Below are positions 1-64,000 of a DNA stretch of 64,000 nt, piece after piece (the stretch's first letter is position 1; each line of letters begins with the position of its first letter). Location of the stretch: contig JAQZBQ010000002.1 in assembly GCA_029237825.1 (NCBI GenBank), forward strand, positions 186,001-250,000. The letters run 5' to 3'. The notes beneath the pieces are model-generated. The model saw only the letters and a list, made by a program, of their open reading frames with translations, made no database searches and had not been told where the DNA came from. The translations under genes and the position numbers were made by a program. Source of the DNA: Bacteroidota bacterium (GTDB lineage: Bacteria; Bacteroidota; Bacteroidia; B-17B0; Aurantibacillaceae).

Positions 1-200
1 TGCTGAAAACTAAGACTCGAAAAAGCCAAAATCAAAACAATACTATATCTAAAAAAAATTCTCAATTTATTGTATAGAGCGCACCGTTTTTATAAAACTC
101 TACAATCAACAAATATAGCATTAACAAAATAGTAAACAAAGATTTTTTTTGAGATTACCTCAGTGTGCGTAGGTCATTAATGATTATATTTCGAGTAAGA

Positions 201-782
201 ATGATCCACAACGAAAAATACAATCATTTTTCTGACAACGAATTAATATCAGAATACAAATCAACCAGAGATTCGGTGCTCGTTGGGATACTATATAAGC
301 GGTATTCGCATTTGGTTTTAGGTTTATCGTTGAAATACCTTAAAGATATTGATGAGTCAAAAGACGCAGTCATGCAGATTTTTGAAAAATTGATGGGTGA
401 TTTATTACGACACGATATTGAGTATTTTAAAAGCTGGTTATATACACTTTCTAAAAACCATTGCCTCATGATTTTACGGGCCAGGCAATCAAGATTAAAA
501 AAGGAAATTGACCTGCAGGTAAATGCCGATTCGTTTATGGAAACTCGAACCGATGAGCATCATTATACCAGCGATGAAAAAGAACGACAGTACTTGCTGC
601 TTGAAAAAGCCATCAACGAACTAAAAGATGATCAAAGGCGATGTATTGAACTGTTTTATTTAAAGGAAAAATCTTATAGTGAAATTGTGGACGTTACAGG
701 ATATAGTTTAAACGAAGTGAAAAGCTTTATCCAAAACGGGAAAAGAAATTTAAAAATAAAATTAGAAAAAGCGGGTGAATAA
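201..782 (+). CDS. ECF-type RNA polymerase sigma factor
   Basis: Small sigma-70 factor of the extracytoplasmic-function type, which directs RNA polymerase to a stress or surface regulon. The N-terminal half carries the sigma-2 region (acidic/aromatic helix around the DESKDAVMQIFEKL stretch) and the C-terminal third the sigma-4 helix-turn-helix (LKDDQRRCIELFY followed by SYSEIVDVTGYSLNEVKS). No sigma-3 region is present, as expected for ECF factors. The open frame extends to a GTG at 165 and an ATG at 180, but I prefer the ATG at 201 (MIHNEKYNHFSDNEL) because homologues begin shortly before the FSDNELI helix. The stop overlaps the following membrane protein by 8 bases, the classic arrangement of a sigma factor with its anti-sigma partner. 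Function is secure at family level; the regulon is unknown. Confidence 0.9.
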   Translation: MIHNEKYNHFSDNELISEYKSTRDSVLVGILYKRYSHLVLGLSLKYLKDIDESKDAVMQIFEKLMGDLLRHDIEYFKSWLYTLSKNHCLMILRARQSRLKKEIDLQVNADSFMETRTDEHHYTSDEKERQYLLLEKAINELKDDQRRCIELFYLKEKSYSEIVDVTGYSLNEVKSFIQNGKRNLKIKLEKAGE

Positions 783-1929
783 AAAGGAGCACAATAAATC
801 CATTAGTTCTGATGAACTCCTTGCTCGATTAAAAGACAAGCAAAGCGGGCAGAATAATGATTTGGACGATTTTGAATCTGAAGCTCTTGAGGGCTTCGCG
901 AGCCATACGGATGTGCGGGAGGCTCGTACCTTAATAGATGAGATGAATCTTTCAATTTCAAAAAAGATTTCCAATCGTGATGAAAAATTAACGCAAAGAC
1001 GTGTTATGTGGTTTAGCGCTGCTGCCTCCGTTCTGGTTATTTTTTTGCTGACTGTTTTTTTTGTTAAAAAGAATGGCGATCAGGTTGGTGCCAATATCGC
1101 TTTAAATGAACCTAAGAATGAACAATTAATTGCTCCGGGTTTCCAGTCTCCCGCATCGGTATCAGCAGAAGGTAGTATGGGTAAAAATGACATTTTGAAA
1201 GAAACGCAATTAAACATCTCCGAAGGAAAAACGTTGAAACAACAGGAAAAAATTTTGGAAGAAGTAAACGAAAAGACAGTTCTTTCAGCCCCGGCGGTAC
1301 AGAATGTTGATAAAATGGAAAGCGATGAAGCAGCCAACATTTCGGGTCAGACCGATGTTGCAAGTGATTACGTTTCTGTGGAAGACAAGCTCGAAATGCA
1401 GGCTAATGGTGCAGTAGCGGAAGAAAAACAATCTGATAGTTATAATCGGGTGGCTCAAAATACCAGAACAAACTCTGAAAGCATTAAGGATTCTAAAATG
1501 CTAAGCAAAAATGCTGATAAGGACACTGAAGGTGAATCTGAACAAAAAAAGGGCAAGGCAGCTGAAAATGCCGCGGTAACAATTTCAACTGCTGCTCCCG
1601 CAAAAAAGGCTCCTTCAGTTTCCCAACCTTTAACTGAAGAACAGGCGTACTATAGGGGAGGGAATAACGCGCTGGTTGATTATTTAAAGAAAAAATTAAG
1701 TACCGATAATTCCATAGAATTAAAAGGGAAGTATTGGGTGCGGGCAATAATCTCAATAAATGGAAAGGTAAGTGTGGATACTATTAAGCAAACTTCAGCT
1801 TCCTCCTGTAATTGTATTGAAAAAATGAAAACTCTGTTAAACAACACAACCGATTGGCAGCCAGCTACATTTAATGGAATAAAAACAGAATCTGAAGTTG
1901 AATTCGAAATAAATTTAGATTCAAATTAA
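775..1929 (+). CDS. Probable anti-sigma factor with periplasmic TonB-C-like domain
   Basis: 384-residue single-pass membrane protein starting at a GTG inside the sigma gene, so the two are translationally coupled. Residues 1-75 are a charged cytoplasmic segment (the likely sigma-binding part, with no recognisable zinc-binding HxxxCxxC motif). Residues about 79-97 form one membrane helix. Residues about 100-285 are a low-complexity Glu/Lys/Ala/Ser linker. Residues about 290-384 resemble the TonB C-terminal fold (ALVDYLKKKL, then WVRAIISINGKVSVD and a final beta strand EVEFEINL), with a CNC pair in between. Its anti-sigma role is inferred from gene order and topology. The TonB-like end could sense periplasmic or outer-membrane protein state. 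Its 3' end overlaps the convergent MFS gene by 9 bases. Confidence 0.72.
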   Translation: MNKKEHNKSISSDELLARLKDKQSGQNNDLDDFESEALEGFASHTDVREARTLIDEMNLSISKKISNRDEKLTQRRVMWFSAAASVLVIFLLTVFFVKKNGDQVGANIALNEPKNEQLIAPGFQSPASVSAEGSMGKNDILKETQLNISEGKTLKQQEKILEEVNEKTVLSAPAVQNVDKMESDEAANISGQTDVASDYVSVEDKLEMQANGAVAEEKQSDSYNRVAQNTRTNSESIKDSKMLSKNADKDTEGESEQKKGKAAENAAVTISTAAPAKKAPSVSQPLTEEQAYYRGGNNALVDYLKKKLSTDNSIELKGKYWVRAIISINGKVSVDTIKQTSASSCNCIEKMKTLLNNTTDWQPATFNGIKTESEVEFEINLDSN

Positions 1930-3165
1930 GCCCCGTTTTTCGCGGTTTCCGTAATCTAAAATGAGGAAATAATAAAGCACTACTCCGAAGGCATATAAAC
2001 CGGAGGTAATTAAAAAAATGGATACAAATTCATAACCCTGATGAAACATAATTTTAACCAGGTAACCGCTTATTACCCAACTACCACTCCAGATTGCAGC
2101 AGTTAATGCACTTGTAATTTCTCGGTTTCGTTCCCCTACATAATTCATTACAAGTTCCGAAGTCATTGGTCCGGCCATGTTCATGAGGGGTTGCCTCAGG
2201 AGGTAACAGCAGATTGCAATGTATACGGCAATACTGTACTGGCTATAAAACTGTGTTGTGGCTAAAGCTATTAAGGAAACAACCGCAAGAGATTGGGTCG
2301 TTGGAATGGCAAGTTTATACCCGATTTTATCTTTTATTCGAGGAACCATCATCGCCCCCCACGCCACAAGAATAGCTGCAATAGCGCTAACAAAACCGAA
2401 GGTTCCCTTTCCCATATGATGAACCTTGTCGAAAAATAAACTAATAAAGGGTATGGTTAGCCCGGCGCCTGTGGCAATGATAAGAGTTGGTACGAGTCCT
2501 TTAAAGATCAATACCCAGTCATTTTTTTCTTTTTTGTGTTTAAGTTGATTCGTTTTAAAATCGTTCACCTCTTCTTTTAATTTTACTTTTGACATAAAAA
2601 ATATACCTCCAAGACCCAATAATGAGAACAGGATTAAAATGTTTTCTTCATTAAAAAATACTGGATTGATGCGATCCAGTATCGCAATTACAATGCCGCT
2701 CAAAATTCCTGCAAAGCTCCAGGTGCTATAGCTGAGGGCTATTCCTGAAGTATGATTTGCTTTATCTTCATTCCTTAAAATATACGGTGTAATGGGAATT
2801 TGCATAAAGGTAAACGACGTTCCCCATAGAAAAAGAGAAAGATAAATAAGATCATGGAGTTTTAAATGAATGCATAAAACAATGCAGAGCCCAAATATAG
2901 GTACGAGAATGGTGGAGAGGTAAAAGTAAGGTTTTATGATCCGGCCTCTGAGTAGATAACCCACCGGGATTGCCAGTACAAATACTCCCAGAAATCTAAA
3001 CATTATAAACAGTGCAATTTCTTCTTCGCTGAATCCCTTGCGACTCATGTACAAGGGAAGGATATTCATAAAGGTGGCATTTACCAACTGAATGAAAAAT
3101 TCAGAAATAATTACATTTAGAATGTCGGGTTTGAGTTTATTGTAATCTTTAACGAAAGCGAACAT
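1921..3165 (-). CDS. Major facilitator superfamily transporter
   Basis: 414-residue inner-membrane protein with about twelve hydrophobic segments split by a charged central loop near residues 200-220 (KLKEEVNDFKTNQLKHKKEK), the typical MFS 6+6 layout. Loop motifs such as GYLLRGR after helix 2 and PRIKDKIGYK after helix 8 fit the MFS loop 2-3 and 8-9 positions. The substrate cannot be read from sequence; drug or sugar efflux/uptake are both possible. The gene starts at ATG 3165, 3 bases after the miaA stop, and is the last gene of the leftward DUF6702-miaA-MFS unit. Confidence 0.82.
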   Translation of the reverse strand: MFAFVKDYNKLKPDILNVIISEFFIQLVNATFMNILPLYMSRKGFSEEEIALFIMFRFLGVFVLAIPVGYLLRGRIIKPYFYLSTILVPIFGLCIVLCIHLKLHDLIYLSLFLWGTSFTFMQIPITPYILRNEDKANHTSGIALSYSTWSFAGILSGIVIAILDRINPVFFNEENILILFSLLGLGGIFFMSKVKLKEEVNDFKTNQLKHKKEKNDWVLIFKGLVPTLIIATGAGLTIPFISLFFDKVHHMGKGTFGFVSAIAAILVAWGAMMVPRIKDKIGYKLAIPTTQSLAVVSLIALATTQFYSQYSIAVYIAICCYLLRQPLMNMAGPMTSELVMNYVGERNREITSALTAAIWSGSWVISGYLVKIMFHQGYEFVSIFLITSGLYAFGVVLYYFLILDYGNREKRGLI

Positions 3166-3168
3166 GCA

Positions 3169-4077
3169 CTAGGTGTACTGGAAAACAAGATCAAGGTAAG
3201 CTTTCAGCTTTTCAGCCTCTGTGGGTTCAAAGGATTCAAATTCATCCTGATGGTTAAACCATGTAAGCTGCCGCTTAGCGTATCGTCGTGTATTTTGTTT
3301 AATTAATTCAATTGCTTCCTGCAATGAAAGCGTACCGTCTAAATAACTAAACAATTCTTTGTACCCAACGGTGTTTAACGCGTTTAAAGTCCTATTTGCA
3401 TATAATGCCTTTGCTTCCTCCAACAGCCCATCTTTCATCATTTGGTCAACTCGATCGTTTATCTTTTTGTACAAGGTTTCCCGGGAGGTATTGATCAAAA
3501 TTTTAAAAGCTTCGAACGAACGATGTTTCTTTTCCTTTTTTCTAAATCCAGAATAGGGTGTCCCGGTGTTGATGCAAACTTCGAGGGCGCGCATCAGGCG
3601 CTGTGGGTTATTCAAATCAACGGATCGGTAATATTCCGGATCACGTTTTTTTAGTTCTTCCTGTAAATATCCGATTCCATTCTGCTGGTAATCTTTAATT
3701 AGCTTTTCCCTGATTTCAGGCGGTATTTTCTCAAATTCATCTATTCCGTTTAATAGCGCGTCGAGGTACAAACCTGAGCCACCAACCACAATGAGTGTAT
3801 TGTTTTTGACAAAAAGTTGTTCGATGCAATCAATGGCGTCTTTCTCAAACTGCCCCGCGTCATAAGCGTCATAAATACTTTTATGTCCAATGAAATGATG
3901 TTGAATATTACCCATCTCTTCCGTAGTGGGTTTTGCCGTGCCGATATTCATTTCTTTGAAAAATTGCCTCGAGTCGGCGGAAATTACCGGGCACTTAAAG
4001 TGCTTAGCCAGTTCAATGGATATTGCTGTTTTCCCAACGGCAGTCGGCCCCGCAATAACTATAAGATTACGTTTCAA
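3169..4077 (-). CDS. miaA: tRNA dimethylallyltransferase MiaA
   Basis: Transfers a dimethylallyl group to the N6 of A37 in tRNAs that read codons starting with U. The N-terminal P-loop (GPTAVGKT, residues 10-17) is followed by the SADSRQ substrate segment with NIGTAKP, and by the GGSGLYLDALL and NPQRLMRALEV motifs of the family. The C-terminal TVGYKEL and TRRYAKRQLTWF blocks are intact. The length of 302 residues is normal. The start is a TTG at 4077; no in-frame ATG lies between it and the upstream stop, and it gives the expected N-terminus. It lies 2 bases from the DUF6702 gene and 3 bases from the MFS gene, so the three are probably co-transcribed. Confidence 0.97.
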   Translation of the reverse strand: MKRNLIVIAGPTAVGKTAISIELAKHFKCPVISADSRQFFKEMNIGTAKPTTEEMGNIQHHFIGHKSIYDAYDAGQFEKDAIDCIEQLFVKNNTLIVVGGSGLYLDALLNGIDEFEKIPPEIREKLIKDYQQNGIGYLQEELKKRDPEYYRSVDLNNPQRLMRALEVCINTGTPYSGFRKKEKKHRSFEAFKILINTSRETLYKKINDRVDQMMKDGLLEEAKALYANRTLNALNTVGYKELFSYLDGTLSLQEAIELIKQNTRRYAKRQLTWFNHQDEFESFEPTEAEKLKAYLDLVFQYT

Positions 4078-4079
4078 AA

Positions 4080-4643
4080 TTAAAAATTGAATTCGATTTT
4101 ATTTTCGGGGTTAGTTACCTTGCTGCTTTTTTTAATTCCGCGTATTTCAGCGTGTGCAATGTTGATTTGCTGCGCTATATAATCGTATAATAAGGAGCAT
4201 TCGAGGGTAATTTTTTTTGGAGGGACAATTTTTTTGATCTCCAAGTAAATCCAGATAGATTCTTCTTCTTTTTCATAGCCCAAATAAGAGAGCGTTTGTT
4301 TTTGCGAATCCAAAGAAATTTTAAGATGTTCTTTTATATAACGAAATACAGCTGAATCCGCCTTCGGTTTATTTGGAGGGTTTAAGAGGTCGACGGTTTG
4401 GTGATTCACTTTTCGGAGTGCATCTTCCAAATCATTAGTAAACAGCCGCGCACTAACCTGAACAACTTTTTGAGCGGTGTTATATTTAATATCCACAACA
4501 CCAACATAATACGGATGTTTTTTTAAGGTAAATCCGAAAATGAAAAGAAGGAATAGCCCCAAAAACAAATAATTTACCGCAGGTGTAAAATTCTGGCCAG
4601 AACTGGCAATATTCTTTATTTTTAGCACATACAAAAATAGCAA
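4080..4643 (-). CDS. DUF6702 family protein
   Basis: Up to 187 residues with one N-terminal hydrophobic segment (about residues 25-40), followed by HPYYVGVVDIKYN, a stretch matching the start of the mature part in DUF6702 proteins, which in Bacteroidota often sit beside HupE/UreJ and M1 peptidases exactly as here. The function is unknown; an exported envelope role is likely. The start is uncertain: the longest frame begins with TTG at 4643, only 5 bases from the divergent HupE start, while a GTG at 4628 also gives a Lys-containing export signal. No ATG is available. The family assignment comes from memory of the motif and gene neighbourhood. Confidence 0.7.
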   Translation of the reverse strand: MLFLYVLKIKNIASSGQNFTPAVNYLFLGLFLLFIFGFTLKKHPYYVGVVDIKYNTAQKVVQVSARLFTNDLEDALRKVNHQTVDLLNPPNKPKADSAVFRYIKEHLKISLDSQKQTLSYLGYEKEEESIWIYLEIKKIVPPKKITLECSLLYDYIAQQINIAHAEIRGIKKSSKVTNPENKIEFNF

Positions 4644-4648
4644 TAATA

Positions 4649-5251
4649 ATGATCGATTTTTGGATTTGGTTTGACACAGGATTCAGGCATATTTTAGACT
4701 GGAACGGTTATGACCATATTCTTTATATTATTGCGTTGTGTGTTTTGTTTTCGATTTCCGAATGGAAGAAGCTGGTAATTCTGGTTACTGCCTTCACTAT
4801 TGGCCATTCGCTGACTCTCGCCTTCAGTGTTATGAACCTATTTACAATAAAACAATCCTACATTGAAATTCTTATTCCGCTTACAATTATTTCTACCTGT
4901 GTGATCAATATTTTTTTTCGGAACAGATCAAGTAATAATGAAAAGTCAAATGATACAAAATACCGAATCAATTACTTGTTGGCTTTAATTTTTGGATTTA
5001 TTCACGGGATGGGTTTTTCTTACCTGCTCCGGTCACTGCTCGGTAGAGAGGAGAATATTACGTTGCCGCTTCTTTCTTTTAACTTGGGCCTCGAACTTGG
5101 CCAGTTGATCGTTGTGGCTTTTACTCTGGCACTCTCTGTTTTTTTGGTTAGATTTGCCAGGATAAGAAAACCGGATTTCGTTTTTTTTGTTTCATCGGCT
5201 GTTTTTGGAATTTCATTTTTATTATTTGTTCAACGTTTAATTACATTATAA
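4649..5251 (+). CDS. HupE/UreJ family membrane protein
   Basis: 200-residue polytopic membrane protein. It has the family signatures in order: GYDHILYI near residue 20, FTIGHSLTLAF near 50, FGFIHGMGFSYL near 115, and FNLGLELGQL near 145. The conserved His, Asp and Glu residues inside membrane helices suggest metal (Ni or Co) handling, as proposed for HupE, but Bacteroidota members are not tied to hydrogenase or urease, and neither enzyme is seen here. The ATG at 4649 matches the expected N-terminus. The M1 peptidase starts 1 base after its stop, so the two are co-expressed. The promoter must overlap the start of the divergent DUF6702 gene. Confidence 0.85.
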   Translation: MIDFWIWFDTGFRHILDWNGYDHILYIIALCVLFSISEWKKLVILVTAFTIGHSLTLAFSVMNLFTIKQSYIEILIPLTIISTCVINIFFRNRSSNNEKSNDTKYRINYLLALIFGFIHGMGFSYLLRSLLGREENITLPLLSFNLGLELGQLIVVAFTLALSVFLVRFARIRKPDFVFFVSSAVFGISFLLFVQRLITL

Positions 5252-5252
5252 A

Positions 5253-7604
5253 ATGCTTCGGTTTTTTAAAGTTTCTTCTTTGTTTTGTATGGCAATTTCT
5301 GGAACATTTGCCCAGAATATTAAAAACAACCCTACCTCGAATCATGGGAACAAGTTCGAGCAGCTTGGCACAATTTTACCCACAGCTAATGAATACAGGA
5401 CTGCATCCGGTGCCCCCGGCAGCAAGTACTGGCAACAAAAAGCAGATTACAATATTGAGGCAACCCTCGATGAAAAAAACCTGATGTTGATCGGGAAAGA
5501 ACAGGTAACGTATACAAATAATTCACCGGACAAATTGAATTATTTGTGGATGCAATTGGACGAAAATCAGCATGATCCAAAAGCGGATAATAACTTTTTC
5601 GACAATAATAAGATGAGCCCTCCTATGGATTATAACGCTGTAAAAGCCATGGAAGTAAATGAAACGTTAAAAGGTTTAGGGGATCAGATTTTAGCGGTAA
5701 CGGATGAGTTTGGTAAACCATTAAAGTTTACAATTAATCAAACCATGATGCGGGTTGATTTACCCAAAACATTAAACCCTGGTTCTAAGGTGAAGTTTAA
5801 TGTAAAGTGGCAATATAAAATTGGGAACCGTATGGAAGTTGGCGGCCGTGGCGGCTACGAGTTTTTCAAAGAAGATGGCAACCATTTATTTACCATGACG
5901 CAATGGTATCCACGGATGTGTGTTTATAGTGATTTTCAGGGTTGGCAAAATAAGCAATTTACAGGACGCGGTGAATTTGCCTTGGCATTTGGCGATTATA
6001 CAGTGAAGATGACTGTTCCTGCAGATCATATGGTTTGTGCAACTGGTGAATGCCAAAATTATGCACAGGTGCTTACACCAACACAAATGGCACGTTGGAA
6101 TAAAGCAAATATGAATTATAGTGATGTCACAGAAATAGTAACACTTGAAGAGTGCGCTGCCGCAGAAAAAAATAAATCAGCAGCAACCAAGACATGGATT
6201 TTTAAAGCTGATAGCGTAAGAGATTTTGCCTGGGGATCTTCCAAAAAATTTATGTGGGATGCCATACCGATTAAAGTAGAAAATAAAAAAGTTATGTGTA
6301 TGAGTTTTTATGCTAAAGAAGCTGCTGGCCTTTATAGGAGGTATTCAACAAAAACGGTAGCCCATACGATAAAGACTTACTCAAAATATACCATTCCTTA
6401 TACTTACCCCGTAGCTCAGAGCGTCGAGGCATCGAACGGAATGGAGTATCCAATGATCTGTTTTAATTTTGGGAGGACAGAAAAAGATGGAACTTATACG
6501 GAGGGAACAAAATATGGCATGCTAGGTGTCATTATTCATGAAGTCGGACATAATTTTTTTCCTATGATCATTAACAGTGACGAACGTCAATGGAGTTGGC
6601 TGGACGAAGGTTTGAATACATTTATGCAGTTTATCACTGAACAGGAATTTGATAACAATTATCCATCTAATCGCGGCCCTGCGCATAAAATGGTTGATTA
6701 TATGCGTTTACCTAAAGATCAGTTGGAACCAATTATGACCAACAGCGAAAACATTAATAATTTTGGGGCAAACGCCTATGGAAAGCCATGCACTGCTCTC
6801 AATATTTTGCGTGAAACGGTTATGGGTCGCGAGTTATTTGATTTTGCGTTTAAACAATACTGTAACCGTTGGGCGTTTAAACATCCCACACCAGCAGATT
6901 TTTTCCGCACAATGGAAGACGCAAGCGCCGTAGATCTTGATTGGTTTTGGCGTGCCTGGTTTTACGATATTGAACCGGTTGACGTTTCCATCGATTCTGT
7001 GAAAGCATATACGTTTGTTAATAATAAAGAAGTCCCGGTTAAAATTGACACAATGCGAATTTTTCCTAAAGCGAAAGACTTTGAATTTGTTTCTAAAATC
7101 AGAAATAAAGAAGCAGGAATTAAATTTTTAGTAGATGTTGATACAACACTTCGCGACTTTTATTACCATTATAAGCCAGAGACAAGATCCGGCGTGGAAA
7201 AGAAAGCGGTTAACAGATATGAAAACATTGAAGCGGTGAGTGATTCAGCGTTTGAAACTGTAAAGGGAAAATATAATTATGAAATTTATTTTACCAATAA
7301 AGGCGGTTGCGTTACTCCGCTCATAATTCAATGGAATTTTAAGGATGGCACGTCTGAAATTGATCGTGTAAACGCTTACATATGGCGTAAGAATGAAAAA
7401 AATGTAGTGAAAACGTATTCAAAAAATAAAGAAGTAGCTTCCATTTTATTAGATCCTTATAAAGAAACTTGTGATATTGACGAAAAGAATAATACCTGGA
7501 ACATAAAAGAACCGGTAAGCCGTTTTGATATTTTTAAAGGGAAAACTGTAGGGCGAGGCCAAAGCACAGGTGGTAATCCAATGCAAAAGGCGAAGGCGAA
7601 GTAG
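5253..7604 (+). CDS. Secreted M1 family zinc metallopeptidase (long form)
   Basis: 783-residue exported peptidase. A signal peptide occupies about residues 1-20. The substrate-binding NGMEYP motif is at residues 395-400, and the zinc site HEVGH at 429-433 is followed after 18 residues by the third zinc ligand Glu in LDEGLN, so the HExxH-x18-E signature of M1 aminopeptidases is complete. A long C-terminal region (about 600-783) is beta-rich. There is no clear T9SS tail: the end is Lys/Gly-rich (PMQKAKAK). It is probably periplasmic or outer-membrane-associated. It is coupled to hupE (1-base gap) and followed 36 bases later by a second, shorter M1 peptidase. Confidence 0.92.
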   Translation: MLRFFKVSSLFCMAISGTFAQNIKNNPTSNHGNKFEQLGTILPTANEYRTASGAPGSKYWQQKADYNIEATLDEKNLMLIGKEQVTYTNNSPDKLNYLWMQLDENQHDPKADNNFFDNNKMSPPMDYNAVKAMEVNETLKGLGDQILAVTDEFGKPLKFTINQTMMRVDLPKTLNPGSKVKFNVKWQYKIGNRMEVGGRGGYEFFKEDGNHLFTMTQWYPRMCVYSDFQGWQNKQFTGRGEFALAFGDYTVKMTVPADHMVCATGECQNYAQVLTPTQMARWNKANMNYSDVTEIVTLEECAAAEKNKSAATKTWIFKADSVRDFAWGSSKKFMWDAIPIKVENKKVMCMSFYAKEAAGLYRRYSTKTVAHTIKTYSKYTIPYTYPVAQSVEASNGMEYPMICFNFGRTEKDGTYTEGTKYGMLGVIIHEVGHNFFPMIINSDERQWSWLDEGLNTFMQFITEQEFDNNYPSNRGPAHKMVDYMRLPKDQLEPIMTNSENINNFGANAYGKPCTALNILRETVMGRELFDFAFKQYCNRWAFKHPTPADFFRTMEDASAVDLDWFWRAWFYDIEPVDVSIDSVKAYTFVNNKEVPVKIDTMRIFPKAKDFEFVSKIRNKEAGIKFLVDVDTTLRDFYYHYKPETRSGVEKKAVNRYENIEAVSDSAFETVKGKYNYEIYFTNKGGCVTPLIIQWNFKDGTSEIDRVNAYIWRKNEKNVVKTYSKNKEVASILLDPYKETCDIDEKNNTWNIKEPVSRFDIFKGKTVGRGQSTGGNPMQKAKAK

Positions 7605-7640
7605 TTTCGTCAATCGTTTTTAATGGTTCATTAAGAATAC

Positions 7641-9281
7641 ATGAAATACCTCATTCATACCTTTTTAATAGTTATTGTCTGCTCATTTTCTTCTTATTCA
7701 CAAAAAAATCTTTTTACGAAGGAGGATACTTTAAAAGGAAGTAACACCGTTTTTCGTTCATGGTGGGACGTGTTACACTATCAGATTTCCGTTAACCCTG
7801 ATTTTCTAAACAAATCCATTAGTGGCAGTTGTACTATTCGTTATAAAGTGATCTCGGATACTTTAGATTACAAAATGCAGATTGACTTGCAGGACCCGTT
7901 AATCATTGATTCGTTTTTAGTTAACGGTTTAAGGTTTTACGATTTCATTAAGAAAAAAGATCGCTGGGTTTTGAACATGCCTTCACAGGTAAAAGGCAAC
8001 GAGTATCTTCTTATCGCATATTATCACGGGAAGCCAAAGGTTGCTAAAAATGCACCCTGGGATGGCGGTTTTGTGTGGAAAAAAGATTCATTAGGGAATC
8101 CATGGATGAGTGTTGCCTGCCAGGGTGTTGGGGCAAGTGTGTGGTTTCCCTGTAAGGATCTGCAAAGCGAGGAGCCGGATTCTGGCGCCACGCTTACCTT
8201 ACTCGTTCCAGATACACTCATAGGGATTGGAAATGGTAAGCTCATCGATCAACATGTAGTTGAGAAAGGACAGAGATCATACACATGGAACGTAATGAAC
8301 ACAATAAACAGTTACGATATCATACCGTACATTGGTAAATATACATGTATTCATGATTCCATTAAGGGTGAGAAAGGAGTTTTAATAACTGATTATTGGG
8401 TACTTGATTACCATATTGCTAAGGCTCAAAGCCATTTAAAAACTAATGTTATAAACACGCTGAAATGCCTTGAACATTGGTTCGGTTCTTATCCTTTTTA
8501 TGATGATACCTATAAGATTGTAGAAGCTCCTTATCTAGGTATGGAGCATCAAAGCAATATCGCTTACGGAAATTTATACCTGAACGGCTATGCAGGAATT
8601 GATCTTTCGAATTCTGGCTGGGGTTTAAAGTGGGATTTTATTGTTGTCCACGAAACTGCTCACGAGTGGTTTGGAAACAGTGTTACCGCGATGGATGTTG
8701 CGGATAACTGGATACATGAAGGCTTTGCTTCATATGCAGAGGTTTTGTTTACTGAATATTTTTTTGGAAAGGAAGCTGCGGATGATTACAGCGAGGGAAT
8801 CGGTAAGAAGATTGAGAACGATATTCCGTTAATTGGAATTTATGGCGTAAAAAAAGAGGGCAGTGGCGACATTTACAATAAGGGAAGCCGGCTAATTCAC
8901 ATGATACGCCAGTTGGTAAACGATGATGAAAAGTTTCGAACAATTTTACGTGATCTTTCTTCTCATTTTTATCACAAAATTATCACAACTAAAGAATTTG
9001 AAGATTATTTGATTAAGAAATCTGGAAAGAGTTTAAAACCCTTATTCGACCAGTATTTAAGAAGCACGAAAATTCCGATTCTTGAGTATAAGCTATTGGA
9101 AGGCAAGCTTGACTTTCGCTATGCAAACTGTGTTGAAGGTTTTAATATGCCACTGAAAATTACGGCAAATAAGGAATATACGATTCAACCAACGATGCAG
9201 TGGCAATCTGTTTTCTTGGAGGGTCAGCCAAAAGCAATTTCAATAGATCGAAATATGTATATCGAGTTGAAAACTAAATAA
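7641..9281 (+). CDS. Secreted M1 family zinc metallopeptidase (short form)
   Basis: 546-residue exported aminopeptidase-like protein with a signal peptide (residues 1-20, ending near SYSQ). The substrate motif is LGMEHQ with Gly300-His303 instead of GAMEN. The zinc motif is HETAH at 337-341, followed by EWFGN and, after 18 residues, by the Glu ligand in IHEGFASY. All catalytic positions are therefore present. The protein stops soon after the catalytic and small helical domain, so it lacks the large C-terminal domain of classical M1 enzymes. It belongs to the same rightward unit as the long M1 peptidase, from which it differs enough to be an old duplication or separate acquisition. Confidence 0.92.
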   Translation: MKYLIHTFLIVIVCSFSSYSQKNLFTKEDTLKGSNTVFRSWWDVLHYQISVNPDFLNKSISGSCTIRYKVISDTLDYKMQIDLQDPLIIDSFLVNGLRFYDFIKKKDRWVLNMPSQVKGNEYLLIAYYHGKPKVAKNAPWDGGFVWKKDSLGNPWMSVACQGVGASVWFPCKDLQSEEPDSGATLTLLVPDTLIGIGNGKLIDQHVVEKGQRSYTWNVMNTINSYDIIPYIGKYTCIHDSIKGEKGVLITDYWVLDYHIAKAQSHLKTNVINTLKCLEHWFGSYPFYDDTYKIVEAPYLGMEHQSNIAYGNLYLNGYAGIDLSNSGWGLKWDFIVVHETAHEWFGNSVTAMDVADNWIHEGFASYAEVLFTEYFFGKEAADDYSEGIGKKIENDIPLIGIYGVKKEGSGDIYNKGSRLIHMIRQLVNDDEKFRTILRDLSSHFYHKIITTKEFEDYLIKKSGKSLKPLFDQYLRSTKIPILEYKLLEGKLDFRYANCVEGFNMPLKITANKEYTIQPTMQWQSVFLEGQPKAISIDRNMYIELKTK

Positions 9282-9418
9282 CTTCTCCGCATTATTTTAG
9301 ATAAAGGAGTAATGCTTGAACCTATTCAAAGGCCGAAAGAAAACAATTATCCGATCTTTCTGAGAATCAGCTAAAGGGTAATTTATAGATTTCTAAAGTT
9401 TAATCCATAACACCGCAA

Positions 9419-9913
9419 TTAAAATAACTTTCCTTCAATTGGTCCGGCATGTTTAATCTCATGCTTTAATAGCCATTCTTTTTTATCAATTCCCCATGCA
9501 AAGCCAGTTAAACTCCCATCAGATCCTATAATGCGGTGGCAAGGGACAAGAATGGAAATTTTATTTTTCCCGTTGCTTGAAGCAACTGCTCTAATACTTT
9601 TGATATCACCTACCTTATGTGCTAATAAGAGATAAGAACAGGTATCGCCGTAGGGAATTTTAGAAACCTCGTCCCAAACTTTCTGCTGAAAAGCTGTCCC
9701 GATTTGAAATACAGGTATATCGAAAGTAAAACGCTCTCCTGCAAAATATTCTTTTAATTGCCTGATGCATTCTTTGTTTAAAGGTGTTTCAATGGTGAAA
9801 GGTTCAGTTTCTTTATTTACAAATAAAACAGAACAAACTTTATGGTTAACACTTTTGATTTGAATTAACCCAATTGGCGAATTGTAATAAGAGATGTCGA
9901 ATCCATCCTTCAT
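9419..9913 (-). CDS. Methylated-DNA--protein-cysteine S-methyltransferase
   Basis: 164-residue suicide DNA-repair protein that removes alkyl groups from O6-methylguanine. The active-site PCHR motif lies at residues 124-127 (acceptor Cys125) followed by IIGSDGSLTGFAWG, and the DNA-binding helix with the Arg finger is IRAVASSNGKN (canonical RAVGxANGxN, here with Ala and Ser replacements). The N-terminal ribonuclease-like domain is short but present. It has no AraC/Ada domain, so it is the constitutive Ogt type. Its ATG follows directly on the stop codon of the FtsE-like gene with no gap, indicating translational coupling of two unrelated functions. Confidence 0.95.
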   Translation of the reverse strand: MKDGFDISYYNSPIGLIQIKSVNHKVCSVLFVNKETEPFTIETPLNKECIRQLKEYFAGERFTFDIPVFQIGTAFQQKVWDEVSKIPYGDTCSYLLLAHKVGDIKSIRAVASSNGKNKISILVPCHRIIGSDGSLTGFAWGIDKKEWLLKHEIKHAGPIEGKLF

Positions 9914-10597
9914 TTACTTTAAATAGGCGCTATCCGCTATTTTTGTATTTTCGCACATTAATGTACGTGAGGGAAATTTGCTGTATAAAAGTAAATCATG
10001 CGTTGCAAAAAGGATGCAGCGCCCCTGTTTACTGATTTCAAGAAGCAATTTCATGATCTCTTCCGAGGTTTCAGGATCCAGGTTCCCTGTGGGTTCATCC
10101 GCCAAAATAATTTCCGGCTCATTTATAAGAGCTCTGGCGATACTGATGCGCTGCTGTTCACCACCCGAGAGTTGAAATGGCATGGTTTGCTCCTTGGTTT
10201 CCAGGCCCACTTTAGATAACACATCTTTTACACGGGCTTTAATTTTGACTTCGTCATTCCAGCCGGTCGCCTTCATGACAAAGCGAAGGTTTTCAAAAAC
10301 ATTTCGGTCGCTTAATAATTGAAAATCCTGAAATACAATTCCGAGTTTGCGGCGCAGGTAAGGAATTTCCTTGCGCTTAAGATTATGCAATTTAAATCCT
10401 GACACTTCACCAAAACCTTTTTTTAATTCTATGTCGCCATAAATGGTTTTAAGTAAACTACTTTTTCCGCTTCCGGTTTTCCCGAGCAGATAGACAAATT
10501 CTCCTTTATACATTGCCAGGTTTAAATCAGTGATTACTGGCACATCACCCTGGAAAATGGTCGCGTTTTTGAATTCAATTACCGAATCGTTGATCAT
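9914..10597 (-). CDS. ftsE: ABC transporter ATP-binding protein, FtsE-like
   Basis: 227-residue cytoplasmic ATPase. Walker A is GKTGSGKSS (residues 39-47), the Q-loop VFQDFQLL, the signature LSGGEQQRISIARAL, Walker B IILADEPTGNLD and the H-loop ATHD. Length, absence of extra domains and the VFQDFQLL/EPTGNLD wording point to FtsE, the ATPase that with FtsX controls cell-wall hydrolases at division. No FtsX gene lies in this window. An ATPase of the LolD/MacB type is the alternative, but those sit beside their permeases. It is divergent from the large TPR gene, with a 230-base intergenic region containing no convincing promoter motif. Confidence 0.85.
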   Translation of the reverse strand: MINDSVIEFKNATIFQGDVPVITDLNLAMYKGEFVYLLGKTGSGKSSLLKTIYGDIELKKGFGEVSGFKLHNLKRKEIPYLRRKLGIVFQDFQLLSDRNVFENLRFVMKATGWNDEVKIKARVKDVLSKVGLETKEQTMPFQLSGGEQQRISIARALINEPEIILADEPTGNLDPETSEEIMKLLLEISKQGRCILFATHDLLLYSKFPSRTLMCENTKIADSAYLK

Positions 10598-10827
10598 AGA
10601 AATATATCTGCTATAAAACTAATAGTAATTAAAGCGGATCTTAAGGATATGTGTCCCATGTTTTAACATAAGCGGGTTAATAACTACAAAATCAAGTTGT
10701 TATGCAGGCTTGTTTGACGATTAATTTTAAGGACAGATTTTATTACAAGATTTAGACTTAATTCTTTTAGAATTTTGCTGTCACCATTTTATTAGAAACG
10801 ATTATAATAGAGTATATTAAAAATATT

Positions 10828-13800
10828 ATGATGATTAAACGATATCTCCTGGGCCTTTTATTTATGCTATGTTCCGTGGCTCTATTTTCCCAAAAAACAC
10901 AACTGTATCTGGATAAAGACGCGGCTTATAAAGCAGGGCTGGAGCTTTTTGATAAAAAGCAATACACATCTGCTCAAAAATCTTTTAGTGATTATATGGA
11001 TTCTCCAAGAGCAAACAGTCTTTTAAAGATTGACGCCGAGTATTATGCAGCAGCGTGCGGGATAGAGTTATTTCATAAAGACGGTGAGTGGAGAATGAAA
11101 GAATTTATTGAACGTCATCCGGAGAGTAACAAAGTTAAATGGGCGTATTTTTACTTAGGGAAATCAAATTTCAGGAAGAAAAAATATGAAGAGTCAATTC
11201 AATACTTAGAAAAAGTTGATATCTATGAACTGAATAAAGAAAATTTAGCGGAACTATATTTTAAGAGGGGATATAGTTACTTTATTACAGGTAATACTGA
11301 AAAAGCAAAGTTGGATTTATTTGAAATTAAAGATGTGGATAATAAGTATGCTCATCCAGCCAACTACTACTACTCTCATATTTCATACCAGGAAAAAAAT
11401 TATGAAACTGCATTAGGTGGATTTAACCGGCTCTTAAGTGACGAGACATTTGGATCAGTTGCTCCATACTACATTACGCAAATTTATTTTATACAAGGGA
11501 AATTTACCGAAGTGATTAAAAACGCGCCCGCTTTGTTGGATGATACAACGCATGTTCAAAAAGAGGGAGAGATAAACCGGATGATTGGGGAATCCTATTT
11601 TAATATAAAAGATTATGCGAACGCGCTGGAATATTTCAAAAGAGCTCAGGCAAAGGGCGGAGGTTTTAATGCTAATGGAAATTATGCAATAGGCTATTGT
11701 TATTACCAGATTAAAGATTACCCTAACGCTATTACCTATTTGGAAAAGGCAACACAGACAAACGATAGTCTTGCACAAAACGCTTGGTATCACATAGCGG
11801 ATTGCCATGTGGCAACGAATAATAAAACCAAAGCAAGAAATGCTTTTTACGCAGCCTCCATTTTTAACTTCGATGAAAAAATCAAGGAAGACGCATTATT
11901 CAGTTATGCTAAGCTGTGTTATGAGTTGTCGTACGCACCATTTAATGATGCAGTTGTTGCATTTCAAAAGTATATTTTTGATTATCCGAATTCAACCTGG
12001 AAACAAGAAGCGTATAATTATCTGGTAAATGTATATTCAACAACTAAGAATTACGCTCAGGCGATAGCCTCTATTGAAAAAATTCAACCCCTTGATCCGA
12101 TTTTAAAGCTCTCCTATCAAAAATTAATTTATTTCCGGGGAGTAGAATTTTTCAATAACAATTTGTTGGATAGTGCGGTTCGGTTTTTCAAAAAATCAAT
12201 GACGGTAAACTTCGATAAAACTTATAATGCGTTATCACAGTACTGGCTCGGAGAAATATCCTATTTGAAAAAGGATTATGTAACTGCAATAGATATTTGG
12301 AAAAGCTTTCAACTTAATGAAGGTGCGTTTGCCTTAAGAGAATATGAACTTTCAAATTACAACATCGGATATGCTTATTTCCAACAAAAGAATAAGAGTG
12401 CCTATGAAAATGCAAACATTTCATTCCGAAAATTTCTATTATCGAAAAACACTTTTGATTCAAGAAAAATTGCGGATGCGAATATCCGGACAGCCGACAG
12501 TTATTTTATGAATCACGTTTACCCACAGGCAGCCGATTATTATGAAACTGCAATTGCCCTTAATCAATTGGATATTGATTATTGCATTTATCAAAAAGCG
12601 TTGTGCAGCGGCCTATTGAAGAATAACCAGGAAAAGATAAATGATTTGAAGATGCTGACTTCAAAATTTCCTAAATCTAATTATACGGCGGCTGCAATTT
12701 TTGAAACAGCAGAAACCTATAGTAAAGATTTGAATGATGGGGATAATGCGATCATTTATTATCAGAAAATATTGGATAACTATCCAAATTCTTCTTTTGC
12801 AAATTCTTCGTTAGCAGGGATTGGTTTGATTCATTATAACAGAAAGGAAGATGATAAAGCTTTTTTATATTTCGACAAGATCGTAAAAAAAGATCCGGGC
12901 AGTTCTGACGCCAGAGAAGTGTTACCGATGATAAAAAAAATATTTGAGGCCCAGGGTAAAATTGATGAGATGGCGGCATATTTCAGTGCGGTGGGAAATC
13001 CTCTTAATACTAATGAAATTGAGACTTCCCTTTATGAATCTGCTAAAGAATCCTATTATAATCAAAAGAATTGCGATCTGGCAATGCCGAAATGGGAGAG
13101 TTACATTCAGAAATTTCCTGAAGGCAAATATATCAGTGAAGCACATTTTGGGTTTGCAGAGTGTGCTTATAGTAATGACCAATTTGATAAAGCGGAGCCT
13201 TCCTACCAATTTTTAGTAAGAAGAGCCCGCGGAATATATTCGGAAACATCCTTATTAAAACTTACTTATATTTTGTATAAGGACAAGAAGTATGAAGAGG
13301 CATTACCATTGTACCAGAAGCTTGAAGAGTACGCAGAGATGCCAGCCAATATGTTGAGCGGTAGAATAGGAGCAATGAGGTGCGCGTTCACGCTTAAAAA
13401 ATTTGAGACTGCATTGGAGTATGCAAATAAAGTATTAAATACCGACAAGATTTCTCCGCAACAAACCAGTGAAGCAAAGTTCAACAAAGCAAAATCTTTA
13501 TTTGAACTCAATCGTCTTGATGATGCGATGGTAGAGTTTAAATCGATACATAAATTATCGAAAAATATTACTGGCGCTGAAGCATTATATCATATCGCAA
13601 AAATTCAGTTTGCCAAACAGGATTATTCAGCGGTGGAAAAAACAATTACCACGTTAATAGGTTACGAATATTCTAATGATGAATGGAATGTTAAAGGTTT
13701 GTTATTGCTCGCTGACTCTTACATTGCAAAGGGTGATGATGCTGATGCTGAATTAATGCTGAAAACCGTGATTGAAGGAAAACCCAAACAAATTTATATT

Positions 13801-13968
13801 GATGAAGCCACTAAAAAGCTCGAGGCTTTGAATTCAAAAAAAGCCACACTTGAAAAGGAACAGCAACAAAAAGATATGAAAATTGAGTTTAAAGAGTCAA
13901 AAGGAGATAAAGATCTTTTTGATCAGTTATACGAAGCTCAGCAGGATTCCTTAAAGAATAACAAGTAA
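10828..13968 (+). CDS. Giant exported tetratricopeptide-repeat protein
   Basis: 1046 residues with a signal peptide (residues 1-21, ending LFSQ) and then almost unbroken TPR-like helical pairs through to about residue 1000, recognisable from recurring patterns such as YFKRGYSYFITGNTEKA, AYFYLGKSNFRKKKYEES and EAHFGFAECAYSNDQFDKA. The last 50 residues are a charged Lys/Glu/Gln tail (likely coiled coil). No catalytic domain is visible. The protein should be a periplasmic scaffold. It is followed 37 bases later by a beta-barrel protein, a pairing I believe is conserved in Bacteroidota; a joint role in outer-membrane assembly or T9SS-related envelope function is inference only. Confidence 0.88.
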   Translation: MMIKRYLLGLLFMLCSVALFSQKTQLYLDKDAAYKAGLELFDKKQYTSAQKSFSDYMDSPRANSLLKIDAEYYAAACGIELFHKDGEWRMKEFIERHPESNKVKWAYFYLGKSNFRKKKYEESIQYLEKVDIYELNKENLAELYFKRGYSYFITGNTEKAKLDLFEIKDVDNKYAHPANYYYSHISYQEKNYETALGGFNRLLSDETFGSVAPYYITQIYFIQGKFTEVIKNAPALLDDTTHVQKEGEINRMIGESYFNIKDYANALEYFKRAQAKGGGFNANGNYAIGYCYYQIKDYPNAITYLEKATQTNDSLAQNAWYHIADCHVATNNKTKARNAFYAASIFNFDEKIKEDALFSYAKLCYELSYAPFNDAVVAFQKYIFDYPNSTWKQEAYNYLVNVYSTTKNYAQAIASIEKIQPLDPILKLSYQKLIYFRGVEFFNNNLLDSAVRFFKKSMTVNFDKTYNALSQYWLGEISYLKKDYVTAIDIWKSFQLNEGAFALREYELSNYNIGYAYFQQKNKSAYENANISFRKFLLSKNTFDSRKIADANIRTADSYFMNHVYPQAADYYETAIALNQLDIDYCIYQKALCSGLLKNNQEKINDLKMLTSKFPKSNYTAAAIFETAETYSKDLNDGDNAIIYYQKILDNYPNSSFANSSLAGIGLIHYNRKEDDKAFLYFDKIVKKDPGSSDAREVLPMIKKIFEAQGKIDEMAAYFSAVGNPLNTNEIETSLYESAKESYYNQKNCDLAMPKWESYIQKFPEGKYISEAHFGFAECAYSNDQFDKAEPSYQFLVRRARGIYSETSLLKLTYILYKDKKYEEALPLYQKLEEYAEMPANMLSGRIGAMRCAFTLKKFETALEYANKVLNTDKISPQQTSEAKFNKAKSLFELNRLDDAMVEFKSIHKLSKNITGAEALYHIAKIQFAKQDYSAVEKTITTLIGYEYSNDEWNVKGLLLLADSYIAKGDDADAELMLKTVIEGKPKQIYIDEATKKLEALNSKKATLEKEQQQKDMKIEFKESKGDKDLFDQLYEAQQDSLKNNK

Positions 13969-14005
13969 GATAACATCATTTATATTGAGTAGTAATGGTT
14001 AAGAT

Positions 14006-15781
14006 ATGAAAACGGAAAAGCACTACACAGGAGATAAGATAATTTCCTCCGGAAAATACGGAAACGCATTTATGTTTGCTCAGGATCAACAGGTTCAAAA
14101 GCGACGTATCAGGAGATTGCAATGGTTTTTCATTGTCATATTAATTTTGGGATATGTTACAGCAACTCTGGGACAGTCGCAGGTAACTACTCAAACTTTT
14201 TCTACCACGAGCGAATTTGATCCTACTATTAAAGATGCCGTTAAATTAGGCGACTTGCCGGAAATTATTGATACTGTGAAACGGATTCAGAATATCCGGT
14301 ATGGGATTGTATCAAAGCCACTTATGACAAAATATGATGTGGTTCCGATTGACGCAGCCAAGATGAAGAACGAACCTCTTTCTAAATTGTATCACGCGTT
14401 GTTAAAGGTAGGTTTGGGCACTTACACAACCCCTTACGGTGAATTCTGGATAAATAGTTTGAGAACTAGGGATGTTGCTTATGGAATTCATTTTAAACAT
14501 CTATCTTCTTCATCACATTTAAAAGATGTTGGATACAGTGGTTTCAGTGATAATGAGGGCGAGATTTTTGGCAAGAAGTTCTATAAAAAACATACGCTTA
14601 CTGGTGAGTTAAATTATAAACGTAATGTCGTACATTTCTACGGTTACGACACTTCAGAAAATAAGTTAACAAGGGATTACACGCGCCAGCGTTACCAGTT
14701 ATTTGAACCGGTGATAAAGGTTCAAAGCCACTATACTGATAGTTCTAAAATTAATCATTCAATTCGATTTGGTTACCATAATTTAACTGACTTGTACAGT
14801 GTGTCGGAAAACAATGTAAAGTTAAATACACTTTTTAATACCTTCATTAACAAGGAACGCTTGTTTGTAGCATTTGATGCTGACTATTATAGCCACAAGC
14901 TTCCTAACGACACGTTTAATGATGTAATTCTTAAATTGAACCCTTATTTTGAAGCCCATGGAAAAAAATGGACGGTAGACATCGGAGTGGGAGCCGCGCT
15001 GGATATGTTCTCTAATCAAAGTGCTGCCAAATTTTATTTTTACCCACAATTAAATGCCCAATACGATGTGTACGAAAGTATTATAATTCCTTATGCCGGG
15101 ATCAATGGCGGGCTTCAGAAAAATTCCCTCAGAAGTTTAAGTTCTGAAAACCCATTTCTTTCTCCTTATATCAATTATAAAAATTCTAATACTAAAATCA
15201 ATGTATTTGGTGGGTTAAAAGGTAATTTAAGTTCTAAAACCAGTTATGATGCGAAATCATCCTACAGCATTGTGGATAGCATGCACTTTTTTGTTGTGGA
15301 TTATACCGAGAATGGAACACTTGATAACCAATATAAGGTACTTTATGATAATACCGAACTGTTTAATGTGAATGGCCAGGTAAAGTATCAGTTAAAGGAA
15401 AAAATTAATCTTGTTGTTAAGGGAAATTATTATATGTACAAAACAAGGAATCTAACCAGGGCTTACCATAAACCCGAATACGATCTCACATTTTCTGCAG
15501 TTTATAATTTGAAGAGTAAGATCATAATAAAAGGCGATGTATTTATAATTGGAAAACAGTTTGCTCTTACGAAAACTTCGGACAATTTTGTTTATAAAAC
15601 AGAACCAAAACTGATGAAAGGTGTGGTTGACGCTAACCTGGGGGTAGAATACCGATACAGTAAAATGCTTTCGTTTTTTGTCAACTTTAACAATATTGCA
15701 AATTCCAGGTATTACAGATGGGAAAAATACCCGAGTCAGCGCTTTAATCTTATGGCCGGCTTAACGTTCATCCCATTTTAA
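14006..15781 (+). CDS. Outer-membrane beta-barrel protein paired with the TPR protein
   Basis: 591 residues. A hydrophobic segment at about residues 41-57 (WFFIVILILGYVTATLG) forms an export signal ending near GQSQ. It is preceded by an unusually long, basic N-terminal extension, so the true start may be the ATG at 14072. The rest alternates short amphipathic beta strands and turns to an aromatic C-terminus (MAGLTFIPF), the profile of a TonB-receptor-like barrel lacking a recognisable plug domain. The segment after the signal contains STTSEFDPTIKDA and proline-rich connections. It is the second gene of a two-gene unit with the giant TPR protein. Specific function not recognised. Confidence 0.75.
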   Translation: MKTEKHYTGDKIISSGKYGNAFMFAQDQQVQKRRIRRLQWFFIVILILGYVTATLGQSQVTTQTFSTTSEFDPTIKDAVKLGDLPEIIDTVKRIQNIRYGIVSKPLMTKYDVVPIDAAKMKNEPLSKLYHALLKVGLGTYTTPYGEFWINSLRTRDVAYGIHFKHLSSSSHLKDVGYSGFSDNEGEIFGKKFYKKHTLTGELNYKRNVVHFYGYDTSENKLTRDYTRQRYQLFEPVIKVQSHYTDSSKINHSIRFGYHNLTDLYSVSENNVKLNTLFNTFINKERLFVAFDADYYSHKLPNDTFNDVILKLNPYFEAHGKKWTVDIGVGAALDMFSNQSAAKFYFYPQLNAQYDVYESIIIPYAGINGGLQKNSLRSLSSENPFLSPYINYKNSNTKINVFGGLKGNLSSKTSYDAKSSYSIVDSMHFFVVDYTENGTLDNQYKVLYDNTELFNVNGQVKYQLKEKINLVVKGNYYMYKTRNLTRAYHKPEYDLTFSAVYNLKSKIIIKGDVFIIGKQFALTKTSDNFVYKTEPKLMKGVVDANLGVEYRYSKMLSFFVNFNNIANSRYYRWEKYPSQRFNLMAGLTFIPF

Positions 15782-15883
15782 ATAAATGTTTCACCTGGTA
15801 AACCTTAGTTTCAGCTAGCTAAAATTTGATTCTGCTATGTATCAGAATTTACGATTACACCCTGCGATTTTACCATTAAACAA

Positions 15884-17206
15884 TTAGAACGAAACCTGAT
15901 ATTGTAACACAATTTGCCCACGACGCGCAGATGGTGATTCGTGTATATCGCCATTGGGCTTGGTATAAAATACAGGACGACTCTGGTAGTCCAGCGAAAT
16001 TTTGGCATTTTGCCCGATCACAATCCAGTTGACACCGATATTATAAATTAAAACAGGATCCTTTAATTTTTGGTATCCTGCATATGAGGCTGCCAGGTAG
16101 GGTTGCAGAGTGCCTGAATTTTTAAGAAGATCTTTTTTAAACAGATATGCTCCCTGAAAATAAATAACATGCCCCGTTCCAATCATCGGAACAGCGTTTC
16201 CTGGGCCATTAAAGCTTCCATTTGAGGTAATTCCGTTTGCAGTATTCATAGCTCCGGCGTTCCTAATGTAATTAGGTCCGAAGTCATAGTTTAAATAGGA
16301 AGCATAAACCGTTACGGCATTTTGTTTCTCCTTATTAATATAACAATCATAAAATACATCCAAACCTAATTGTTGCAGAGGAGTAAATATGGTGTCCAGG
16401 CTGTGGTTTTTGTGCCACATCGCGTTTTTCTGATAGGTAAATCCCGTACCAAGGTTCAGCACCCTTTTCTTTCCCAGGTAAGAACCGGTCATGTATGGTA
16501 GTAAATTGCTTTCTTTGTCAAGAAACTGCCACATAAAATATCCTTGATAGTGTAATTCAGGCGCACGTGTTGAAAATGAAGATGTGTTGGTTCCTGTTAA
16601 TGAGGCAATACCCGTTAAAGAGGTTTGAACGGGAAACGGATTCGACGCCGATAAACGGTAATCAAATTTGCCCAGCTTGCCTTTTCCGTAAATTCCTAGT
16701 TTCCTAACAAACTGATCGGTTATGTCATTAGTCGTTTCTTCAATAACTGGTAAATCCATACACAGGATATTAGCTACGCCTGAGGAAGTGTAACGTGCTG
16801 TACCATTCCACCCGTTCAATCCTGCCCCAAGAGTAAAGTATGTTTTTAAAACTGTATATTCAGCAGTGACATCATGAAAAAAAATTGGTGTTTTACGGGC
16901 AGTAAGATGATTAAAACTATTAATCCCAATTTGAGTATAAAAAAAAACGTTTTTATTTAACTGTCCCATTACCTGGTAACGCACACGCCTAAGTCCAACA
17001 TCATACGATTCCCTCTTTTCTGTGCCGAAAATGGTTGATCCGGGATTGTTATTGTTATACCTCAACCATATCTGCGCTAACCCGGTACCTTTTATGTATC
17101 GTGAACTATCAGCGTTTAAATAAACTTTCACTTCACTTTTGGAAGCGGTTTGGGATAATGAGATAAAAGAAGCCAGGAGTGGGAGAATTAAAAATAACTT
17201 TTGCAT
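15884..17206 (-). CDS. Porin-like outer-membrane protein
   Basis: 440 residues with a clear signal peptide (residues 1-18, ending SLSQ). The mature part is built of alternating beta strands with many Tyr, Asn and Gly residues and ends in GQIVLQYQVSF, the terminal-Phe pattern of outer-membrane barrels. Features such as LRRVRYQVMGQLNKNVFFYTQIG and a late strand ending in AKISLDYQSRPVF resemble the phosphate-selective porin O/P family common in Bacteroidota. The substrate is not predictable. It is transcribed alone, convergent with the TPR/barrel pair (102-base gap without an obvious hairpin) and divergent from gyrB. Confidence 0.75.
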   Translation of the reverse strand: MQKLFLILPLLASFISLSQTASKSEVKVYLNADSSRYIKGTGLAQIWLRYNNNNPGSTIFGTEKRESYDVGLRRVRYQVMGQLNKNVFFYTQIGINSFNHLTARKTPIFFHDVTAEYTVLKTYFTLGAGLNGWNGTARYTSSGVANILCMDLPVIEETTNDITDQFVRKLGIYGKGKLGKFDYRLSASNPFPVQTSLTGIASLTGTNTSSFSTRAPELHYQGYFMWQFLDKESNLLPYMTGSYLGKKRVLNLGTGFTYQKNAMWHKNHSLDTIFTPLQQLGLDVFYDCYINKEKQNAVTVYASYLNYDFGPNYIRNAGAMNTANGITSNGSFNGPGNAVPMIGTGHVIYFQGAYLFKKDLLKNSGTLQPYLAASYAGYQKLKDPVLIYNIGVNWIVIGQNAKISLDYQSRPVFYTKPNGDIHESPSARRGQIVLQYQVSF

Positions 17207-17384
17207 GCGCTAAAAATAACGGAAAATGAGGAAGAATTGTCTCAAAGACAAGGGTAGATTTGAAGAATAATTTCTAAAAAGCGTTAAATTGAAGTTGTGG
17301 GGACAAGTGAAAAATGTATTGAATAATTGGGTTTTTATTCACCATATTTTATTAACACATGTTCGTAAAATAGAGGTTAAATAA

Positions 17385-19406
<2,022 letters not shown>

Positions 19407-19520
19407 AAACTAAAATTTGAGAAGTAATAATTAAGGCAATCAAATAATAAATTAAATTTACCTGATTATTAATCTCAAGATCACGAAATCAAAATTTAAA
19501 AACTTAATAATTTTAATAGT

Positions 19521-20459
19521 ATGACAAAAGTATCAGTTATCGGCGCCGGAAATGTAGGTGCAACGTGTGCAGAATATATTGCACAAAGAAGAATTGCCAG
19601 TGAAGTAGTTATCCTGGATATCAAAGAAAATTTCGCTGAAGGGAAAGCATTGGATTTAATGCAAACAGCATCTTTAAACGGTTTTAATACTCGTATTAGC
19701 GGAAGTACAAACGATTATTCTAAAACTGCCGGAAGTGATGTTGTTGTGGTTACCTCTGGTATTCCTCGTAAACCAGGAATGACGCGTGAAGAATTAATTG
19801 GAATTAATGCCGGTATAGTTAAAACTGTTACTGAAAATGTATTAAAGCATTCACCGAATGCTGTAATTATTATTGTTTCCAACCCGATGGATACAATGAC
19901 CTATTTAGCATTGAAGGGAAGTAAATTACCTAAAAACAGAATTATTGGAATGGGCGGCGCATTAGATAGCGCACGTTTCAACTGTTATTTATCCCAGGCA
20001 TTGAACGCGCCTGCAAGTGATGTGCAAGGTGTAGTTATTGGTGGTCATGGAGATACAACGATGATTCCTTTAACACGCTTGGCTACTTATAATGGAGTGC
20101 CAGTTTCTCAAACGTTAAATGCGGAAACGTTGAAAAAGGTAGCAGCAGATACCATGGTTGGGGGTGCAACTTTAACCGGCATGTTAGGTACATCGGCTTG
20201 GTATGCGCCGGGAGCTGCTGTTGCAACAATTGTTGATAGTATTTTAAATGATCAGAAAAAATTAATTCCATGCAGTGTTCTACTTGAAGGTGAATACGGG
20301 CAATCAGATATTTGCATGGGCGTTCCTGTAATTATCGGGAAAAACGGATGGGAAAAAATCGTTGACTTTAATTTGAACGATGAAGAGAAAGCCTTGTTCT
20401 CAAAAAGTGCAGACGCTGTAAGAAGTATGAATTCTGTTTTGTCATCTGTGACTGCATAA
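19521..20459 (+). CDS. mdh: Malate dehydrogenase
   Basis: NAD-dependent malate dehydrogenase of the citric-acid cycle, 312 residues. Glycine-rich NAD motif GAGNVGAT (residues 9-16) with Asp33 for NAD rather than NADP. Substrate loop Arg83 and Arg89 (IPRKPGMTRE), Asp149 and Arg152, and catalytic His176 (GGHGDTTMIPL). Arg83 in the loop, where lactate dehydrogenases carry Gln, identifies malate as substrate. The gene stands alone 114 bases after gyrB and ends at a strong intrinsic terminator. Confidence 0.97.
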   Translation: MTKVSVIGAGNVGATCAEYIAQRRIASEVVILDIKENFAEGKALDLMQTASLNGFNTRISGSTNDYSKTAGSDVVVVTSGIPRKPGMTREELIGINAGIVKTVTENVLKHSPNAVIIIVSNPMDTMTYLALKGSKLPKNRIIGMGGALDSARFNCYLSQALNAPASDVQGVVIGGHGDTTMIPLTRLATYNGVPVSQTLNAETLKKVAADTMVGGATLTGMLGTSAWYAPGAAVATIVDSILNDQKKLIPCSVLLEGEYGQSDICMGVPVIIGKNGWEKIVDFNLNDEEKALFSKSADAVRSMNSVLSSVTA

Positions 20460-20478
20460 TCAAACCTATGGAATAATA

Positions 20479-20513
20479 AATCCCGGTTACTATGAGTTAC
20501 CGGGATTTTTTGT
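20479..20513 (+). terminator. Rho-independent terminator after mdh
   Basis: Inverted repeat AATCCCGGT / ACCGGGATT with one internal T-T mismatch, a further ACT/AGT pair and a 3-base loop, followed by a run of T. It lies 20 bases after the mdh stop. Confidence 0.9.
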
Positions 20514-20683
20514 TTACTATAATTTGTATTTCTTGGTAATGAATGAGAGAACGGATTTTACTATCCCTGTCGATTTCCCCACCTTTCTCTTTTGTAGTAT
20601 TGGAAGGAATCTGGTCAGGAATTTATTACACATGGCTCCATCTTTTTGTCTTATTATTCACAGCAAGGGGGCAAGACATTACA

Positions 20684-21619
20684 TTAATTTTTCAACGTCG
20701 CATCTTTTAAATCGCTAGTAGTCACCTGCACCTTATTATCAGCCATATAAGGTTGGTCTTTGCAAGAATTGGTTTGAAGCAATAATTCCTTTACTAATTC
20801 TGGTTGTTCTTGTGTAATACGGTGCCCTGTACCTTTTAATTTCATAAATACTGCGGTACAATTGGTAATATGTTTTTTAGCGAAGGAATAATTGGCGGTA
20901 TCTGCTACACTGTCATCTTCACCAACCAATACATACGTTGGTGTGCATAGTTTTTGCCATTCAGGTAACATTTTTTTCATTTCTGTTTGGTGAGCAAATT
21001 TTTCTTTTGTTGCAACATTTAACAGATCAGGGAGCATCCATTGAACCAGGGCGGTATTCCCTAAGTCACTAAACCAATAAAATTTTTCCTTTTCCGGATC
21101 AATTACAGGTGACACCATGACTAATTTTTCAAATTGTTCCGGATAATGAATAGCAAGCCACGCCGTTATTGGTGCGCCATATGAACGGCCGAGTAAATAC
21201 ACTTTTTTGTTTGAATGGTTCTCGGCATCGATGATTTTTTTAATCGCCAAAGCCTGCATTTCCACTGAAAGCTCTTCCTTCCCGTAACCTGATTTTCCAT
21301 AACCCAAACGGTCAACTGAAACAATCTTAAATCGATCTTGTAACAAGCTATCGTCAATAAGGTTAAGGTAACCATACCATGCACCCGGTGCTCCGTGCAC
21401 CATCAGTAAAAGCGGTAGAGTATCGTTTTTAGCGATAACAGCATAATGTTGTTTTCGGTCAGTAAGATCTGAGGTTTTATAAATTGGCTTAACAGCGGCG
21501 TTTTTATAATGTTCATTAATTTCATCATCAGTTTTCATATAACCGTTTAAGAGAAAACAACGGCTGAAGAGTAGAAGGGAAGAGATCAAGAGAAGGGTAA
21601 TCAGAACAAAATTTTTCAT
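20684..21619 (-). CDS. Alpha/beta hydrolase, membrane-anchored or exported
   Basis: 311 residues with an N-terminal hydrophobic segment (residues 4-19). FSRC at 18-21 resembles a lipobox but has Arg at -1, so lipid attachment is doubtful. The hydrolase fold shows the oxyanion motif HGAPGAWYGY (75-84), nucleophile elbow GRSYG with Ser146, an acid residue in VGEDDS (Asp245 or Asp246) and His276 in GTGHR. The triad is complete. The HGxPG motif and overall layout resemble epoxide hydrolase or proline-iminopeptidase relatives; the substrate is unknown. It is a single gene between the mdh terminator and a 490-base non-coding stretch. Confidence 0.85.
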   Translation of the reverse strand: MKNFVLITLLLISSLLLFSRCFLLNGYMKTDDEINEHYKNAAVKPIYKTSDLTDRKQHYAVIAKNDTLPLLLMVHGAPGAWYGYLNLIDDSLLQDRFKIVSVDRLGYGKSGYGKEELSVEMQALAIKKIIDAENHSNKKVYLLGRSYGAPITAWLAIHYPEQFEKLVMVSPVIDPEKEKFYWFSDLGNTALVQWMLPDLLNVATKEKFAHQTEMKKMLPEWQKLCTPTYVLVGEDDSVADTANYSFAKKHITNCTAVFMKLKGTGHRITQEQPELVKELLLQTNSCKDQPYMADNKVQVTTSDLKDATLKN

Positions 21620-22110
21620 TAATAGGTCCGGTCTTTATAAGTTGTTAGTTTGTGTGTGTTTATACCACTTTGCGAACACAAAGGTTGTAAATAATCTTCT
21701 TTTTTATAGCCTTTTAACTATTTTTTCATTCCTTTCGGCCTATTTTAACACGTGAATAACGATTATTTGATTTTTATATTAAAATAACTTTTTGGACTAC
21801 TTATTCTCCATCAATAGCAGTTATCTATTATTTTGAAATCTTTCCTATTGCCTGTATTTTCCCAATGTGTTATGAAAAAATGAGGGAAAGAATTCCTAAC
21901 GAAACTGGAATTGAAAAAATATTCAGTACGGACGGACAGTATTTAATCTTGTCTTTTAGGTGGAATACCTTAAAAAAAATTCATCAAAAGACCGGATACA
22001 CTTCCTGAAAAGGTCTTCTGTTAAGAAACTAATATCATGATGCAACCATTTCTGTAAATCTTGAAAGAGTTAAATGAACTTTTATTGTTTGTCATTGATA
22101 CCTTTGTTCA
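21620..22110. other. 490-base region without a secure gene
   Basis: Very A+T-rich spacer between the divergent hydrolase and thioredoxin genes. The plus strand is open without stop from 21760 to 22008, with possible ATG starts at 21865 and 21880, giving at most 47 residues from the first (ending TGYTS). I do not recognise the peptide, and there is no clear ribosome-binding site, so I do not call a gene. A TAnnTTTG-like box (TACCTTTG) lies at 22099-22106, too close to the thioredoxin ATG to be a standard promoter. Confidence 0.5.
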
Positions 22111-22560
22111 ATGACGGGATTATTTTCTATACCCAACCTTTTAATAACGGGCGCAGTGCTTATGGTTTTTGCGTTCCATCAATCAAGCAATTTATTATTT
22201 AAGTCTCCAGCGTTTCACACCTCACATTTTGAGGATGATAACGATTACGGTATGACTGTAGAAGAGTTTCAAAAAAAGGTTTCAGTGAGCAACAAAATAG
22301 TCTTGGTATTTTTTCACGCGGATTGGTGTAAACCCTGTATTAAACTTAAACCAGAGATAGTTGCATTAGGCAATGAAACGAAGGAATACTGTGAATTATT
22401 AAATATTGATACCGATGCCAATCCGAAAATAGCTGAACACTTTGAAATCAATTCACTACCCATGTTCGTGATCTATAAAAATGGTAAAAAATCTTGGGAA
22501 AATATCGGGCTTCTTACAAAAGCTCAGGTAAAAGCCAAAATCGATTTATTTAATAAATGA
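22111..22560 (+). CDS. Exported thioredoxin-fold protein
   Basis: 149 residues. A hydrophobic N-terminal segment (residues 7-22) suggests export or membrane anchoring. It is followed by a thioredoxin domain with active site WCKPC (residues 72-76) preceded by LVFFHAD, and the cis-proline strand SLPMFVIYKNGK. The Lys-Pro pair between the cysteines differs from the Gly-Pro of cytoplasmic TrxA and is common in envelope thioredoxins of Bacteroidota. It probably reduces or oxidises disulfides in the periplasm. It ends 1 base from the convergent stop of the caspase-like gene. Confidence 0.88.
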   Translation: MTGLFSIPNLLITGAVLMVFAFHQSSNLLFKSPAFHTSHFEDDNDYGMTVEEFQKKVSVSNKIVLVFFHADWCKPCIKLKPEIVALGNETKEYCELLNIDTDANPKIAEHFEINSLPMFVIYKNGKKSWENIGLLTKAQVKAKIDLFNK

Positions 22561-22561
22561 T

Positions 22562-23170
22562 CTAATCTTTTATTTTACGTTTTCGTGGAAATCGGGTTTG
22601 TTCATTAATAATCATCCGAAACTTAAGATCCTTCACCTGACTTTTGCATTCTGCAAAAATTCTTTTTTGAATCTTCGCGATACCCTGAGAATCCAGAGGA
22701 TGATCTTTATTAAGCAGGTAATCCAAAAGATTGATATCAAACGAGGCGGATTTTAACCACCCCACTTCCTCTCTGTATCCTAAAAGCGCGAGAATTCTGG
22801 TTTTATCCATAAATGATTTTAAGTGCCTTTGATCCACATCCAGCGTTTCGCAGGTGCCAAAATAAATCACAACACCTTCGCACTTAGTTCCCAGAAGTTC
22901 AGCTAGTTCGGAAAGGGTAATAACTTCCCGTCCAATCTTAATCACACCTTTTTCGCCATGTACGGCAAGGTATAAAAGCGGATAATTTTTATGGAACGAC
23001 TGGGTTTTCCAGCGCTGAATTGAAAACTTAAATTCGGAAATGGTTCCGCAGCGATGATGGAGAAAGGGCATTTTATTAAAACGGTGTACCAAATCGAGAA
23101 TTGGGTATACTGTTGTAGTATCCCGGTGGTCACCATACCAAAAGCTTTCTATGCAAAAAACTCCTTTCAT
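22562..23170 (-). CDS. Candidate caspase-like (clan CD) cysteine-protease-fold protein
   Basis: 202 residues, no signal peptide. Two segments have the clan CD layout: a hydrophobic strand ending in HG (YPLLYLAVHGEKG, His71) and, about 36 residues later, a hydrophobic strand ending near Cys (GVVIYFGTCETL, Cys107). This His-then-Cys dyad after beta strands is the hallmark of caspase, gingipain and CHAT families. Residues after 180 are Lys/Arg-rich. I associate the pattern MKGVFCIESFW at the start with an uncharacterised Bacteroidota family (possibly DUF6642), from memory only. It starts 3 bases after the cysteine desulfurase stop and is surely co-transcribed with it. Proteolytic activity is inferred, not shown. 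Confidence 0.55.
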   Translation of the reverse strand: MKGVFCIESFWYGDHRDTTTVYPILDLVHRFNKMPFLHHRCGTISEFKFSIQRWKTQSFHKNYPLLYLAVHGEKGVIKIGREVITLSELAELLGTKCEGVVIYFGTCETLDVDQRHLKSFMDKTRILALLGYREEVGWLKSASFDINLLDYLLNKDHPLDSQGIAKIQKRIFAECKSQVKDLKFRMIINEQTRFPRKRKIKD

Positions 23171-23173
23171 GCA

Positions 23174-24298
23174 CTATGCCATCATGGCTTTTAATTTTTC
23201 GAGAGTGTAATCAATCTCTTCTTTTGTGGTGTATTTGCAAAAAGAAAACCGGACAGAAGCCCTTGAAACATCTGCTCCAATTCCTCTAAGAACATGAGAA
23301 CCCTGATTGCTTCCGCTGCTACAGGCACTGCCGCCGCTGGCAGCTATTCCTGCAATATCCAGATTGAACAATAACATTTCAGCATCCTTGTGAGCTGGGA
23401 AACAGCAGTTTAAAACAGTGTAAAGGCTATTATCGCCTGTTTCGCCATTGAACGCGATCCCCGGAATCATTCTCTCAAGCTGTTCCTTCATGTAATTTTT
23501 TAATCCTTTGATATAAGAAATGTGTTGATCCATTTCGGCGTAACAAATTTCAAGTGCTTTAGCTAAACCAATAATTCCTTGCGTATTTTCGGTTCCTCCG
23601 CGCATGTTGCGTTCCTGTGCACCGCCGAAAATCATTGGCTGAATTTTAATCGTATGGTTAACATATAAAAATCCAACTCCTTTCGGTCCATGAAATTTGT
23701 GAGCGGCACAGGTAACAAAGTGCACTTTTATTTTTTGTAAGTCCATCGGGTAATGCCCCATGGTTTGTACAGTGTCGCTGTGAAATATAGCGTCATATTT
23801 AGCGCATATTTCGCCTACTTTTTCTAACGGTAATAAAGTGCCAATTTCATTATTAGCGTGCATTAAGGAAACCAATGTTCTTTCATTGGATTTTAAGAGA
23901 TCTTCCAGGTGATTCAAGTCCACATTCCCTTTCGAGTCTACATTCACCCAGCTTAATTTAAGTTTTCCCTGCTTTTCAAGATTTTGCAATGTCGTTTCAA
24001 CTGCATGGTGTTCAATTTTACTGGTAATAGCGTGTTTTATTCCCAGCGGTTGAATGCTTTGATTGATAGCCATATTGTCGGCTTCCGTTCCGCCTGAAGT
24101 GAAAAAAATTTCGGCGGGACTTACGTTCAATAATTTTGCAACAGTTTTACGGGCGCCCTCAATGGCCGATCGTGTTTTCCTGCCAAAAGCGTGAATTGAT
24201 GAAGGATTTCCATATTCTTCCTTCATGTATGGTAACATGGCCTCAAATACCTGCTCGTCTAGTCGGGTAGTGGCAGCGTTGTCTAAATATACTTTCAT
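23174..24298 (-). CDS. Cysteine desulfurase (NifS/IscS family)
   Basis: Pyridoxal-phosphate enzyme that converts cysteine to alanine and passes sulfur for Fe-S clusters or tRNA thiolation. 374 residues. The N-terminal YLDNAATT motif, the TSGGTEADN phosphate loop, the HSDTVQ aspartate, the PLP lysine Lys201 (CAAHKFHGPKGVG) and the persulfide cysteine Cys326 in the flexible GGSACSSGS loop are all present, so it is a group I enzyme. No iscU or other Fe-S assembly gene is adjacent. The only partner is the downstream caspase-like protein, 3 bases away. Confidence 0.95.
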   Translation of the reverse strand: MKVYLDNAATTRLDEQVFEAMLPYMKEEYGNPSSIHAFGRKTRSAIEGARKTVAKLLNVSPAEIFFTSGGTEADNMAINQSIQPLGIKHAITSKIEHHAVETTLQNLEKQGKLKLSWVNVDSKGNVDLNHLEDLLKSNERTLVSLMHANNEIGTLLPLEKVGEICAKYDAIFHSDTVQTMGHYPMDLQKIKVHFVTCAAHKFHGPKGVGFLYVNHTIKIQPMIFGGAQERNMRGGTENTQGIIGLAKALEICYAEMDQHISYIKGLKNYMKEQLERMIPGIAFNGETGDNSLYTVLNCCFPAHKDAEMLLFNLDIAGIAASGGSACSSGSNQGSHVLRGIGADVSRASVRFSFCKYTTKEEIDYTLEKLKAMMA

Positions 24299-24414
24299 CT
24301 ATTGTTTTTCGGAGTCTGATAACGAACACAGAGTTGGTTATTTTATTTAATATGAATGATTGTTTGTTCGGAAATTATTCTTGTTTTGGTTATTCACCCG
24401 AAACGTTGGACCTT

Positions 24415-25809
24415 CTAATTTTTGATAATTTCTTTAATATCTTCTATGATTTTTTTAGCAAGTGCATCGGCTGTTGTAACACTTTCACTCTCGCTGTAAA
24501 TTCTAATGATTGGTTCCGTATTTGACTTTCTGAGGTGAACCCATTCTTTATCAAATTCAATTTTCACTCCATCGACAGTATTAACGGGTTGCTTGGCATA
24601 TTTATCTTTTACGCTGGAAAGCACCTTATCCACATTAATCTCAGGTGTTAGCTCAATTTTATTTTTAGAGATGTGGTAATTCGGGTATGATTTTCTTAGC
24701 ATAGAGGTCGTTTTTCCAAATTTGGCCAGATGCGTTAAAAAAATCGCTACGCCTACCAACGCATCGCGTCCGTAATGAAGTTCCGGTAAGATAACACCCC
24801 CATTTCCTTCTCCTCCAATAATGGCATTGGTGGATTTCATCATCGTTACTACATTTACTTCTCCGACAGCTGATGCAGAGTATGAACCGCCTGATCTTTC
24901 AGTAACATCGCGTAAAGCACGTGTGGAAGATAAATTAGAAACAGTGTTTCCGCCTTTATGGTGTTTTAAAACAGCGTCGGCAACTGCTACTAACGTATAT
25001 TCTTCACCAAACATTTCACCATCCTCGCATACCAATGCTAGTCTATCAACATCCGGATCCACACTAATACCTAGGTCCGATTTGGTTTTCACTACAGCTT
25101 CGGATAAATCACGAAGGTGTTCCGGCAAAGGTTCCGGATTGTGAGCAAAGTGGCCCGTAGGTTCACAATGGATTTTGTGAATTTTAGTAACCCCTAAAGC
25201 TTCTAACAACATTGGAATAACAAAGCCTCCACTTGAGTTTACCGCGTCAACAACCACAGAAAAATTTGCTTCCTTAATCGCATCTATATCTACATATGGT
25301 AAACTTAAAATCTTAGTGATGTGAGAAATAATATAGTTGGGATTTTGTGAATAGGTCCCTAACTTATTTACCTCTGAGTACACAAACTCTTCTTTTTCTG
25401 CCAACTCTAAAATGTATTTTCCTTCATTATCAGAAATAAACTCACCTTTTTCATTTAAAAGTTTTAAAGCATTCCATTGTTTAGGGTTATGGCTGGCGGT
25501 TAAAATAATACCCCCATTTGCCTGCAAATCGGTTACTGCCACTTCAACCGTTGGTGTGGTACTTAATCCCAGATCAATTACGTCAATACCAAGTCCAACT
25601 AACGTCCCGCACACAATGTTATTTACCATTTCGCCTGATAAACGTGCATCACGTCCAATAATTACTTTTAATTTTTTGCCTGGGTTCGAAGTAATTAACC
25701 AACATCCATAGGCTGATGCAAATTTAACTATATCTAAAGGGCTCAAACCGTCACCGGGTTTACCGCCTATTGTTCCTCTTATTCCTGAAATACTTTTAAT
25801 TAAAGTCAC
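24415..25809 (-). CDS. glmM: Phosphoglucosamine mutase
   Basis: Converts glucosamine-6-phosphate to glucosamine-1-phosphate for UDP-GlcNAc, the precursor of peptidoglycan and LPS. The catalytic serine loop is TASHNP (Ser106 from the chosen start). The metal loop is DPDVDRLAL, the sugar-specificity loop GGEGNGGVI and the phosphate-binding loop RKSNTEPI. About 464 residues. I place the start at the GTG at 25809 (MTLIKSISGIRGTIGG), which matches the N-terminus usual in Bacteroidota; the frame can also begin at GTG 25830. EGNGG is found in both GlmM and phosphomannomutase homologues, so sugar specificity is probable, not certain. Confidence 0.87.
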   Translation of the reverse strand: MTLIKSISGIRGTIGGKPGDGLSPLDIVKFASAYGCWLITSNPGKKLKVIIGRDARLSGEMVNNIVCGTLVGLGIDVIDLGLSTTPTVEVAVTDLQANGGIILTASHNPKQWNALKLLNEKGEFISDNEGKYILELAEKEEFVYSEVNKLGTYSQNPNYIISHITKILSLPYVDIDAIKEANFSVVVDAVNSSGGFVIPMLLEALGVTKIHKIHCEPTGHFAHNPEPLPEHLRDLSEAVVKTKSDLGISVDPDVDRLALVCEDGEMFGEEYTLVAVADAVLKHHKGGNTVSNLSSTRALRDVTERSGGSYSASAVGEVNVVTMMKSTNAIIGGEGNGGVILPELHYGRDALVGVAIFLTHLAKFGKTTSMLRKSYPNYHISKNKIELTPEINVDKVLSSVKDKYAKQPVNTVDGVKIEFDKEWVHLRKSNTEPIIRIYSESESVTTADALAKKIIEDIKEIIKN

Positions 25810-25961
25810 GCTTGGTTTGTTTAAAATCACACAAATATACCATAAGGCAATTGACCCGAGGCAACTATTTTTCTACAAATTGCCCATTATTTTGTTAAAA
25901 ATTAACCAATTTAATCTGCTTTTTAACCGTAAATTTGCATTTAATCAAAGAATGGGTTTTT

Positions 25962-27374
25962 ATGAGCGAATTTGAAGGCGATGGATTAAGCAACCAGGAT
26001 TTCGAAAAAAGTTTGAAGAGATTTGAAGATATGATTGCTTCGGGTACGCATCATTTTTTTGACGCCGACGAGCTCGAGGAAATTATTGATTACTATATGC
26101 AATGGTTTAATCTTGAATTGGCTAAGAAGGCCTTGGATTTCGCCCTTGACCATTACCCTTATTCATCGGCCTTAAAAATTAAATTAGCACAGTATTTATC
26201 CTCGCAACATAAAACCCATGAGGCACTTGCACTTTTGAACGATGTGGAGCAGGTTGAAAGTAACAATAGTGATTTGTACATGACTCGCGGTTATATTTAT
26301 TCCCAAATGGGTTTAAGCGAGCAAGCAGTTGAAAATTATAAAAAAGCACTTCCTATTTCGGAATATAAAGACGAAGTTTATGTAGCTATTGGAATCGAAT
26401 TCTTAAATGATGATAAAGCCGAAGACTCACTCTATTACTTGAAAAAGGCAATTCAGATAAATCCGGATAATGATGTGGCTCTTAATGAATTGTCACTTTG
26501 TTTTGAAATTACTGGTAAAAGCGAAGAAGCGATTTCTTTTTATGAAGCCTATATTGAAGATAAGCCGTATAATCATTTTGCATGGTTTAATCTGGGTATA
26601 AGTTATAACCGATTGAGCTTGTTTGAAAAGGCAATTGATGCGTATGATTACGCGATTGCTATCAAAGAGAATTTTTCTTCCGCGTATTTTAATAAAGCCA
26701 ATTCGCTTGCGCAGTTGGAACGGTATACTGAAGCAATTGAAGTTTACAGGGAAACGTTTAAACATGAGGACCCTGACGCTAACACTTATTATTACATTGG
26801 GGAATGCTACGAAAACCTTAATCAGTATGAAGATGCCCTGGTAAATTATAACAGGGCAATTAAACTCGACGCGGCACACGCCGATGCCTGGTTGGGAATT
26901 GGAATTGTTCTTGATTATCAAAACCGAATAACCGAGAGTATCCATTATATAAAAAAAGCGATTGAGATTAATCCGAATATGCCCGAGTACTGGTATGTCT
27001 TTGGTGAAGTACAGCATAAATTGGGTTTTTTGGAAGAAGCCGCCTCTGCTTATCAACGTGTTATAGAATTAGGTTATGAGGAATTTGATGTGTACATCGA
27101 TTATGCAAAACTACTTTATGACGGTGGGTATTATAAAGACTGCGAAAAAGTACTGGCAGAGGGTATTCAGAAATTCCCTGACACTCCGGAACTTTATTAC
27201 CGCATGAGTGGCCTTCAAATGGAATTAGGAAGAAAACAACAGGGAATGGTGTTTTTAGAAAACGCGCTGGAAATGGATTACGATAAACATGTTGAGTTAT
27301 TAGAATACCTGCCAATATTAGAACAGGACGTTGCGGTGATGCAGCTCATTCATTCATTTAAAAATAAATCATAA
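25962..27374 (+). CDS. Cytoplasmic tetratricopeptide-repeat protein
   Basis: 470 residues from the ATG at 25962 (a TTG at 25935 adds nine residues and is less likely). There is no signal peptide. After an acidic N-terminal helix region the protein is a succession of canonical TPRs, for example SDLYMTRGYIYSQMGLSEQAVENYKKAL shortened here to its consensus positions, and NPDNDVALNELS. About ten repeats run to residue 430. The role is protein-protein scaffolding; no enzymatic domain. It is followed 16 bases later by comA, a gene order I recall from other Bacteroidota. Confidence 0.88.
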   Translation: MSEFEGDGLSNQDFEKSLKRFEDMIASGTHHFFDADELEEIIDYYMQWFNLELAKKALDFALDHYPYSSALKIKLAQYLSSQHKTHEALALLNDVEQVESNNSDLYMTRGYIYSQMGLSEQAVENYKKALPISEYKDEVYVAIGIEFLNDDKAEDSLYYLKKAIQINPDNDVALNELSLCFEITGKSEEAISFYEAYIEDKPYNHFAWFNLGISYNRLSLFEKAIDAYDYAIAIKENFSSAYFNKANSLAQLERYTEAIEVYRETFKHEDPDANTYYYIGECYENLNQYEDALVNYNRAIKLDAAHADAWLGIGIVLDYQNRITESIHYIKKAIEINPNMPEYWYVFGEVQHKLGFLEEAASAYQRVIELGYEEFDVYIDYAKLLYDGGYYKDCEKVLAEGIQKFPDTPELYYRMSGLQMELGRKQQGMVFLENALEMDYDKHVELLEYLPILEQDVAVMQLIHSFKNKS

Positions 27375-27390
27375 ACAAATACGGAACTAT

Positions 27391-28182
27391 ATGCCAAATT
27401 ACAATGTTGATTTATCCTTCATGCCTCAAAGGACGGAACGGCCGAGAGACAGTGGGTTAACAATGGTTATGGACAAAGGAATCAGTTTACGCCACGCTGA
27501 AGAATTTGTTGAAAGTTATTCAGATTATGTTGATTTTGTGAAGTTAGGATTTGGAACATCTGTTATTTCAAAGAATGTAAAAGAGAAAATTAAGCTTTAC
27601 CAGAATGCCGGAATAAAGACTTATTTGGGTGGGACCTTATTTGAAGCGTTTGTAGCAAGAGGGAAATTTGAAGAGTATCAGAAATTTATTGACTCTTATG
27701 GATTGGATACTGCTGAGGTTTCTGATGGGAGCATTAATATGGAGCACGACAGCAAGTGTGCGTTCATCAGTAAATTGGCGAAAAATTTTACAGTTCTTTC
27801 TGAAGTTGGATCAAAAGAGGAAGGGATAATTATACATCCTGCAAAATGGATCAGTATGATGAAAGCGGAACTTGGTGCCGGTTCTTTTAAAGTAATTGCA
27901 GAAGCACGCGAAAGCGGTAACGTTGGCATCTTTCACAAAAATGGCAGCGCGCATTCTATGCTCATTACGCGTATTACAAATAAAATAAAAGCTACAGATA
28001 TTATCTGGGAAACGCCTCAAAAAGCGCAGCAGGTTTACTTTATTAACCTGTTTGGTGCAAATGTGAATGTGGGCAATATCAGTGTAGATGACGTAATTCC
28101 TTTAGAAACCTTGCGCGTAGGTCTGCGCGGAGATACGTTTTTTAATTATTTACCGGAAGGAACAAAAGATAAGGTGTTTTAA
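27391..28182 (+). CDS. comA: Phosphosulfolactate synthase (ComA family)
   Basis: 263 residues, a TIM-barrel enzyme that adds sulfite to phosphoenolpyruvate to make phosphosulfolactate, the first step of coenzyme M synthesis in methanogens. Family signatures include MVMDKGISL, DFVKLGFGTS, YLGGTLFEAF, TAEVSDGSINM, LSEVGSKEEG, IAEAREsGNVGIF and VGLRGDTF; these cover the phosphate-binding and catalytic strands along the whole length. Bacteroidota do not make coenzyme M, so the product may feed sulfonate metabolites such as sulfolactate or sulfonolipid precursors; that is inference. The stop overlaps the next start (TAATG). Confidence 0.9.
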   Translation: MPNYNVDLSFMPQRTERPRDSGLTMVMDKGISLRHAEEFVESYSDYVDFVKLGFGTSVISKNVKEKIKLYQNAGIKTYLGGTLFEAFVARGKFEEYQKFIDSYGLDTAEVSDGSINMEHDSKCAFISKLAKNFTVLSEVGSKEEGIIIHPAKWISMMKAELGAGSFKVIAEARESGNVGIFHKNGSAHSMLITRITNKIKATDIIWETPQKAQQVYFINLFGANVNVGNISVDDVIPLETLRVGLRGDTFFNYLPEGTKDKVF

Positions 28183-28772
28183 TGAAGTTGTTTAAACATA
28201 TTTTCATTTTCTTTTGTATTACGGGGACCGTTCGGTCACAGGAGGTGTTTCCGTCAAATACCTTCATTCAAACCTGTTACAATAATGAAATGTGTTTTGC
28301 GAATCAAAATTCGTCTTATTTAATTTATAATGAAGCTAGCAGTGAATTTTACTTAACAATTGACTTTGTTAAATTCAGAACAGGTGTTGATACCATAGAT
28401 GCCTGGCTTAATGATTTGGACGATACGAAATTTGTTTTTAAAGGTTCATTGGGTTCAGATAAATTACCTGCTTTGAGCAATCATGGTGCTAAAACAATAC
28501 ACGTGAGTGGTATTGCTAATTTTAATAATATTGCAAACCCGTACGCTTTAGATATTGTATTTTTTAAAATATCTCAGGATGGCATGTTGTTTAGAAATTC
28601 CGGGAATGATTATTATGATAAAGTTCGTGTGAACATTCAGCTTTCATTTAAGCCAAAGGAGTTTAAACTTGATAGAAAACCCCACCATTTGAAAAAGGTT
28701 ATCTCAATCAATATTGGTAGCGGGCACATTAATTTGTTTAAACCGGGATTGGAAGAATATATAGAACAATAA
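28182..28772 (+). CDS. Exported protein, possibly YceI-like
   Basis: 196 residues with a signal peptide (residues 1-19, ending VRSQ). The mature part is beta-rich, with FYLTIDFVKFRTGVDTIDAW followed by KFVFKGSLG and THVSGIANFN-like strands, ending with a Lys-rich segment and VISINIGSGHINLFKP. The strand layout and length recall the YceI lipocalin-like family that binds isoprenoids, but the match is weak and I would not assign function. The ATG overlaps the comA stop by one base, so the two are translationally coupled. Confidence 0.6.
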   Translation: MKLFKHIFIFFCITGTVRSQEVFPSNTFIQTCYNNEMCFANQNSSYLIYNEASSEFYLTIDFVKFRTGVDTIDAWLNDLDDTKFVFKGSLGSDKLPALSNHGAKTIHVSGIANFNNIANPYALDIVFFKISQDGMLFRNSGNDYYDKVRVNIQLSFKPKEFKLDRKPHHLKKVISINIGSGHINLFKPGLEEYIEQ

Positions 28773-28788
28773 ATTTTAAAGAGAAACA

Positions 28789-29091
28789 ATGAAAGAAATT
28801 ACAGTACAAGAGCTTAAGAAATTAATGGATGAGAAAAAAGATTTCCAGTTAATTGATGTTCGCGAGCAACATGAATTTGATGAAGCCAATCTTAAAGGGG
28901 AATTAATCCCGATGGGCGAAGTTTTAGAGAACGTGGATAAAATCTCGAAAGATAAGCAAGTTGTAGTTCACTGCAGAAGCGGTAAAAGAAGTGCAACAAT
29001 TATCAACGCTCTTGAAAGCCAACATGGATTTACGAACCTTTACAATTTGAAAGGCGGAATCATGGCTTACATCGAGGAAATTGGGCTATAA
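28789..29091 (+). CDS. Rhodanese-like sulfurtransferase domain protein
   Basis: 100 residues, a single rhodanese domain. The LIDVRE motif (Asp23, Arg25) and the active-site loop CRSGKRS (residues 62-68, Cys62 as persulfide carrier) are intact, followed by the LKGGIMAY helix. It is the GlpE/PspE size class without signal peptide, thus cytoplasmic sulfur transfer. It lies 16 bases after the YceI-like gene in the comA unit, which could link sulfite or sulfane sulfur supply to phosphosulfolactate synthesis (inference). Confidence 0.93.
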   Translation: MKEITVQELKKLMDEKKDFQLIDVREQHEFDEANLKGELIPMGEVLENVDKISKDKQVVVHCRSGKRSATIINALESQHGFTNLYNLKGGIMAYIEEIGL

Positions 29092-29144
29092 GGCCGCTGG
29101 GTATTTTACAAAACTTATTTATTAAAAGCAAAATTTACAGTTTC

Positions 29145-29786
29145 ATGGGTATTATTGATTTCATTCTGCATATCGACAAACATTTAAAGGATTTTATTGA
29201 TTTGTACCCCGTACTTGTTTATGGAATTTTATTCGCAATTATTTTTGTTGAAACCGGTTTAGTAATTATGCCCTTGCTGCCAGGCGATTCGTTATTATTT
29301 GCTATTGGTATGTTTGCGGCGCAAGGTGCGCTTAATCTTCCGGTGGTAATTGTATTATTAGTTATTGCCGCTTTTTTAGGGGATACAACCAATTACTATA
29401 TCGGTAAATTTTTCGGGGCACATGTGCTGAACTGGAAGTTGTTTGGGAAAGTATTAGTTAAACAAGCGCATATTGATAAAACGCATGAGTTTTATGAAAA
29501 GCATGGGCCTAAGACAATCATCATTGCCCGCTTTGTGCCAATTGTTAGAACATTTGCACCCTTTGTTGCCGGTGTGGGCAGAATGGATTACAAGATATTC
29601 TTAGCCTATAATATAATTGGCGGAATCGTTTGGGTAGTTGGAATTTCGCTCGCTGGTTATTTCTTAGGTGAGATCCCCTGGATAAAGGAAAACTTTGAGA
29701 AAGTAATTTTTCTTATTATAGGAATTTCGGTATTGCCTATTTTCTTCGCCATGGTGAAGAGTAAGATGGTAAAGCATGCAAATTAA
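29145..29786 (+). CDS. DedA family (VTT domain) membrane protein
   Basis: 213 residues, 5-6 membrane helices. The DedA signature is visible in FVETGLVIMPLLPGDSLLF near residue 35 (acidic and Pro-Gly-Asp residues), the FLGDTTNYYIGKFFG region, and the basic amphipathic motif ARFVPIVRTFAPFVAGVGRM near residue 125. DedA proteins move phospholipids or undecaprenyl phosphate across the inner membrane. The start ATG lies 53 bases after the rhodanese gene. It is the last gene before the glycan island, for which lipid-carrier recycling would be useful. Confidence 0.93.
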   Translation: MGIIDFILHIDKHLKDFIDLYPVLVYGILFAIIFVETGLVIMPLLPGDSLLFAIGMFAAQGALNLPVVIVLLVIAAFLGDTTNYYIGKFFGAHVLNWKLFGKVLVKQAHIDKTHEFYEKHGPKTIIIARFVPIVRTFAPFVAGVGRMDYKIFLAYNIIGGIVWVVGISLAGYFLGEIPWIKENFEKVIFLIIGISVLPIFFAMVKSKMVKHAN

Positions 29787-29892
29787 GTGGCGAGTGAATT
29801 TTGTATTCTTATTTAGAAGGAGTTTAGTATTTAATTGAATTTCACATTCAGGATCTCTAAACATTCATCATAACCTTCAGTAATTAAAACAA

Positions 29893-31101
29893 GTGCATTC
29901 ATTGTTAAATATTTCAGTTATTGAGTTAGATTTCCACCATGATTCGCTGGATGGCTTTCTGAAAATATTTCAAAATACGAACCATCAAATTAAGGTATTT
30001 ACCACATTAAAAAACATCAAATTCTTAAGCGATATTTCTTATTCAGATAATATTACTTTCGTAGAATATTCAGGAGGATCTAAATATTTATTTTTGAAAA
30101 AGAATAGGTCCCTATTAAATGGATCAGATCTAATATTTATAAATACTATCGCAAATGATTTCGGTGCATATTTAGCCATCAATAAAAGAAATACTGTGGT
30201 GTTGAGGGTGCATAATGTGAATAAACAGTTTTTTCCGTTTCAAAATATCTTTATCCCACATTCTCTATATTTTACATGGAAATTCATATCTTATGTTGCT
30301 CGGCAATGCCTGGGCAAAGGTTTTTTATGGTTTCGTGCTGCCGTGAATAAACGGATCAACTATTTTACGTTTCCTGATAGTAGTATTACTGAATATGTCA
30401 GGCAAAACGGAATTTTAGCACCTGTTAAAATTATTGAGCCCATACCGTTAAAAATTTTTAATGAGAGTGATACTGCTTTTTCACAGTTTGACAATGTATT
30501 GAACGTTACCATTATTGGTGCAATCGATGCAAGGCGACGTCAATATGAACAAACTATTGAAGCGTTTTCTCTGATTTATAAAATAGAAAATCCCCCGGTA
30601 ATTAATTTAACCATTTTGGGAAAGAGCACGGGCTCATATGGGAGTGAAATTGTAGCTAAACTTAAAAAAATTTCTCATCCTCATTTTAACTTAACCACCT
30701 TCCATTCACTGGTTCCCGAAACCGAATTTATCAGAGTAATCAAAAACACCCATTTAATTATTAGTCCCATCACAGCCAATGCTACAACCGATATTTTCAA
30801 AGAGGTGTATGGAAAGACGAAAACTACTGGCAGCATCCTGGATTTTCTGAAATTTGGTAAAATTACATTGGTTCCTTCGCATTATTCGCCTCCTTCTGAA
30901 TTAGTTGATTTCATATTAAAATATCAAAATCCTCAGGAATTGAAATCCCTTATCATGAGTTTGGTGTCTGATAAGAAAATAAATACACTCGGTAGGCTTT
31001 CACTTCAATATGTTCGCGAAAACTATAATCAGGAATCTGTTTTAAAGAAAACATTGTCTATTTTTACATCTCTTATTAAACATGGGCAGATTCATAAATA
31101 A
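29893..31101 (+). CDS. Glycosyltransferase, GT-B fold (family 4-like)
   Basis: 402 residues, starting with GTG at 29893 (a TTG at 29902 is the only close alternative). The N-terminal Rossmann half shows IKVFTTLKNIKFL and VLRVHNVNKQFFP, and the C-terminal half starts with NVTIIGAIDARRRQYEQTIEAF, the strand-loop typical of GT-B nucleotide-sugar domains, followed by LTILGKSTG and a late GSILDFLKFGK segment. The EX7E motif is degenerate. Cytoplasmic sugar transfer to a lipid-linked glycan is the likely role. Its end overlaps the first FkbM gene by 20 bases. Confidence 0.72.
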   Translation: MHSLLNISVIELDFHHDSLDGFLKIFQNTNHQIKVFTTLKNIKFLSDISYSDNITFVEYSGGSKYLFLKKNRSLLNGSDLIFINTIANDFGAYLAINKRNTVVLRVHNVNKQFFPFQNIFIPHSLYFTWKFISYVARQCLGKGFLWFRAAVNKRINYFTFPDSSITEYVRQNGILAPVKIIEPIPLKIFNESDTAFSQFDNVLNVTIIGAIDARRRQYEQTIEAFSLIYKIENPPVINLTILGKSTGSYGSEIVAKLKKISHPHFNLTTFHSLVPETEFIRVIKNTHLIISPITANATTDIFKEVYGKTKTTGSILDFLKFGKITLVPSHYSPPSELVDFILKYQNPQELKSLIMSLVSDKKINTLGRLSLQYVRENYNQESVLKKTLSIFTSLIKHGQIHK

Positions 31102-31951
31102 ATTAAAGTATAAGCTATACTTTTCTGCCACCGTACTTTTTCCGTTGTTTTTTAAAAAGAGATTTTTCAGAAATCTACATGAGGGTCTATCAACACCAAA
31201 ACTCTGCCATCTCTTACCAGAAAAGGAGATGCTTGTTCTCTATTTTTTGCTGAAGGATAATCATGTTGCAGTAGATATTGGCGCTAACAATGGTGCATAC
31301 AGTTATTTTTTTAAAGAAATTAAACACGCAAAAACGGTTTACGCTTTCGAGCCTCTGCCAAGCCTTTTTCTTAAGCTCAAAATCTGGTTTAAAGATATTG
31401 TATTGTTTAATATTGCTTTAAGTAACCAAAAGGAAAAGACTAAGATCCATATTCCAATTATAAACGATCGTCTTTACGAATCCCGTGCAAAACTTGACAA
31501 TTTAAAAGAAGTTAACGAAACCGACTTTCAGGAAATTGCCATTGAGACCGATACTCTGGATAATGTACTCAGTGTACTGAAGCTTGAACATTTAGATGTG
31601 ATTAAGATTGATATTGAAGGCCATGAATTAAAGGCAATTTCAGGAGCAAAGGAATCAATCAGTCGGTTTAGGCCATTTTTATTGGTAGAATTGGAAAGCA
31701 GGCATCACCATCAGTCTTTAATTGAACCCGTGGAAACAATTTGCGGGTTAAACTACCTGGTGTATTTCTTTAATTACTCCTCAAAAAGTTTGGAGCCTTT
31801 TTCCAGGTTTGAAAGTATTGAAATGCAGAATCCAGCTAATCAAAATACTTTTAGCTATATTAATAATTTTTTATGTGTTCCTTTTGAGAAGGCCGATGAG
31901 GTTGCTCGCGTAAATAATCAACTTAAAAGTTATTTTAACGGAAGTGTTTGA
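31082..31951 (+). CDS. FkbM family methyltransferase 1
   Basis: 289 residues. SAM-binding motif I is VAVDIGANNGAYSYFF near residue 60, motif II VYAFEPLPS, and the FkbM hallmark DVIKIDIEGHELKAISGA near residue 175, followed by FLLVELESRHH. FkbM enzymes O-methylate sugars or polyketides; in a glycan cluster the target is probably a hydroxyl on the polysaccharide. The first residues are basic and hydrophobic and could make a membrane-associated helix. Starts inside the preceding glycosyltransferase and ends overlapping the second FkbM gene, so all three are coupled. Confidence 0.88.
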   Translation: MGRFINKLKYKLYFSATVLFPLFFKKRFFRNLHEGLSTPKLCHLLPEKEMLVLYFLLKDNHVAVDIGANNGAYSYFFKEIKHAKTVYAFEPLPSLFLKLKIWFKDIVLFNIALSNQKEKTKIHIPIINDRLYESRAKLDNLKEVNETDFQEIAIETDTLDNVLSVLKLEHLDVIKIDIEGHELKAISGAKESISRFRPFLLVELESRHHHQSLIEPVETICGLNYLVYFFNYSSKSLEPFSRFESIEMQNPANQNTFSYINNFLCVPFEKADEVARVNNQLKSYFNGSV

Positions 31952-32793
31952 TAAAATACGTCCTTGCTATTCCTTATAGAATATTAAATATTATGAAAAA
32001 TTTACTTATCAATGGATTAAAAATGTGTTTCGACTCACGTGGCGGCCAACGCTTTCTCGAGAAATTGCACCTTCTGATTTTATACCTTCAAAATTATGGT
32101 TTGTCTGGCGAATGCGATTCGAGTGGCGAAGTAAACGCGTTAAAAAAAGCAGCGGAAACGTTAAATAAGAAACCTGCAGTTTTAATTTTCGATATTGGAG
32201 CCAATATTGGAAAGTACGCTACTAACTTTACTAAACTATTAACCACTAAATACACCATTCATTGTTTTGAACCTTCACCTGAAACGTTCAAAATTCTTAA
32301 GAATAACACGAGCCATGATCCACATATCACCGCTCATTGCCTTGGGATGGGAAATGAGGAAATGGAAAGTATTTTATTTTCAAATGAATTAACCAATACA
32401 CATTCATCGTTGATTCAACGCGATATGTCACATTGGGATGAGGCGTATAACTTAAAGAATACAGAAAAAGTAGTAATTACCACGCTTGATAATTTTTGCC
32501 GAAAAAATGATATTGGCTTTATTGATTTTATGAAAATTGATATTGAAGGGTATGAATGGAATTTTTTTAAAGGCGCTAAAACCACCCTTGAAAACAGAAA
32601 TATTGGGATGATTCAATTTGAGCTTGGGGTAGGGGCAGTCGATGGGAAATATTTTTTCAAAGACATATATTATTTGTTGAATAAAAATTACCGTATTTAC
32701 AGAATTACTAAAAATAGTTTATACGAAATTGTAAAATATAAGGAGCAGTATGAAATATTCCTTACTACTAATTATTTAGCTATTTTAAGATAA
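31948..32793 (+). CDS. FkbM family methyltransferase 2
   Basis: 281 residues if the TTG at 31948 is used (4-base overlap with the preceding stop). The ATG at 31993, giving 266 residues, is an equally good start. Motif I is LIFDIGANIGKYATNF, motif II IHCFEPSPETF, and the FkbM core is FMKIDIEGYEWNFFKGA, followed by GMIQFELGVGAV. It shares the family fold with its neighbour but differs throughout, so the pair is not a recent duplication and may methylate two different positions. C-terminal residues are Tyr/Lys-rich. Confidence 0.88.
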   Translation: MIKYVLAIPYRILNIMKNLLINGLKMCFDSRGGQRFLEKLHLLILYLQNYGLSGECDSSGEVNALKKAAETLNKKPAVLIFDIGANIGKYATNFTKLLTTKYTIHCFEPSPETFKILKNNTSHDPHITAHCLGMGNEEMESILFSNELTNTHSSLIQRDMSHWDEAYNLKNTEKVVITTLDNFCRKNDIGFIDFMKIDIEGYEWNFFKGAKTTLENRNIGMIQFELGVGAVDGKYFFKDIYYLLNKNYRIYRITKNSLYEIVKYKEQYEIFLTTNYLAILR

Positions 32794-32795
32794 AC

Positions 32796-34265
32796 GTGGG
32801 GGTAATTAAGCGTCAAGGAATAAAGAACATTTTTATTACTTATATCGGAGTGGTAATTGGTGCTATTAGTGCTATTTTCATTCAACCCGCTTTTTTAACG
32901 TCAACAGAATTAGGTTTCACCAGGAATCTGTACAATTTTTCATTTTTGTTGAGTATTGCTTTGCCTCTTGGGTTGCCAAATATTATATTGAGATTTTTTC
33001 CCCAATACAAAGAAGGCAAAGAAATAAAAAAATACTTCTTAGGTTTTATTCTTTTTTACTTATTGATATCAAGCCTGGTCTCAACTGGATTATTTTTAAT
33101 TTTTAAAAATCAAATTGTTGGCCTTTACAAAACAGAGTCAAGCTTATTTATTTCTTACTTTTTGTGTGTTGTTCCCTATGCACTCATTATAGCATTTAAT
33201 TCGTCACTTACCGCATATAGCCAGGCAGTGTTTAAATCAACTGTCCCGTCTTTTTTAAACGATGTCGTTTCAAGGATGTTAGTGATCATTATTACGGTCC
33301 TTTATTTTTATCGGCTGATCCCATTTGATTATTATGTTTTGTTTTTGTTACTTATTTACTTGTTGGTGTCCGTTATCTTGATGTTTTACCTTAATCAATT
33401 TAATCTCATATCGTTTAAGATTAAGGCCAATGTAATCAAATCTATTCCATTACGTCGCGTTATTCCATACGGTTTGACGTTGTGCATCATATCATTTACT
33501 TCTTATGGATTAAAAAGTATTGATGCGATTGTCTTAGGTGTTTCATCTTTAAGTAATGTTGCGGTATATTCAACAGCGGTTTTCCTAGCAATGTTCATCG
33601 AAGTGCCGCTTGGATCAATTGAGCGGATCAGCCACTCTAAAATCGCAGAAAGCTACTCAAAAGGCAACTTTAGTGAAATGGAAAAGATTTATTCTGAATC
33701 GGTTAAATACCTTTTAGTTTTTGGAGGGTTTATATTTATCGGAATTAATGCCTGTTCGAAATTTGTTTTTCAGTTTTTACCTGAGGAGTATTCTCAGGCA
33801 GTTCATCTTGTTATGATTTTGAGTTTTGGTTGTCTTGTTAATGTGGCTACAGGAATAAATAATGCCATTATTTTTTATACAAACTATTTTAAAGGTGGTG
33901 GTGTACTGTTGGTGCTTGCTTTTGCTTTGACATTAATATTGGATGTGAGTTTTATTCCTCAGTACGGGATGACGGCCGCAGCAGTAATCACTGCTGCCGT
34001 GGCTATAATTTATAATGTTGCCAAGTTCTTAATTATTTATAATGGATTTGGTTTTCAACCCTATTCATTTCAGTCGGTAAAAATCGCTTTCATTATTGCC
34101 GTGTGTTTTGTTATTGCACTACTGCTTCCGCAGTTCACTAAGAATGCGGTATTAAACATAGTGTTGAACGGGATTCTGGTTTCTACAATTTATACTTTTT
34201 TGATATATAGAATAGAGGTGATCCCTGAGATTTTTGCTTCGGTGAAATCTAAGTTATTTAAATAG
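32796..34265 (+). CDS. Polysaccharide flippase (Wzx/MATE-like)
   Basis: 489 residues with 12-14 membrane helices over the full length, starting at GTG 32796, two bases after the preceding stop. The N-terminus (KRQGIKNIFITYIGVVIGAISAIF compressed to a helix with a basic start) and the repeated pattern of helices with LGLPNIILRFFPQYKEG between helices 2 and 3 match the oligosaccharide-flippase family. It should move lipid-linked repeat units to the periplasmic face. No Wzy-type polymerase or Wzz is found nearby, so the glycan may be short or made elsewhere. Confidence 0.88.
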   Translation: MGVIKRQGIKNIFITYIGVVIGAISAIFIQPAFLTSTELGFTRNLYNFSFLLSIALPLGLPNIILRFFPQYKEGKEIKKYFLGFILFYLLISSLVSTGLFLIFKNQIVGLYKTESSLFISYFLCVVPYALIIAFNSSLTAYSQAVFKSTVPSFLNDVVSRMLVIIITVLYFYRLIPFDYYVLFLLLIYLLVSVILMFYLNQFNLISFKIKANVIKSIPLRRVIPYGLTLCIISFTSYGLKSIDAIVLGVSSLSNVAVYSTAVFLAMFIEVPLGSIERISHSKIAESYSKGNFSEMEKIYSESVKYLLVFGGFIFIGINACSKFVFQFLPEEYSQAVHLVMILSFGCLVNVATGINNAIIFYTNYFKGGGVLLVLAFALTLILDVSFIPQYGMTAAAVITAAVAIIYNVAKFLIIYNGFGFQPYSFQSVKIAFIIAVCFVIALLLPQFTKNAVLNIVLNGILVSTIYTFLIYRIEVIPEIFASVKSKLFK

Positions 34266-34269
34266 AAGA

Positions 34270-35583
34270 ATGAAGAAAGTTCTCATCATAACCTATTATT
34301 GGCCGCCAACAGGTGGAGCTGGAGTTCAGCGCTGGTTGAAGTTCAGTAAATATTTTCGAGAGTTCGGTTGGGAACCGGTAATTTATACACCGTCCAACCC
34401 TGATTTTCCAATTCATGATGCAACGCTTTTAAAAGATATTCCGTCTGATTTAACAGTCCTTAAAACTCCCATTTCTGAACCGTATGATATATATCGTAAA
34501 GTTATGGGGAAGAAAAAAACCGAGACAGTAAATCAGGGTTTTCTCTCTGAAAGTAAGGAGAATTCTTTTTTACAGTCGGCCATGATATGGGTAAGGGGTA
34601 ATTTTTTTATTCCAGATGCAAGAAAATTCTGGATCAAACCTTCCACTTCCTTTTTAACAGATTATATTAAAAAAAATAAGGTTGACGCTATTATTAGTAC
34701 AGGACCTCCGCATAGCATGCACCTGATCGCGCTTGGATTAAAACAAAAATTCAATCTTCCTTGGATTGCTGATTTTCGGGATCCATGGACACAAATTGAT
34801 TTTTATAGCCAGTTAAAATTGTCGTCTTATGCGGATAATAAGCATCGAAAATTGGAAAATCAGGTATTAACCCAAGCCAATAAAGTTGTAACGGTTAGCC
34901 CATCCTGCGCCAGCGATCTTGAAAAATTAGGGCATAGAAAAGTCGATGTCATTACAAATGGTTTTGATACAGATGATTTTCAGCCCAGTGACAATGTGAA
35001 ATTGTTGGATGGTTTTTTATTGCATCATACCGGTGCTTTAAACAAAGACCGGAACCCCTATACTTTATGGAGAGTTCTTGGAGATCTGTGTAAAGAAAAT
35101 CCAGGAATAAAAAAAGAACTCGTTTTAAAATTTACCGGAAAAACAGACGCCATTGTTTTTGAGAGTTTAAAAGAACAAGGGATATTGGAGAATTCTCAAA
35201 AAACGGAGTATATGACTCACAGCGAAGTCGTGAAGATCATGATACAATCACCAATCTTATTATTGCCTTTAAATAACACACCAAATAATAAAGGTGTCTT
35301 GTCTGGTAAATTATTCGAATACTTAGCAGCTGGTCGACCCATATTTGGTGTGGGATTGCCGGATGGAGATGCAGCGGTTATTTTGAAAGAAACCGGCGCA
35401 GGTACAATGTGTGAGTTTAATGATTATGAAGGAATGAAAAAAGCAATACTGGTACTTTATGAGAAATACAAATCTAACCGGCTATTAATTAATTCATCTT
35501 CAATTGAAAAGTATTCAAGAAAAAATTGCGCAGAGGATTATACAGATCTCTTAAATGTGTTAGTTAATAATACAAAGAGATAG
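34270..35583 (+). CDS. Glycosyltransferase family 4
   Basis: 437 residues. The N-terminus MKKVLIITYYWPPTGGAGVQR is the usual GT4 acceptor-domain start, abbreviated by the YYWPPTGGAG loop. WIADFRDPW and VVTVSPSCASDL follow in the first domain, then LHHTGALNKDRNPYTLW opens the donor domain, and the sugar-nucleotide motif is SGKLFEYLAAGRPIFGVG (EX7E region) near residue 358. The role is transfer of a sugar in surface-glycan synthesis. It is the last gene of the island, 4 bases after the flippase gene, and its stop codon lies inside a long hairpin. Confidence 0.92.
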   Translation: MKKVLIITYYWPPTGGAGVQRWLKFSKYFREFGWEPVIYTPSNPDFPIHDATLLKDIPSDLTVLKTPISEPYDIYRKVMGKKKTETVNQGFLSESKENSFLQSAMIWVRGNFFIPDARKFWIKPSTSFLTDYIKKNKVDAIISTGPPHSMHLIALGLKQKFNLPWIADFRDPWTQIDFYSQLKLSSYADNKHRKLENQVLTQANKVVTVSPSCASDLEKLGHRKVDVITNGFDTDDFQPSDNVKLLDGFLLHHTGALNKDRNPYTLWRVLGDLCKENPGIKKELVLKFTGKTDAIVFESLKEQGILENSQKTEYMTHSEVVKIMIQSPILLLPLNNTPNNKGVLSGKLFEYLAAGRPIFGVGLPDGDAAVILKETGAGTMCEFNDYEGMKKAILVLYEKYKSNRLLINSSSIEKYSRKNCAEDYTDLLNVLVNNTKR

Positions 35584-35605
35584 GATTGTACCTATCTCTT
35601 TGTAT
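35570..35605. terminator. Long perfect hairpin at the end of the glycan island
   Basis: ATACAAAGAGATAGG and CCTATCTCTTTGTAT form a 15-base perfect stem with a 6-base loop. The stop codon of the glycosyltransferase is inside the left arm. A clean T-run is missing on either side, so it may be a weak or bidirectional terminator, or an mRNA-stabilising hairpin, between two convergent operons. Confidence 0.6.
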
Positions 35606-35633
35606 GCTTGTGCTACCACCTTAATTTTTTAAT

Positions 35634-36260
35634 TTAATTTACTTTCAATTTAAAAGTAACCTGAATATCTGTTTCTCCGGGAGCATATGAACCATCTTTT
35701 ACACCTGGTTGATGTTTTAATTCAATGGTTAACGGGGATTTAGGAGTCGCGGTGCCTGGCGCTGTCCATAAGGTTGATAAACCGATACCTCTATTGTTCG
35801 CATCTAGATCAAGATACTTTATATTAGTCATGCTTCCACTTAAATAAGTATTATATGGAGTTCCTGTTGGTGAATTGCTATTAAAAAAGATCATGTGGTC
35901 CACACCTTCTTCTTCAACCTCGTTCGAAATGGTATCAACAGGATTCTTCGTTTCATCTAATAATAAGATGGTAGTTTTATACACATGATTAGATAAAATA
36001 TTGATAACGGAATCCGCACCATTATTTGCAAATGTTGCCGGATTTCCACCCGGACCATCTAAATCTCTAAATACATACGTTGTACTTATATGAGTTGTCG
36101 TATCGTAAACTACTACTTTCATGGTTGTTATTAATTCCGACTCGTTTGTTGGAGGAGCGGGCTGTTCTACATCTGGTTCATTTTTTTTATCTTTTTTACA
36201 TGATGTAAAAGTAGTTGTAAGTGTTGCAATTAGGGCGACAAAGGTTATGATTGTTTTCAT
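35634..36260 (-). CDS. Lipoprotein of the TonB-receptor cassette
   Basis: 208 residues. Signal peptide with lipobox FTSC, lipid-attachment Cys21, followed by a Lys/Asp/Glu/Pro-rich linker (KKDKKNEPD) as in Bacteroidota surface-exposed lipoproteins. The mature part is beta-rich with two similar-looking Thr/Val strands (TMKVVVYDTTTH, HVYKTTILLLDE) and ends in DIQVTFKLKVN. It is not recognised as a known family. It starts 29 bases after the TonB receptor stop, so it is likely the receptor's surface lipoprotein partner. Confidence 0.75.
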   Translation of the reverse strand: MKTIITFVALIATLTTTFTSCKKDKKNEPDVEQPAPPTNESELITTMKVVVYDTTTHISTTYVFRDLDGPGGNPATFANNGADSVINILSNHVYKTTILLLDETKNPVDTISNEVEEEGVDHMIFFNSNSPTGTPYNTYLSGSMTNIKYLDLDANNRGIGLSTLWTAPGTATPKSPLTIELKHQPGVKDGSYAPGETDIQVTFKLKVN

Positions 36261-36289
36261 TTGTTTTAGATTGGTTTTATTATTGGTAT

Positions 36290-38629
36290 TTATTTTTTAT
36301 TGTAAATTATTAATGGGACCTTTATTCTCAATGTGAAATTTTTTCCCTGACTATTTGCAAAGTATCTGAATCTATCCAGATAGTCTCTGTATGCTTCATT
36401 CAATAAATTAGATGCAGTTAAGCTTATTTGTAGCTTTTGTTTTCCAAAAGCAAATGCGCCGCCGATTTCTGCGGACAATAATCCATATGCATTGGGTGGT
36501 GGAGCAAAATCAGAATTTGATGGAATACGCCATTGTTTAGTAATAAACTGATATCCGGCTTGAATGTATATTTCATCGACTTTTCCGGAAAGTGTTGTGA
36601 AGCCTTTAATATCTAATGAATATCTGTCAGAAGGCATATAGATCAAATAATCTTTGATGCTGTAATTCCATGCTCTTAGTATCATGGCTTTTGATGTAAT
36701 TTCTATATGGTTAAACAACTGTGTTTGTAGTTTCGCGTCAATACCACTAATTCTTACGTTTGCCTGTTCATAATTAAAAACCGGGTATGCTCCTTTTATG
36801 GTTAACTCTGGTTGAGCAGCAGGGTTCATGTAAATGAAGTTAGAAAACTCATTATGATACAAGGTTAGTTCAAAAATTGATTTTTTGGGTTGGTATAAAC
36901 TTGTCGCTGTAATATTGTAAACCTGTTCTGTTTTTAAATTTGCATCGCCTCTTTCTATGGAGCCTACGCCATGATGAACGCCATTGCTGTATAACTCGTT
37001 TGGGGCTGGTGCTCTCCAGGCTGAGCCAACGTTTATAAAAAAGTTTAAGTTATTTTTCGGTTTAATGATACTTCCAATGTTCCAGGAAATATTGCTAAAG
37101 TCTAACTCAGGTTTAACTAAATTATTTCCTATGTAATAAAAAGATCTCAAGTTTTTTTGATCATATCTGATTCCGGCTTCTAGTTCAAGGTGTTGTTTTA
37201 CATATCTTTCGCTGGCAAAAACTCCCCAGGTATTATTAATAAAATTAGGAACAAAAAAACGCCCCAGATAAACATTTTTCTGGTTCATATAGCTTCCACC
37301 AAATTGTCCTCTAAATGATTTTATGTTTAGGTGCTCTATCACTATATCTACTGTTTGTGAAGAAATGCGATAATCCAATTCTGGCTTATCAATAGCGGCG
37401 AGGGAATTGCTTAGGGGTTTGTGCTTATCGTATTCTTTTCTGATATTATACTGATATGCATATTGTACGTTGGCAATCCATCGCGGACTAAGATGCAGGT
37501 GAAATTTTGTTTTCGCTAATTCGTGTGATATATTCTGATAAGGCCTGTCTATTTCGTATGTAAAAGTTGCTAAGCTGTCCTGAGGTTTATTAGCACTAAA
37601 AGCATTTTTTAAATCGGTTAAATTGCCAATATGCGCACCGCTAAAAATTCCTATTGTGCTATTAAATTGCGAATAGTATCCTTCAATTCCCCAGTTTTTT
37701 CTATGATACCCAAGAGCATAAGAAAAATTCATTTCTTCTACCCCTGTATTTTTTAAATAGTATGTGGGCGTTTTAATCGTTCCCCCTTTTTTATATGTTC
37801 CCTGTACCCGCCAATTAAAACCTTTTATCTTATCGAAATTTCCTTGCAAAATTCCTGAAGCAACACCTGTTTGTCCATTGCTCATTCCAACTAAATTAAT
37901 TTCTCCTGTAACAGCAGCAGTGTCTGGTAGGTCATTTGGTTCTACTAGAATTACACCGGCCATGGCATCACTACCATAACGAACAGAATTTGCTCCCTTG
38001 ATAACCGATAATTTTTGAGCAATAAAAGGATCAATCTCAGGTGCGTGTTCATTTCCCCACTGTTGCCCTTCCTGTCTGATACCATTGTTTAAAATTAGTA
38101 TTCTGTAGCCCTGCATACCGTGAATCATAGGTTTTGAAATGGTACTTCCTGTATTTAACGTAGTAACACCGCTAATCAATTTTAAAGCTTCTCCTAATGT
38201 TTGACCTCTCGTTCCGTCAAGTTCTTTGGATTTCAGTTCATTAACGGTTTGAGTTTTAATAATATCAGGTTGTTTGTCCATAATATCTATTTGATTTAAT
38301 TCAACAGCACTATGCGGTAATTTAATGTTGAATCTTGTGTCCTTTAGTATAGAGACCGAAATTACAGTGTCCCTGCAGCCAACATGTCTAACAATAAACT
38401 GATAATTGCCTGCGCAGAGATTTGAAAAATGAAAACTACCATGTTCGTTGGTAATCTGCGTTTGATTATTTTCCTGCATAATGATAAATGTACCTTCCAG
38501 TTCTTTACCATCATCTAAATCAATCACACGCCCGCTAAACGAAAAGGGACAAGTTCCTTGAGCGCTGAAATTCAATCTTAGAAATAGAAAAAATACTACC
38601 AATATCAGAACATGATAACGCTGTTTCAT
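36290..38629 (-). CDS. TonB-dependent outer-membrane receptor, possibly for metal
   Basis: 779 residues. Signal peptide (residues 1-23), then a CarboxypepD_reg-like domain (about 28-110), a plug domain (about 120-230) with SKPMIHGMQGYRILILNNG and RQEGQQWGNEHAPEID, and a barrel to a terminal strand TLRIKVPLII. The RQEGQQWGNEHAPEID wording is common in Bacteroidota receptors that resemble the zinc receptor ZnuD, and the upstream His-rich gene supports a metal, but the substrate is inference. It lies 26 bases downstream of yidD and upstream of the lipoprotein, in one leftward unit. Confidence 0.88.
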   Translation of the reverse strand: MKQRYHVLILVVFFLFLRLNFSAQGTCPFSFSGRVIDLDDGKELEGTFIIMQENNQTQITNEHGSFHFSNLCAGNYQFIVRHVGCRDTVISVSILKDTRFNIKLPHSAVELNQIDIMDKQPDIIKTQTVNELKSKELDGTRGQTLGEALKLISGVTTLNTGSTISKPMIHGMQGYRILILNNGIRQEGQQWGNEHAPEIDPFIAQKLSVIKGANSVRYGSDAMAGVILVEPNDLPDTAAVTGEINLVGMSNGQTGVASGILQGNFDKIKGFNWRVQGTYKKGGTIKTPTYYLKNTGVEEMNFSYALGYHRKNWGIEGYYSQFNSTIGIFSGAHIGNLTDLKNAFSANKPQDSLATFTYEIDRPYQNISHELAKTKFHLHLSPRWIANVQYAYQYNIRKEYDKHKPLSNSLAAIDKPELDYRISSQTVDIVIEHLNIKSFRGQFGGSYMNQKNVYLGRFFVPNFINNTWGVFASERYVKQHLELEAGIRYDQKNLRSFYYIGNNLVKPELDFSNISWNIGSIIKPKNNLNFFINVGSAWRAPAPNELYSNGVHHGVGSIERGDANLKTEQVYNITATSLYQPKKSIFELTLYHNEFSNFIYMNPAAQPELTIKGAYPVFNYEQANVRISGIDAKLQTQLFNHIEITSKAMILRAWNYSIKDYLIYMPSDRYSLDIKGFTTLSGKVDEIYIQAGYQFITKQWRIPSNSDFAPPPNAYGLLSAEIGGAFAFGKQKLQISLTASNLLNEAYRDYLDRFRYFANSQGKNFTLRIKVPLIIYNKK

Positions 38630-38655
38630 AGTAGGGAAAAATTTTAAATTGAAAT

Positions 38656-38865
38656 CTATTTTACCGGGTCATATCCGCTTCCTCCCCAGGGATGGCAACG
38701 GCAAATACGCTTTATGGTTAGCCAGCTTCCTTTAAAAGTTCCATATTTGTTTATCGCATCTATTCCGTACTGGGAGCAGGATGGCGTAAACCGACAGGAA
38801 GGTCTAAGCAAGGGTGAAATTGCGTATTGGTAAAAGCGAATAATCGCCAGTGGTATTAATTTCAA
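38656..38865 (-). CDS. yidD: Membrane protein insertion efficiency factor YidD
   Basis: 69 residues, complete. The family block [18 protein letters not shown] with its three cysteines, followed by [24 protein letters not shown], is unmistakable. YidD helps YidC insert membrane proteins at the inner membrane. The start is TTG at 38865, giving [18 protein letters not shown]. Its place between the His-rich small protein and the TonB receptor, instead of beside rnpA and yidC, is unusual and probably accidental, although co-transcription with membrane proteins is seen. Confidence 0.97.
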
Positions 38866-38903
38866 ATTGTTTTTTTTAAGGGTTAGTAATTAATTCAGTT
38901 GAA

Positions 38904-39287
38904 TCAAGTTACTGGTGGCCCCCTTAATAGAGATGTATTGTAGTGGAGATGAAGAATACAGTCCTGGTGATAAAAAAAAGATGTTTGTTTTGAATTCTTA
39001 AGTGGTAGAAAATTAAGAATGAATTTAAAAACCGTGTAATAAACCGGTGTATCAAATTTTTCAAAATTGCAATCTCTTGTACCAAAAGATTCTTCTAAAC
39101 TAAAATCGGAACTCGTGTGAATTAAATGATGAACGTGACCCGAAAGTGAATGAAAATATACTTTAGGAACAGCCGCAAAAATGATAACTGTTAATAGTAT
39201 TAAAGTGAAAAATATTTTGAGTTTTGCCTTCAACAGATCAAATATACATATTGTATGTTTAATTCCCATTTTAGGGATTAGAAACAT
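38904..39287 (-). CDS. His/Cys-rich small membrane protein upstream of a TonB receptor
   Basis: 127 residues with one membrane or signal segment (about residues 24-41, FFTLILLTVIIFAAV) followed by a His-rich run, HSLSGHVHHLIH, a Cys in RDCNFEKFD, a second His/Cys patch in YHQDCILHLHY and a terminal SLLRGPP. Short proteins with this plan (membrane segment, His patch, CNFE-like Cys, end LRxPP) precede metal-type TonB receptors in many Bacteroidota, as far as I recall. Binding of Zn, Cu or Co in the periplasm is therefore likely. The start at ATG 39287 is preferred, but ATG seven codons in is possible. Confidence 0.68.
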   Translation of the reverse strand: MFLIPKMGIKHTICIFDLLKAKLKIFFTLILLTVIIFAAVPKVYFHSLSGHVHHLIHTSSDFSLEESFGTRDCNFEKFDTPVYYTVFKFILNFLPLKNSKQTSFFYHQDCILHLHYNTSLLRGPPVT

Positions 39288-39320
39288 GATGTGATAAATG
39301 TAAGTTATTTCCTTTAGTGT

Positions 39321-39347
39321 AAAAGCCCCTCCACAGAGGGGCTTTTT
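39321..39347 (-). terminator. Terminator after tRNA-Arg
   Basis: Stem AAAAGCCCCTC / GAGGGGCTTTT with a 4-base loop. Read on the minus strand it follows the tRNA directly and ends in a T-run, separating the tRNA from the downstream His-rich/yidD/TonB operon. Confidence 0.92.
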
Positions 39348-39348
39348 G

Positions 39349-39420
39349 TGGCCTTGCCAGGAATCGAACCTGGATCTTAGGCTTCGGAAACCCGTATACT
39401 ATCCATTGTACTACAAAGCC
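39349..39420 (-). tRNA. tRNA-Arg (anticodon CCG)
   Basis: 72-base cloverleaf on the minus strand, GGCTTTG...CAAGGCC plus discriminator A. Acceptor pairs 7 of 7 (one G-T). D-stem GTAC/GTAT, anticodon loop TTCCGAA giving CCG, T-arm CCAGG-TTCGATT-CCTGG. The first anticodon-stem pair is a C-A mismatch. CCA is not encoded. It reads the Arg codon CGG. Confidence 0.95.
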
Positions 39421-39433
39421 AATTACCAAAAGA

Positions 39434-39441
39434 CAAATATA
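39434..39441 (-). promoter_or_regulatory. Possible -7 box for tRNA-Arg
   Basis: TATATTTG on the minus strand matches the Bacteroidota TAnnTTTG -7 element and lies 13 bases before the tRNA 5' end. No clear -33 TTTG at the right spacing, so only a tentative call. Confidence 0.4.
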
Positions 39442-39499
39442 AGTATTAAATTTACGTTCATGTGCGACAATAATTTATTTTTAATTCCGTTTTAGCAGT

Positions 39500-41827
39500 A
39501 TGCAACTAAAGCAATTTCTTATTATCCTTTTTATTTTCAGTACTGTCGGCCTGTTTTCGCAGGTAAGAATTGGTCAATGGGTAGATCACTTATCCTATAA
39601 TTCGGCGAACGGTGTAGTAAAGGTTGGAAGTCTGGTATATGGTTCTAATGGTTATGGATTGGAGAAATATGACATTACAGATAATAGTCTTGAAAAGTTA
39701 ACTAAGTGTGAAGGCTTATCCGATGTTGGAATTAAACTGTTAAGGAAGTGCGATCAGAATAATTATGTTATGGTAATCTATGAGAATACCAACATTGATA
39801 TTATTAAACCTGATGGTAGTATTTACAATGTTTCCGATATTAAACGTAAAATCATCCAGGGTAGAAAATACATCAATGAAGTATATTTTAAAGGAACAAT
39901 GGCCTATATTTCCTGTGGATTTGGAATTGTAGCCTTTGATACCGAACGACTGGAGATTAAGGATACGTATTATTTAGGAGACGGCATCGTTAATTATGAA
40001 GTTTACCAGGTAACCAGAAACGACACCGCTTTTTTTGCTGCAACGCCGTTAGGTGTTTATTTTGGAAAAGCAACAACGAATTTGAATAATTATCAGAACT
40101 GGAAACCACTCAATACCGGGATAGCTTCCGGACCTTATAATTCGATTATTAATTTTAAGGGGAAGATCATTGCTAATTATTCTGAAAAATTGAAGTCCGG
40201 AGCCTCTTTTAAAGATACGTTATATGAATATACAACAACTGGTTGGTCTAAATACGCTATTAATAATCATTACTCCGGTTTTGAAAACAAAAAATTAATT
40301 GATTATTCTAAATTTAACAAACTTCTTATTATTGATCAGTGGGGCGTTGCTGAATTTTCTACAAGCGGAACTATATTGAATTACCAGACAAATTACGGAT
40401 TTGGCGATGCTAATATGACTGATGTTTTTTACGAGAATGATAATTTATACTGGATAGCGGATCACACTTTTGGTTTAATTAAATCTGGACGTGCATCCTG
40501 GGCAACGAATGAAATACTCAAGCTAAATGGTCCCACGAATAACCTGGTTAACGATCTTGACATTCAAGAAGGAAACCTTGTTACCGCGCCGGTTAATTTG
40601 GGTTCCGTTTTTAATCCGCAATACCGAACCGATATGCCAAATGTGTATTCCGGTGGCGAATGGAATTCTCTCAGAAACATTATTCCCGGATCTATTAAAG
40701 ATGTAAACTCCGTCGCAATTGATCCAAATGATAAAGACCATTATGTGTTTGGTTGTTACGAAAATCTTTTAGAGGTTAAAAACGGGCAGGTAAGTGGTAA
40801 TTATGGTTATGGAACCAGTCCTTTGGTAGGGCAGGATGGGGGAAGCGACCTTCGTATTACAGGGGTGAGTTTCGACAGGAACTCAGGAATCTGGGTTTCT
40901 TTAACATTAGGGAAATATTGCATCGCTGTGAAGAAAGCAAATAACTGGACCTTATTGGATTTCGAAGCTTTTATTGTAAAGCCAACCATCACAAAAGTAA
41001 TTTTGGATAAATACGACCAGGCATGGATGGTATTACCGCGAAACACCGGGTTAATGATTTATAAAGATGGTTTAGGTTTATCGCAACCTAACTCTTCAAA
41101 TACCAGATTTTTAAGTACAGCAGAAGGTAACGGGCACTTGCCTTCCATGGATGTGAAATCAATTTGCGAAGATAAAGACGGACATGTGTGGATTGGTACT
41201 GCTAAAGGCGTATCCGTTTTTTATAATCCCGAAAACGTTTTTACGGGAGCCAATTGGGACAGCCAACAAATTTTAATTGAGCAGGATGGACACGTACAAA
41301 TTTTGTTGGAGAATGATGTCATCACTGCAATTGCGGTAGATGGCGTCAACCGGAAATGGATTGGTACAGAAACGTCTGGCGTTTATTGTTTATCACCTGA
41401 CGGGCAGGAAGAAATTTATCATTTTACAGAGGAGAACAGCCCGCTTTATTCAAACTTTATTCGTGATATTGTTACCGACGAAACAACCGGAGATGTATTT
41501 ATTGGTTCGGAAAAAGGAATTCAGGCATATCGTACGCCGATCATTAAAGGCTTCGAGGATTTCACCAAAGTGCATGCTTACCCTAATCCAATCAGGCCAG
41601 GAAATACATCTCCTGTGTATATCACCGGGTTAATCGATCAGGCCGATGTTAAAATTACAGATGTAAGCGGCAATTTGATATGGTCAACTAAATCACAAGG
41701 TGGGCAGGTGGTATGGAACCTTCAGTCGTTTAGCGGTACAAAAGCTGCCAGCGGTGTATATATGATTTATTGTTCGTCTGCTACAGGTGATAAATCCGCC
41801 ACAGCAAAATTATTGATCGTTAATTAA
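39500..41827 (+). CDS. porZ: Type IX secretion system protein PorZ
   Basis: 775 residues. Signal peptide 1-20 (LFSQ), then IGQWVDHLSYN, the PorZ start, followed by two long beta-propeller regions (two-component-regulator-propeller-like repeats such as HVWIGTAKGVSVF and RKWIGTETSGVY) and a C-terminal T9SS type A domain from about residue 690 (HAYPNPIRPG, then VKITDVSGNLIW, ending GVYMIY and KLLIV). In Porphyromonas PorZ sits on the surface with the attachment complex that joins A-LPS to secreted cargo. The stop overlaps recO, a pairing common in Bacteroidota and strong support. Confidence 0.92.
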   Translation: MQLKQFLIILFIFSTVGLFSQVRIGQWVDHLSYNSANGVVKVGSLVYGSNGYGLEKYDITDNSLEKLTKCEGLSDVGIKLLRKCDQNNYVMVIYENTNIDIIKPDGSIYNVSDIKRKIIQGRKYINEVYFKGTMAYISCGFGIVAFDTERLEIKDTYYLGDGIVNYEVYQVTRNDTAFFAATPLGVYFGKATTNLNNYQNWKPLNTGIASGPYNSIINFKGKIIANYSEKLKSGASFKDTLYEYTTTGWSKYAINNHYSGFENKKLIDYSKFNKLLIIDQWGVAEFSTSGTILNYQTNYGFGDANMTDVFYENDNLYWIADHTFGLIKSGRASWATNEILKLNGPTNNLVNDLDIQEGNLVTAPVNLGSVFNPQYRTDMPNVYSGGEWNSLRNIIPGSIKDVNSVAIDPNDKDHYVFGCYENLLEVKNGQVSGNYGYGTSPLVGQDGGSDLRITGVSFDRNSGIWVSLTLGKYCIAVKKANNWTLLDFEAFIVKPTITKVILDKYDQAWMVLPRNTGLMIYKDGLGLSQPNSSNTRFLSTAEGNGHLPSMDVKSICEDKDGHVWIGTAKGVSVFYNPENVFTGANWDSQQILIEQDGHVQILLENDVITAIAVDGVNRKWIGTETSGVYCLSPDGQEEIYHFTEENSPLYSNFIRDIVTDETTGDVFIGSEKGIQAYRTPIIKGFEDFTKVHAYPNPIRPGNTSPVYITGLIDQADVKITDVSGNLIWSTKSQGGQVVWNLQSFSGTKAASGVYMIYCSSATGDKSATAKLLIVN

Positions 41828-42549
41828 TGCTCTCCACCACCCAGGGTATTGTACTGCATAACATCAAATATGGTGACCGGAAAATTATTTCAAAGATTTA
41901 TACGAAGGATTTTGGATTGATTTCAGCGAATGTTTTTATTGGCAGCGGACAAAAGTCGCGGGTAAAACTTGGTAATATTCAACCACTCACACAAATAGAA
42001 TGTGTTATCTCTCAAAAGGAAAATAAGGACATTCAACAACTTATTGAAGCCAAATGTGTTTTTGTTTATACCGACTTATTGAACAATTTCAGCAAGTTAT
42101 GTATCGCGCAATTTTTAAATGAGATACTTTACAAAACTTTAAAGGAAGAATCAGAGAATACGGAACTTTTTGATTTAATCTGTCAAACCTATCAATGGCT
42201 GGATAAAGCGGATGATAACTATGTAGATACCCACATCTATTTTCTGTTTGAATTAACCAAGCATCTTGGTTTTTATCCGATTAACAACCGTGATAATAAT
42301 CACCTGTATTTTGATTCCCTCGAAGGAAAATTCAGTAGTTCCATACAAAGTTTTCCTTTAGGTTTTGATTTATGGCAGTCGGAAATATTTTCACAACTTT
42401 TTTATCATACACTTACAAATCAAAAAAGAATTGGCCGCAGTGAGCGTTTGGCGTTGCTGGATTGTCTGTTAAGCTACTATAAAATGCATATCCAGGGATT
42501 TTCGGAAATAAAATCTTACAGGGTCATGCAGGAAATGGCAGGAGATTAA
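41827..42549 (+). CDS. recO: DNA repair protein RecO
   Basis: 240 residues. N-terminal OB-fold start MLSTTQGIVLHNIKYGDRK, with ISKIYTKDFGLIS and the basic GSGQKSRVKLGNIQPL loop of RecO, then an alpha-helical C-terminal domain. It works with RecF/RecR to load RecA on SSB-coated DNA. The zinc-finger cysteines of some RecO proteins are not evident, as in other Bacteroidota. ATG overlaps the porZ stop by one base (TAATG), so it is translationally coupled to a secretion gene. Confidence 0.92.
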   Translation: MLSTTQGIVLHNIKYGDRKIISKIYTKDFGLISANVFIGSGQKSRVKLGNIQPLTQIECVISQKENKDIQQLIEAKCVFVYTDLLNNFSKLCIAQFLNEILYKTLKEESENTELFDLICQTYQWLDKADDNYVDTHIYFLFELTKHLGFYPINNRDNNHLYFDSLEGKFSSSIQSFPLGFDLWQSEIFSQLFYHTLTNQKRIGRSERLALLDCLLSYYKMHIQGFSEIKSYRVMQEMAGD

Positions 42550-42554
42550 CGGAT

Positions 42555-43349
42555 TTAATCTTCCTGCTTGAAATCTTTGGATCGTTTAACTTTGCGCTCT
42601 TTGATATTGAAAAATTCAATAAGCATTGCAAACGCTAGTGCGATATAGGCGTAATTTTTATTCAATTCCATGTGCTGTTCGTGCGGAAGAGATGTATTGT
42701 AGATATCTAAAATAGCTTCAGCGATAAGTATACCCCCAATTACTAGCAAAAAGCAAAGGGCAATCATTTTTATGCCAGGATTTTTATTGATAAAATCAGC
42801 GACCAGGCCAGAAAATAATATCATTAATAGCATGGAAATCACTACAGCAGAAACCATGATTAATACCACTCCAGACAAGCCCACAGCCGCTAAAATGCTG
42901 TCAAATGAAAAAACAAAATCGATGATGATAATTTGAATGATAATGGCTTGAAACGTGGATTTTCCTTTTTTTCCAGGCCCAATTTCATCATCATCACCGT
43001 GTATGTGTTCCTGAATCTCCTGCCAGGTTTTAACCAGTAAAAATAAGCCGCCGCCTAATAAAATGAGACCTTTCCCTGATATACCATAATCCAAAACATA
43101 AAAGAATGGCTCTTTTAATCCCGCAATATAGCCTACAAAAAATAATAAAACGGTCCGGACAACTAAAGCTAAAAGCAAACCAATAGTACGGGCTTTTGAT
43201 TGCTTCTCCCGGGGAAGTTTGTCCACCGCAATCGAAATAAAAATGATATTATCGATACCTAAAATGATTTCCAGAATGGTTAATGTAAATAAACTCACTA
43301 AGCCACCAATAGAAAAAAGGTGAGAGAGATCAGAAGCGAAACTATGCAT
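42555..43349 (-). CDS. TerC family membrane protein
   Basis: 264 residues from ATG 43349 (a TTG at 43367 would add six residues). Seven to nine membrane helices with the acidic helix motifs ILGIDNIIFISI near the start and VFSFDSILAAVGLS in the middle, separated by a charged His/Asp loop (EIQEHIHGDDDE). TerC proteins export Mn or other divalent ions and help metalation of exported proteins. The gene is convergent with recO (5 bases) and divergent from the PadR/PspC unit. Confidence 0.93.
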   Translation of the reverse strand: MHSFASDLSHLFSIGGLVSLFTLTILEIILGIDNIIFISIAVDKLPREKQSKARTIGLLLALVVRTVLLFFVGYIAGLKEPFFYVLDYGISGKGLILLGGGLFLLVKTWQEIQEHIHGDDDEIGPGKKGKSTFQAIIIQIIIIDFVFSFDSILAAVGLSGVVLIMVSAVVISMLLMILFSGLVADFINKNPGIKMIALCFLLVIGGILIAEAILDIYNTSLPHEQHMELNKNYAYIALAFAMLIEFFNIKERKVKRSKDFKQED

Positions 43350-43436
43350 ATAGGAATGAAAATGCAAATATACCGTTCTTTTAAAACTTAACCTAAAAAA
43401 AATACCATTTGATAATCAATTAGTTAATTAGTTTTT

Positions 43437-43461
43437 TAGTACTATGTCTTGCATGGTACTA
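43437..43461. promoter_or_regulatory. Palindromic operator upstream of the PadR operon
   Basis: TAGTACTATG - TCTTG - CATGGTACTA: 10-base arms, 9 of 10 paired, 5-base centre. ATG...CAT inner spacing resembles PadR-type operators. It covers the -33 box of the promoter below. A possible half-site TAGTACT recurs at 43505-43511. Probable site of autorepression by the PadR gene. Confidence 0.7.
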
Positions 43462-43480
43462 TTTAATTATCATATCTTTG
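43449..43480 (+). promoter_or_regulatory. Bacteroidota-type promoter for the TonB-C/PadR/PspC operon
   Basis: -33 TTG at 43449-43451, 21-base spacer and -7 TATCTTTG (TAnnTTTG) at 43473-43480. Transcription would start near 43487, leaving about 150 bases of leader before the first ATG. Confidence 0.65.
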
Positions 43481-43638
43481 CTTTGCCCAATAATAAAGTT
43501 GGCCTAGTACTTTAAAAATCATTCTTTTTCTTTTATCTGCAGAATAATTTGAAAAAACATTCGCCTTTCCTGATAAAAACGCGATTTAGCTTGAAGGATG
43601 AATGAGACTTAAAAGTAAAACCATTAATACTAAAAAAA

Positions 43639-43989
43639 ATGAAAAATTTATTAAATAAATCGTTGTTCGCAATTGGCGCAGGATTGTTGTTGAGTTATAA
43701 TTCGATAGCTCATAACTTTGAAGCGCCTACAAAGGTTTCATTATCCGAAACGAGCAAATTCATCAGCGAGCAAATTAAATTTCCAACACCAATCCTCCAA
43801 ACCGGTGAAACAGAGAAAGTAAATGTTGTTTTTACTGTGAATGAACTAGGGGAGGTGAATTTAGTTGTTGCGAACACCGGGAATAAATTACTTAAAAAAT
43901 CAATAGAATCTCAGTTTATGAAGTTGAAACTTAATCACTTGATAGCTGACAATGCCTACAGTGTAGTTTTTAATTTTAAAACAGTTTAA
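43639..43989 (+). CDS. Small exported protein with TonB-C-like domain
   Basis: 116 residues. Signal peptide about 1-24 (ending SIAH). The mature part is one compact domain with KVNVVFTVNELGEVNLVVAN followed by a short helix KKSIESQFMKLKL and a final strand YSVVFNFKTV, the strand-helix-strand order of the TonB C-terminal fold. No membrane anchor or TonB proline region, so it is not TonB itself. It is the first gene of the PadR/PspC operon (2 bases before padR) and so probably belongs to the same envelope-stress response. Function unknown. Confidence 0.68.
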   Translation: MKNLLNKSLFAIGAGLLLSYNSIAHNFEAPTKVSLSETSKFISEQIKFPTPILQTGETEKVNVVFTVNELGEVNLVVANTGNKLLKKSIESQFMKLKLNHLIADNAYSVVFNFKTV

Positions 43990-43991
43990 TC

Positions 43992-44327
43992 ATGGTAAAT
44001 TCAGAGAACACAAAAGCCCAAATGCGAAAAGGTGTTCTGGAACTCTGCATACTTTCTATTCTTTCTCAGGGCGATGCCTATCCTACCGAGATCATTGAGA
44101 AATTAAAAGAAACAAAGTTAGTAGTAGTTGAAGGAACGCTTTACCCGCTTTTAACACGTTTAAAAAACACAGGATTACTTTCTTACAGATGGGAAGAAAG
44201 CACTTCAGGTCCGCCACGGAAATACTACATGCTTACAGAAATAGGGATTACCTATTTAAAGGAGTTACACCTTTCATGGTTCGAGTTGGTGGATGCAGTA
44301 AATAAAACTATTAACAAACAAGATTAA
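43992..44327 (+). CDS. PadR family transcriptional regulator
   Basis: 111 residues. Winged-helix domain with the PadR signature QMRKGVLELCILSILSQGDAYPTEI, VVEGTLYPLLTRLKNTGLLSY and the wing GPPRKYYMLTEIG. A short C-terminal helix provides dimerisation. It belongs to the small PadR-s2 subgroup. It lies 2 bases after the TonB-C-like gene and 10 before the PspC gene; the palindrome at 43437 is a likely autoregulatory site. Effector unknown. Confidence 0.95.
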   Translation: MVNSENTKAQMRKGVLELCILSILSQGDAYPTEIIEKLKETKLVVVEGTLYPLLTRLKNTGLLSYRWEESTSGPPRKYYMLTEIGITYLKELHLSWFELVDAVNKTINKQD

Positions 44328-44337
44328 ACAAAAGGTT

Positions 44338-46131
44338 ATGAATAAAACAGTGACTATAAATATAAGTGGCATTATTTTTCATATTGAGGAAGATGCCTTT
44401 GAAAAGCTCAGTAAATACTTGAATACCATTAAAGGCTACTTTAGCAACGCTGACGGGGGCACCGAAATCATGAGTGACATTGAAGCCAGAATTGCCGAGA
44501 TGCTGCAAAGTAAAACAAGCTCCGTGAAGCAAGTCGTATTAATGAGTGATGTGGATTTCGTAATGGATTCGATGGGTAAGCCCGAAGAGTTCGCTGACGA
44601 AGCTTCTGAATTTTCGGAAAGTTACCATTATACCGAAAATTCAAACAATGTAAAAAAACGACTTTACCGCGACGGGGATAGTAAAGTTTTAGGCGGTGTA
44701 TGCGCAGGTATCGGGCATTATTTTGGAATTGACCCCGTGTGGTTACGAATTGGTTTATTACTGATGTTCTTTTTTGGCGGAACTGGTTTACTGTTATATA
44801 TTATATTATGGATAGCGATCCCGGAAGCAAAAACAACTACCGAGCGTTTGGCAATGAAGGGTGAAAAAGCGGATATCAATAACATATCGCGGGCAGTTAA
44901 GGAAGAGGCCGAGCAATTAAAAAGGCGCATGGAGAAATACGGAAAAGAGTTTAAGAATATGGCTTCTAATAACCGTGATCTTCCACGAAACACAATTGAA
45001 AAACTGGTTGATTTCACAGGCGATGTTCTGGTAAACATTGGCCGGGTATTATTAAAAATCATCGGAGTGTGTATGGTCATTTTTGGTGTTATCTTTTTCC
45101 TCGGGTTGTTTGGTTCGGTGTTTGGGATGTCGTTTATGACTAGTAATGTCGAGGTTCAGGAATGGATTGACATGGTTCTGTTAAACGGCAAAGATTTTTA
45201 TTTAGGGTTGCTCGGGATTTCTCTCTTTTTTGGGGTTCCTATCATGATGATCATTTATGGCGGTATCAAAATTTTATTCAGGCTGAAATATTCTAACCGC
45301 TGGGTTAATTTAAGTGCAGGGATTTTTTGGCTAGTGGGATTTGCGCTGTGCTTATATGTTGGAATAAGAACTGGTGCAGATTTCAGTAAAGAAGCTAAGG
45401 TTAGGGAAAAAATAGAGGTAAAGGCCTATGATACACTTATTCTAAAACTTAACCAGGTTCCCATGAATCTCTCCGAAGTTCATGCCAGCACAGAAGATGA
45501 ATACGATGATGACGAGGTTTTTAAGATTAACAAACACAATCATGATGATTATATGATTGGTAAACATGATGGGAAAAGGTATCTTTTAGGCCACGCGACT
45601 CTCAATATCATTAGGTCCCAGAGCGACCGAATTGAAATGCTCATTGTTAAAGAATCTAAGGGGAATAACAAATCAGCCGCTTCAGAAAGAGCTAAAAATA
45701 TTCTTTATAATGTGACTCAAACAGATAGTGTAATACTTTTTGATAACCTTTTTAAAGCTGGAAACGCTGATAAATTCAGGGCACAGGGTGTTTCTGTAAT
45801 ATTAAAGTTGCCACTCAATAAGGTGATTTATCTCGACAAGTCGTTGTCAGGCTTTATTTATGATATCGAGAATACAACGAATACGTATGATGGTGACATG
45901 GTTAACAGACGATGGATGATGACAGAATATGGCTTAAAGTGTATTGATTGCGACGGATTAAGTATTAATAGCAATGGACTTGGCGCACCTGTTCACCCGG
46001 CACCTCCTGCACATCCTGAACCACCAGCACATCCTCAAATTGTTCATATCCAAGAAAGTAATAATAAGGATACAAAAGTTACAATTGATAAACACGGTGT
46101 GCATGTAGAAACAGGAAAAAAGCGCGACTAG
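44338..46131 (+). CDS. PspC-domain membrane protein
   Basis: 597 residues. Residues 1-95 are an alpha/beta domain with SDIEARIAEML common to Bacteroidota PspC proteins. Residues 107-165 are the PspC domain (RLYRDGDSKVLGGVCAGIGHYFGIDPVWLRIG compressed; two half-helices ending IILWIAIPE). Three further membrane helices lie at about 240-265, 287-310 and 325-345, and a beta-rich outer segment to the end has a Pro/His-rich linker (HPAPPAHPEPPAHP) near residue 560. With PadR upstream this is a likely envelope-stress sensor/effector. A strong terminator follows. Confidence 0.9.
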   Translation: MNKTVTINISGIIFHIEEDAFEKLSKYLNTIKGYFSNADGGTEIMSDIEARIAEMLQSKTSSVKQVVLMSDVDFVMDSMGKPEEFADEASEFSESYHYTENSNNVKKRLYRDGDSKVLGGVCAGIGHYFGIDPVWLRIGLLLMFFFGGTGLLLYIILWIAIPEAKTTTERLAMKGEKADINNISRAVKEEAEQLKRRMEKYGKEFKNMASNNRDLPRNTIEKLVDFTGDVLVNIGRVLLKIIGVCMVIFGVIFFLGLFGSVFGMSFMTSNVEVQEWIDMVLLNGKDFYLGLLGISLFFGVPIMMIIYGGIKILFRLKYSNRWVNLSAGIFWLVGFALCLYVGIRTGADFSKEAKVREKIEVKAYDTLILKLNQVPMNLSEVHASTEDEYDDDEVFKINKHNHDDYMIGKHDGKRYLLGHATLNIIRSQSDRIEMLIVKESKGNNKSAASERAKNILYNVTQTDSVILFDNLFKAGNADKFRAQGVSVILKLPLNKVIYLDKSLSGFIYDIENTTNTYDGDMVNRRWMMTEYGLKCIDCDGLSINSNGLGAPVHPAPPAHPEPPAHPQIVHIQESNNKDTKVTIDKHGVHVETGKKRD

Positions 46132-46160
46132 TTTGTTTTAATCACCTATTAATTTCATAT

Positions 46161-46188
46161 TCCCGGATCAAAAGTCCGGGATTTTTTT
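46161..46188 (+). terminator. Terminator after the PspC gene
   Basis: Stem TCCCGGA / TCCGGGA with a 7-base loop and seven T. Confidence 0.92.
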
Positions 46189-46311
46189 AGCTATTTGAGT
46201 TGTTATTTCTGCGCGAGGATGAATAAAATGAAAACGCCTCCTTTTTACCCGTAATTATTTATAAATTTGTAAGATCTTGCAAGAATTATATAAGACAAAA
46301 TCCAATAATCT

Positions 46312-47286
46312 ATGAAGGTAATTTTTACTTCTTTATCTTTTATCGCCTGTAATTTATTTTTACTCGGTCAAACACAAATCCCCAATGGCGGTTTTGAAAA
46401 CTGGGGAGGAAATCCTTCACCAGGTGTTACCGCAGAACCAACAGGATGGTATTCTAATAAATCAGGCTCAAGTGTTGCAAAATTAGGTCCGCAAATCTGT
46501 TTCCAGGATCAAACAGTTAAACATTCAGGCTCTTCATCGGTACGGGTTGAAACCTTAAGTTATTTTGGAACCGCGGTAAACGGAGCCGTTACTACAGGAG
46601 TTATTAATGCTCCAAATACTACTAAATCTAACGGATATATTGGTACTGTAAATTACAGTTCTGCTTCAGATGTGCGTAGAACCCCCTTTACGGGCCGTCC
46701 GGATAGCATTGTAGGATGGTATCAGTATACATCCGGTGGCTCCGGAGAACAGGGAAAGGTAACTGCGATTTTACACAATAACAATTATTTTGATCCGGAA
46801 ACTCCAACTACCTACCACGCAGATCCAACTTCGGATAAAATTGCACGTGCTACCTTTTTTGGAAGTACTTCAAATATTGGGTCGTGGACACGTTTTAGCG
46901 CCCCATTTGTATATACAAGCTCTTCTAGTCCGTCCTATATTATGATCAATATAACTTGCTCGGCAAATCAGTCAACTACTATTACCGGAAGTAAAATGTG
47001 GGTGGATGATATTTCATTCGTTTATAATACGTTAAGTTCAATAAATGAATATGACCTCGCAAAAAATGCGAAGGTGTATTATTTTGATAAGAATGTATAT
47101 GTTTCTACCAAAGTGTCTGAACCATTAACCCTTGAACTGTTTGACGTAACCGGTAGAACAGTTTTAACTCATACAACCGAAAGTGCATCTGCCACCATTG
47201 ATGTTTCTATATTGAAAGCAGGAATTTATCTGTATAAACTGAATGGCCATGGCCAGAGTAAATTTGGTAAATTTTTAGTAGAGTAA
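46312..47286 (+). CDS. T9SS-secreted protein with type A sorting tail
   Basis: 324 residues. Signal peptide 1-20 (LLGQ), a galactose-binding-like/PCMD-type beta domain (starting IPNGGFENWGGNPSPGVTAEPTGW, in which GGFENW and PTGW are diagnostic, and ending with the KMWVDDISFVY strand), and a C-terminal Por-secretion tail from about residue 245 (LTLELFDVTGRTVL, then LKAGIYLYKLNG and KFLVE). It should be exported by T9SS and anchored to the surface or released. PCMD domains are tied to carbohydrate handling. It is a single gene between two terminators. Confidence 0.88.
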   Translation: MKVIFTSLSFIACNLFLLGQTQIPNGGFENWGGNPSPGVTAEPTGWYSNKSGSSVAKLGPQICFQDQTVKHSGSSSVRVETLSYFGTAVNGAVTTGVINAPNTTKSNGYIGTVNYSSASDVRRTPFTGRPDSIVGWYQYTSGGSGEQGKVTAILHNNNYFDPETPTTYHADPTSDKIARATFFGSTSNIGSWTRFSAPFVYTSSSSPSYIMINITCSANQSTTITGSKMWVDDISFVYNTLSSINEYDLAKNAKVYYFDKNVYVSTKVSEPLTLELFDVTGRTVLTHTTESASATIDVSILKAGIYLYKLNGHGQSKFGKFLVE

Positions 47287-47302
47287 TTCCCCTTGAGAAT
47301 CT

Positions 47303-47334
47303 AAAACCCTGACGATTGTTAGGGTTTTCTTTTG
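47303..47334 (+). terminator. Terminator after the T9SS cargo gene
   Basis: AAAACCCT / AGGGTTTT stem with a 10-base loop, then T-rich CTTTT. It ends 6 bases before the next ATG, so the receptor gene must start from a promoter inside or after it, or by readthrough. Confidence 0.75.
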
Positions 47335-47339
47335 AGTGT

Positions 47340-49793
47340 ATGTTTAAGAGCCGAGTCATTTTTATTTTGTTAGTACTGTCCGTCAGTCACTTTCGTGCGC
47401 AACTTAAAACTGGTGTTTTAAAAGGTGCAGTTCGGGAAGATGGCACGGGCGAGCTGGTGATCGGAGCCACCATTCAATTATTGAGTGACCTTTCAAAGGG
47501 GACTGCTACCGACATTGATGGGAATTTCGTTCTTGTATTGGATTCTGGCAGGCACAAGCTTTTGTGCAGTTATTTAGGGTTTGAATCAGATACCTTTTCT
47601 GTTTCCATTCACGAAAATGAAATTTCTCAAAAGTATATTCATCTCAAGCCTGTCGGTAAACTTCTGGAAACCGTCGTTATTTCTTCCGGAAAATTTGAGC
47701 AAAAAATTGAAGAACTCACTGTTTCAATGGAAGTTTTGAAGCCTAATTTGATTGCAAATAAAAATACAACGAGCATCGAAACAGCTTTGGAACAGGTTCC
47801 GGGCCTAACGATTATCGATAATGATCCTCAGATTCGCGGAGGAAGTGGATTCACATTTGGAGTTGGAAGCAGAGTGGCCATTGTTGTTGATGGAGTGCCC
47901 TTGTTGAGTGGTGACGCTGGCAGGCCTGAATGGAGTTATATTCCGGTAGAAAATATTGAACAAATTGAAATAATTAAAGGAGCGTCTTCGGTGCTGTATG
48001 GTTCCGCTGCACTCAATGGAGTTATCAATATTCGGTCTGCCTATCCCCGCACTAAACCAAAAACCACGATAAATTATTCGGCCGGCCAATATAGTATCCC
48101 GCAAGCACCTGCCGAGAACTGGTATAAAACCAGGGGGAATAATTCTTTCCCCGGCTTCAGTAATCTGAATTTATTTCATTCCCGCATCATTAGCAACAAT
48201 CTCGACTTTGTTATTGGTGCTAATTTCAATATTGATCAGGGATATATTGGGCCCCCGCCAGCTGCAAAATATATGCCCGATGATTTAAAAGAAGCCTTGC
48301 ATGTTCAGGATACCATGCCGGTTTTTTCCAATGACCAAATGGTGAAAAAAAGAGGACGTGTGAATTTCAATGTGCGTTACAGGCCAAAGCGCTTTGAGGG
48401 ACTCAATTTTGGTGTGAACGCTAATTTCATGTTGAATAAAACCAACATGGTATTTGCCTGGCTCGATGATTCACTTGGGTTGTATCGCGGATATCCGGGT
48501 GCTGTGTTTTTAGAAGATCAGACTTTGTTTAATATTGATCCATTTGTAAAATATACTACTAGAAGCGGTCTAAGTCACAGCTTACAAGCACGCTTGTTTA
48601 TTTCTGATAACGTAATTTCAAATAATCAATCCAATAAAGGAACCATGTATTTTGGCGAATACCAGATGCAAAAGAAATTTAAGAGTATCGACCTTAATTT
48701 TGTTGGCGGTATCGTTGGAAATGTATCCAAATCTAAATCACGGCTTTATGTGTCGAGTGGGCAGCCTTCTAATCAAATCGTAAATACTTCTGCATTCATC
48801 CAGTTGGATAAAAAATTCTGGAGGGTGTTGAATTTATCGGGCGGGGTCCGCTATGAAAACTTCAAGATCAACAATTTAAAAAGCGATGATGCATGTATTT
48901 ATAGGATAGGAGGAAACCTTCAGATAACAAAGGGAACGTTTGTGAGATCTTCCTACGGTTTGGGGTATCGTTATCCGACAATCACTGAAAGATATATCAC
49001 TACTAAAGCGGGGATGTTCGGTGTTTTTCCTAATCCCGACATTAAACCCGAAAGGAGTCGAAGTTTTGAAGTAGGTTTGAAGCAGGGTTTCAAAATTGGA
49101 AATTGTAAAGGGTATTTTGATATCGCTGCTTTTCATCAAAAATATGAGAATAACATTGAATATTTGTTTGGAATGTGGGAACCGCAGATTGCAATTATAG
49201 GATTTAAATTTTTAAATACCGGAAATTCACAGGTAAGAGGTTTGGATTTGTCGTTTGCTGCTACTCCAGCTGAAACTAATAAACGTTTTGGGATATCAGC
49301 ATTAATTGGGTACACTTATATTGATCCGATAACATTGACGCCTGACAGCATTTACGCTTACGACAAGGGACTTGATGGTGGCACCCCCCAGCCTCTAAGT
49401 TATAAAAACAGCAGTTTGGATACAACGGGGAATGTTTTGAAATACCGTTTTAAGCATATGTTTAAAATGGATGTGGAAGTGAAGATTTATCGTTTCTCAA
49501 TTGGAGTTAGTAACAAGTATTATAGCAAAATGCAAAACATTGATAAGGCTTTTCAGGTAATTGAGGAAACCACTAGAAATGGCCAGGAATTTTTTGACAT
49601 AATTCATGTGATGAAATATGTAAAGAATCATTATTCGATCAGTATTTGGGACGCCCGCCTGAGTTATAGTATCAGCGATAAACAAAAGTTGTCAATTGTA
49701 TGTAATAATATTTTTAATGAAGTATACTCCTTAAGACCTCTCAAAATTGAATCACCCAGAACTGCAGCTATTCAGTACGTTCTTACATTTTAG
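47340..49793 (+). CDS. TonB-dependent outer-membrane receptor
   Basis: 817 residues from the ATG at 47340 (an upstream TTG at 47316 lies in the terminator). Signal peptide 1-21 (HFRAQ), CarboxypepD_reg-like domain with GATIQLLSDLSKGTATDIDGNF, plug with ETALEQVPGLTI, IRGGSGFTFGVGSRVAIVVDGVP and IEIIKGASSVLYGSAALNGVINI, then the barrel to IQYVLTF. All receptor landmarks are present. No SusD, TonB or ferric-uptake neighbour is seen, so the substrate is open. It is followed 62 bases later by the antiporter. Confidence 0.93.
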   Translation: MFKSRVIFILLVLSVSHFRAQLKTGVLKGAVREDGTGELVIGATIQLLSDLSKGTATDIDGNFVLVLDSGRHKLLCSYLGFESDTFSVSIHENEISQKYIHLKPVGKLLETVVISSGKFEQKIEELTVSMEVLKPNLIANKNTTSIETALEQVPGLTIIDNDPQIRGGSGFTFGVGSRVAIVVDGVPLLSGDAGRPEWSYIPVENIEQIEIIKGASSVLYGSAALNGVINIRSAYPRTKPKTTINYSAGQYSIPQAPAENWYKTRGNNSFPGFSNLNLFHSRIISNNLDFVIGANFNIDQGYIGPPPAAKYMPDDLKEALHVQDTMPVFSNDQMVKKRGRVNFNVRYRPKRFEGLNFGVNANFMLNKTNMVFAWLDDSLGLYRGYPGAVFLEDQTLFNIDPFVKYTTRSGLSHSLQARLFISDNVISNNQSNKGTMYFGEYQMQKKFKSIDLNFVGGIVGNVSKSKSRLYVSSGQPSNQIVNTSAFIQLDKKFWRVLNLSGGVRYENFKINNLKSDDACIYRIGGNLQITKGTFVRSSYGLGYRYPTITERYITTKAGMFGVFPNPDIKPERSRSFEVGLKQGFKIGNCKGYFDIAAFHQKYENNIEYLFGMWEPQIAIIGFKFLNTGNSQVRGLDLSFAATPAETNKRFGISALIGYTYIDPITLTPDSIYAYDKGLDGGTPQPLSYKNSSLDTTGNVLKYRFKHMFKMDVEVKIYRFSIGVSNKYYSKMQNIDKAFQVIEETTRNGQEFFDIIHVMKYVKNHYSISIWDARLSYSISDKQKLSIVCNNIFNEVYSLRPLKIESPRTAAIQYVLTF

Positions 49794-49855
49794 GAATTTT
49801 CATTTTTCGGCTGTCGTTTCCTTTTATTTCTCTATTTTTGTTTTAATACTATTTT

Positions 49856-52000
49856 ATGAGTCTACTCGCTGGTAATTTTCACGCCTTTCAGGAGTTTTTT
49901 GATCATTACCTTCCGGTGAGAAACCCCGTATTAATACTGGCGCTCACACTTCTTATCATTTTATTTGCACCGTTGATACTCAAACGTTTCAGAATTCCTG
50001 GTATTATCGGATTAATTATTGCGGGCGTTATCATCGGTCCACATACACTTCACATTATAGAGAAGTCAACCAGTTTCGAACTTTTCAGTAAAACCGGTTT
50101 ATTGTATATCATGTTTTTGGCTGGATTAGAAATTGATATGCAGGAGTACAAACAAAACCGGAGCAAAAGCCTGGTATTTGGCGCTTTTACCTTTTTAATA
50201 CCAATTACTATCGGATATGTAGTTTGCATTTATATTTTTGGATATTCATTATGGCCGGCCCTTCTGTTAGCAAGTATGTTTTCTACCCACACCTTGTTAA
50301 GTTACCCCATCGTTAGTAATATGGGAATTGTAAAAAACAGGGCCGTACAGGTTTCCTTTGGAGGAACCATCATAACAGACAGCGCAGTATTGATTCTTTT
50401 AGGTGTGATAACAAATGTGGTGGGTGGTGAAATTAATTCGTTGTTTTGGATAAGACTGATAGTTTCATTGGGACTTTTGTGTTTCTCGGTTTTATATTTA
50501 CTGCCAAAAGTTAGCCGCTGGTTTTTCAGAAACATTGAAGGCCAGGGAAGTTCACAGTATATTTATGTTCTTGCTGTGGTTTTTATTTCAGGTTTTTTTT
50601 CAGAACTAGCAGGTGTTGAACCAATCATCGGCGCCTTTCTTGCCGGTCTCGCTTTAAACAGAGTTATTCCCCATAATTCTGTATTGATGAACCGTGTGAT
50701 TTTCATTGGTAACACTATTTTCATTCCGTTCTTTCTCATCAGTGCAGGGATGCTTGTGGATTTCAGTGTGTTTTTAAAAGGAACAAATGCCTTGGTTTTT
50801 GCAGGTATATTAAGTTTGGTGGCATTAATCACAAAATGGCTTGCAGCTCAGGTTACAGGGGCTATTTATAAATATACAAAGTATGAGAGACGAGTGATGT
50901 TTGGATTAAGTGCCTCTCACGCTGCAGCAACTTTAGCCGTAATTAAGGTGGGTTATGATATCGGTTTGTTTGATCAAAACGTAATTAATGGTACAATTAT
51001 CCTCATTTTGATAACGTGCATGGTTAGTTCATTTGTAACAGAGCGTGCTGCACGTAAAATAGCAATGACGGAAAAAGAAACCGTTAAAAAGATCATTGAT
51101 CGAACAGAACGGATTTTAATCCCTGTAAGTAATCCTGATAATATTGCCAGGTTAATTGACCTTGCTTTAATCATAAAGGATAATAAATCCCACGAACCAA
51201 TTTATCCGTTATCCATTGTGGAGGAAAATGAAGATGCCGATGAAAAAATCAACGTGGTAAAGAAAGTAATTGACGGAGTTGTTGAGCAGATTTCTTCAAG
51301 TGACAAACGGGTACAGGTTCTTAAAAAGGTTGATCTAAGTATCGTAGACGGAATTGCCCGAACAGCCAAAGCCTACAGTATTTCGGATATCCTGATCAGC
51401 TGGAAAGCGCAGCAGGGGACAGGGAACCTTATTTTTGGAAGCATAGCTGACAATTTGCTCGTTAAAACCAAACAATCGATTATAATCTCTAAAATTATAC
51501 AACCACTAAATACGTATAAACGCATTAGTGTTTTACTATCACCAAATTCGGAACTGGAGAGCGGATTTAATCTTGTAGCTAGAAAAATTAATGCGATGCT
51601 GAAGCAGATGGGAAATAACCCCGTTGTTTATGGGCAGGCAAAATCTATTGAAGCGTTCTCATCTCTGATAAATGATAAAAAAAGGGAGTTTTATAATTAT
51701 GTAATCGTAGACGCATTTGATGATGCTGATTTGATTGAAAATGTCAAACCAGACGACTTGTATATATTCCTTAGCGGCCGTAAGCAAACTGTGTCTTTTG
51801 ATTTCCATATAGATAATATGTCTAAAACGCTTAATAAAAATTCTGAGTTTACGAGTTTTGTAGTTTTTTACCCCGAATCCTTAAAATCCCTGAGTGATGC
51901 CCAAATTACTGAGATGACGGTTCCTGCTATACAGGAAAACATTGAGAAAGTGATTCACCTCAAGGATAAAATTAAAGACATCTTAAAAGGGGAAAAATAA
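49856..52000 (+). CDS. Kef/CPA2-type cation:proton antiporter
   Basis: 714 residues. The membrane half (about 20-400) has 12 helices with GIIGLIIAGVIIGP near residue 58, MFLAGLEIDMQEY near 95, the EPIIGAFLAGLALN motif near 260 and LGASHA-like GLSASHAAATLAV near 350. The C-terminal half (about 410-714) is two tandem universal-stress-protein-like alpha/beta domains, instead of the TrkA-N domain of classical Kef. It exchanges K or Na for protons; gating through the C-terminus is likely. The 62-base gap to the upstream receptor suggests weak coupling only. Confidence 0.92.
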   Translation: MSLLAGNFHAFQEFFDHYLPVRNPVLILALTLLIILFAPLILKRFRIPGIIGLIIAGVIIGPHTLHIIEKSTSFELFSKTGLLYIMFLAGLEIDMQEYKQNRSKSLVFGAFTFLIPITIGYVVCIYIFGYSLWPALLLASMFSTHTLLSYPIVSNMGIVKNRAVQVSFGGTIITDSAVLILLGVITNVVGGEINSLFWIRLIVSLGLLCFSVLYLLPKVSRWFFRNIEGQGSSQYIYVLAVVFISGFFSELAGVEPIIGAFLAGLALNRVIPHNSVLMNRVIFIGNTIFIPFFLISAGMLVDFSVFLKGTNALVFAGILSLVALITKWLAAQVTGAIYKYTKYERRVMFGLSASHAAATLAVIKVGYDIGLFDQNVINGTIILILITCMVSSFVTERAARKIAMTEKETVKKIIDRTERILIPVSNPDNIARLIDLALIIKDNKSHEPIYPLSIVEENEDADEKINVVKKVIDGVVEQISSSDKRVQVLKKVDLSIVDGIARTAKAYSISDILISWKAQQGTGNLIFGSIADNLLVKTKQSIIISKIIQPLNTYKRISVLLSPNSELESGFNLVARKINAMLKQMGNNPVVYGQAKSIEAFSSLINDKKREFYNYVIVDAFDDADLIENVKPDDLYIFLSGRKQTVSFDFHIDNMSKTLNKNSEFTSFVVFYPESLKSLSDAQITEMTVPAIQENIEKVIHLKDKIKDILKGEK

Positions 52001-52028
52001 GGATTGAATTTTATTTTCTATTAATTTC

Positions 52029-53078
52029 CTAGTTTGCTCTTTTCAAGGTGAAAGAAATGGTTGTTCCTTCATTGATTTTGCTTTCTACATCAATCGTTTC
52101 CTGATGAGCTTCAATAATATGTTTAACAATGGCTAAACCTAAACCGGTTCCTCCTTGTTCACGGCTCCGTCCTTTATCGACACGGTAAAACCTTTCAAAT
52201 AACCGTGGCAAATGCTTTTCAGATATACCTATGCCGTTGTCCCGTATCTCTACAATCACCTGATCTTCAAACAGGTTTAACGACACAATTGTTTTGCCAT
52301 TTGGTTTACCGTATTTAATGCTATTGGTTATGAGGTTTACAAATACCTGCCGTATCCTGAATTTATCAGCTTTTACGTAAATAGGCTTGTCATATTTTTT
52401 TGCTGGCTGAAGCCGTATTCGTTGTTTACTGGCCTGAAATTCCAGCGACTCCAAAACTTCACGCATTTGTTGGGCCACGTCATATGTATCCTGCTCCAAT
52501 TCCAGTGTTCCAATTTCAAGTTGCGAAATGGTTTCAAGGTCGTCAATAATTTGAATCATCCTGTCTACACTTTTATCGGCCCGTTTTAAATACTCCATGT
52601 TAACTGTAGGATCAAAAATTCCTCCGTCAATTAAGGTTGATAAATAGCCTTGAATATTAAATACCGGTGTTTTCAGCTCATGCGAAACATTCCCGAGGAA
52701 TTCTTTCCGATAACTATCAAGGTTTTTGTATTGATCAATTTCCCGGTTACGTTCCTGCGCGAGTTTTTTAATTTCTTCTTCCAATCGAGCAATGGAATCC
52801 ACCTCTTCTAATTGAAATTCGGTGTTGGGAATTTCTTTTGGTTGTTGTTCTTTAACCAGCAGGTACAATTTATCAATCTTCTTAAAGGTAACCTGGTGGA
52901 TTTGGTAATAGATAACAAAGAAACTGACAATAAAAGAAATGAAAAACGATAAAAGGGCCACCGCCAAATCGAATTGTTCATTAATTTGATACGTAATATA
53001 AGTTACGAAAAAGGTCTGTAAAACAGCCGAAACTAAACTAAGTATTAGAATTAATATCGGTGTTTTAAGACTGCGCAT
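52029..53078 (-). CDS. Orphan sensor histidine kinase (PhoR-like)
   Basis: 349 residues. Two N-terminal membrane helices (about 7-28 and 38-60) with almost no periplasmic loop, a HAMP-like/coiled-coil linker (about 60-120), HisKA with NVSHELKTP (phosphorylated His133), and HATPase with NLITNSIKYG, EIRDNGIGI, FERFYRVDKGRS and GTGLGLAIVKHI. All boxes are intact. No response regulator lies beside it, which is unusual for PhoR-type kinases. It is the last gene of a leftward unit with the LpxL-like gene and two small lipoproteins, and may sense envelope lipid state (inference). Confidence 0.92.
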   Translation of the reverse strand: MRSLKTPILILILSLVSAVLQTFFVTYITYQINEQFDLAVALLSFFISFIVSFFVIYYQIHQVTFKKIDKLYLLVKEQQPKEIPNTEFQLEEVDSIARLEEEIKKLAQERNREIDQYKNLDSYRKEFLGNVSHELKTPVFNIQGYLSTLIDGGIFDPTVNMEYLKRADKSVDRMIQIIDDLETISQLEIGTLELEQDTYDVAQQMREVLESLEFQASKQRIRLQPAKKYDKPIYVKADKFRIRQVFVNLITNSIKYGKPNGKTIVSLNLFEDQVIVEIRDNGIGISEKHLPRLFERFYRVDKGRSREQGGTGLGLAIVKHIIEAHQETIDVESKINEGTTISFTLKRAN

Positions 53079-53150
53079 GTTTACTTATTTAATCAGTCAC
53101 CCTTAATTCAGGTTTCAGATTGATAATCAACGGAATAAACGAATGTGTGG

Positions 53151-53417
53151 CTAATTATCTTTTAACTTGCAATCTACCGATACCGTAATGTAATCAGGAA
53201 ACAACAAATCTGTATTTGCCCGCATTTGTTTCGCTGTATTCGTACAAATTTCGGTAGCTTTTTTCTTCGAAGTGTTTTTTCTAATTTCTTCGTAAGTTTC
53301 AGTCACTTTTGGGTAGTAACCATCCTGTCGGAGTGTGGTAGCGCATTTGCACGAATACCGTTTTGTGCAGGAAAATAATAAGGTTGAAACTATAGCTATT
53401 GAGAGGAATTTTTTCAT
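53151..53417 (-). CDS. Small Cys-rich lipoprotein 2 (paralogue)
   Basis: 88 residues. Lipobox LFSC with lipid Cys17, followed by TKRYSCKCATT, then GYYP, a Lys-rich helix KKKATEICTNTAKQ and a late Cys (VDCKLK). The four mature cysteines and the block order match the neighbour at 53425-53685, so this is a tandem duplicate. Likely an outer- or inner-membrane lipoprotein with two disulfides. No known family recognised. Confidence 0.78.
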   Translation of the reverse strand: MKKFLSIAIVSTLLFSCTKRYSCKCATTLRQDGYYPKVTETYEEIRKNTSKKKATEICTNTAKQMRANTDLLFPDYITVSVDCKLKDN

Positions 53418-53424
53418 TTAATTT

Positions 53425-53685
53425 TTATTTTACTGCGCAGGAAGTGGTTATGGTTTCAGCCCCATCTTTATAATCTAATGTGTTTTTATGCAATTGCTTT
53501 TCTGAGTGGCTGCAAATCTGTTCGGCTCTTCTTTTCGTGGTTTTAGTCTTAAGTGGCTCATTTGAAGATACCGTGTAGGGATAATAGCCTGCCTCCTCGA
53601 TCGTTGTTGAACATTGGCAAGAGTATTGTTTTTTACATGATCCAAGTAGAGAACAACATGTGATGAGAATAAAAAAAGCTTTCAT
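53425..53685 (-). CDS. Small Cys-rich lipoprotein 1 (paralogue)
   Basis: 86 residues. Lipobox LGSC with Cys17, then KKQYSCQCSTT, GYYP, a helix KRRAEQICSHSEKQ and a terminal TTSCAVK. It aligns with the next gene over the whole length without large gaps, sharing the four mature cysteines. It lies 7 bases before its paralogue and 36 bases after the acyltransferase stop, in one leftward unit. Unrecognised family. Confidence 0.78.
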   Translation of the reverse strand: MKAFFILITCCSLLGSCKKQYSCQCSTTIEEAGYYPYTVSSNEPLKTKTTKRRAEQICSHSEKQLHKNTLDYKDGAETITTSCAVK

Positions 53686-53721
53686 AATTTCGCACGAAAA
53701 TAATAATATAAAATGAAATAT

Positions 53722-54594
53722 TTATTTTCTTTTATATTTCCATCTCCGATGGCTCCATAACCAGAGTTCAGGGTTGGAGATAATGTCTTTTTCCAATTTC
53801 CGGGTGTGGAGTTCAGATATCTCGCCTTCTTTCGTATTTTTAGGATCAATTACAAGGTATTCGGTGTTAACTTCATAATAACCTCTTTTAATCCTGTTTA
53901 CAGTAACATACACTACCGGGTAGTTGAATTTTTGAGCAATTTTTTCTGTTCCCCAAAATACAGGAGTATCCTGGTTCAAAAATGTGGTCCAGTATGCGCC
54001 TTCAGGGGATGGGGTTTGATCGGCAATAAATGCAGTAGCGTTTATTTCCTGTCTGTTTCTAACCATTTCCCGCATGGTGTCTTTCATCGCATACAATTTA
54101 GTGCCAAACCTCGATCGCATGTTATACATCAGCTTATCAAAGTGTTTGTTAGACAAAGGGTGGTAAATAACATATAGCTGCTGAGGGTTAAGTAAACTGA
54201 ACGAGTTTCCCGCCCATTCCCAGTTTCCATAATGACCCATTACTAAAATGCAGGATTTTTTTTGATCATATAATTCTTTAAATATGTGTTTTGTATTTTC
54301 ATTAAAAGCACAACGCCTAACAGCTTCATCTTTTGAAATGGTTAACGTTTTAAGAGTTTCTAAAAATAAGTCGCATAAGTAGCGATAAAACTTTTTCTCA
54401 ATTAATTTTAATTCGTTGTGGGATTTATTAGGAAATGAGTTTTTAAGGTTTTCATAAACTACTTTTTTCCGGTAACCTATTATTCGGTATAACAAAAGAT
54501 ATATGCAATCTGATAACAGATAAAATATGGGAAAAGGAAGAAGTGATATGAGATAGAGCAGAGGTAATGTTAAATAGAAGATAATAGAACTCAT
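53722..54594 (-). CDS. Lipid A acyltransferase (LpxL/HtrB family)
   Basis: 290 residues. N-terminal membrane helix region, then the acyltransferase motif HYGNWEW with catalytic His121 and Glu126 (HX4D/E), then YVIYHPLSNKHFDKLM and the PEGAYWTTFLNQDTPVFWGTEKIAQK region (FIADQTPSPEGA, a family block), ending in WLWSHRRWKYK, the typical LpxL tail. It adds a secondary acyl chain to lipid A or, as in several Bacteroidota, the only late acyl chain. It is first in the leftward unit with the twin lipoproteins and the kinase. Confidence 0.92.
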   Translation of the reverse strand: MSSIIFYLTLPLLYLISLLPFPIFYLLSDCIYLLLYRIIGYRKKVVYENLKNSFPNKSHNELKLIEKKFYRYLCDLFLETLKTLTISKDEAVRRCAFNENTKHIFKELYDQKKSCILVMGHYGNWEWAGNSFSLLNPQQLYVIYHPLSNKHFDKLMYNMRSRFGTKLYAMKDTMREMVRNRQEINATAFIADQTPSPEGAYWTTFLNQDTPVFWGTEKIAQKFNYPVVYVTVNRIKRGYYEVNTEYLVIDPKNTKEGEISELHTRKLEKDIISNPELWLWSHRRWKYKRK

Positions 54595-54698
54595 GCTTAA
54601 AAATACAGATTATAAAGAAACCTTAGGTTTTTTTATTTAAACAATAAAGGATTGAATCATTTTTTATATATTTATAAACAACAAATGCAATTTATACT

Positions 54699-56309
54699 AT
54701 GAAGAGAATTTTTGCCACGTTTTGTTTTTTAGCTGCCTTAAATAGTTCATATGCCCTCGATGCCGGTGACCAGGTTAAAATGGTAATGGCGAAGCAAAAA
54801 CTGTATGCCGGTCAATTTATCGGTGCTTTAAATATTTATAAAGAAGTACTTCAAAAAAATCCGGATGATGCCACGGTTCTATACTACGTAGGGTACTGCC
54901 AATATGAATTAAAAAAATTTGATTTAGCAACCGAAAATTTAAAAAAAGCTATTGCTACTAATAAAGACGTGAAGCCTGAAACTCATTTGGTTTTAGGAAA
55001 GATTTATTTGGCAGATGAAAAAATCGATGAAGCGATGGCTTCCTTCAATACGTACAAATCAGCCGTTAACACTAAAACCGCGGAAACGGAAGATGTTGAT
55101 GTTTACATTGCTCATTGTAATAATGCGAAACTCCTGATGGCTAAACCTATTAATGTCAAGATTAATAATTTAGGGGAGGCTATAAATTCGAAATTTGATG
55201 ATCAGTCGCCGTCAATTAGTGCAGATGGACGGAAACTTGTTTTTAATTCTCGCAGACCGGAAACTACCGATTCTCCAATTGATGTGGAAGGTGATGGCAA
55301 GTATTTTCAGGATATATATATTTCTACCTGGGATACAATTAACAAAAAGTGGAATACCAGCGAAGATGTTCCTGGCAATGTAAACACCCCGGCACATGAT
55401 GCATGTACCAGTATTTCACCGGATGGTAAACAGATTTTTATTTATAAAAATGATGTGAACGATAACGAATCACGAGGAGGCGATGTATTTGTGTCTAAAA
55501 TTGTAAATAATAAATGGAAAACACCGGAAGCTATTGGTAAACCGGTAAACTCTTCCTATTGGGAAGGTGGCGCCTGCATTTCCCCTGATGGTAAGACATT
55601 ATATTTTATTAGCGAACGTAAAGGCGGATATGGACGCGCTGATATCTGGATGGTGAAAAAAGTAAGTAAAACCGAATGGGGTAAACCGGAAAATTTGGGT
55701 CCTGACGTAAATTCGGAATTTGATGAGGTAGGAGCCTTTCTGGCGCCGGATGGAAAAACGTTGTTTTTTTCGTCAAACGGAAAAGCCTCGATGGGGTCAT
55801 ACGATGTGTTTAAAACAACCTTTGAAAATAATAAGTGGACGGCACCGGTAAATTTAGGATACCCAATCAACACTGTCCACAAAGACGGGCCATTGGTAAT
55901 AAGTGCAGATGCCCAAATCGCTTATTTTGCCAGCGAAAGAAAGGGAGGACTTGGCGAAAGTGACATTTATTCCGCGGATTTAACGGAATATGGTATACTG
56001 GAGAAAGATGGCTTGAAAAAATCAAACACGGGTTTGAGCATCCTGAAAGGCACTGTGCGTGACGCTTTTGAAGGTTCAGGCGTTCCGGCAGTTGATGTTC
56101 AGATTTTAGATTCTTCAAATAGCCAGGTCGCTACAACAACTACCAATGAAAATGGCGAGTACTTTATTACACTTAAAGGTGATGCGACCTATATTGTAAA
56201 GGTTGCAAAGAAAGGTTACAAAACGGTGGAAGAAAAAGTGGATTTGAAAATTGGGAAAACTGAAACCTATTCACTGGAAAAGCAAATAATGCTAAGTAAA
56301 GAGAAGTGA
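54699..56309 (+). CDS. PorE-like protein without OmpA domain (TPR-PD40-CarboxypepD)
   Basis: 536 residues. Signal peptide 1-19 (SYA), TPR domain about 30-130 (AGQFIGALNIYKEVLQKNPDD), a PD40/WD40-like propeller about 160-430 with repeated SISADGRKLVFNS, SISPDGKQIFIY, CISPDGKTLYFIS and FLAPDGKTLFFSS blades, and a CarboxypepD_reg-like domain about 450-515. The T9SS protein PorE has TPR, propeller and carboxypeptidase-regulatory domains plus a C-terminal OmpA domain; here the chain ends right after the third. It is probably a PorE paralogue acting in the periplasm or at the outer membrane. Confidence 0.82.
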   Translation: MKRIFATFCFLAALNSSYALDAGDQVKMVMAKQKLYAGQFIGALNIYKEVLQKNPDDATVLYYVGYCQYELKKFDLATENLKKAIATNKDVKPETHLVLGKIYLADEKIDEAMASFNTYKSAVNTKTAETEDVDVYIAHCNNAKLLMAKPINVKINNLGEAINSKFDDQSPSISADGRKLVFNSRRPETTDSPIDVEGDGKYFQDIYISTWDTINKKWNTSEDVPGNVNTPAHDACTSISPDGKQIFIYKNDVNDNESRGGDVFVSKIVNNKWKTPEAIGKPVNSSYWEGGACISPDGKTLYFISERKGGYGRADIWMVKKVSKTEWGKPENLGPDVNSEFDEVGAFLAPDGKTLFFSSNGKASMGSYDVFKTTFENNKWTAPVNLGYPINTVHKDGPLVISADAQIAYFASERKGGLGESDIYSADLTEYGILEKDGLKKSNTGLSILKGTVRDAFEGSGVPAVDVQILDSSNSQVATTTTNENGEYFITLKGDATYIVKVAKKGYKTVEEKVDLKIGKTETYSLEKQIMLSKEK

Positions 56310-56332
56310 AAGAATTTATAGTTTTCAAGGAG

Positions 56333-56356
56333 AAGCCGGACATGTCCGGCTTTTTC
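56333..56356 (+). terminator. Terminator after the PorE-like gene
   Basis: Perfect palindrome AGCCGGACA / TGTCCGGCT followed by TTTTT. Confidence 0.85.
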
Positions 56357-56423
56357 AATTACAGAAGAAAACATTTTGCCTGTTTGCCTCTAAGTTTTTC
56401 GTTATCTTAAACGTCGTATTTTT

Positions 56424-58886
56424 ATGAGGGGCCTGTTTTTACATTGTTTCATTCTTTTTCCTATTTGGATATTCTGTCAGACGTTTTCTGTTTCGGGCAG
56501 AATTGCGGATGATAAGAACAGTGCGCTCCCGTTCTCTTCGGTAATAGTAAAAGGCACAACACAAGGATCGAATGCTAACGCTGATGGATATTATTTTTTG
56601 AAACTCCAACCAGGAACTTATGAATTAATTTTTCAATACGTTGGATATAGAAAGAAAGTAGAAACCATAGTTGTGACGGGGAATTTGGTAAGGGACATTA
56701 CCTTAATCCCGGAGAGTTATGAGTTGAAAGAAGTTGTGATTAAGGATGGCGAAGATCCTGCATATGCCGTTATCAGGCAGGCTATAAAAAAGAGAAAGTA
56801 TTATTTAAATGAGGTTGATGCATTTACCTGCAAAGCTTACATAAAGGGCTTACAACGACTTAAAGACTTTCCAAAGAAAATGGTTAAGCTGATTAATGCC
56901 ATGAACACCTCCGGCGAAAAGATTGATTCAACCTTGCTTGGTGTTGTATATCTGAGTGAAAGTGAAACGAAATACCATTTCCGAAAACCAAACGATGAAA
57001 AAGAAATCATGTATTCAAGTCGGGTAAGTGGAGATAATAAAGCTTTTAGTTTCAATCAGGTGAGTGACATGAAATTTAGTATTTATGAAAACTTGATTTC
57101 ACTGGATGGGCTCAGTGATCGTCCTTTTATTTCACCAATTAATGAAAACGCCTTGCTGTCTTATCGTTACAAACTTCTGGGTACAACATTTGAGGACGGA
57201 AAAATGATCAACAAAATAGAAGTGTATCCTAAAAGGAAAACGGATCCTTGTTTTCGTGGAATTATTTACATTCAGGAGAATACGTGGCGCGTGCATAGTG
57301 TAGATGTTTATTTAACGAAGGAAGCAAAAATTGATTTTGTTGATACCCTTCATTTCAAACAAATAAATGCGCCGGTGAATGATTCAATTTGGATGCCGAT
57401 GAGTTTAAATATGACCTTTAATTTTAAAGTGTTTGGCTTTGTGGGTGACGGTTATTTTAATGCTATATTTTCTGATTATAATATGCAGCCGGTTTTTACA
57501 AAAAACTTTTTTAAAAACGAAGTGCTAAAAGTAGACAATGGTGCAAACAAGAAGGACTCAAGTTATTGGGAATCGTCTCGTCCCGTGCCATTAACCGCTG
57601 AAGAACAAGCGGATTATAGAAAAAAAGACAGTATAGGATTCATTAAAAATAGTGATCGTTATAAAGATAGCGTGGACAGGATAGGAAATAGACTTACCCT
57701 ATCCGATATTATTATGGGTTACAACTTTAATAAATCAGCAAAAAAATTCAGTCTCACAACATCCGGGATACTCACTTCTGGAGTACAGTATAATACGGTT
57801 GAAGGAATTAATGCGTCCATAAAAGTGGATATGAAAAAGCGTTATGAAAATAACAGATATCATGATATAAATGCAGCTACGCGTTACGGTTTTTCAAATT
57901 ATTTATGGGGAGGAATCCTAACCTGGAAATACATGCATCGCCCCGAAAAATTTGAGTCGTATAGTTTAAAGTTAGGTACAAGTGCAGTGCAATTTAATGG
58001 AAATGACCCGATCAATCCTACAATGAATACATCTTACACCTTGTTTAATAATGAAAATTTCATGAAGCTGTATAAGAAAACTTATGCTGCTTTTAACATC
58101 AGGAGAGAATTAGTGAATGGTTTAATAGCGTCAATTAATTCAGAGTATGCGGAACGATCTGCTTTGCGTAATTCGGCAAATGACCTTTGGATAGACCATA
58201 TAAATAAAAGGTTTACCAGTAATGATCCCCTCCATCCCTTTTCCGATGATTCTACTTTTAAGGTCCATAATGCCTTTGTTATCGATATGGGTTTATCGAT
58301 ACGCTTTAAACAAAAGTATTATTCTCGGCCATTCGAAAAAATTATTGTAGGCAGTAAATTTCCCATTATAAACCTCACTTATTCGAAGGCTATCCCAGGA
58401 TTAAATACGCTTACGGATTATGATCTGACAAAAATAAGTATTGACGATAATGTGAAATTAGGCTTAGTGGGGACGTTCGCTTACAGACTAAAAGGTGGGT
58501 ATTTCTTATCAGCCCGATATTTAGAATTTATGGATTTTAAACACTTCGATGGAAATCAAACGCTGTTAGCCAACAATAATTATTTAAATTCTTTTAAATT
58601 GTTGCCTTATTATACCTATAGTACAAAACATTGGTATGCGGAAGGCCATGCGGAACATCATTTCAACGGATTTATTTTCAATAAAATACCATTTTTAAAA
58701 AAATCCAGGATTCAGGAAGTTGTGGGTGGGCATATTTTATTTAACGATAAAATTGACCATTACTACGAAATTAATTTCGGCATCGAACACATTTTGCAGA
58801 TAATCCGATTAGACTATGTCCTTGGATATGGACCTGGAAACCAATTTAATCAGGGATTTTTAATAGGTCTGGGACTGGATTTTTAA
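56424..58886 (+). CDS. DUF5686 protein with CarboxypepD_reg-like domain
   Basis: 820 residues. Signal peptide 1-19 (FCQ), CarboxypepD_reg-like domain about 20-110 (SGRIADDKNSALPFSSVIVKG with GYYFLKLQPGTYELIFQYVGY), then the DUF5686 region starting DPAYAVIRQAIKKRKYYLNEVDAFTCKAYIKG (diagnostic pieces AYAVIRQAI and CKAYIKG) and a C-terminal barrel ending GLGLDF. This is a conserved Bacteroidota outer-membrane family without settled function; a link to surface assembly is suspected. It lies 68 bases after the terminator and 70 bases before lptE. Confidence 0.88.
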   Translation: MRGLFLHCFILFPIWIFCQTFSVSGRIADDKNSALPFSSVIVKGTTQGSNANADGYYFLKLQPGTYELIFQYVGYRKKVETIVVTGNLVRDITLIPESYELKEVVIKDGEDPAYAVIRQAIKKRKYYLNEVDAFTCKAYIKGLQRLKDFPKKMVKLINAMNTSGEKIDSTLLGVVYLSESETKYHFRKPNDEKEIMYSSRVSGDNKAFSFNQVSDMKFSIYENLISLDGLSDRPFISPINENALLSYRYKLLGTTFEDGKMINKIEVYPKRKTDPCFRGIIYIQENTWRVHSVDVYLTKEAKIDFVDTLHFKQINAPVNDSIWMPMSLNMTFNFKVFGFVGDGYFNAIFSDYNMQPVFTKNFFKNEVLKVDNGANKKDSSYWESSRPVPLTAEEQADYRKKDSIGFIKNSDRYKDSVDRIGNRLTLSDIIMGYNFNKSAKKFSLTTSGILTSGVQYNTVEGINASIKVDMKKRYENNRYHDINAATRYGFSNYLWGGILTWKYMHRPEKFESYSLKLGTSAVQFNGNDPINPTMNTSYTLFNNENFMKLYKKTYAAFNIRRELVNGLIASINSEYAERSALRNSANDLWIDHINKRFTSNDPLHPFSDDSTFKVHNAFVIDMGLSIRFKQKYYSRPFEKIIVGSKFPIINLTYSKAIPGLNTLTDYDLTKISIDDNVKLGLVGTFAYRLKGGYFLSARYLEFMDFKHFDGNQTLLANNNYLNSFKLLPYYTYSTKHWYAEGHAEHHFNGFIFNKIPFLKKSRIQEVVGGHILFNDKIDHYYEINFGIEHILQIIRLDYVLGYGPGNQFNQGFLIGLGLDF

Positions 58887-58956
58887 TGTTTTTAATTTTA
58901 AATCCAGCTGGTTAAGTTTCCCTTTTAGGACGAATTTTGCTAACTTCGCATACTTG

Positions 58957-59472
58957 ATGATTTTGAAAAAAAATTCCCTGATACTATTATGGATGTTTAC
59001 AGCCTTATTATTTAGCGGTTGTAAGGCGAAATATTCACTGAGCGGAGCTACCATTCCAATTGAAGCCAAGACGGTTTCAGTTAGTTTTTTTGAAAATAAG
59101 ACCACATTAGGATCCCCTTCAATCAGTCAAAGATTTACAGAGAAGCTAAGAGACGTTGTTTCTACGCAAACCAATTTATCATTAATGAAAACTAATGGCG
59201 ACTTGCATTTTGAAGGAGCTATTACTGATTATAACGTGGCACCTGTAGCGATTCAAAGTAACGACCAGGCTGCTAATAACCGCTTATCAATTACTGTACT
59301 TGTTAAATACGTAAATCGGTTTGATGAGTCGAAAAATTTTGAGCAAACATTTACGCGTTTCGCTGATTTTAAAGCGAGTACATCTATTTCGTCGCAGGAA
59401 GATGTGTTACTTACTGAAATCAACAGGCAATTAACCGAAGACATATTTAACCGGTCATTTAACAACTGGTAA
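58957..59472 (+). CDS. lptE: LPS assembly lipoprotein LptE
   Basis: 171 residues from the ATG at 58957 (the frame also has a TTG one codon earlier). Signal peptide with lipobox LFSGC, lipid-attachment Cys22, then the Bacteroidota LptE-type motif KAKYSLSGATIP, SVSFFENKT, SISQRFTEKLRD and a C-terminal domain to RSFNNW. It plugs LptD and brings LPS to the outer-membrane surface. It overlaps the next gene by one base (TAATG); lptE-hypothetical-secG is a known Bacteroidota order. Confidence 0.92.
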   Translation: MILKKNSLILLWMFTALLFSGCKAKYSLSGATIPIEAKTVSVSFFENKTTLGSPSISQRFTEKLRDVVSTQTNLSLMKTNGDLHFEGAITDYNVAPVAIQSNDQAANNRLSITVLVKYVNRFDESKNFEQTFTRFADFKASTSISSQEDVLLTEINRQLTEDIFNRSFNNW

Positions 59473-60479
59473 TGCAACAGCAGCAGTTTATTGAAATACT
59501 TAAACAGCCGGGGCAATTAAGTCCGAACCATTTGCCTGAATTGGAGCAAATCCTTAACGCCTATCCTTTTTTTGAGAGCGCCCACCTTCTTTATACCAAA
59601 GCGTTGCACAATTTTCAACCTATTGATTATTCAAGGCAATTGCGTAAAACTGCGATTGTTGCCAATAGCCGTGGCGTTTTATATAATTTTTTAAATAAAT
59701 CGGTCGTTGAGCAAGTTCACCTCATTGAAGAACAGCAAAGTCCGGTTAAAGAAGTACAGCCTGAACCTGAGCGGTCTATAAGTCCGGTTACTGTGACAAA
59801 TTCCGATGTTAAAATCATATATGTGAACACGGTTTCTGATCAGAAGGTTTTATCGGTAAAGGAACCAGAAATACCTGAAACCGTAAATTCTGAAATTGAA
59901 ATCGTTAAAGAAATCGAGAATGAAACCAGTAGTTCGGACACCGGTTTTGATGTAGATAAGCTCAATAAGGCCATTGAACATGAAATTGGTCAGCAGATTA
60001 TCGAATCGTATGTACAAACAGATATTTTAAACACGCCTGGTCTTGAAAGAAAAGAACAAAAAGAACCAAGTTCGTTTACTGATTGGCTTAAAGCCCTTCA
60101 AAAGGAGTCATCCTCATTCCAAATAGTACAGAAAGGATCACTAGAGGTGACGAAAAAGCCTGACAATCAGAAAAAAGCGGAAGAAAAGGATAAAAAATCA
60201 TCTGTTTTAGATCAAAAAAAGCTCCTTATTGATAAAATCATCGATTCTGATCCGGGAAGGATTAAGTTGGGAAGTAATAAGTTTTTTACGCCTGCTACGG
60301 ATGCAAAACAAAGTCTTTTAGAGAATGAGCACCTTGTAACGGAGACTTTAGCGAAAATTTATGCTTTACAGGGAAATATTTCCAAAGCAATTAGAGCATA
60401 TGAAATATTAAGTTTGAAATTTCCGCAAAAAAGTGTTTACTTTGCATCCCTTATCGAAAAATTGAAAACCAATAAATAA
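59472..60479 (+). CDS. Conserved protein between lptE and secG
   Basis: 335 residues, no signal peptide or membrane helix, so cytoplasmic. The N-terminus (about 1-80) is a helical domain (LPELEQILNAYPFFESAHLLY, then SRQLRKTAIVANSRG). The middle (about 85-270) is low-complexity Glu/Lys/Ser with predicted disorder. The end (about 295-335) is a helical hairpin of TPR type (LAKIYALQGNISKAIRAYEILS). Not recognised as a named family, but its position between LptE and SecG is conserved as I recall. Overlaps lptE by one base and precedes secG by 3 bases. Confidence 0.8.
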   Translation: MQQQQFIEILKQPGQLSPNHLPELEQILNAYPFFESAHLLYTKALHNFQPIDYSRQLRKTAIVANSRGVLYNFLNKSVVEQVHLIEEQQSPVKEVQPEPERSISPVTVTNSDVKIIYVNTVSDQKVLSVKEPEIPETVNSEIEIVKEIENETSSSDTGFDVDKLNKAIEHEIGQQIIESYVQTDILNTPGLERKEQKEPSSFTDWLKALQKESSSFQIVQKGSLEVTKKPDNQKKAEEKDKKSSVLDQKKLLIDKIIDSDPGRIKLGSNKFFTPATDAKQSLLENEHLVTETLAKIYALQGNISKAIRAYEILSLKFPQKSVYFASLIEKLKTNK

Positions 60480-60482
60480 CCT

Positions 60483-60821
60483 ATGCAAGCTATTTTAACC
60501 ATTGCCATTATCATTGTATGTGTACTCTTAATTTTAGTAGTATTAGTTCAAAACTCAAAAGGTGGCGGAATATCCAGTAATTTTTCTGCTGCGAATCAAA
60601 TTATGGGTGCCCGTCGTGGTACAGATTTTATTGAAAAGGCAACCTGGACATTAGCCATTCTATTATTAGTATTTAGCTTGTTATCTACACCTAAAAAAGC
60701 AGGATTAACTGAAAGTTCTGATGACACAGAAGGATCAATTACTAAACAGAAGGCCGGGGGTGCTGTAATGCCCGCTGCTCAGCCATCACAACCTGTTGCC
60801 CCAACTTCGACACCTCAATAG
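60483..60821 (+). CDS. secG: Preprotein translocase subunit SecG
   Basis: 112 residues. Two membrane helices (about 3-23 and 55-75) separated by the SecG block VLVQNSKGGGISSNFSAANQIMGARRGTDFIEKATW (conserved NSKGGG and GARRGTDF), and a Pro/Ala/Gln-rich cytoplasmic tail. It assists SecYEG-mediated export. Third gene of the lptE operon, ended by a strong terminator. Confidence 0.95.
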   Translation: MQAILTIAIIIVCVLLILVVLVQNSKGGGISSNFSAANQIMGARRGTDFIEKATWTLAILLLVFSLLSTPKKAGLTESSDDTEGSITKQKAGGAVMPAAQPSQPVAPTSTPQ

Positions 60822-60840
60822 ATATTATCGCATTTTTTAG

Positions 60841-60872
60841 AGCATCTGTCTGAAGGCAGATGCTTTTTTTTT
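60841..60872 (+). terminator. Terminator after secG
   Basis: AGCATCTGTC-TGAA-GGCAGATGCT stem (one G-T pair) followed by nine T. Confidence 0.92.
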
Positions 60873-60909
60873 GGTTACATTTAGCGGGAACAAAGTTCAG
60901 CGAATTTTT

Positions 60910-62757
60910 ATGAATTATTCAGCAAAATTATTATCTCCCCGGTTTTCAATTTTTTTTGCCTTCATTTCGATTATCGCTTTTTCGACCGTTTGTTTGAGAT
61001 CCTGGTTGGTTCCGTTTAATCACGATGAAACAGCAACATTTTTTTTATACATCCAGTCGGGTAGATTCATGCCCTTTTTTTCGCACGTGGATGCTAATAA
61101 TCATGTTTTAAATAGTTGTCTGGCAGATATTTGTTTCCATTTGTTTGGTTCTTCTCCCTTTTCATTGCGACTTCCAAACCTTCTCGCACTGGTAATTTTG
61201 ATTGTTGCGACTTATCAATTGAGTAAACGGTTAAAATTGACGTCTGCTAAAGTAATTCTCACTATAGGAATGTTGCTATCCTTTCATTGGTTAAGCTTTT
61301 TTAGTGCTTGTCGGGGGTATGGCTTGTCTATGGCGCTGTTATTTGCTAGTATAGTTTATATGATCCGGTATTTTGAGAACTACACATTAGGTGATTTCGT
61401 GAAATGCTTAATTTGTTTCCAGTTATCTATCAGTTCAAACCTTATCTTGATAGTTGTGGTGTTACTATTGAGTGCAGCAATTATTCTGAATCAGTTACTT
61501 AGAAGGAAATTTTTTGGTTTTGTGAATGTTTGTATCTGGGTTCTTCATTTTGCTTTAGTTTATTATTGGCTTTCTTTTTCATTTTTCCTTCAAAAAAACG
61601 GCGCTTTGTATTATGGCGAAGGAGACAGTTACTGGCAGGTGACCTTTGTCAGCTTGATTCATCTTATTTCAGGTGCAGAAGGCCAGCTTTCTACTGGTGT
61701 TTCCCTGGTGGTTTTTATCGTTGTTATGGGTGCAGCATTTTATATAAATAGAGAATATGTGTTTCAGTTTAAAAATTTACTCATCCAACCGCGGTGGACG
61801 ATTGTATTTGGTGGTATTTGGATACTCCTTTGTTTAGCCTTTTATTTAATGAATCATATGCTGGGTGTGAATTTTCCAGAAGACAGGACAGGTCTCTTTT
61901 TCTATTTATTTTTTGTATTGGTAGTTTCGTTTTTGATGGATGATTTACCCACCATATTCCATCGTCCCATTCTTATTGGAGCGACAGCTTTGTTTGCCCT
62001 TCACTTCGGTTTAAGTTTGAATTTCAGGAAACATTCATTAAATGTGTATGAAACAATTCCTGAACGTTTCTATACAACATTATTAACTGCGCAAAATGAA
62101 AGTACACGTCGGATAACTATAGGTGGACATCGTGTACGGGAACTTTTTTATGCTTTCTTCAATTACCGTCATGGTAGTGTATTGAATCCGGCTGATGCAG
62201 TTGAAAATATGCAGATGAATTGCGATTATTATATCGGTGATAAAAAAGTTGAATCCTATTATACAGCATTTTATGATATCATTGACACGGAGCCCGATTG
62301 GGGCTTTGTTCTATTAAAAAGAAAAAAAGAGGTTCAGCGGGTGCTTCACGTGGAAAGAACAGATATGGAGGTAGACGCTAATTCTGAGGAGTTTATAGGA
62401 CTTTACGAGTCTAAGGACACGACGTTTAAGAACACAATGCCGATTTTGGCTGAATTAAATTTTGATGTGGTAGATGTACCAGTACCCATTAATACCTGGT
62501 TTGTAATACAGGTAAACGACTCACTTGACCAAACCGTTTATTTTAAAAGATTTCCTTTGCAATGGATTGGTTATAAAATCAATGGCCGACAAAACTTGTC
62601 GTACAGTTTGTTAACAGGAAACCTTCCTGCAAAATCCAAAAAAATAGCGTGTTTTTTCTGGAATATTGACAAAAAACCCCATTCGTTAAAAGTCAATTCT
62701 TTAAGAATATCCCAGTTGCAAGGTGAAGGAGTTGATTTTGTAGTAGGGAGGAAATAG
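60910..62757 (+). CDS. Membrane glycosyltransferase-like protein (GT39/ArnT type)
   Basis: 615 residues from ATG 60910 (an earlier start at 60871 lies in the secG terminator region). About eleven membrane helices to residue 385, then a soluble C-terminal domain of about 220 residues. The first outer loop has NHDETATFFLY, the acidic Asp-Glu pair characteristic of GT39/GT-C enzymes that use a polyprenyl-phosphate sugar. The C-terminal domain is beta-rich (VDVPVPINTWFVIQV). It may glycosylate lipid or protein at the periplasmic face. Alone after the terminator and convergent with the next gene. Confidence 0.72.
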   Translation: MNYSAKLLSPRFSIFFAFISIIAFSTVCLRSWLVPFNHDETATFFLYIQSGRFMPFFSHVDANNHVLNSCLADICFHLFGSSPFSLRLPNLLALVILIVATYQLSKRLKLTSAKVILTIGMLLSFHWLSFFSACRGYGLSMALLFASIVYMIRYFENYTLGDFVKCLICFQLSISSNLILIVVVLLLSAAIILNQLLRRKFFGFVNVCIWVLHFALVYYWLSFSFFLQKNGALYYGEGDSYWQVTFVSLIHLISGAEGQLSTGVSLVVFIVVMGAAFYINREYVFQFKNLLIQPRWTIVFGGIWILLCLAFYLMNHMLGVNFPEDRTGLFFYLFFVLVVSFLMDDLPTIFHRPILIGATALFALHFGLSLNFRKHSLNVYETIPERFYTTLLTAQNESTRRITIGGHRVRELFYAFFNYRHGSVLNPADAVENMQMNCDYYIGDKKVESYYTAFYDIIDTEPDWGFVLLKRKKEVQRVLHVERTDMEVDANSEEFIGLYESKDTTFKNTMPILAELNFDVVDVPVPINTWFVIQVNDSLDQTVYFKRFPLQWIGYKINGRQNLSYSLLTGNLPAKSKKIACFFWNIDKKPHSLKVNSLRISQLQGEGVDFVVGRK

Positions 62758-62762
62758 CCTAG

Positions 62763-64000
62763 CTAAATATTCCTCTCGTAAATATATATCACATTCTGTG
62801 CCTGTGGCTTATAATTCCCGATTTGATCTCTCCAAAGATACGTAGCGTGTTGCCCTTCAATCATATCCACTAAACCAACCAAATGGTAATTTTTGTTCAC
62901 GTATTTATTAGCCCATTCAAAAACATATTGATCAACGTTTGGTTGTACAAATAGTGAAATCGGATGGTTAAAATAAATCAGGTATTTTGGTTCCGCTTTT
63001 TCAACACCCTTAACAAACTCCCTCTGCCATTCTTTATGCTGTGGTACATTGTCTACAATTGCAGCAAAGTAAGCATGACGTGATGGAGAATATTTTTTTG
63101 TATAAAAATATATTTGTGGTTCTGATCCCAATAACACAATTTTATCTTCAGGTTTACTATTTGCGTTTATCCAATTTCCAATTTCCATTGATTCAGGAAA
63201 TGGATTATTCCCATATACCATTCTAAGAATCCTTTCATAATTAGGCTTAAAATAATACGCTTTATTAGCACTAATATGTGAGTAAGTTGCAAATGCAAAT
63301 ATGGTGAGGTATACATATTTCAGATTTTCTATCTTGAGATATTTGATAATTAATCTGGATAAAGCAAAATACGTTAATCCTGCTAAAATCGATAATCCAG
63401 GAATAGTTTGAATCCAATAGTGGCCATAGAAGTAAAATCCAGGTACAATAGTAAAAAAAGAAAAAATAAGGAGACTAATTCCAAAAAGTTTTTGTTTCCA
63501 ATTTATTGAATTTAATAAACACATTACTACTGCCAATAAGCTATGATACCAAAAGAGCTTATAATTCTGTAAAATTGCATTTTTAGAATAAGTAAAATAT
63601 TTTACGCCGTCTTCAAAAGGAATTTTACTTACATAATTTTTTGGGATTTCGTAGGTCCAGAAAATCATTTCCTGAAAAGAACCTTTTAAAAAGATAAGGA
63701 GAAAAAAAGTAGCAATTACTAAAAACACTCCGCCTGAGTAAATACTTACAGGCACAATAAAATTTCGGATTGTTTTGTTTTGACGAAACATAAAATCTAT
63801 GATTAGGATTATTCCGCCCCACAAAACCAAAAATAACCCACTTGTTTTAGTCATTATAGCCAAGCCAAAAGAAATACCCATTAAAAATAGAAATATCCTT
63901 TTTTTATACACTGTATCAAGTGCATAAAACAATATACCCAGGCTGATAAAAAATGCAACTCCGTGTTCAGCCTGTACGGTAAAGCCACTTAAATTCGGAG
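62763..64000 (-). CDS. GT39/ArnT-like membrane glycosyltransferase (partial, runs off the window)
   Basis: C-terminal part, at least 412 residues. The frame stays open to the window edge (upstream residues include FTVQAEHGVAFFIS), so the internal TTG at 63932 is not the start. Several membrane helices (for example LVLWGGIILIIDFMF and VYLTIFAFATY) are followed by a soluble C-terminal region with VLLGSEPQIYFYTKKYSPSRH, a typical GT39 tail block. Acts on the periplasmic side with lipid-linked sugar. Ends 5 bases from its convergent neighbour, to which it is distantly similar in plan. Confidence 0.8.
   Translation of the reverse strand, partial: PNLSGFTVQAEHGVAFFISLGILFYALDTVYKKRIFLFLMGISFGLAIMTKTSGLFLVLWGGIILIIDFMFRQNKTIRNFIVPVSIYSGGVFLVIATFFLLIFLKGSFQEMIFWTYEIPKNYVSKIPFEDGVKYFTYSKNAILQNYKLFWYHSLLAVVMCLLNSINWKQKLFGISLLIFSFFTIVPGFYFYGHYWIQTIPGLSILAGLTYFALSRLIIKYLKIENLKYVYLTIFAFATYSHISANKAYYFKPNYERILRMVYGNNPFPESMEIGNWINANSKPEDKIVLLGSEPQIYFYTKKYSPSRHAYFAAIVDNVPQHKEWQREFVKGVEKAEPKYLIYFNHPISLFVQPNVDQYVFEWANKYVNKNYHLVGLVDMIEGQHATYLWRDQIGNYKPQAQNVIYIYERNI

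Follow-up and report, generated by a model that had tools for sequence, protein, structure and literature searches.

A candidate PadR operator over the -33 box of a PspC operon promoter in Bacteroidota

The stretch of DNA analysed here (the window, 64,000 nucleotides from a Bacteroidota bacterium) carries on its forward strand the genes ORF1, padR, and pspC, which the promoter described below is predicted to drive in that order. ORF1 (43639..43989) encodes a probably exported protein of 116 aa with a TonB/TolA C-terminal-domain-like model; the top PDB hits all belong to this type, but with E values of 0.0065 and above. Among the fetched loci compared, ORF1 was not found in all relatives. An exported TonB/TolA-like protein is an unexpected opening gene for a PspC operon. 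The second gene, as an earlier note on this DNA had placed it, is padR (43992..44327), which encodes a 111-aa, PadR-2-sized putative repressor. The third, pspC (44338..46131), encodes a 597-aa membrane protein with a HAAS-like region followed by PspC, LiaI-LiaF-TM, and Toast-rack domains, the latter three all above cut-off.

The PadR winged helix-turn-helix (wHTH) domain matched PF03551 with an E value of 8.8e-19 (67.7 bits against a cut-off of 27). Its best solved relative was PDB 5h20 (E 1.3e-38 over 108 residues), which we take to be BF2549 of Bacteroides fragilis, a putative PadR-family regulator. Ten residues (Q10, K13, Y30, E47, G48, Y51, R56, Y65, R76, and K77) were invariant in 143 distinct padR sequences, so that both DNA-contacting signature tyrosines of the PadR family, Y30 and Y51, were present in 143/143. 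According to the accessible text of PMC6457526, members of the PadR-2 subfamily have about 110 residues and no long C-terminal domain, a size that the window's protein fits, and in LftR roles are given for two tyrosines and for a lysine outside the wHTH motif. We mapped Y30, Y51, and K13 onto the LftR residues by eye, with the tyrosines corresponding to Y28/Y48.

Upstream of ORF1 lies a 25-base dyad, the candidate primary operator O1 (43437..43461, no strand assigned), which reads TAGTACTATG-N5-CATGGTACTA. Its arms are complementary at 9 of 10 positions, and its spacer, TCTTG, occupies 43447-43451. The TTG within that spacer (43449..43451, forward strand) lies at the dyad centre and forms, with the -7 box TATCTTTG (43473..43480, forward strand), a promoter of the form TTG-N21-TATCTTTG. 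In Bacteroidota sigma-A promoters, about 17-23 bp separate a TTG -33 box from the TAnnTTTG downstream of it, and both boxes and their distance here are of this type. In the Flavobacterium psychrophilum start-site map, as far as the available part of PMC9723704 presents it, the TAnnTTTG consensus lies at -12 to -5; the transcription start is therefore predicted at 43485 on the forward strand, close to the 43487 given previously. The palindrome on the -33 TTG was exactly as the earlier note had described it.

As a bare inverted repeat, O1 is unremarkable: the window holds 11 inverted repeats with 10-base arms, a 5-base spacer, and at least 9/10 pairing, against 4.1 expected from 30 order-1 simulations, and symmetry alone is no ground for calling an operator. 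The significance of O1 comes instead from its position and conservation. In 100 dinucleotide-shuffled versions of the window the 25-mer pattern never occurred, and a scan of the 3.55-Mb genome, which the earlier note had proposed, located it at one place with up to 3 mismatches allowed.

To assess conservation, we fetched the loci of 90 of 98 padR-bearing relatives and scanned within 1 kb upstream for O1-like sites, defined by at most 5 mismatches to TAGTACTATG-N5-CATAGTACTA; the -7 box played no part in site choice. Such a site was present at 82/90 padR loci, with at most 3 mismatches in 67/82, although related sequences in this comparison are not independent samples and one locus (L001) duplicates another (L002). 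TAnnTTTG began at position 35-38 from the first site base in 82/82 loci and at position 37 in 74/82, compared to 1/1476 positions in a 25-base control stretch upstream. The dyad spacer read NNTTG in 57/82 loci and its mirror, CAANN, in 1/82, with the exact TTG-N21-TAnnTTTG in 53 of the 57. This is the pattern expected of a -33 box within the dyad: the protein site is symmetric, but its centre points one way. The 25/82 sites that have no TTG at the dyad centre count against the circuit proposed below.

Matches to padR and then pspC followed one another in 90/90 fetched loci. Where ORF1 was absent the site lay beside padR, usually 44-146 bp before it. We observed the same arrangement at named Flavobacterium, Lutibacter, Marinifilum, Labilibaculum, and Thermophagus loci, with more mismatches (3-6) in the Flavobacterium sites. 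The promoter alignment omitted the 8/90 loci with more than 5 mismatches. Four of these (L019, L023, L041, and L044) had fewer than 520 bases of upstream sequence, and in L045 the site lies about 1.05 kb upstream, beyond the scan range. The genome of L051 has a profile match at the edge of another contig, that of L076 a weaker profile match before padR, and that of L091 a diverged dyad plus a -7 box. Besides the window, alignment A1 holds 48/77 N-termini, A2 27/28 ORF1 rows, and A3 55/62 relative rows.

The site also tracked padR across genomes. Among 120 relatives, with the window's own genome counted in, 103 had a padR match at E<=0.001; 98 carried a padR orthologue (E <1e-30) and 22 did not. 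Scanning for the pattern with as many as 3 mismatches allowed returned 74 sites in 72/120 genomes and 0 in the 22 padR-less genomes, while a reversed control pattern gave 28 matches in 27 genomes of the same set. Most of the sites (69/74) lay no more than 1.1 kb upstream of padR; 2/74 were near contig ends, with padR there likewise near a contig end, and 3/74 were elsewhere. We then used R1, a sequence-only profile of operator plus promoter (46 positions) built from padR promoters, some of which came from the species tested. At E<=1e-3, R1 detected a site in 92/98 padR genomes versus 0/22 padR-less genomes, and at E<=0.01 in 93/98 versus 4/22. In a phylum-wide draw, which shares some genomes with the set of 120, padR was present at E<=1e-20 in 46/198 genomes, and R1 sites (E<=1e-3) occurred in 38/46 of these versus 0/152 others. 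Six of the 8 misses have a dyad with 3 (G240, G401), 4 (G086), 6 (G143, G295), or 8 (G210) mismatches. In the other two, G179 and G465 (family f15), padR is present and no recognisable dyad was found, which counts against the proposed circuit. The operator, promoter boxes, fixed spacing, co-occurrence with padR, and domain make-up are directly visible in the sequences, and O1 is very probably the binding site of the operon's own PadR repressor.

A degenerate second operator, O2 (43488..43512, no strand assigned), was detected at predicted positions +4 to +28 in the window; its right half holds TAGTACT (43505-43511). At +51 bp, the right half scored a mean of 7.08/10 in the window's family, versus 3.09 (sd 0.93) over all offsets, +51 included, and it reached at least 8/10 at +51 in 20/50 family loci versus 1/32 others. 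By these scores the putative O2, with its 51-bp spacing, is conserved only within the window's family. The TAGTACT that the earlier note had listed as a downstream half-site is real and conserved, but belongs to this degenerate operator and is a family-level feature only. Upstream of O1, an element ATAATCAATTAGTTA (consensus ATTATCAnnnAnTTA; 43412..43426, forward strand) carries TCA at a fixed offset from the operator, found in 22/50 family loci and 14/32 others (36/82) and seen with or without TerC next door. A general role of TCA in promoters was considered and rejected: 62 other TTG-N19-22-TAnnTTTG candidates, drawn from the window and the fetched loci, showed no peak at that offset.

The divergent gene TerC was considered as a target of O1 and set aside, as it has its own TATATTTG box (43372-43365) and went undetected near the majority of sites in other families. 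Given that box, the dyad would lie about 77-101 bp upstream of the predicted TerC start and may be an upstream influence on TerC. The TerC reading frame has a TTG start at 43367 inside the TATATTTG box, and ATG 43349 is the likelier start.

Within its own genome, O1 was the best R1 match (E 5.5e-12) and the next scored 0.003, leaving one strong site. The runner-up (G000:C6:73545) is a similar dyad, ACTTTGTATTACAAAGT, that precedes a pair of small membrane genes, and was clear in 7/8 loci with homologues, its own included. It has no -7 box at the usual distance and looks like another regulator's operator rather than a second PadR site, although the case is ambiguous. At L182:2043-2067 (G000:C6), L186, and L188-L192, the dyad ACTTTG-N5-CAAAGT precedes genes for 108-aa membrane proteins. 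It differs from the PadR operator by one base per half and may serve a different winged-helix regulator as operator. The pattern sites G015:C54 and G047:C4 were dismissed as chance matches, with the -7 box missing at the usual distance or the site within a reading frame.

Some other lineages appear to have additional targets, with gene names assigned by eye from sequence. In G116, a gene for a small secreted-looking protein has the operator upstream, together with a -7-like box at roughly the normal spacing. The same combination lies before an outer-membrane-barrel-like gene in G093 and G373 (two species of the same genus), before a gene for a GLPGLI-like protein in G093, and before small-protein genes in G461, G094, and G198, where the boxes of G094 and G198 deviate from TAnnTTTG. 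Neither R1 match of G461 is at padR; its padR is preceded by a 6-mismatch dyad plus a -7 box. Operator-promoter units of this extra type, in front of secreted, GLPGLI-like, or outer-membrane-barrel-like genes of other families, lie at L177:1458, L178:1314, L179:4522, L180:3954, L202, L203, and L204.

We considered whether the dyad serves something other than repression by PadR. A different DNA-binding protein, encoded elsewhere, might use it while the target of PadR lies at another place, and dyads such as ACTTTGTATTACAAAGT before small membrane genes indicate that other wHTH regulators may use similar sequences. We regard this as unlikely, since 318 genome scans (overlapping sets) yielded no padR-less genome with a site at E<=1e-3, and the site remains with padR where the first gene is missing. 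Less probable again is that PadR on the dyad acts as an activator, or alternately as repressor and activator. The conserved upstream element at 43412-43426 could belong to an activator arrangement, yet the dyad lies on the -33 box itself, the classical repressor position, and LftR, LltR, and LstR, which are characterised PadR proteins with autoregulation, act as repressors, according to the portion of PMC6624303 available. That the dyad is an accidental inverted repeat, or an RNA hairpin without a regulatory role, would be in keeping with the 11 comparable repeats in the window, but it is hardly credible when arms and spacing are conserved over many families. A hairpin would moreover need the dyad to be transcribed, whereas the dyad is absent from the predicted RNA because it lies upstream of the predicted start.

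The N-terminal 110 residues of the pspC product resemble HAAS: 44/49 sequences matched PF22564 at E<=1 (best 2.9e-9), with the window's protein at 0.0032, below Pfam's curated cut-off. The GxP motif, which kinks the third helix in HAAS, is present in 74/77 N-termini. The predicted HAAS-like fold has a mean pLDDT of 81 and a helix broken at GKP, residues 80-81; a structure search of this model against the PDB returned no clear match, with Z up to 6.7, within the tool's stated noise. The sub-threshold HAAS score of the window's protein and the structure search both count against the circuit proposed below. Judged from its sequence, the operon nevertheless appears to be a Bacteroidota HAAS-PadR envelope-stress module. 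This module identity, O2, and the extra targets in some other lineages are additions to the earlier note.

We propose that a PadR dimer binds the 25-bp dyad and covers approximately -48 to -24, where it would keep sigma off the -33 box of the ORF1-padR-pspC promoter. Since padR lies inside the repressed operon, repression would be autogenous. Under envelope stress, the PspC/Toast-rack membrane protein would use its cytoplasmic HAAS-like domain to relieve PadR, and the operon would be induced and then switch itself off again. We infer PadR as the binder, repression as the outcome, and a HAAS-to-PadR signal; that signal is the weakest step of the proposed circuit. The autoregulation suggested by the earlier note is supported at sequence level by a dyad on the -33 box, a -7 box at 21 bp, and padR in the operon, and it also fits a site that tracks padR despite changes in gene order and a genome with no second strong site. 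We put the probability of this reading, with PadR on the dyad over the -33 region, a self-repressing operon, and HAAS relief under envelope stress, at roughly 0.87.

A wider scheme is tentative, and we give it somewhat less than an even chance. Here, a one-operator envelope-stress switch would operate across much of the class in place of a two-component system, with HAAS pulling PadR off a single -33 dyad. Small lineage-specific regulons of secreted, GLPGLI-like, and outer-membrane-barrel-like genes would be added to it, and the window's family would have two operators 51 bp apart, bracketing the -7 box and start.

A literature search, mostly outside subscription journals, found no Bacteroidota operator of these letters or account of its reach, and nothing relevant on BF2549/5H20. 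The HAAS-PadR-like wHTH system was put forward in 2024 from gene neighbourhoods, with the HAAS of a membrane protein altering the state of PadR as the suggested signal path (available text of PMC11237479). That text gives no operator, whereas the window's locus has a candidate one. With the operator and the geometry of its promoter specified, a regulon of almost one target, and hosts in culture (Flavobacterium, Lutibacter, Marinifilum), HAAS control of PadR is testable at one promoter. Searches for envelope genes under PadR control in Bacteroidia can also use the operator as a DNA signature.

Circuits of this kind are already known, as autorepressed PadR operons. LftR and LmrR resemble the window's PadR as PadR-2 proteins, wHTH dimers of about 110 residues with conserved tyrosines, and the DNA they bind, at their own promoters or those of their targets, is partly palindromic; unlike it, they regulate drug transporters and are responsive to small planar compounds (accessible parts of PMC6457526 and PMC4235314). 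A parallel in design is the lltR operon of Listeria monocytogenes (lmo0599-lmo0601), where, in the text of PMC6624303 open to us, a PadR repressor heads the operon and represses its own genes, so that for LltR, autorepression of a PadR operon that includes DUF1700 has been measured. Like the window's operon, it combines PadR with a membrane protein of the DUF1700 (HAAS) type, along with a DUF4097 protein, but its promoter is a Firmicute one and its domains are divided between two proteins.
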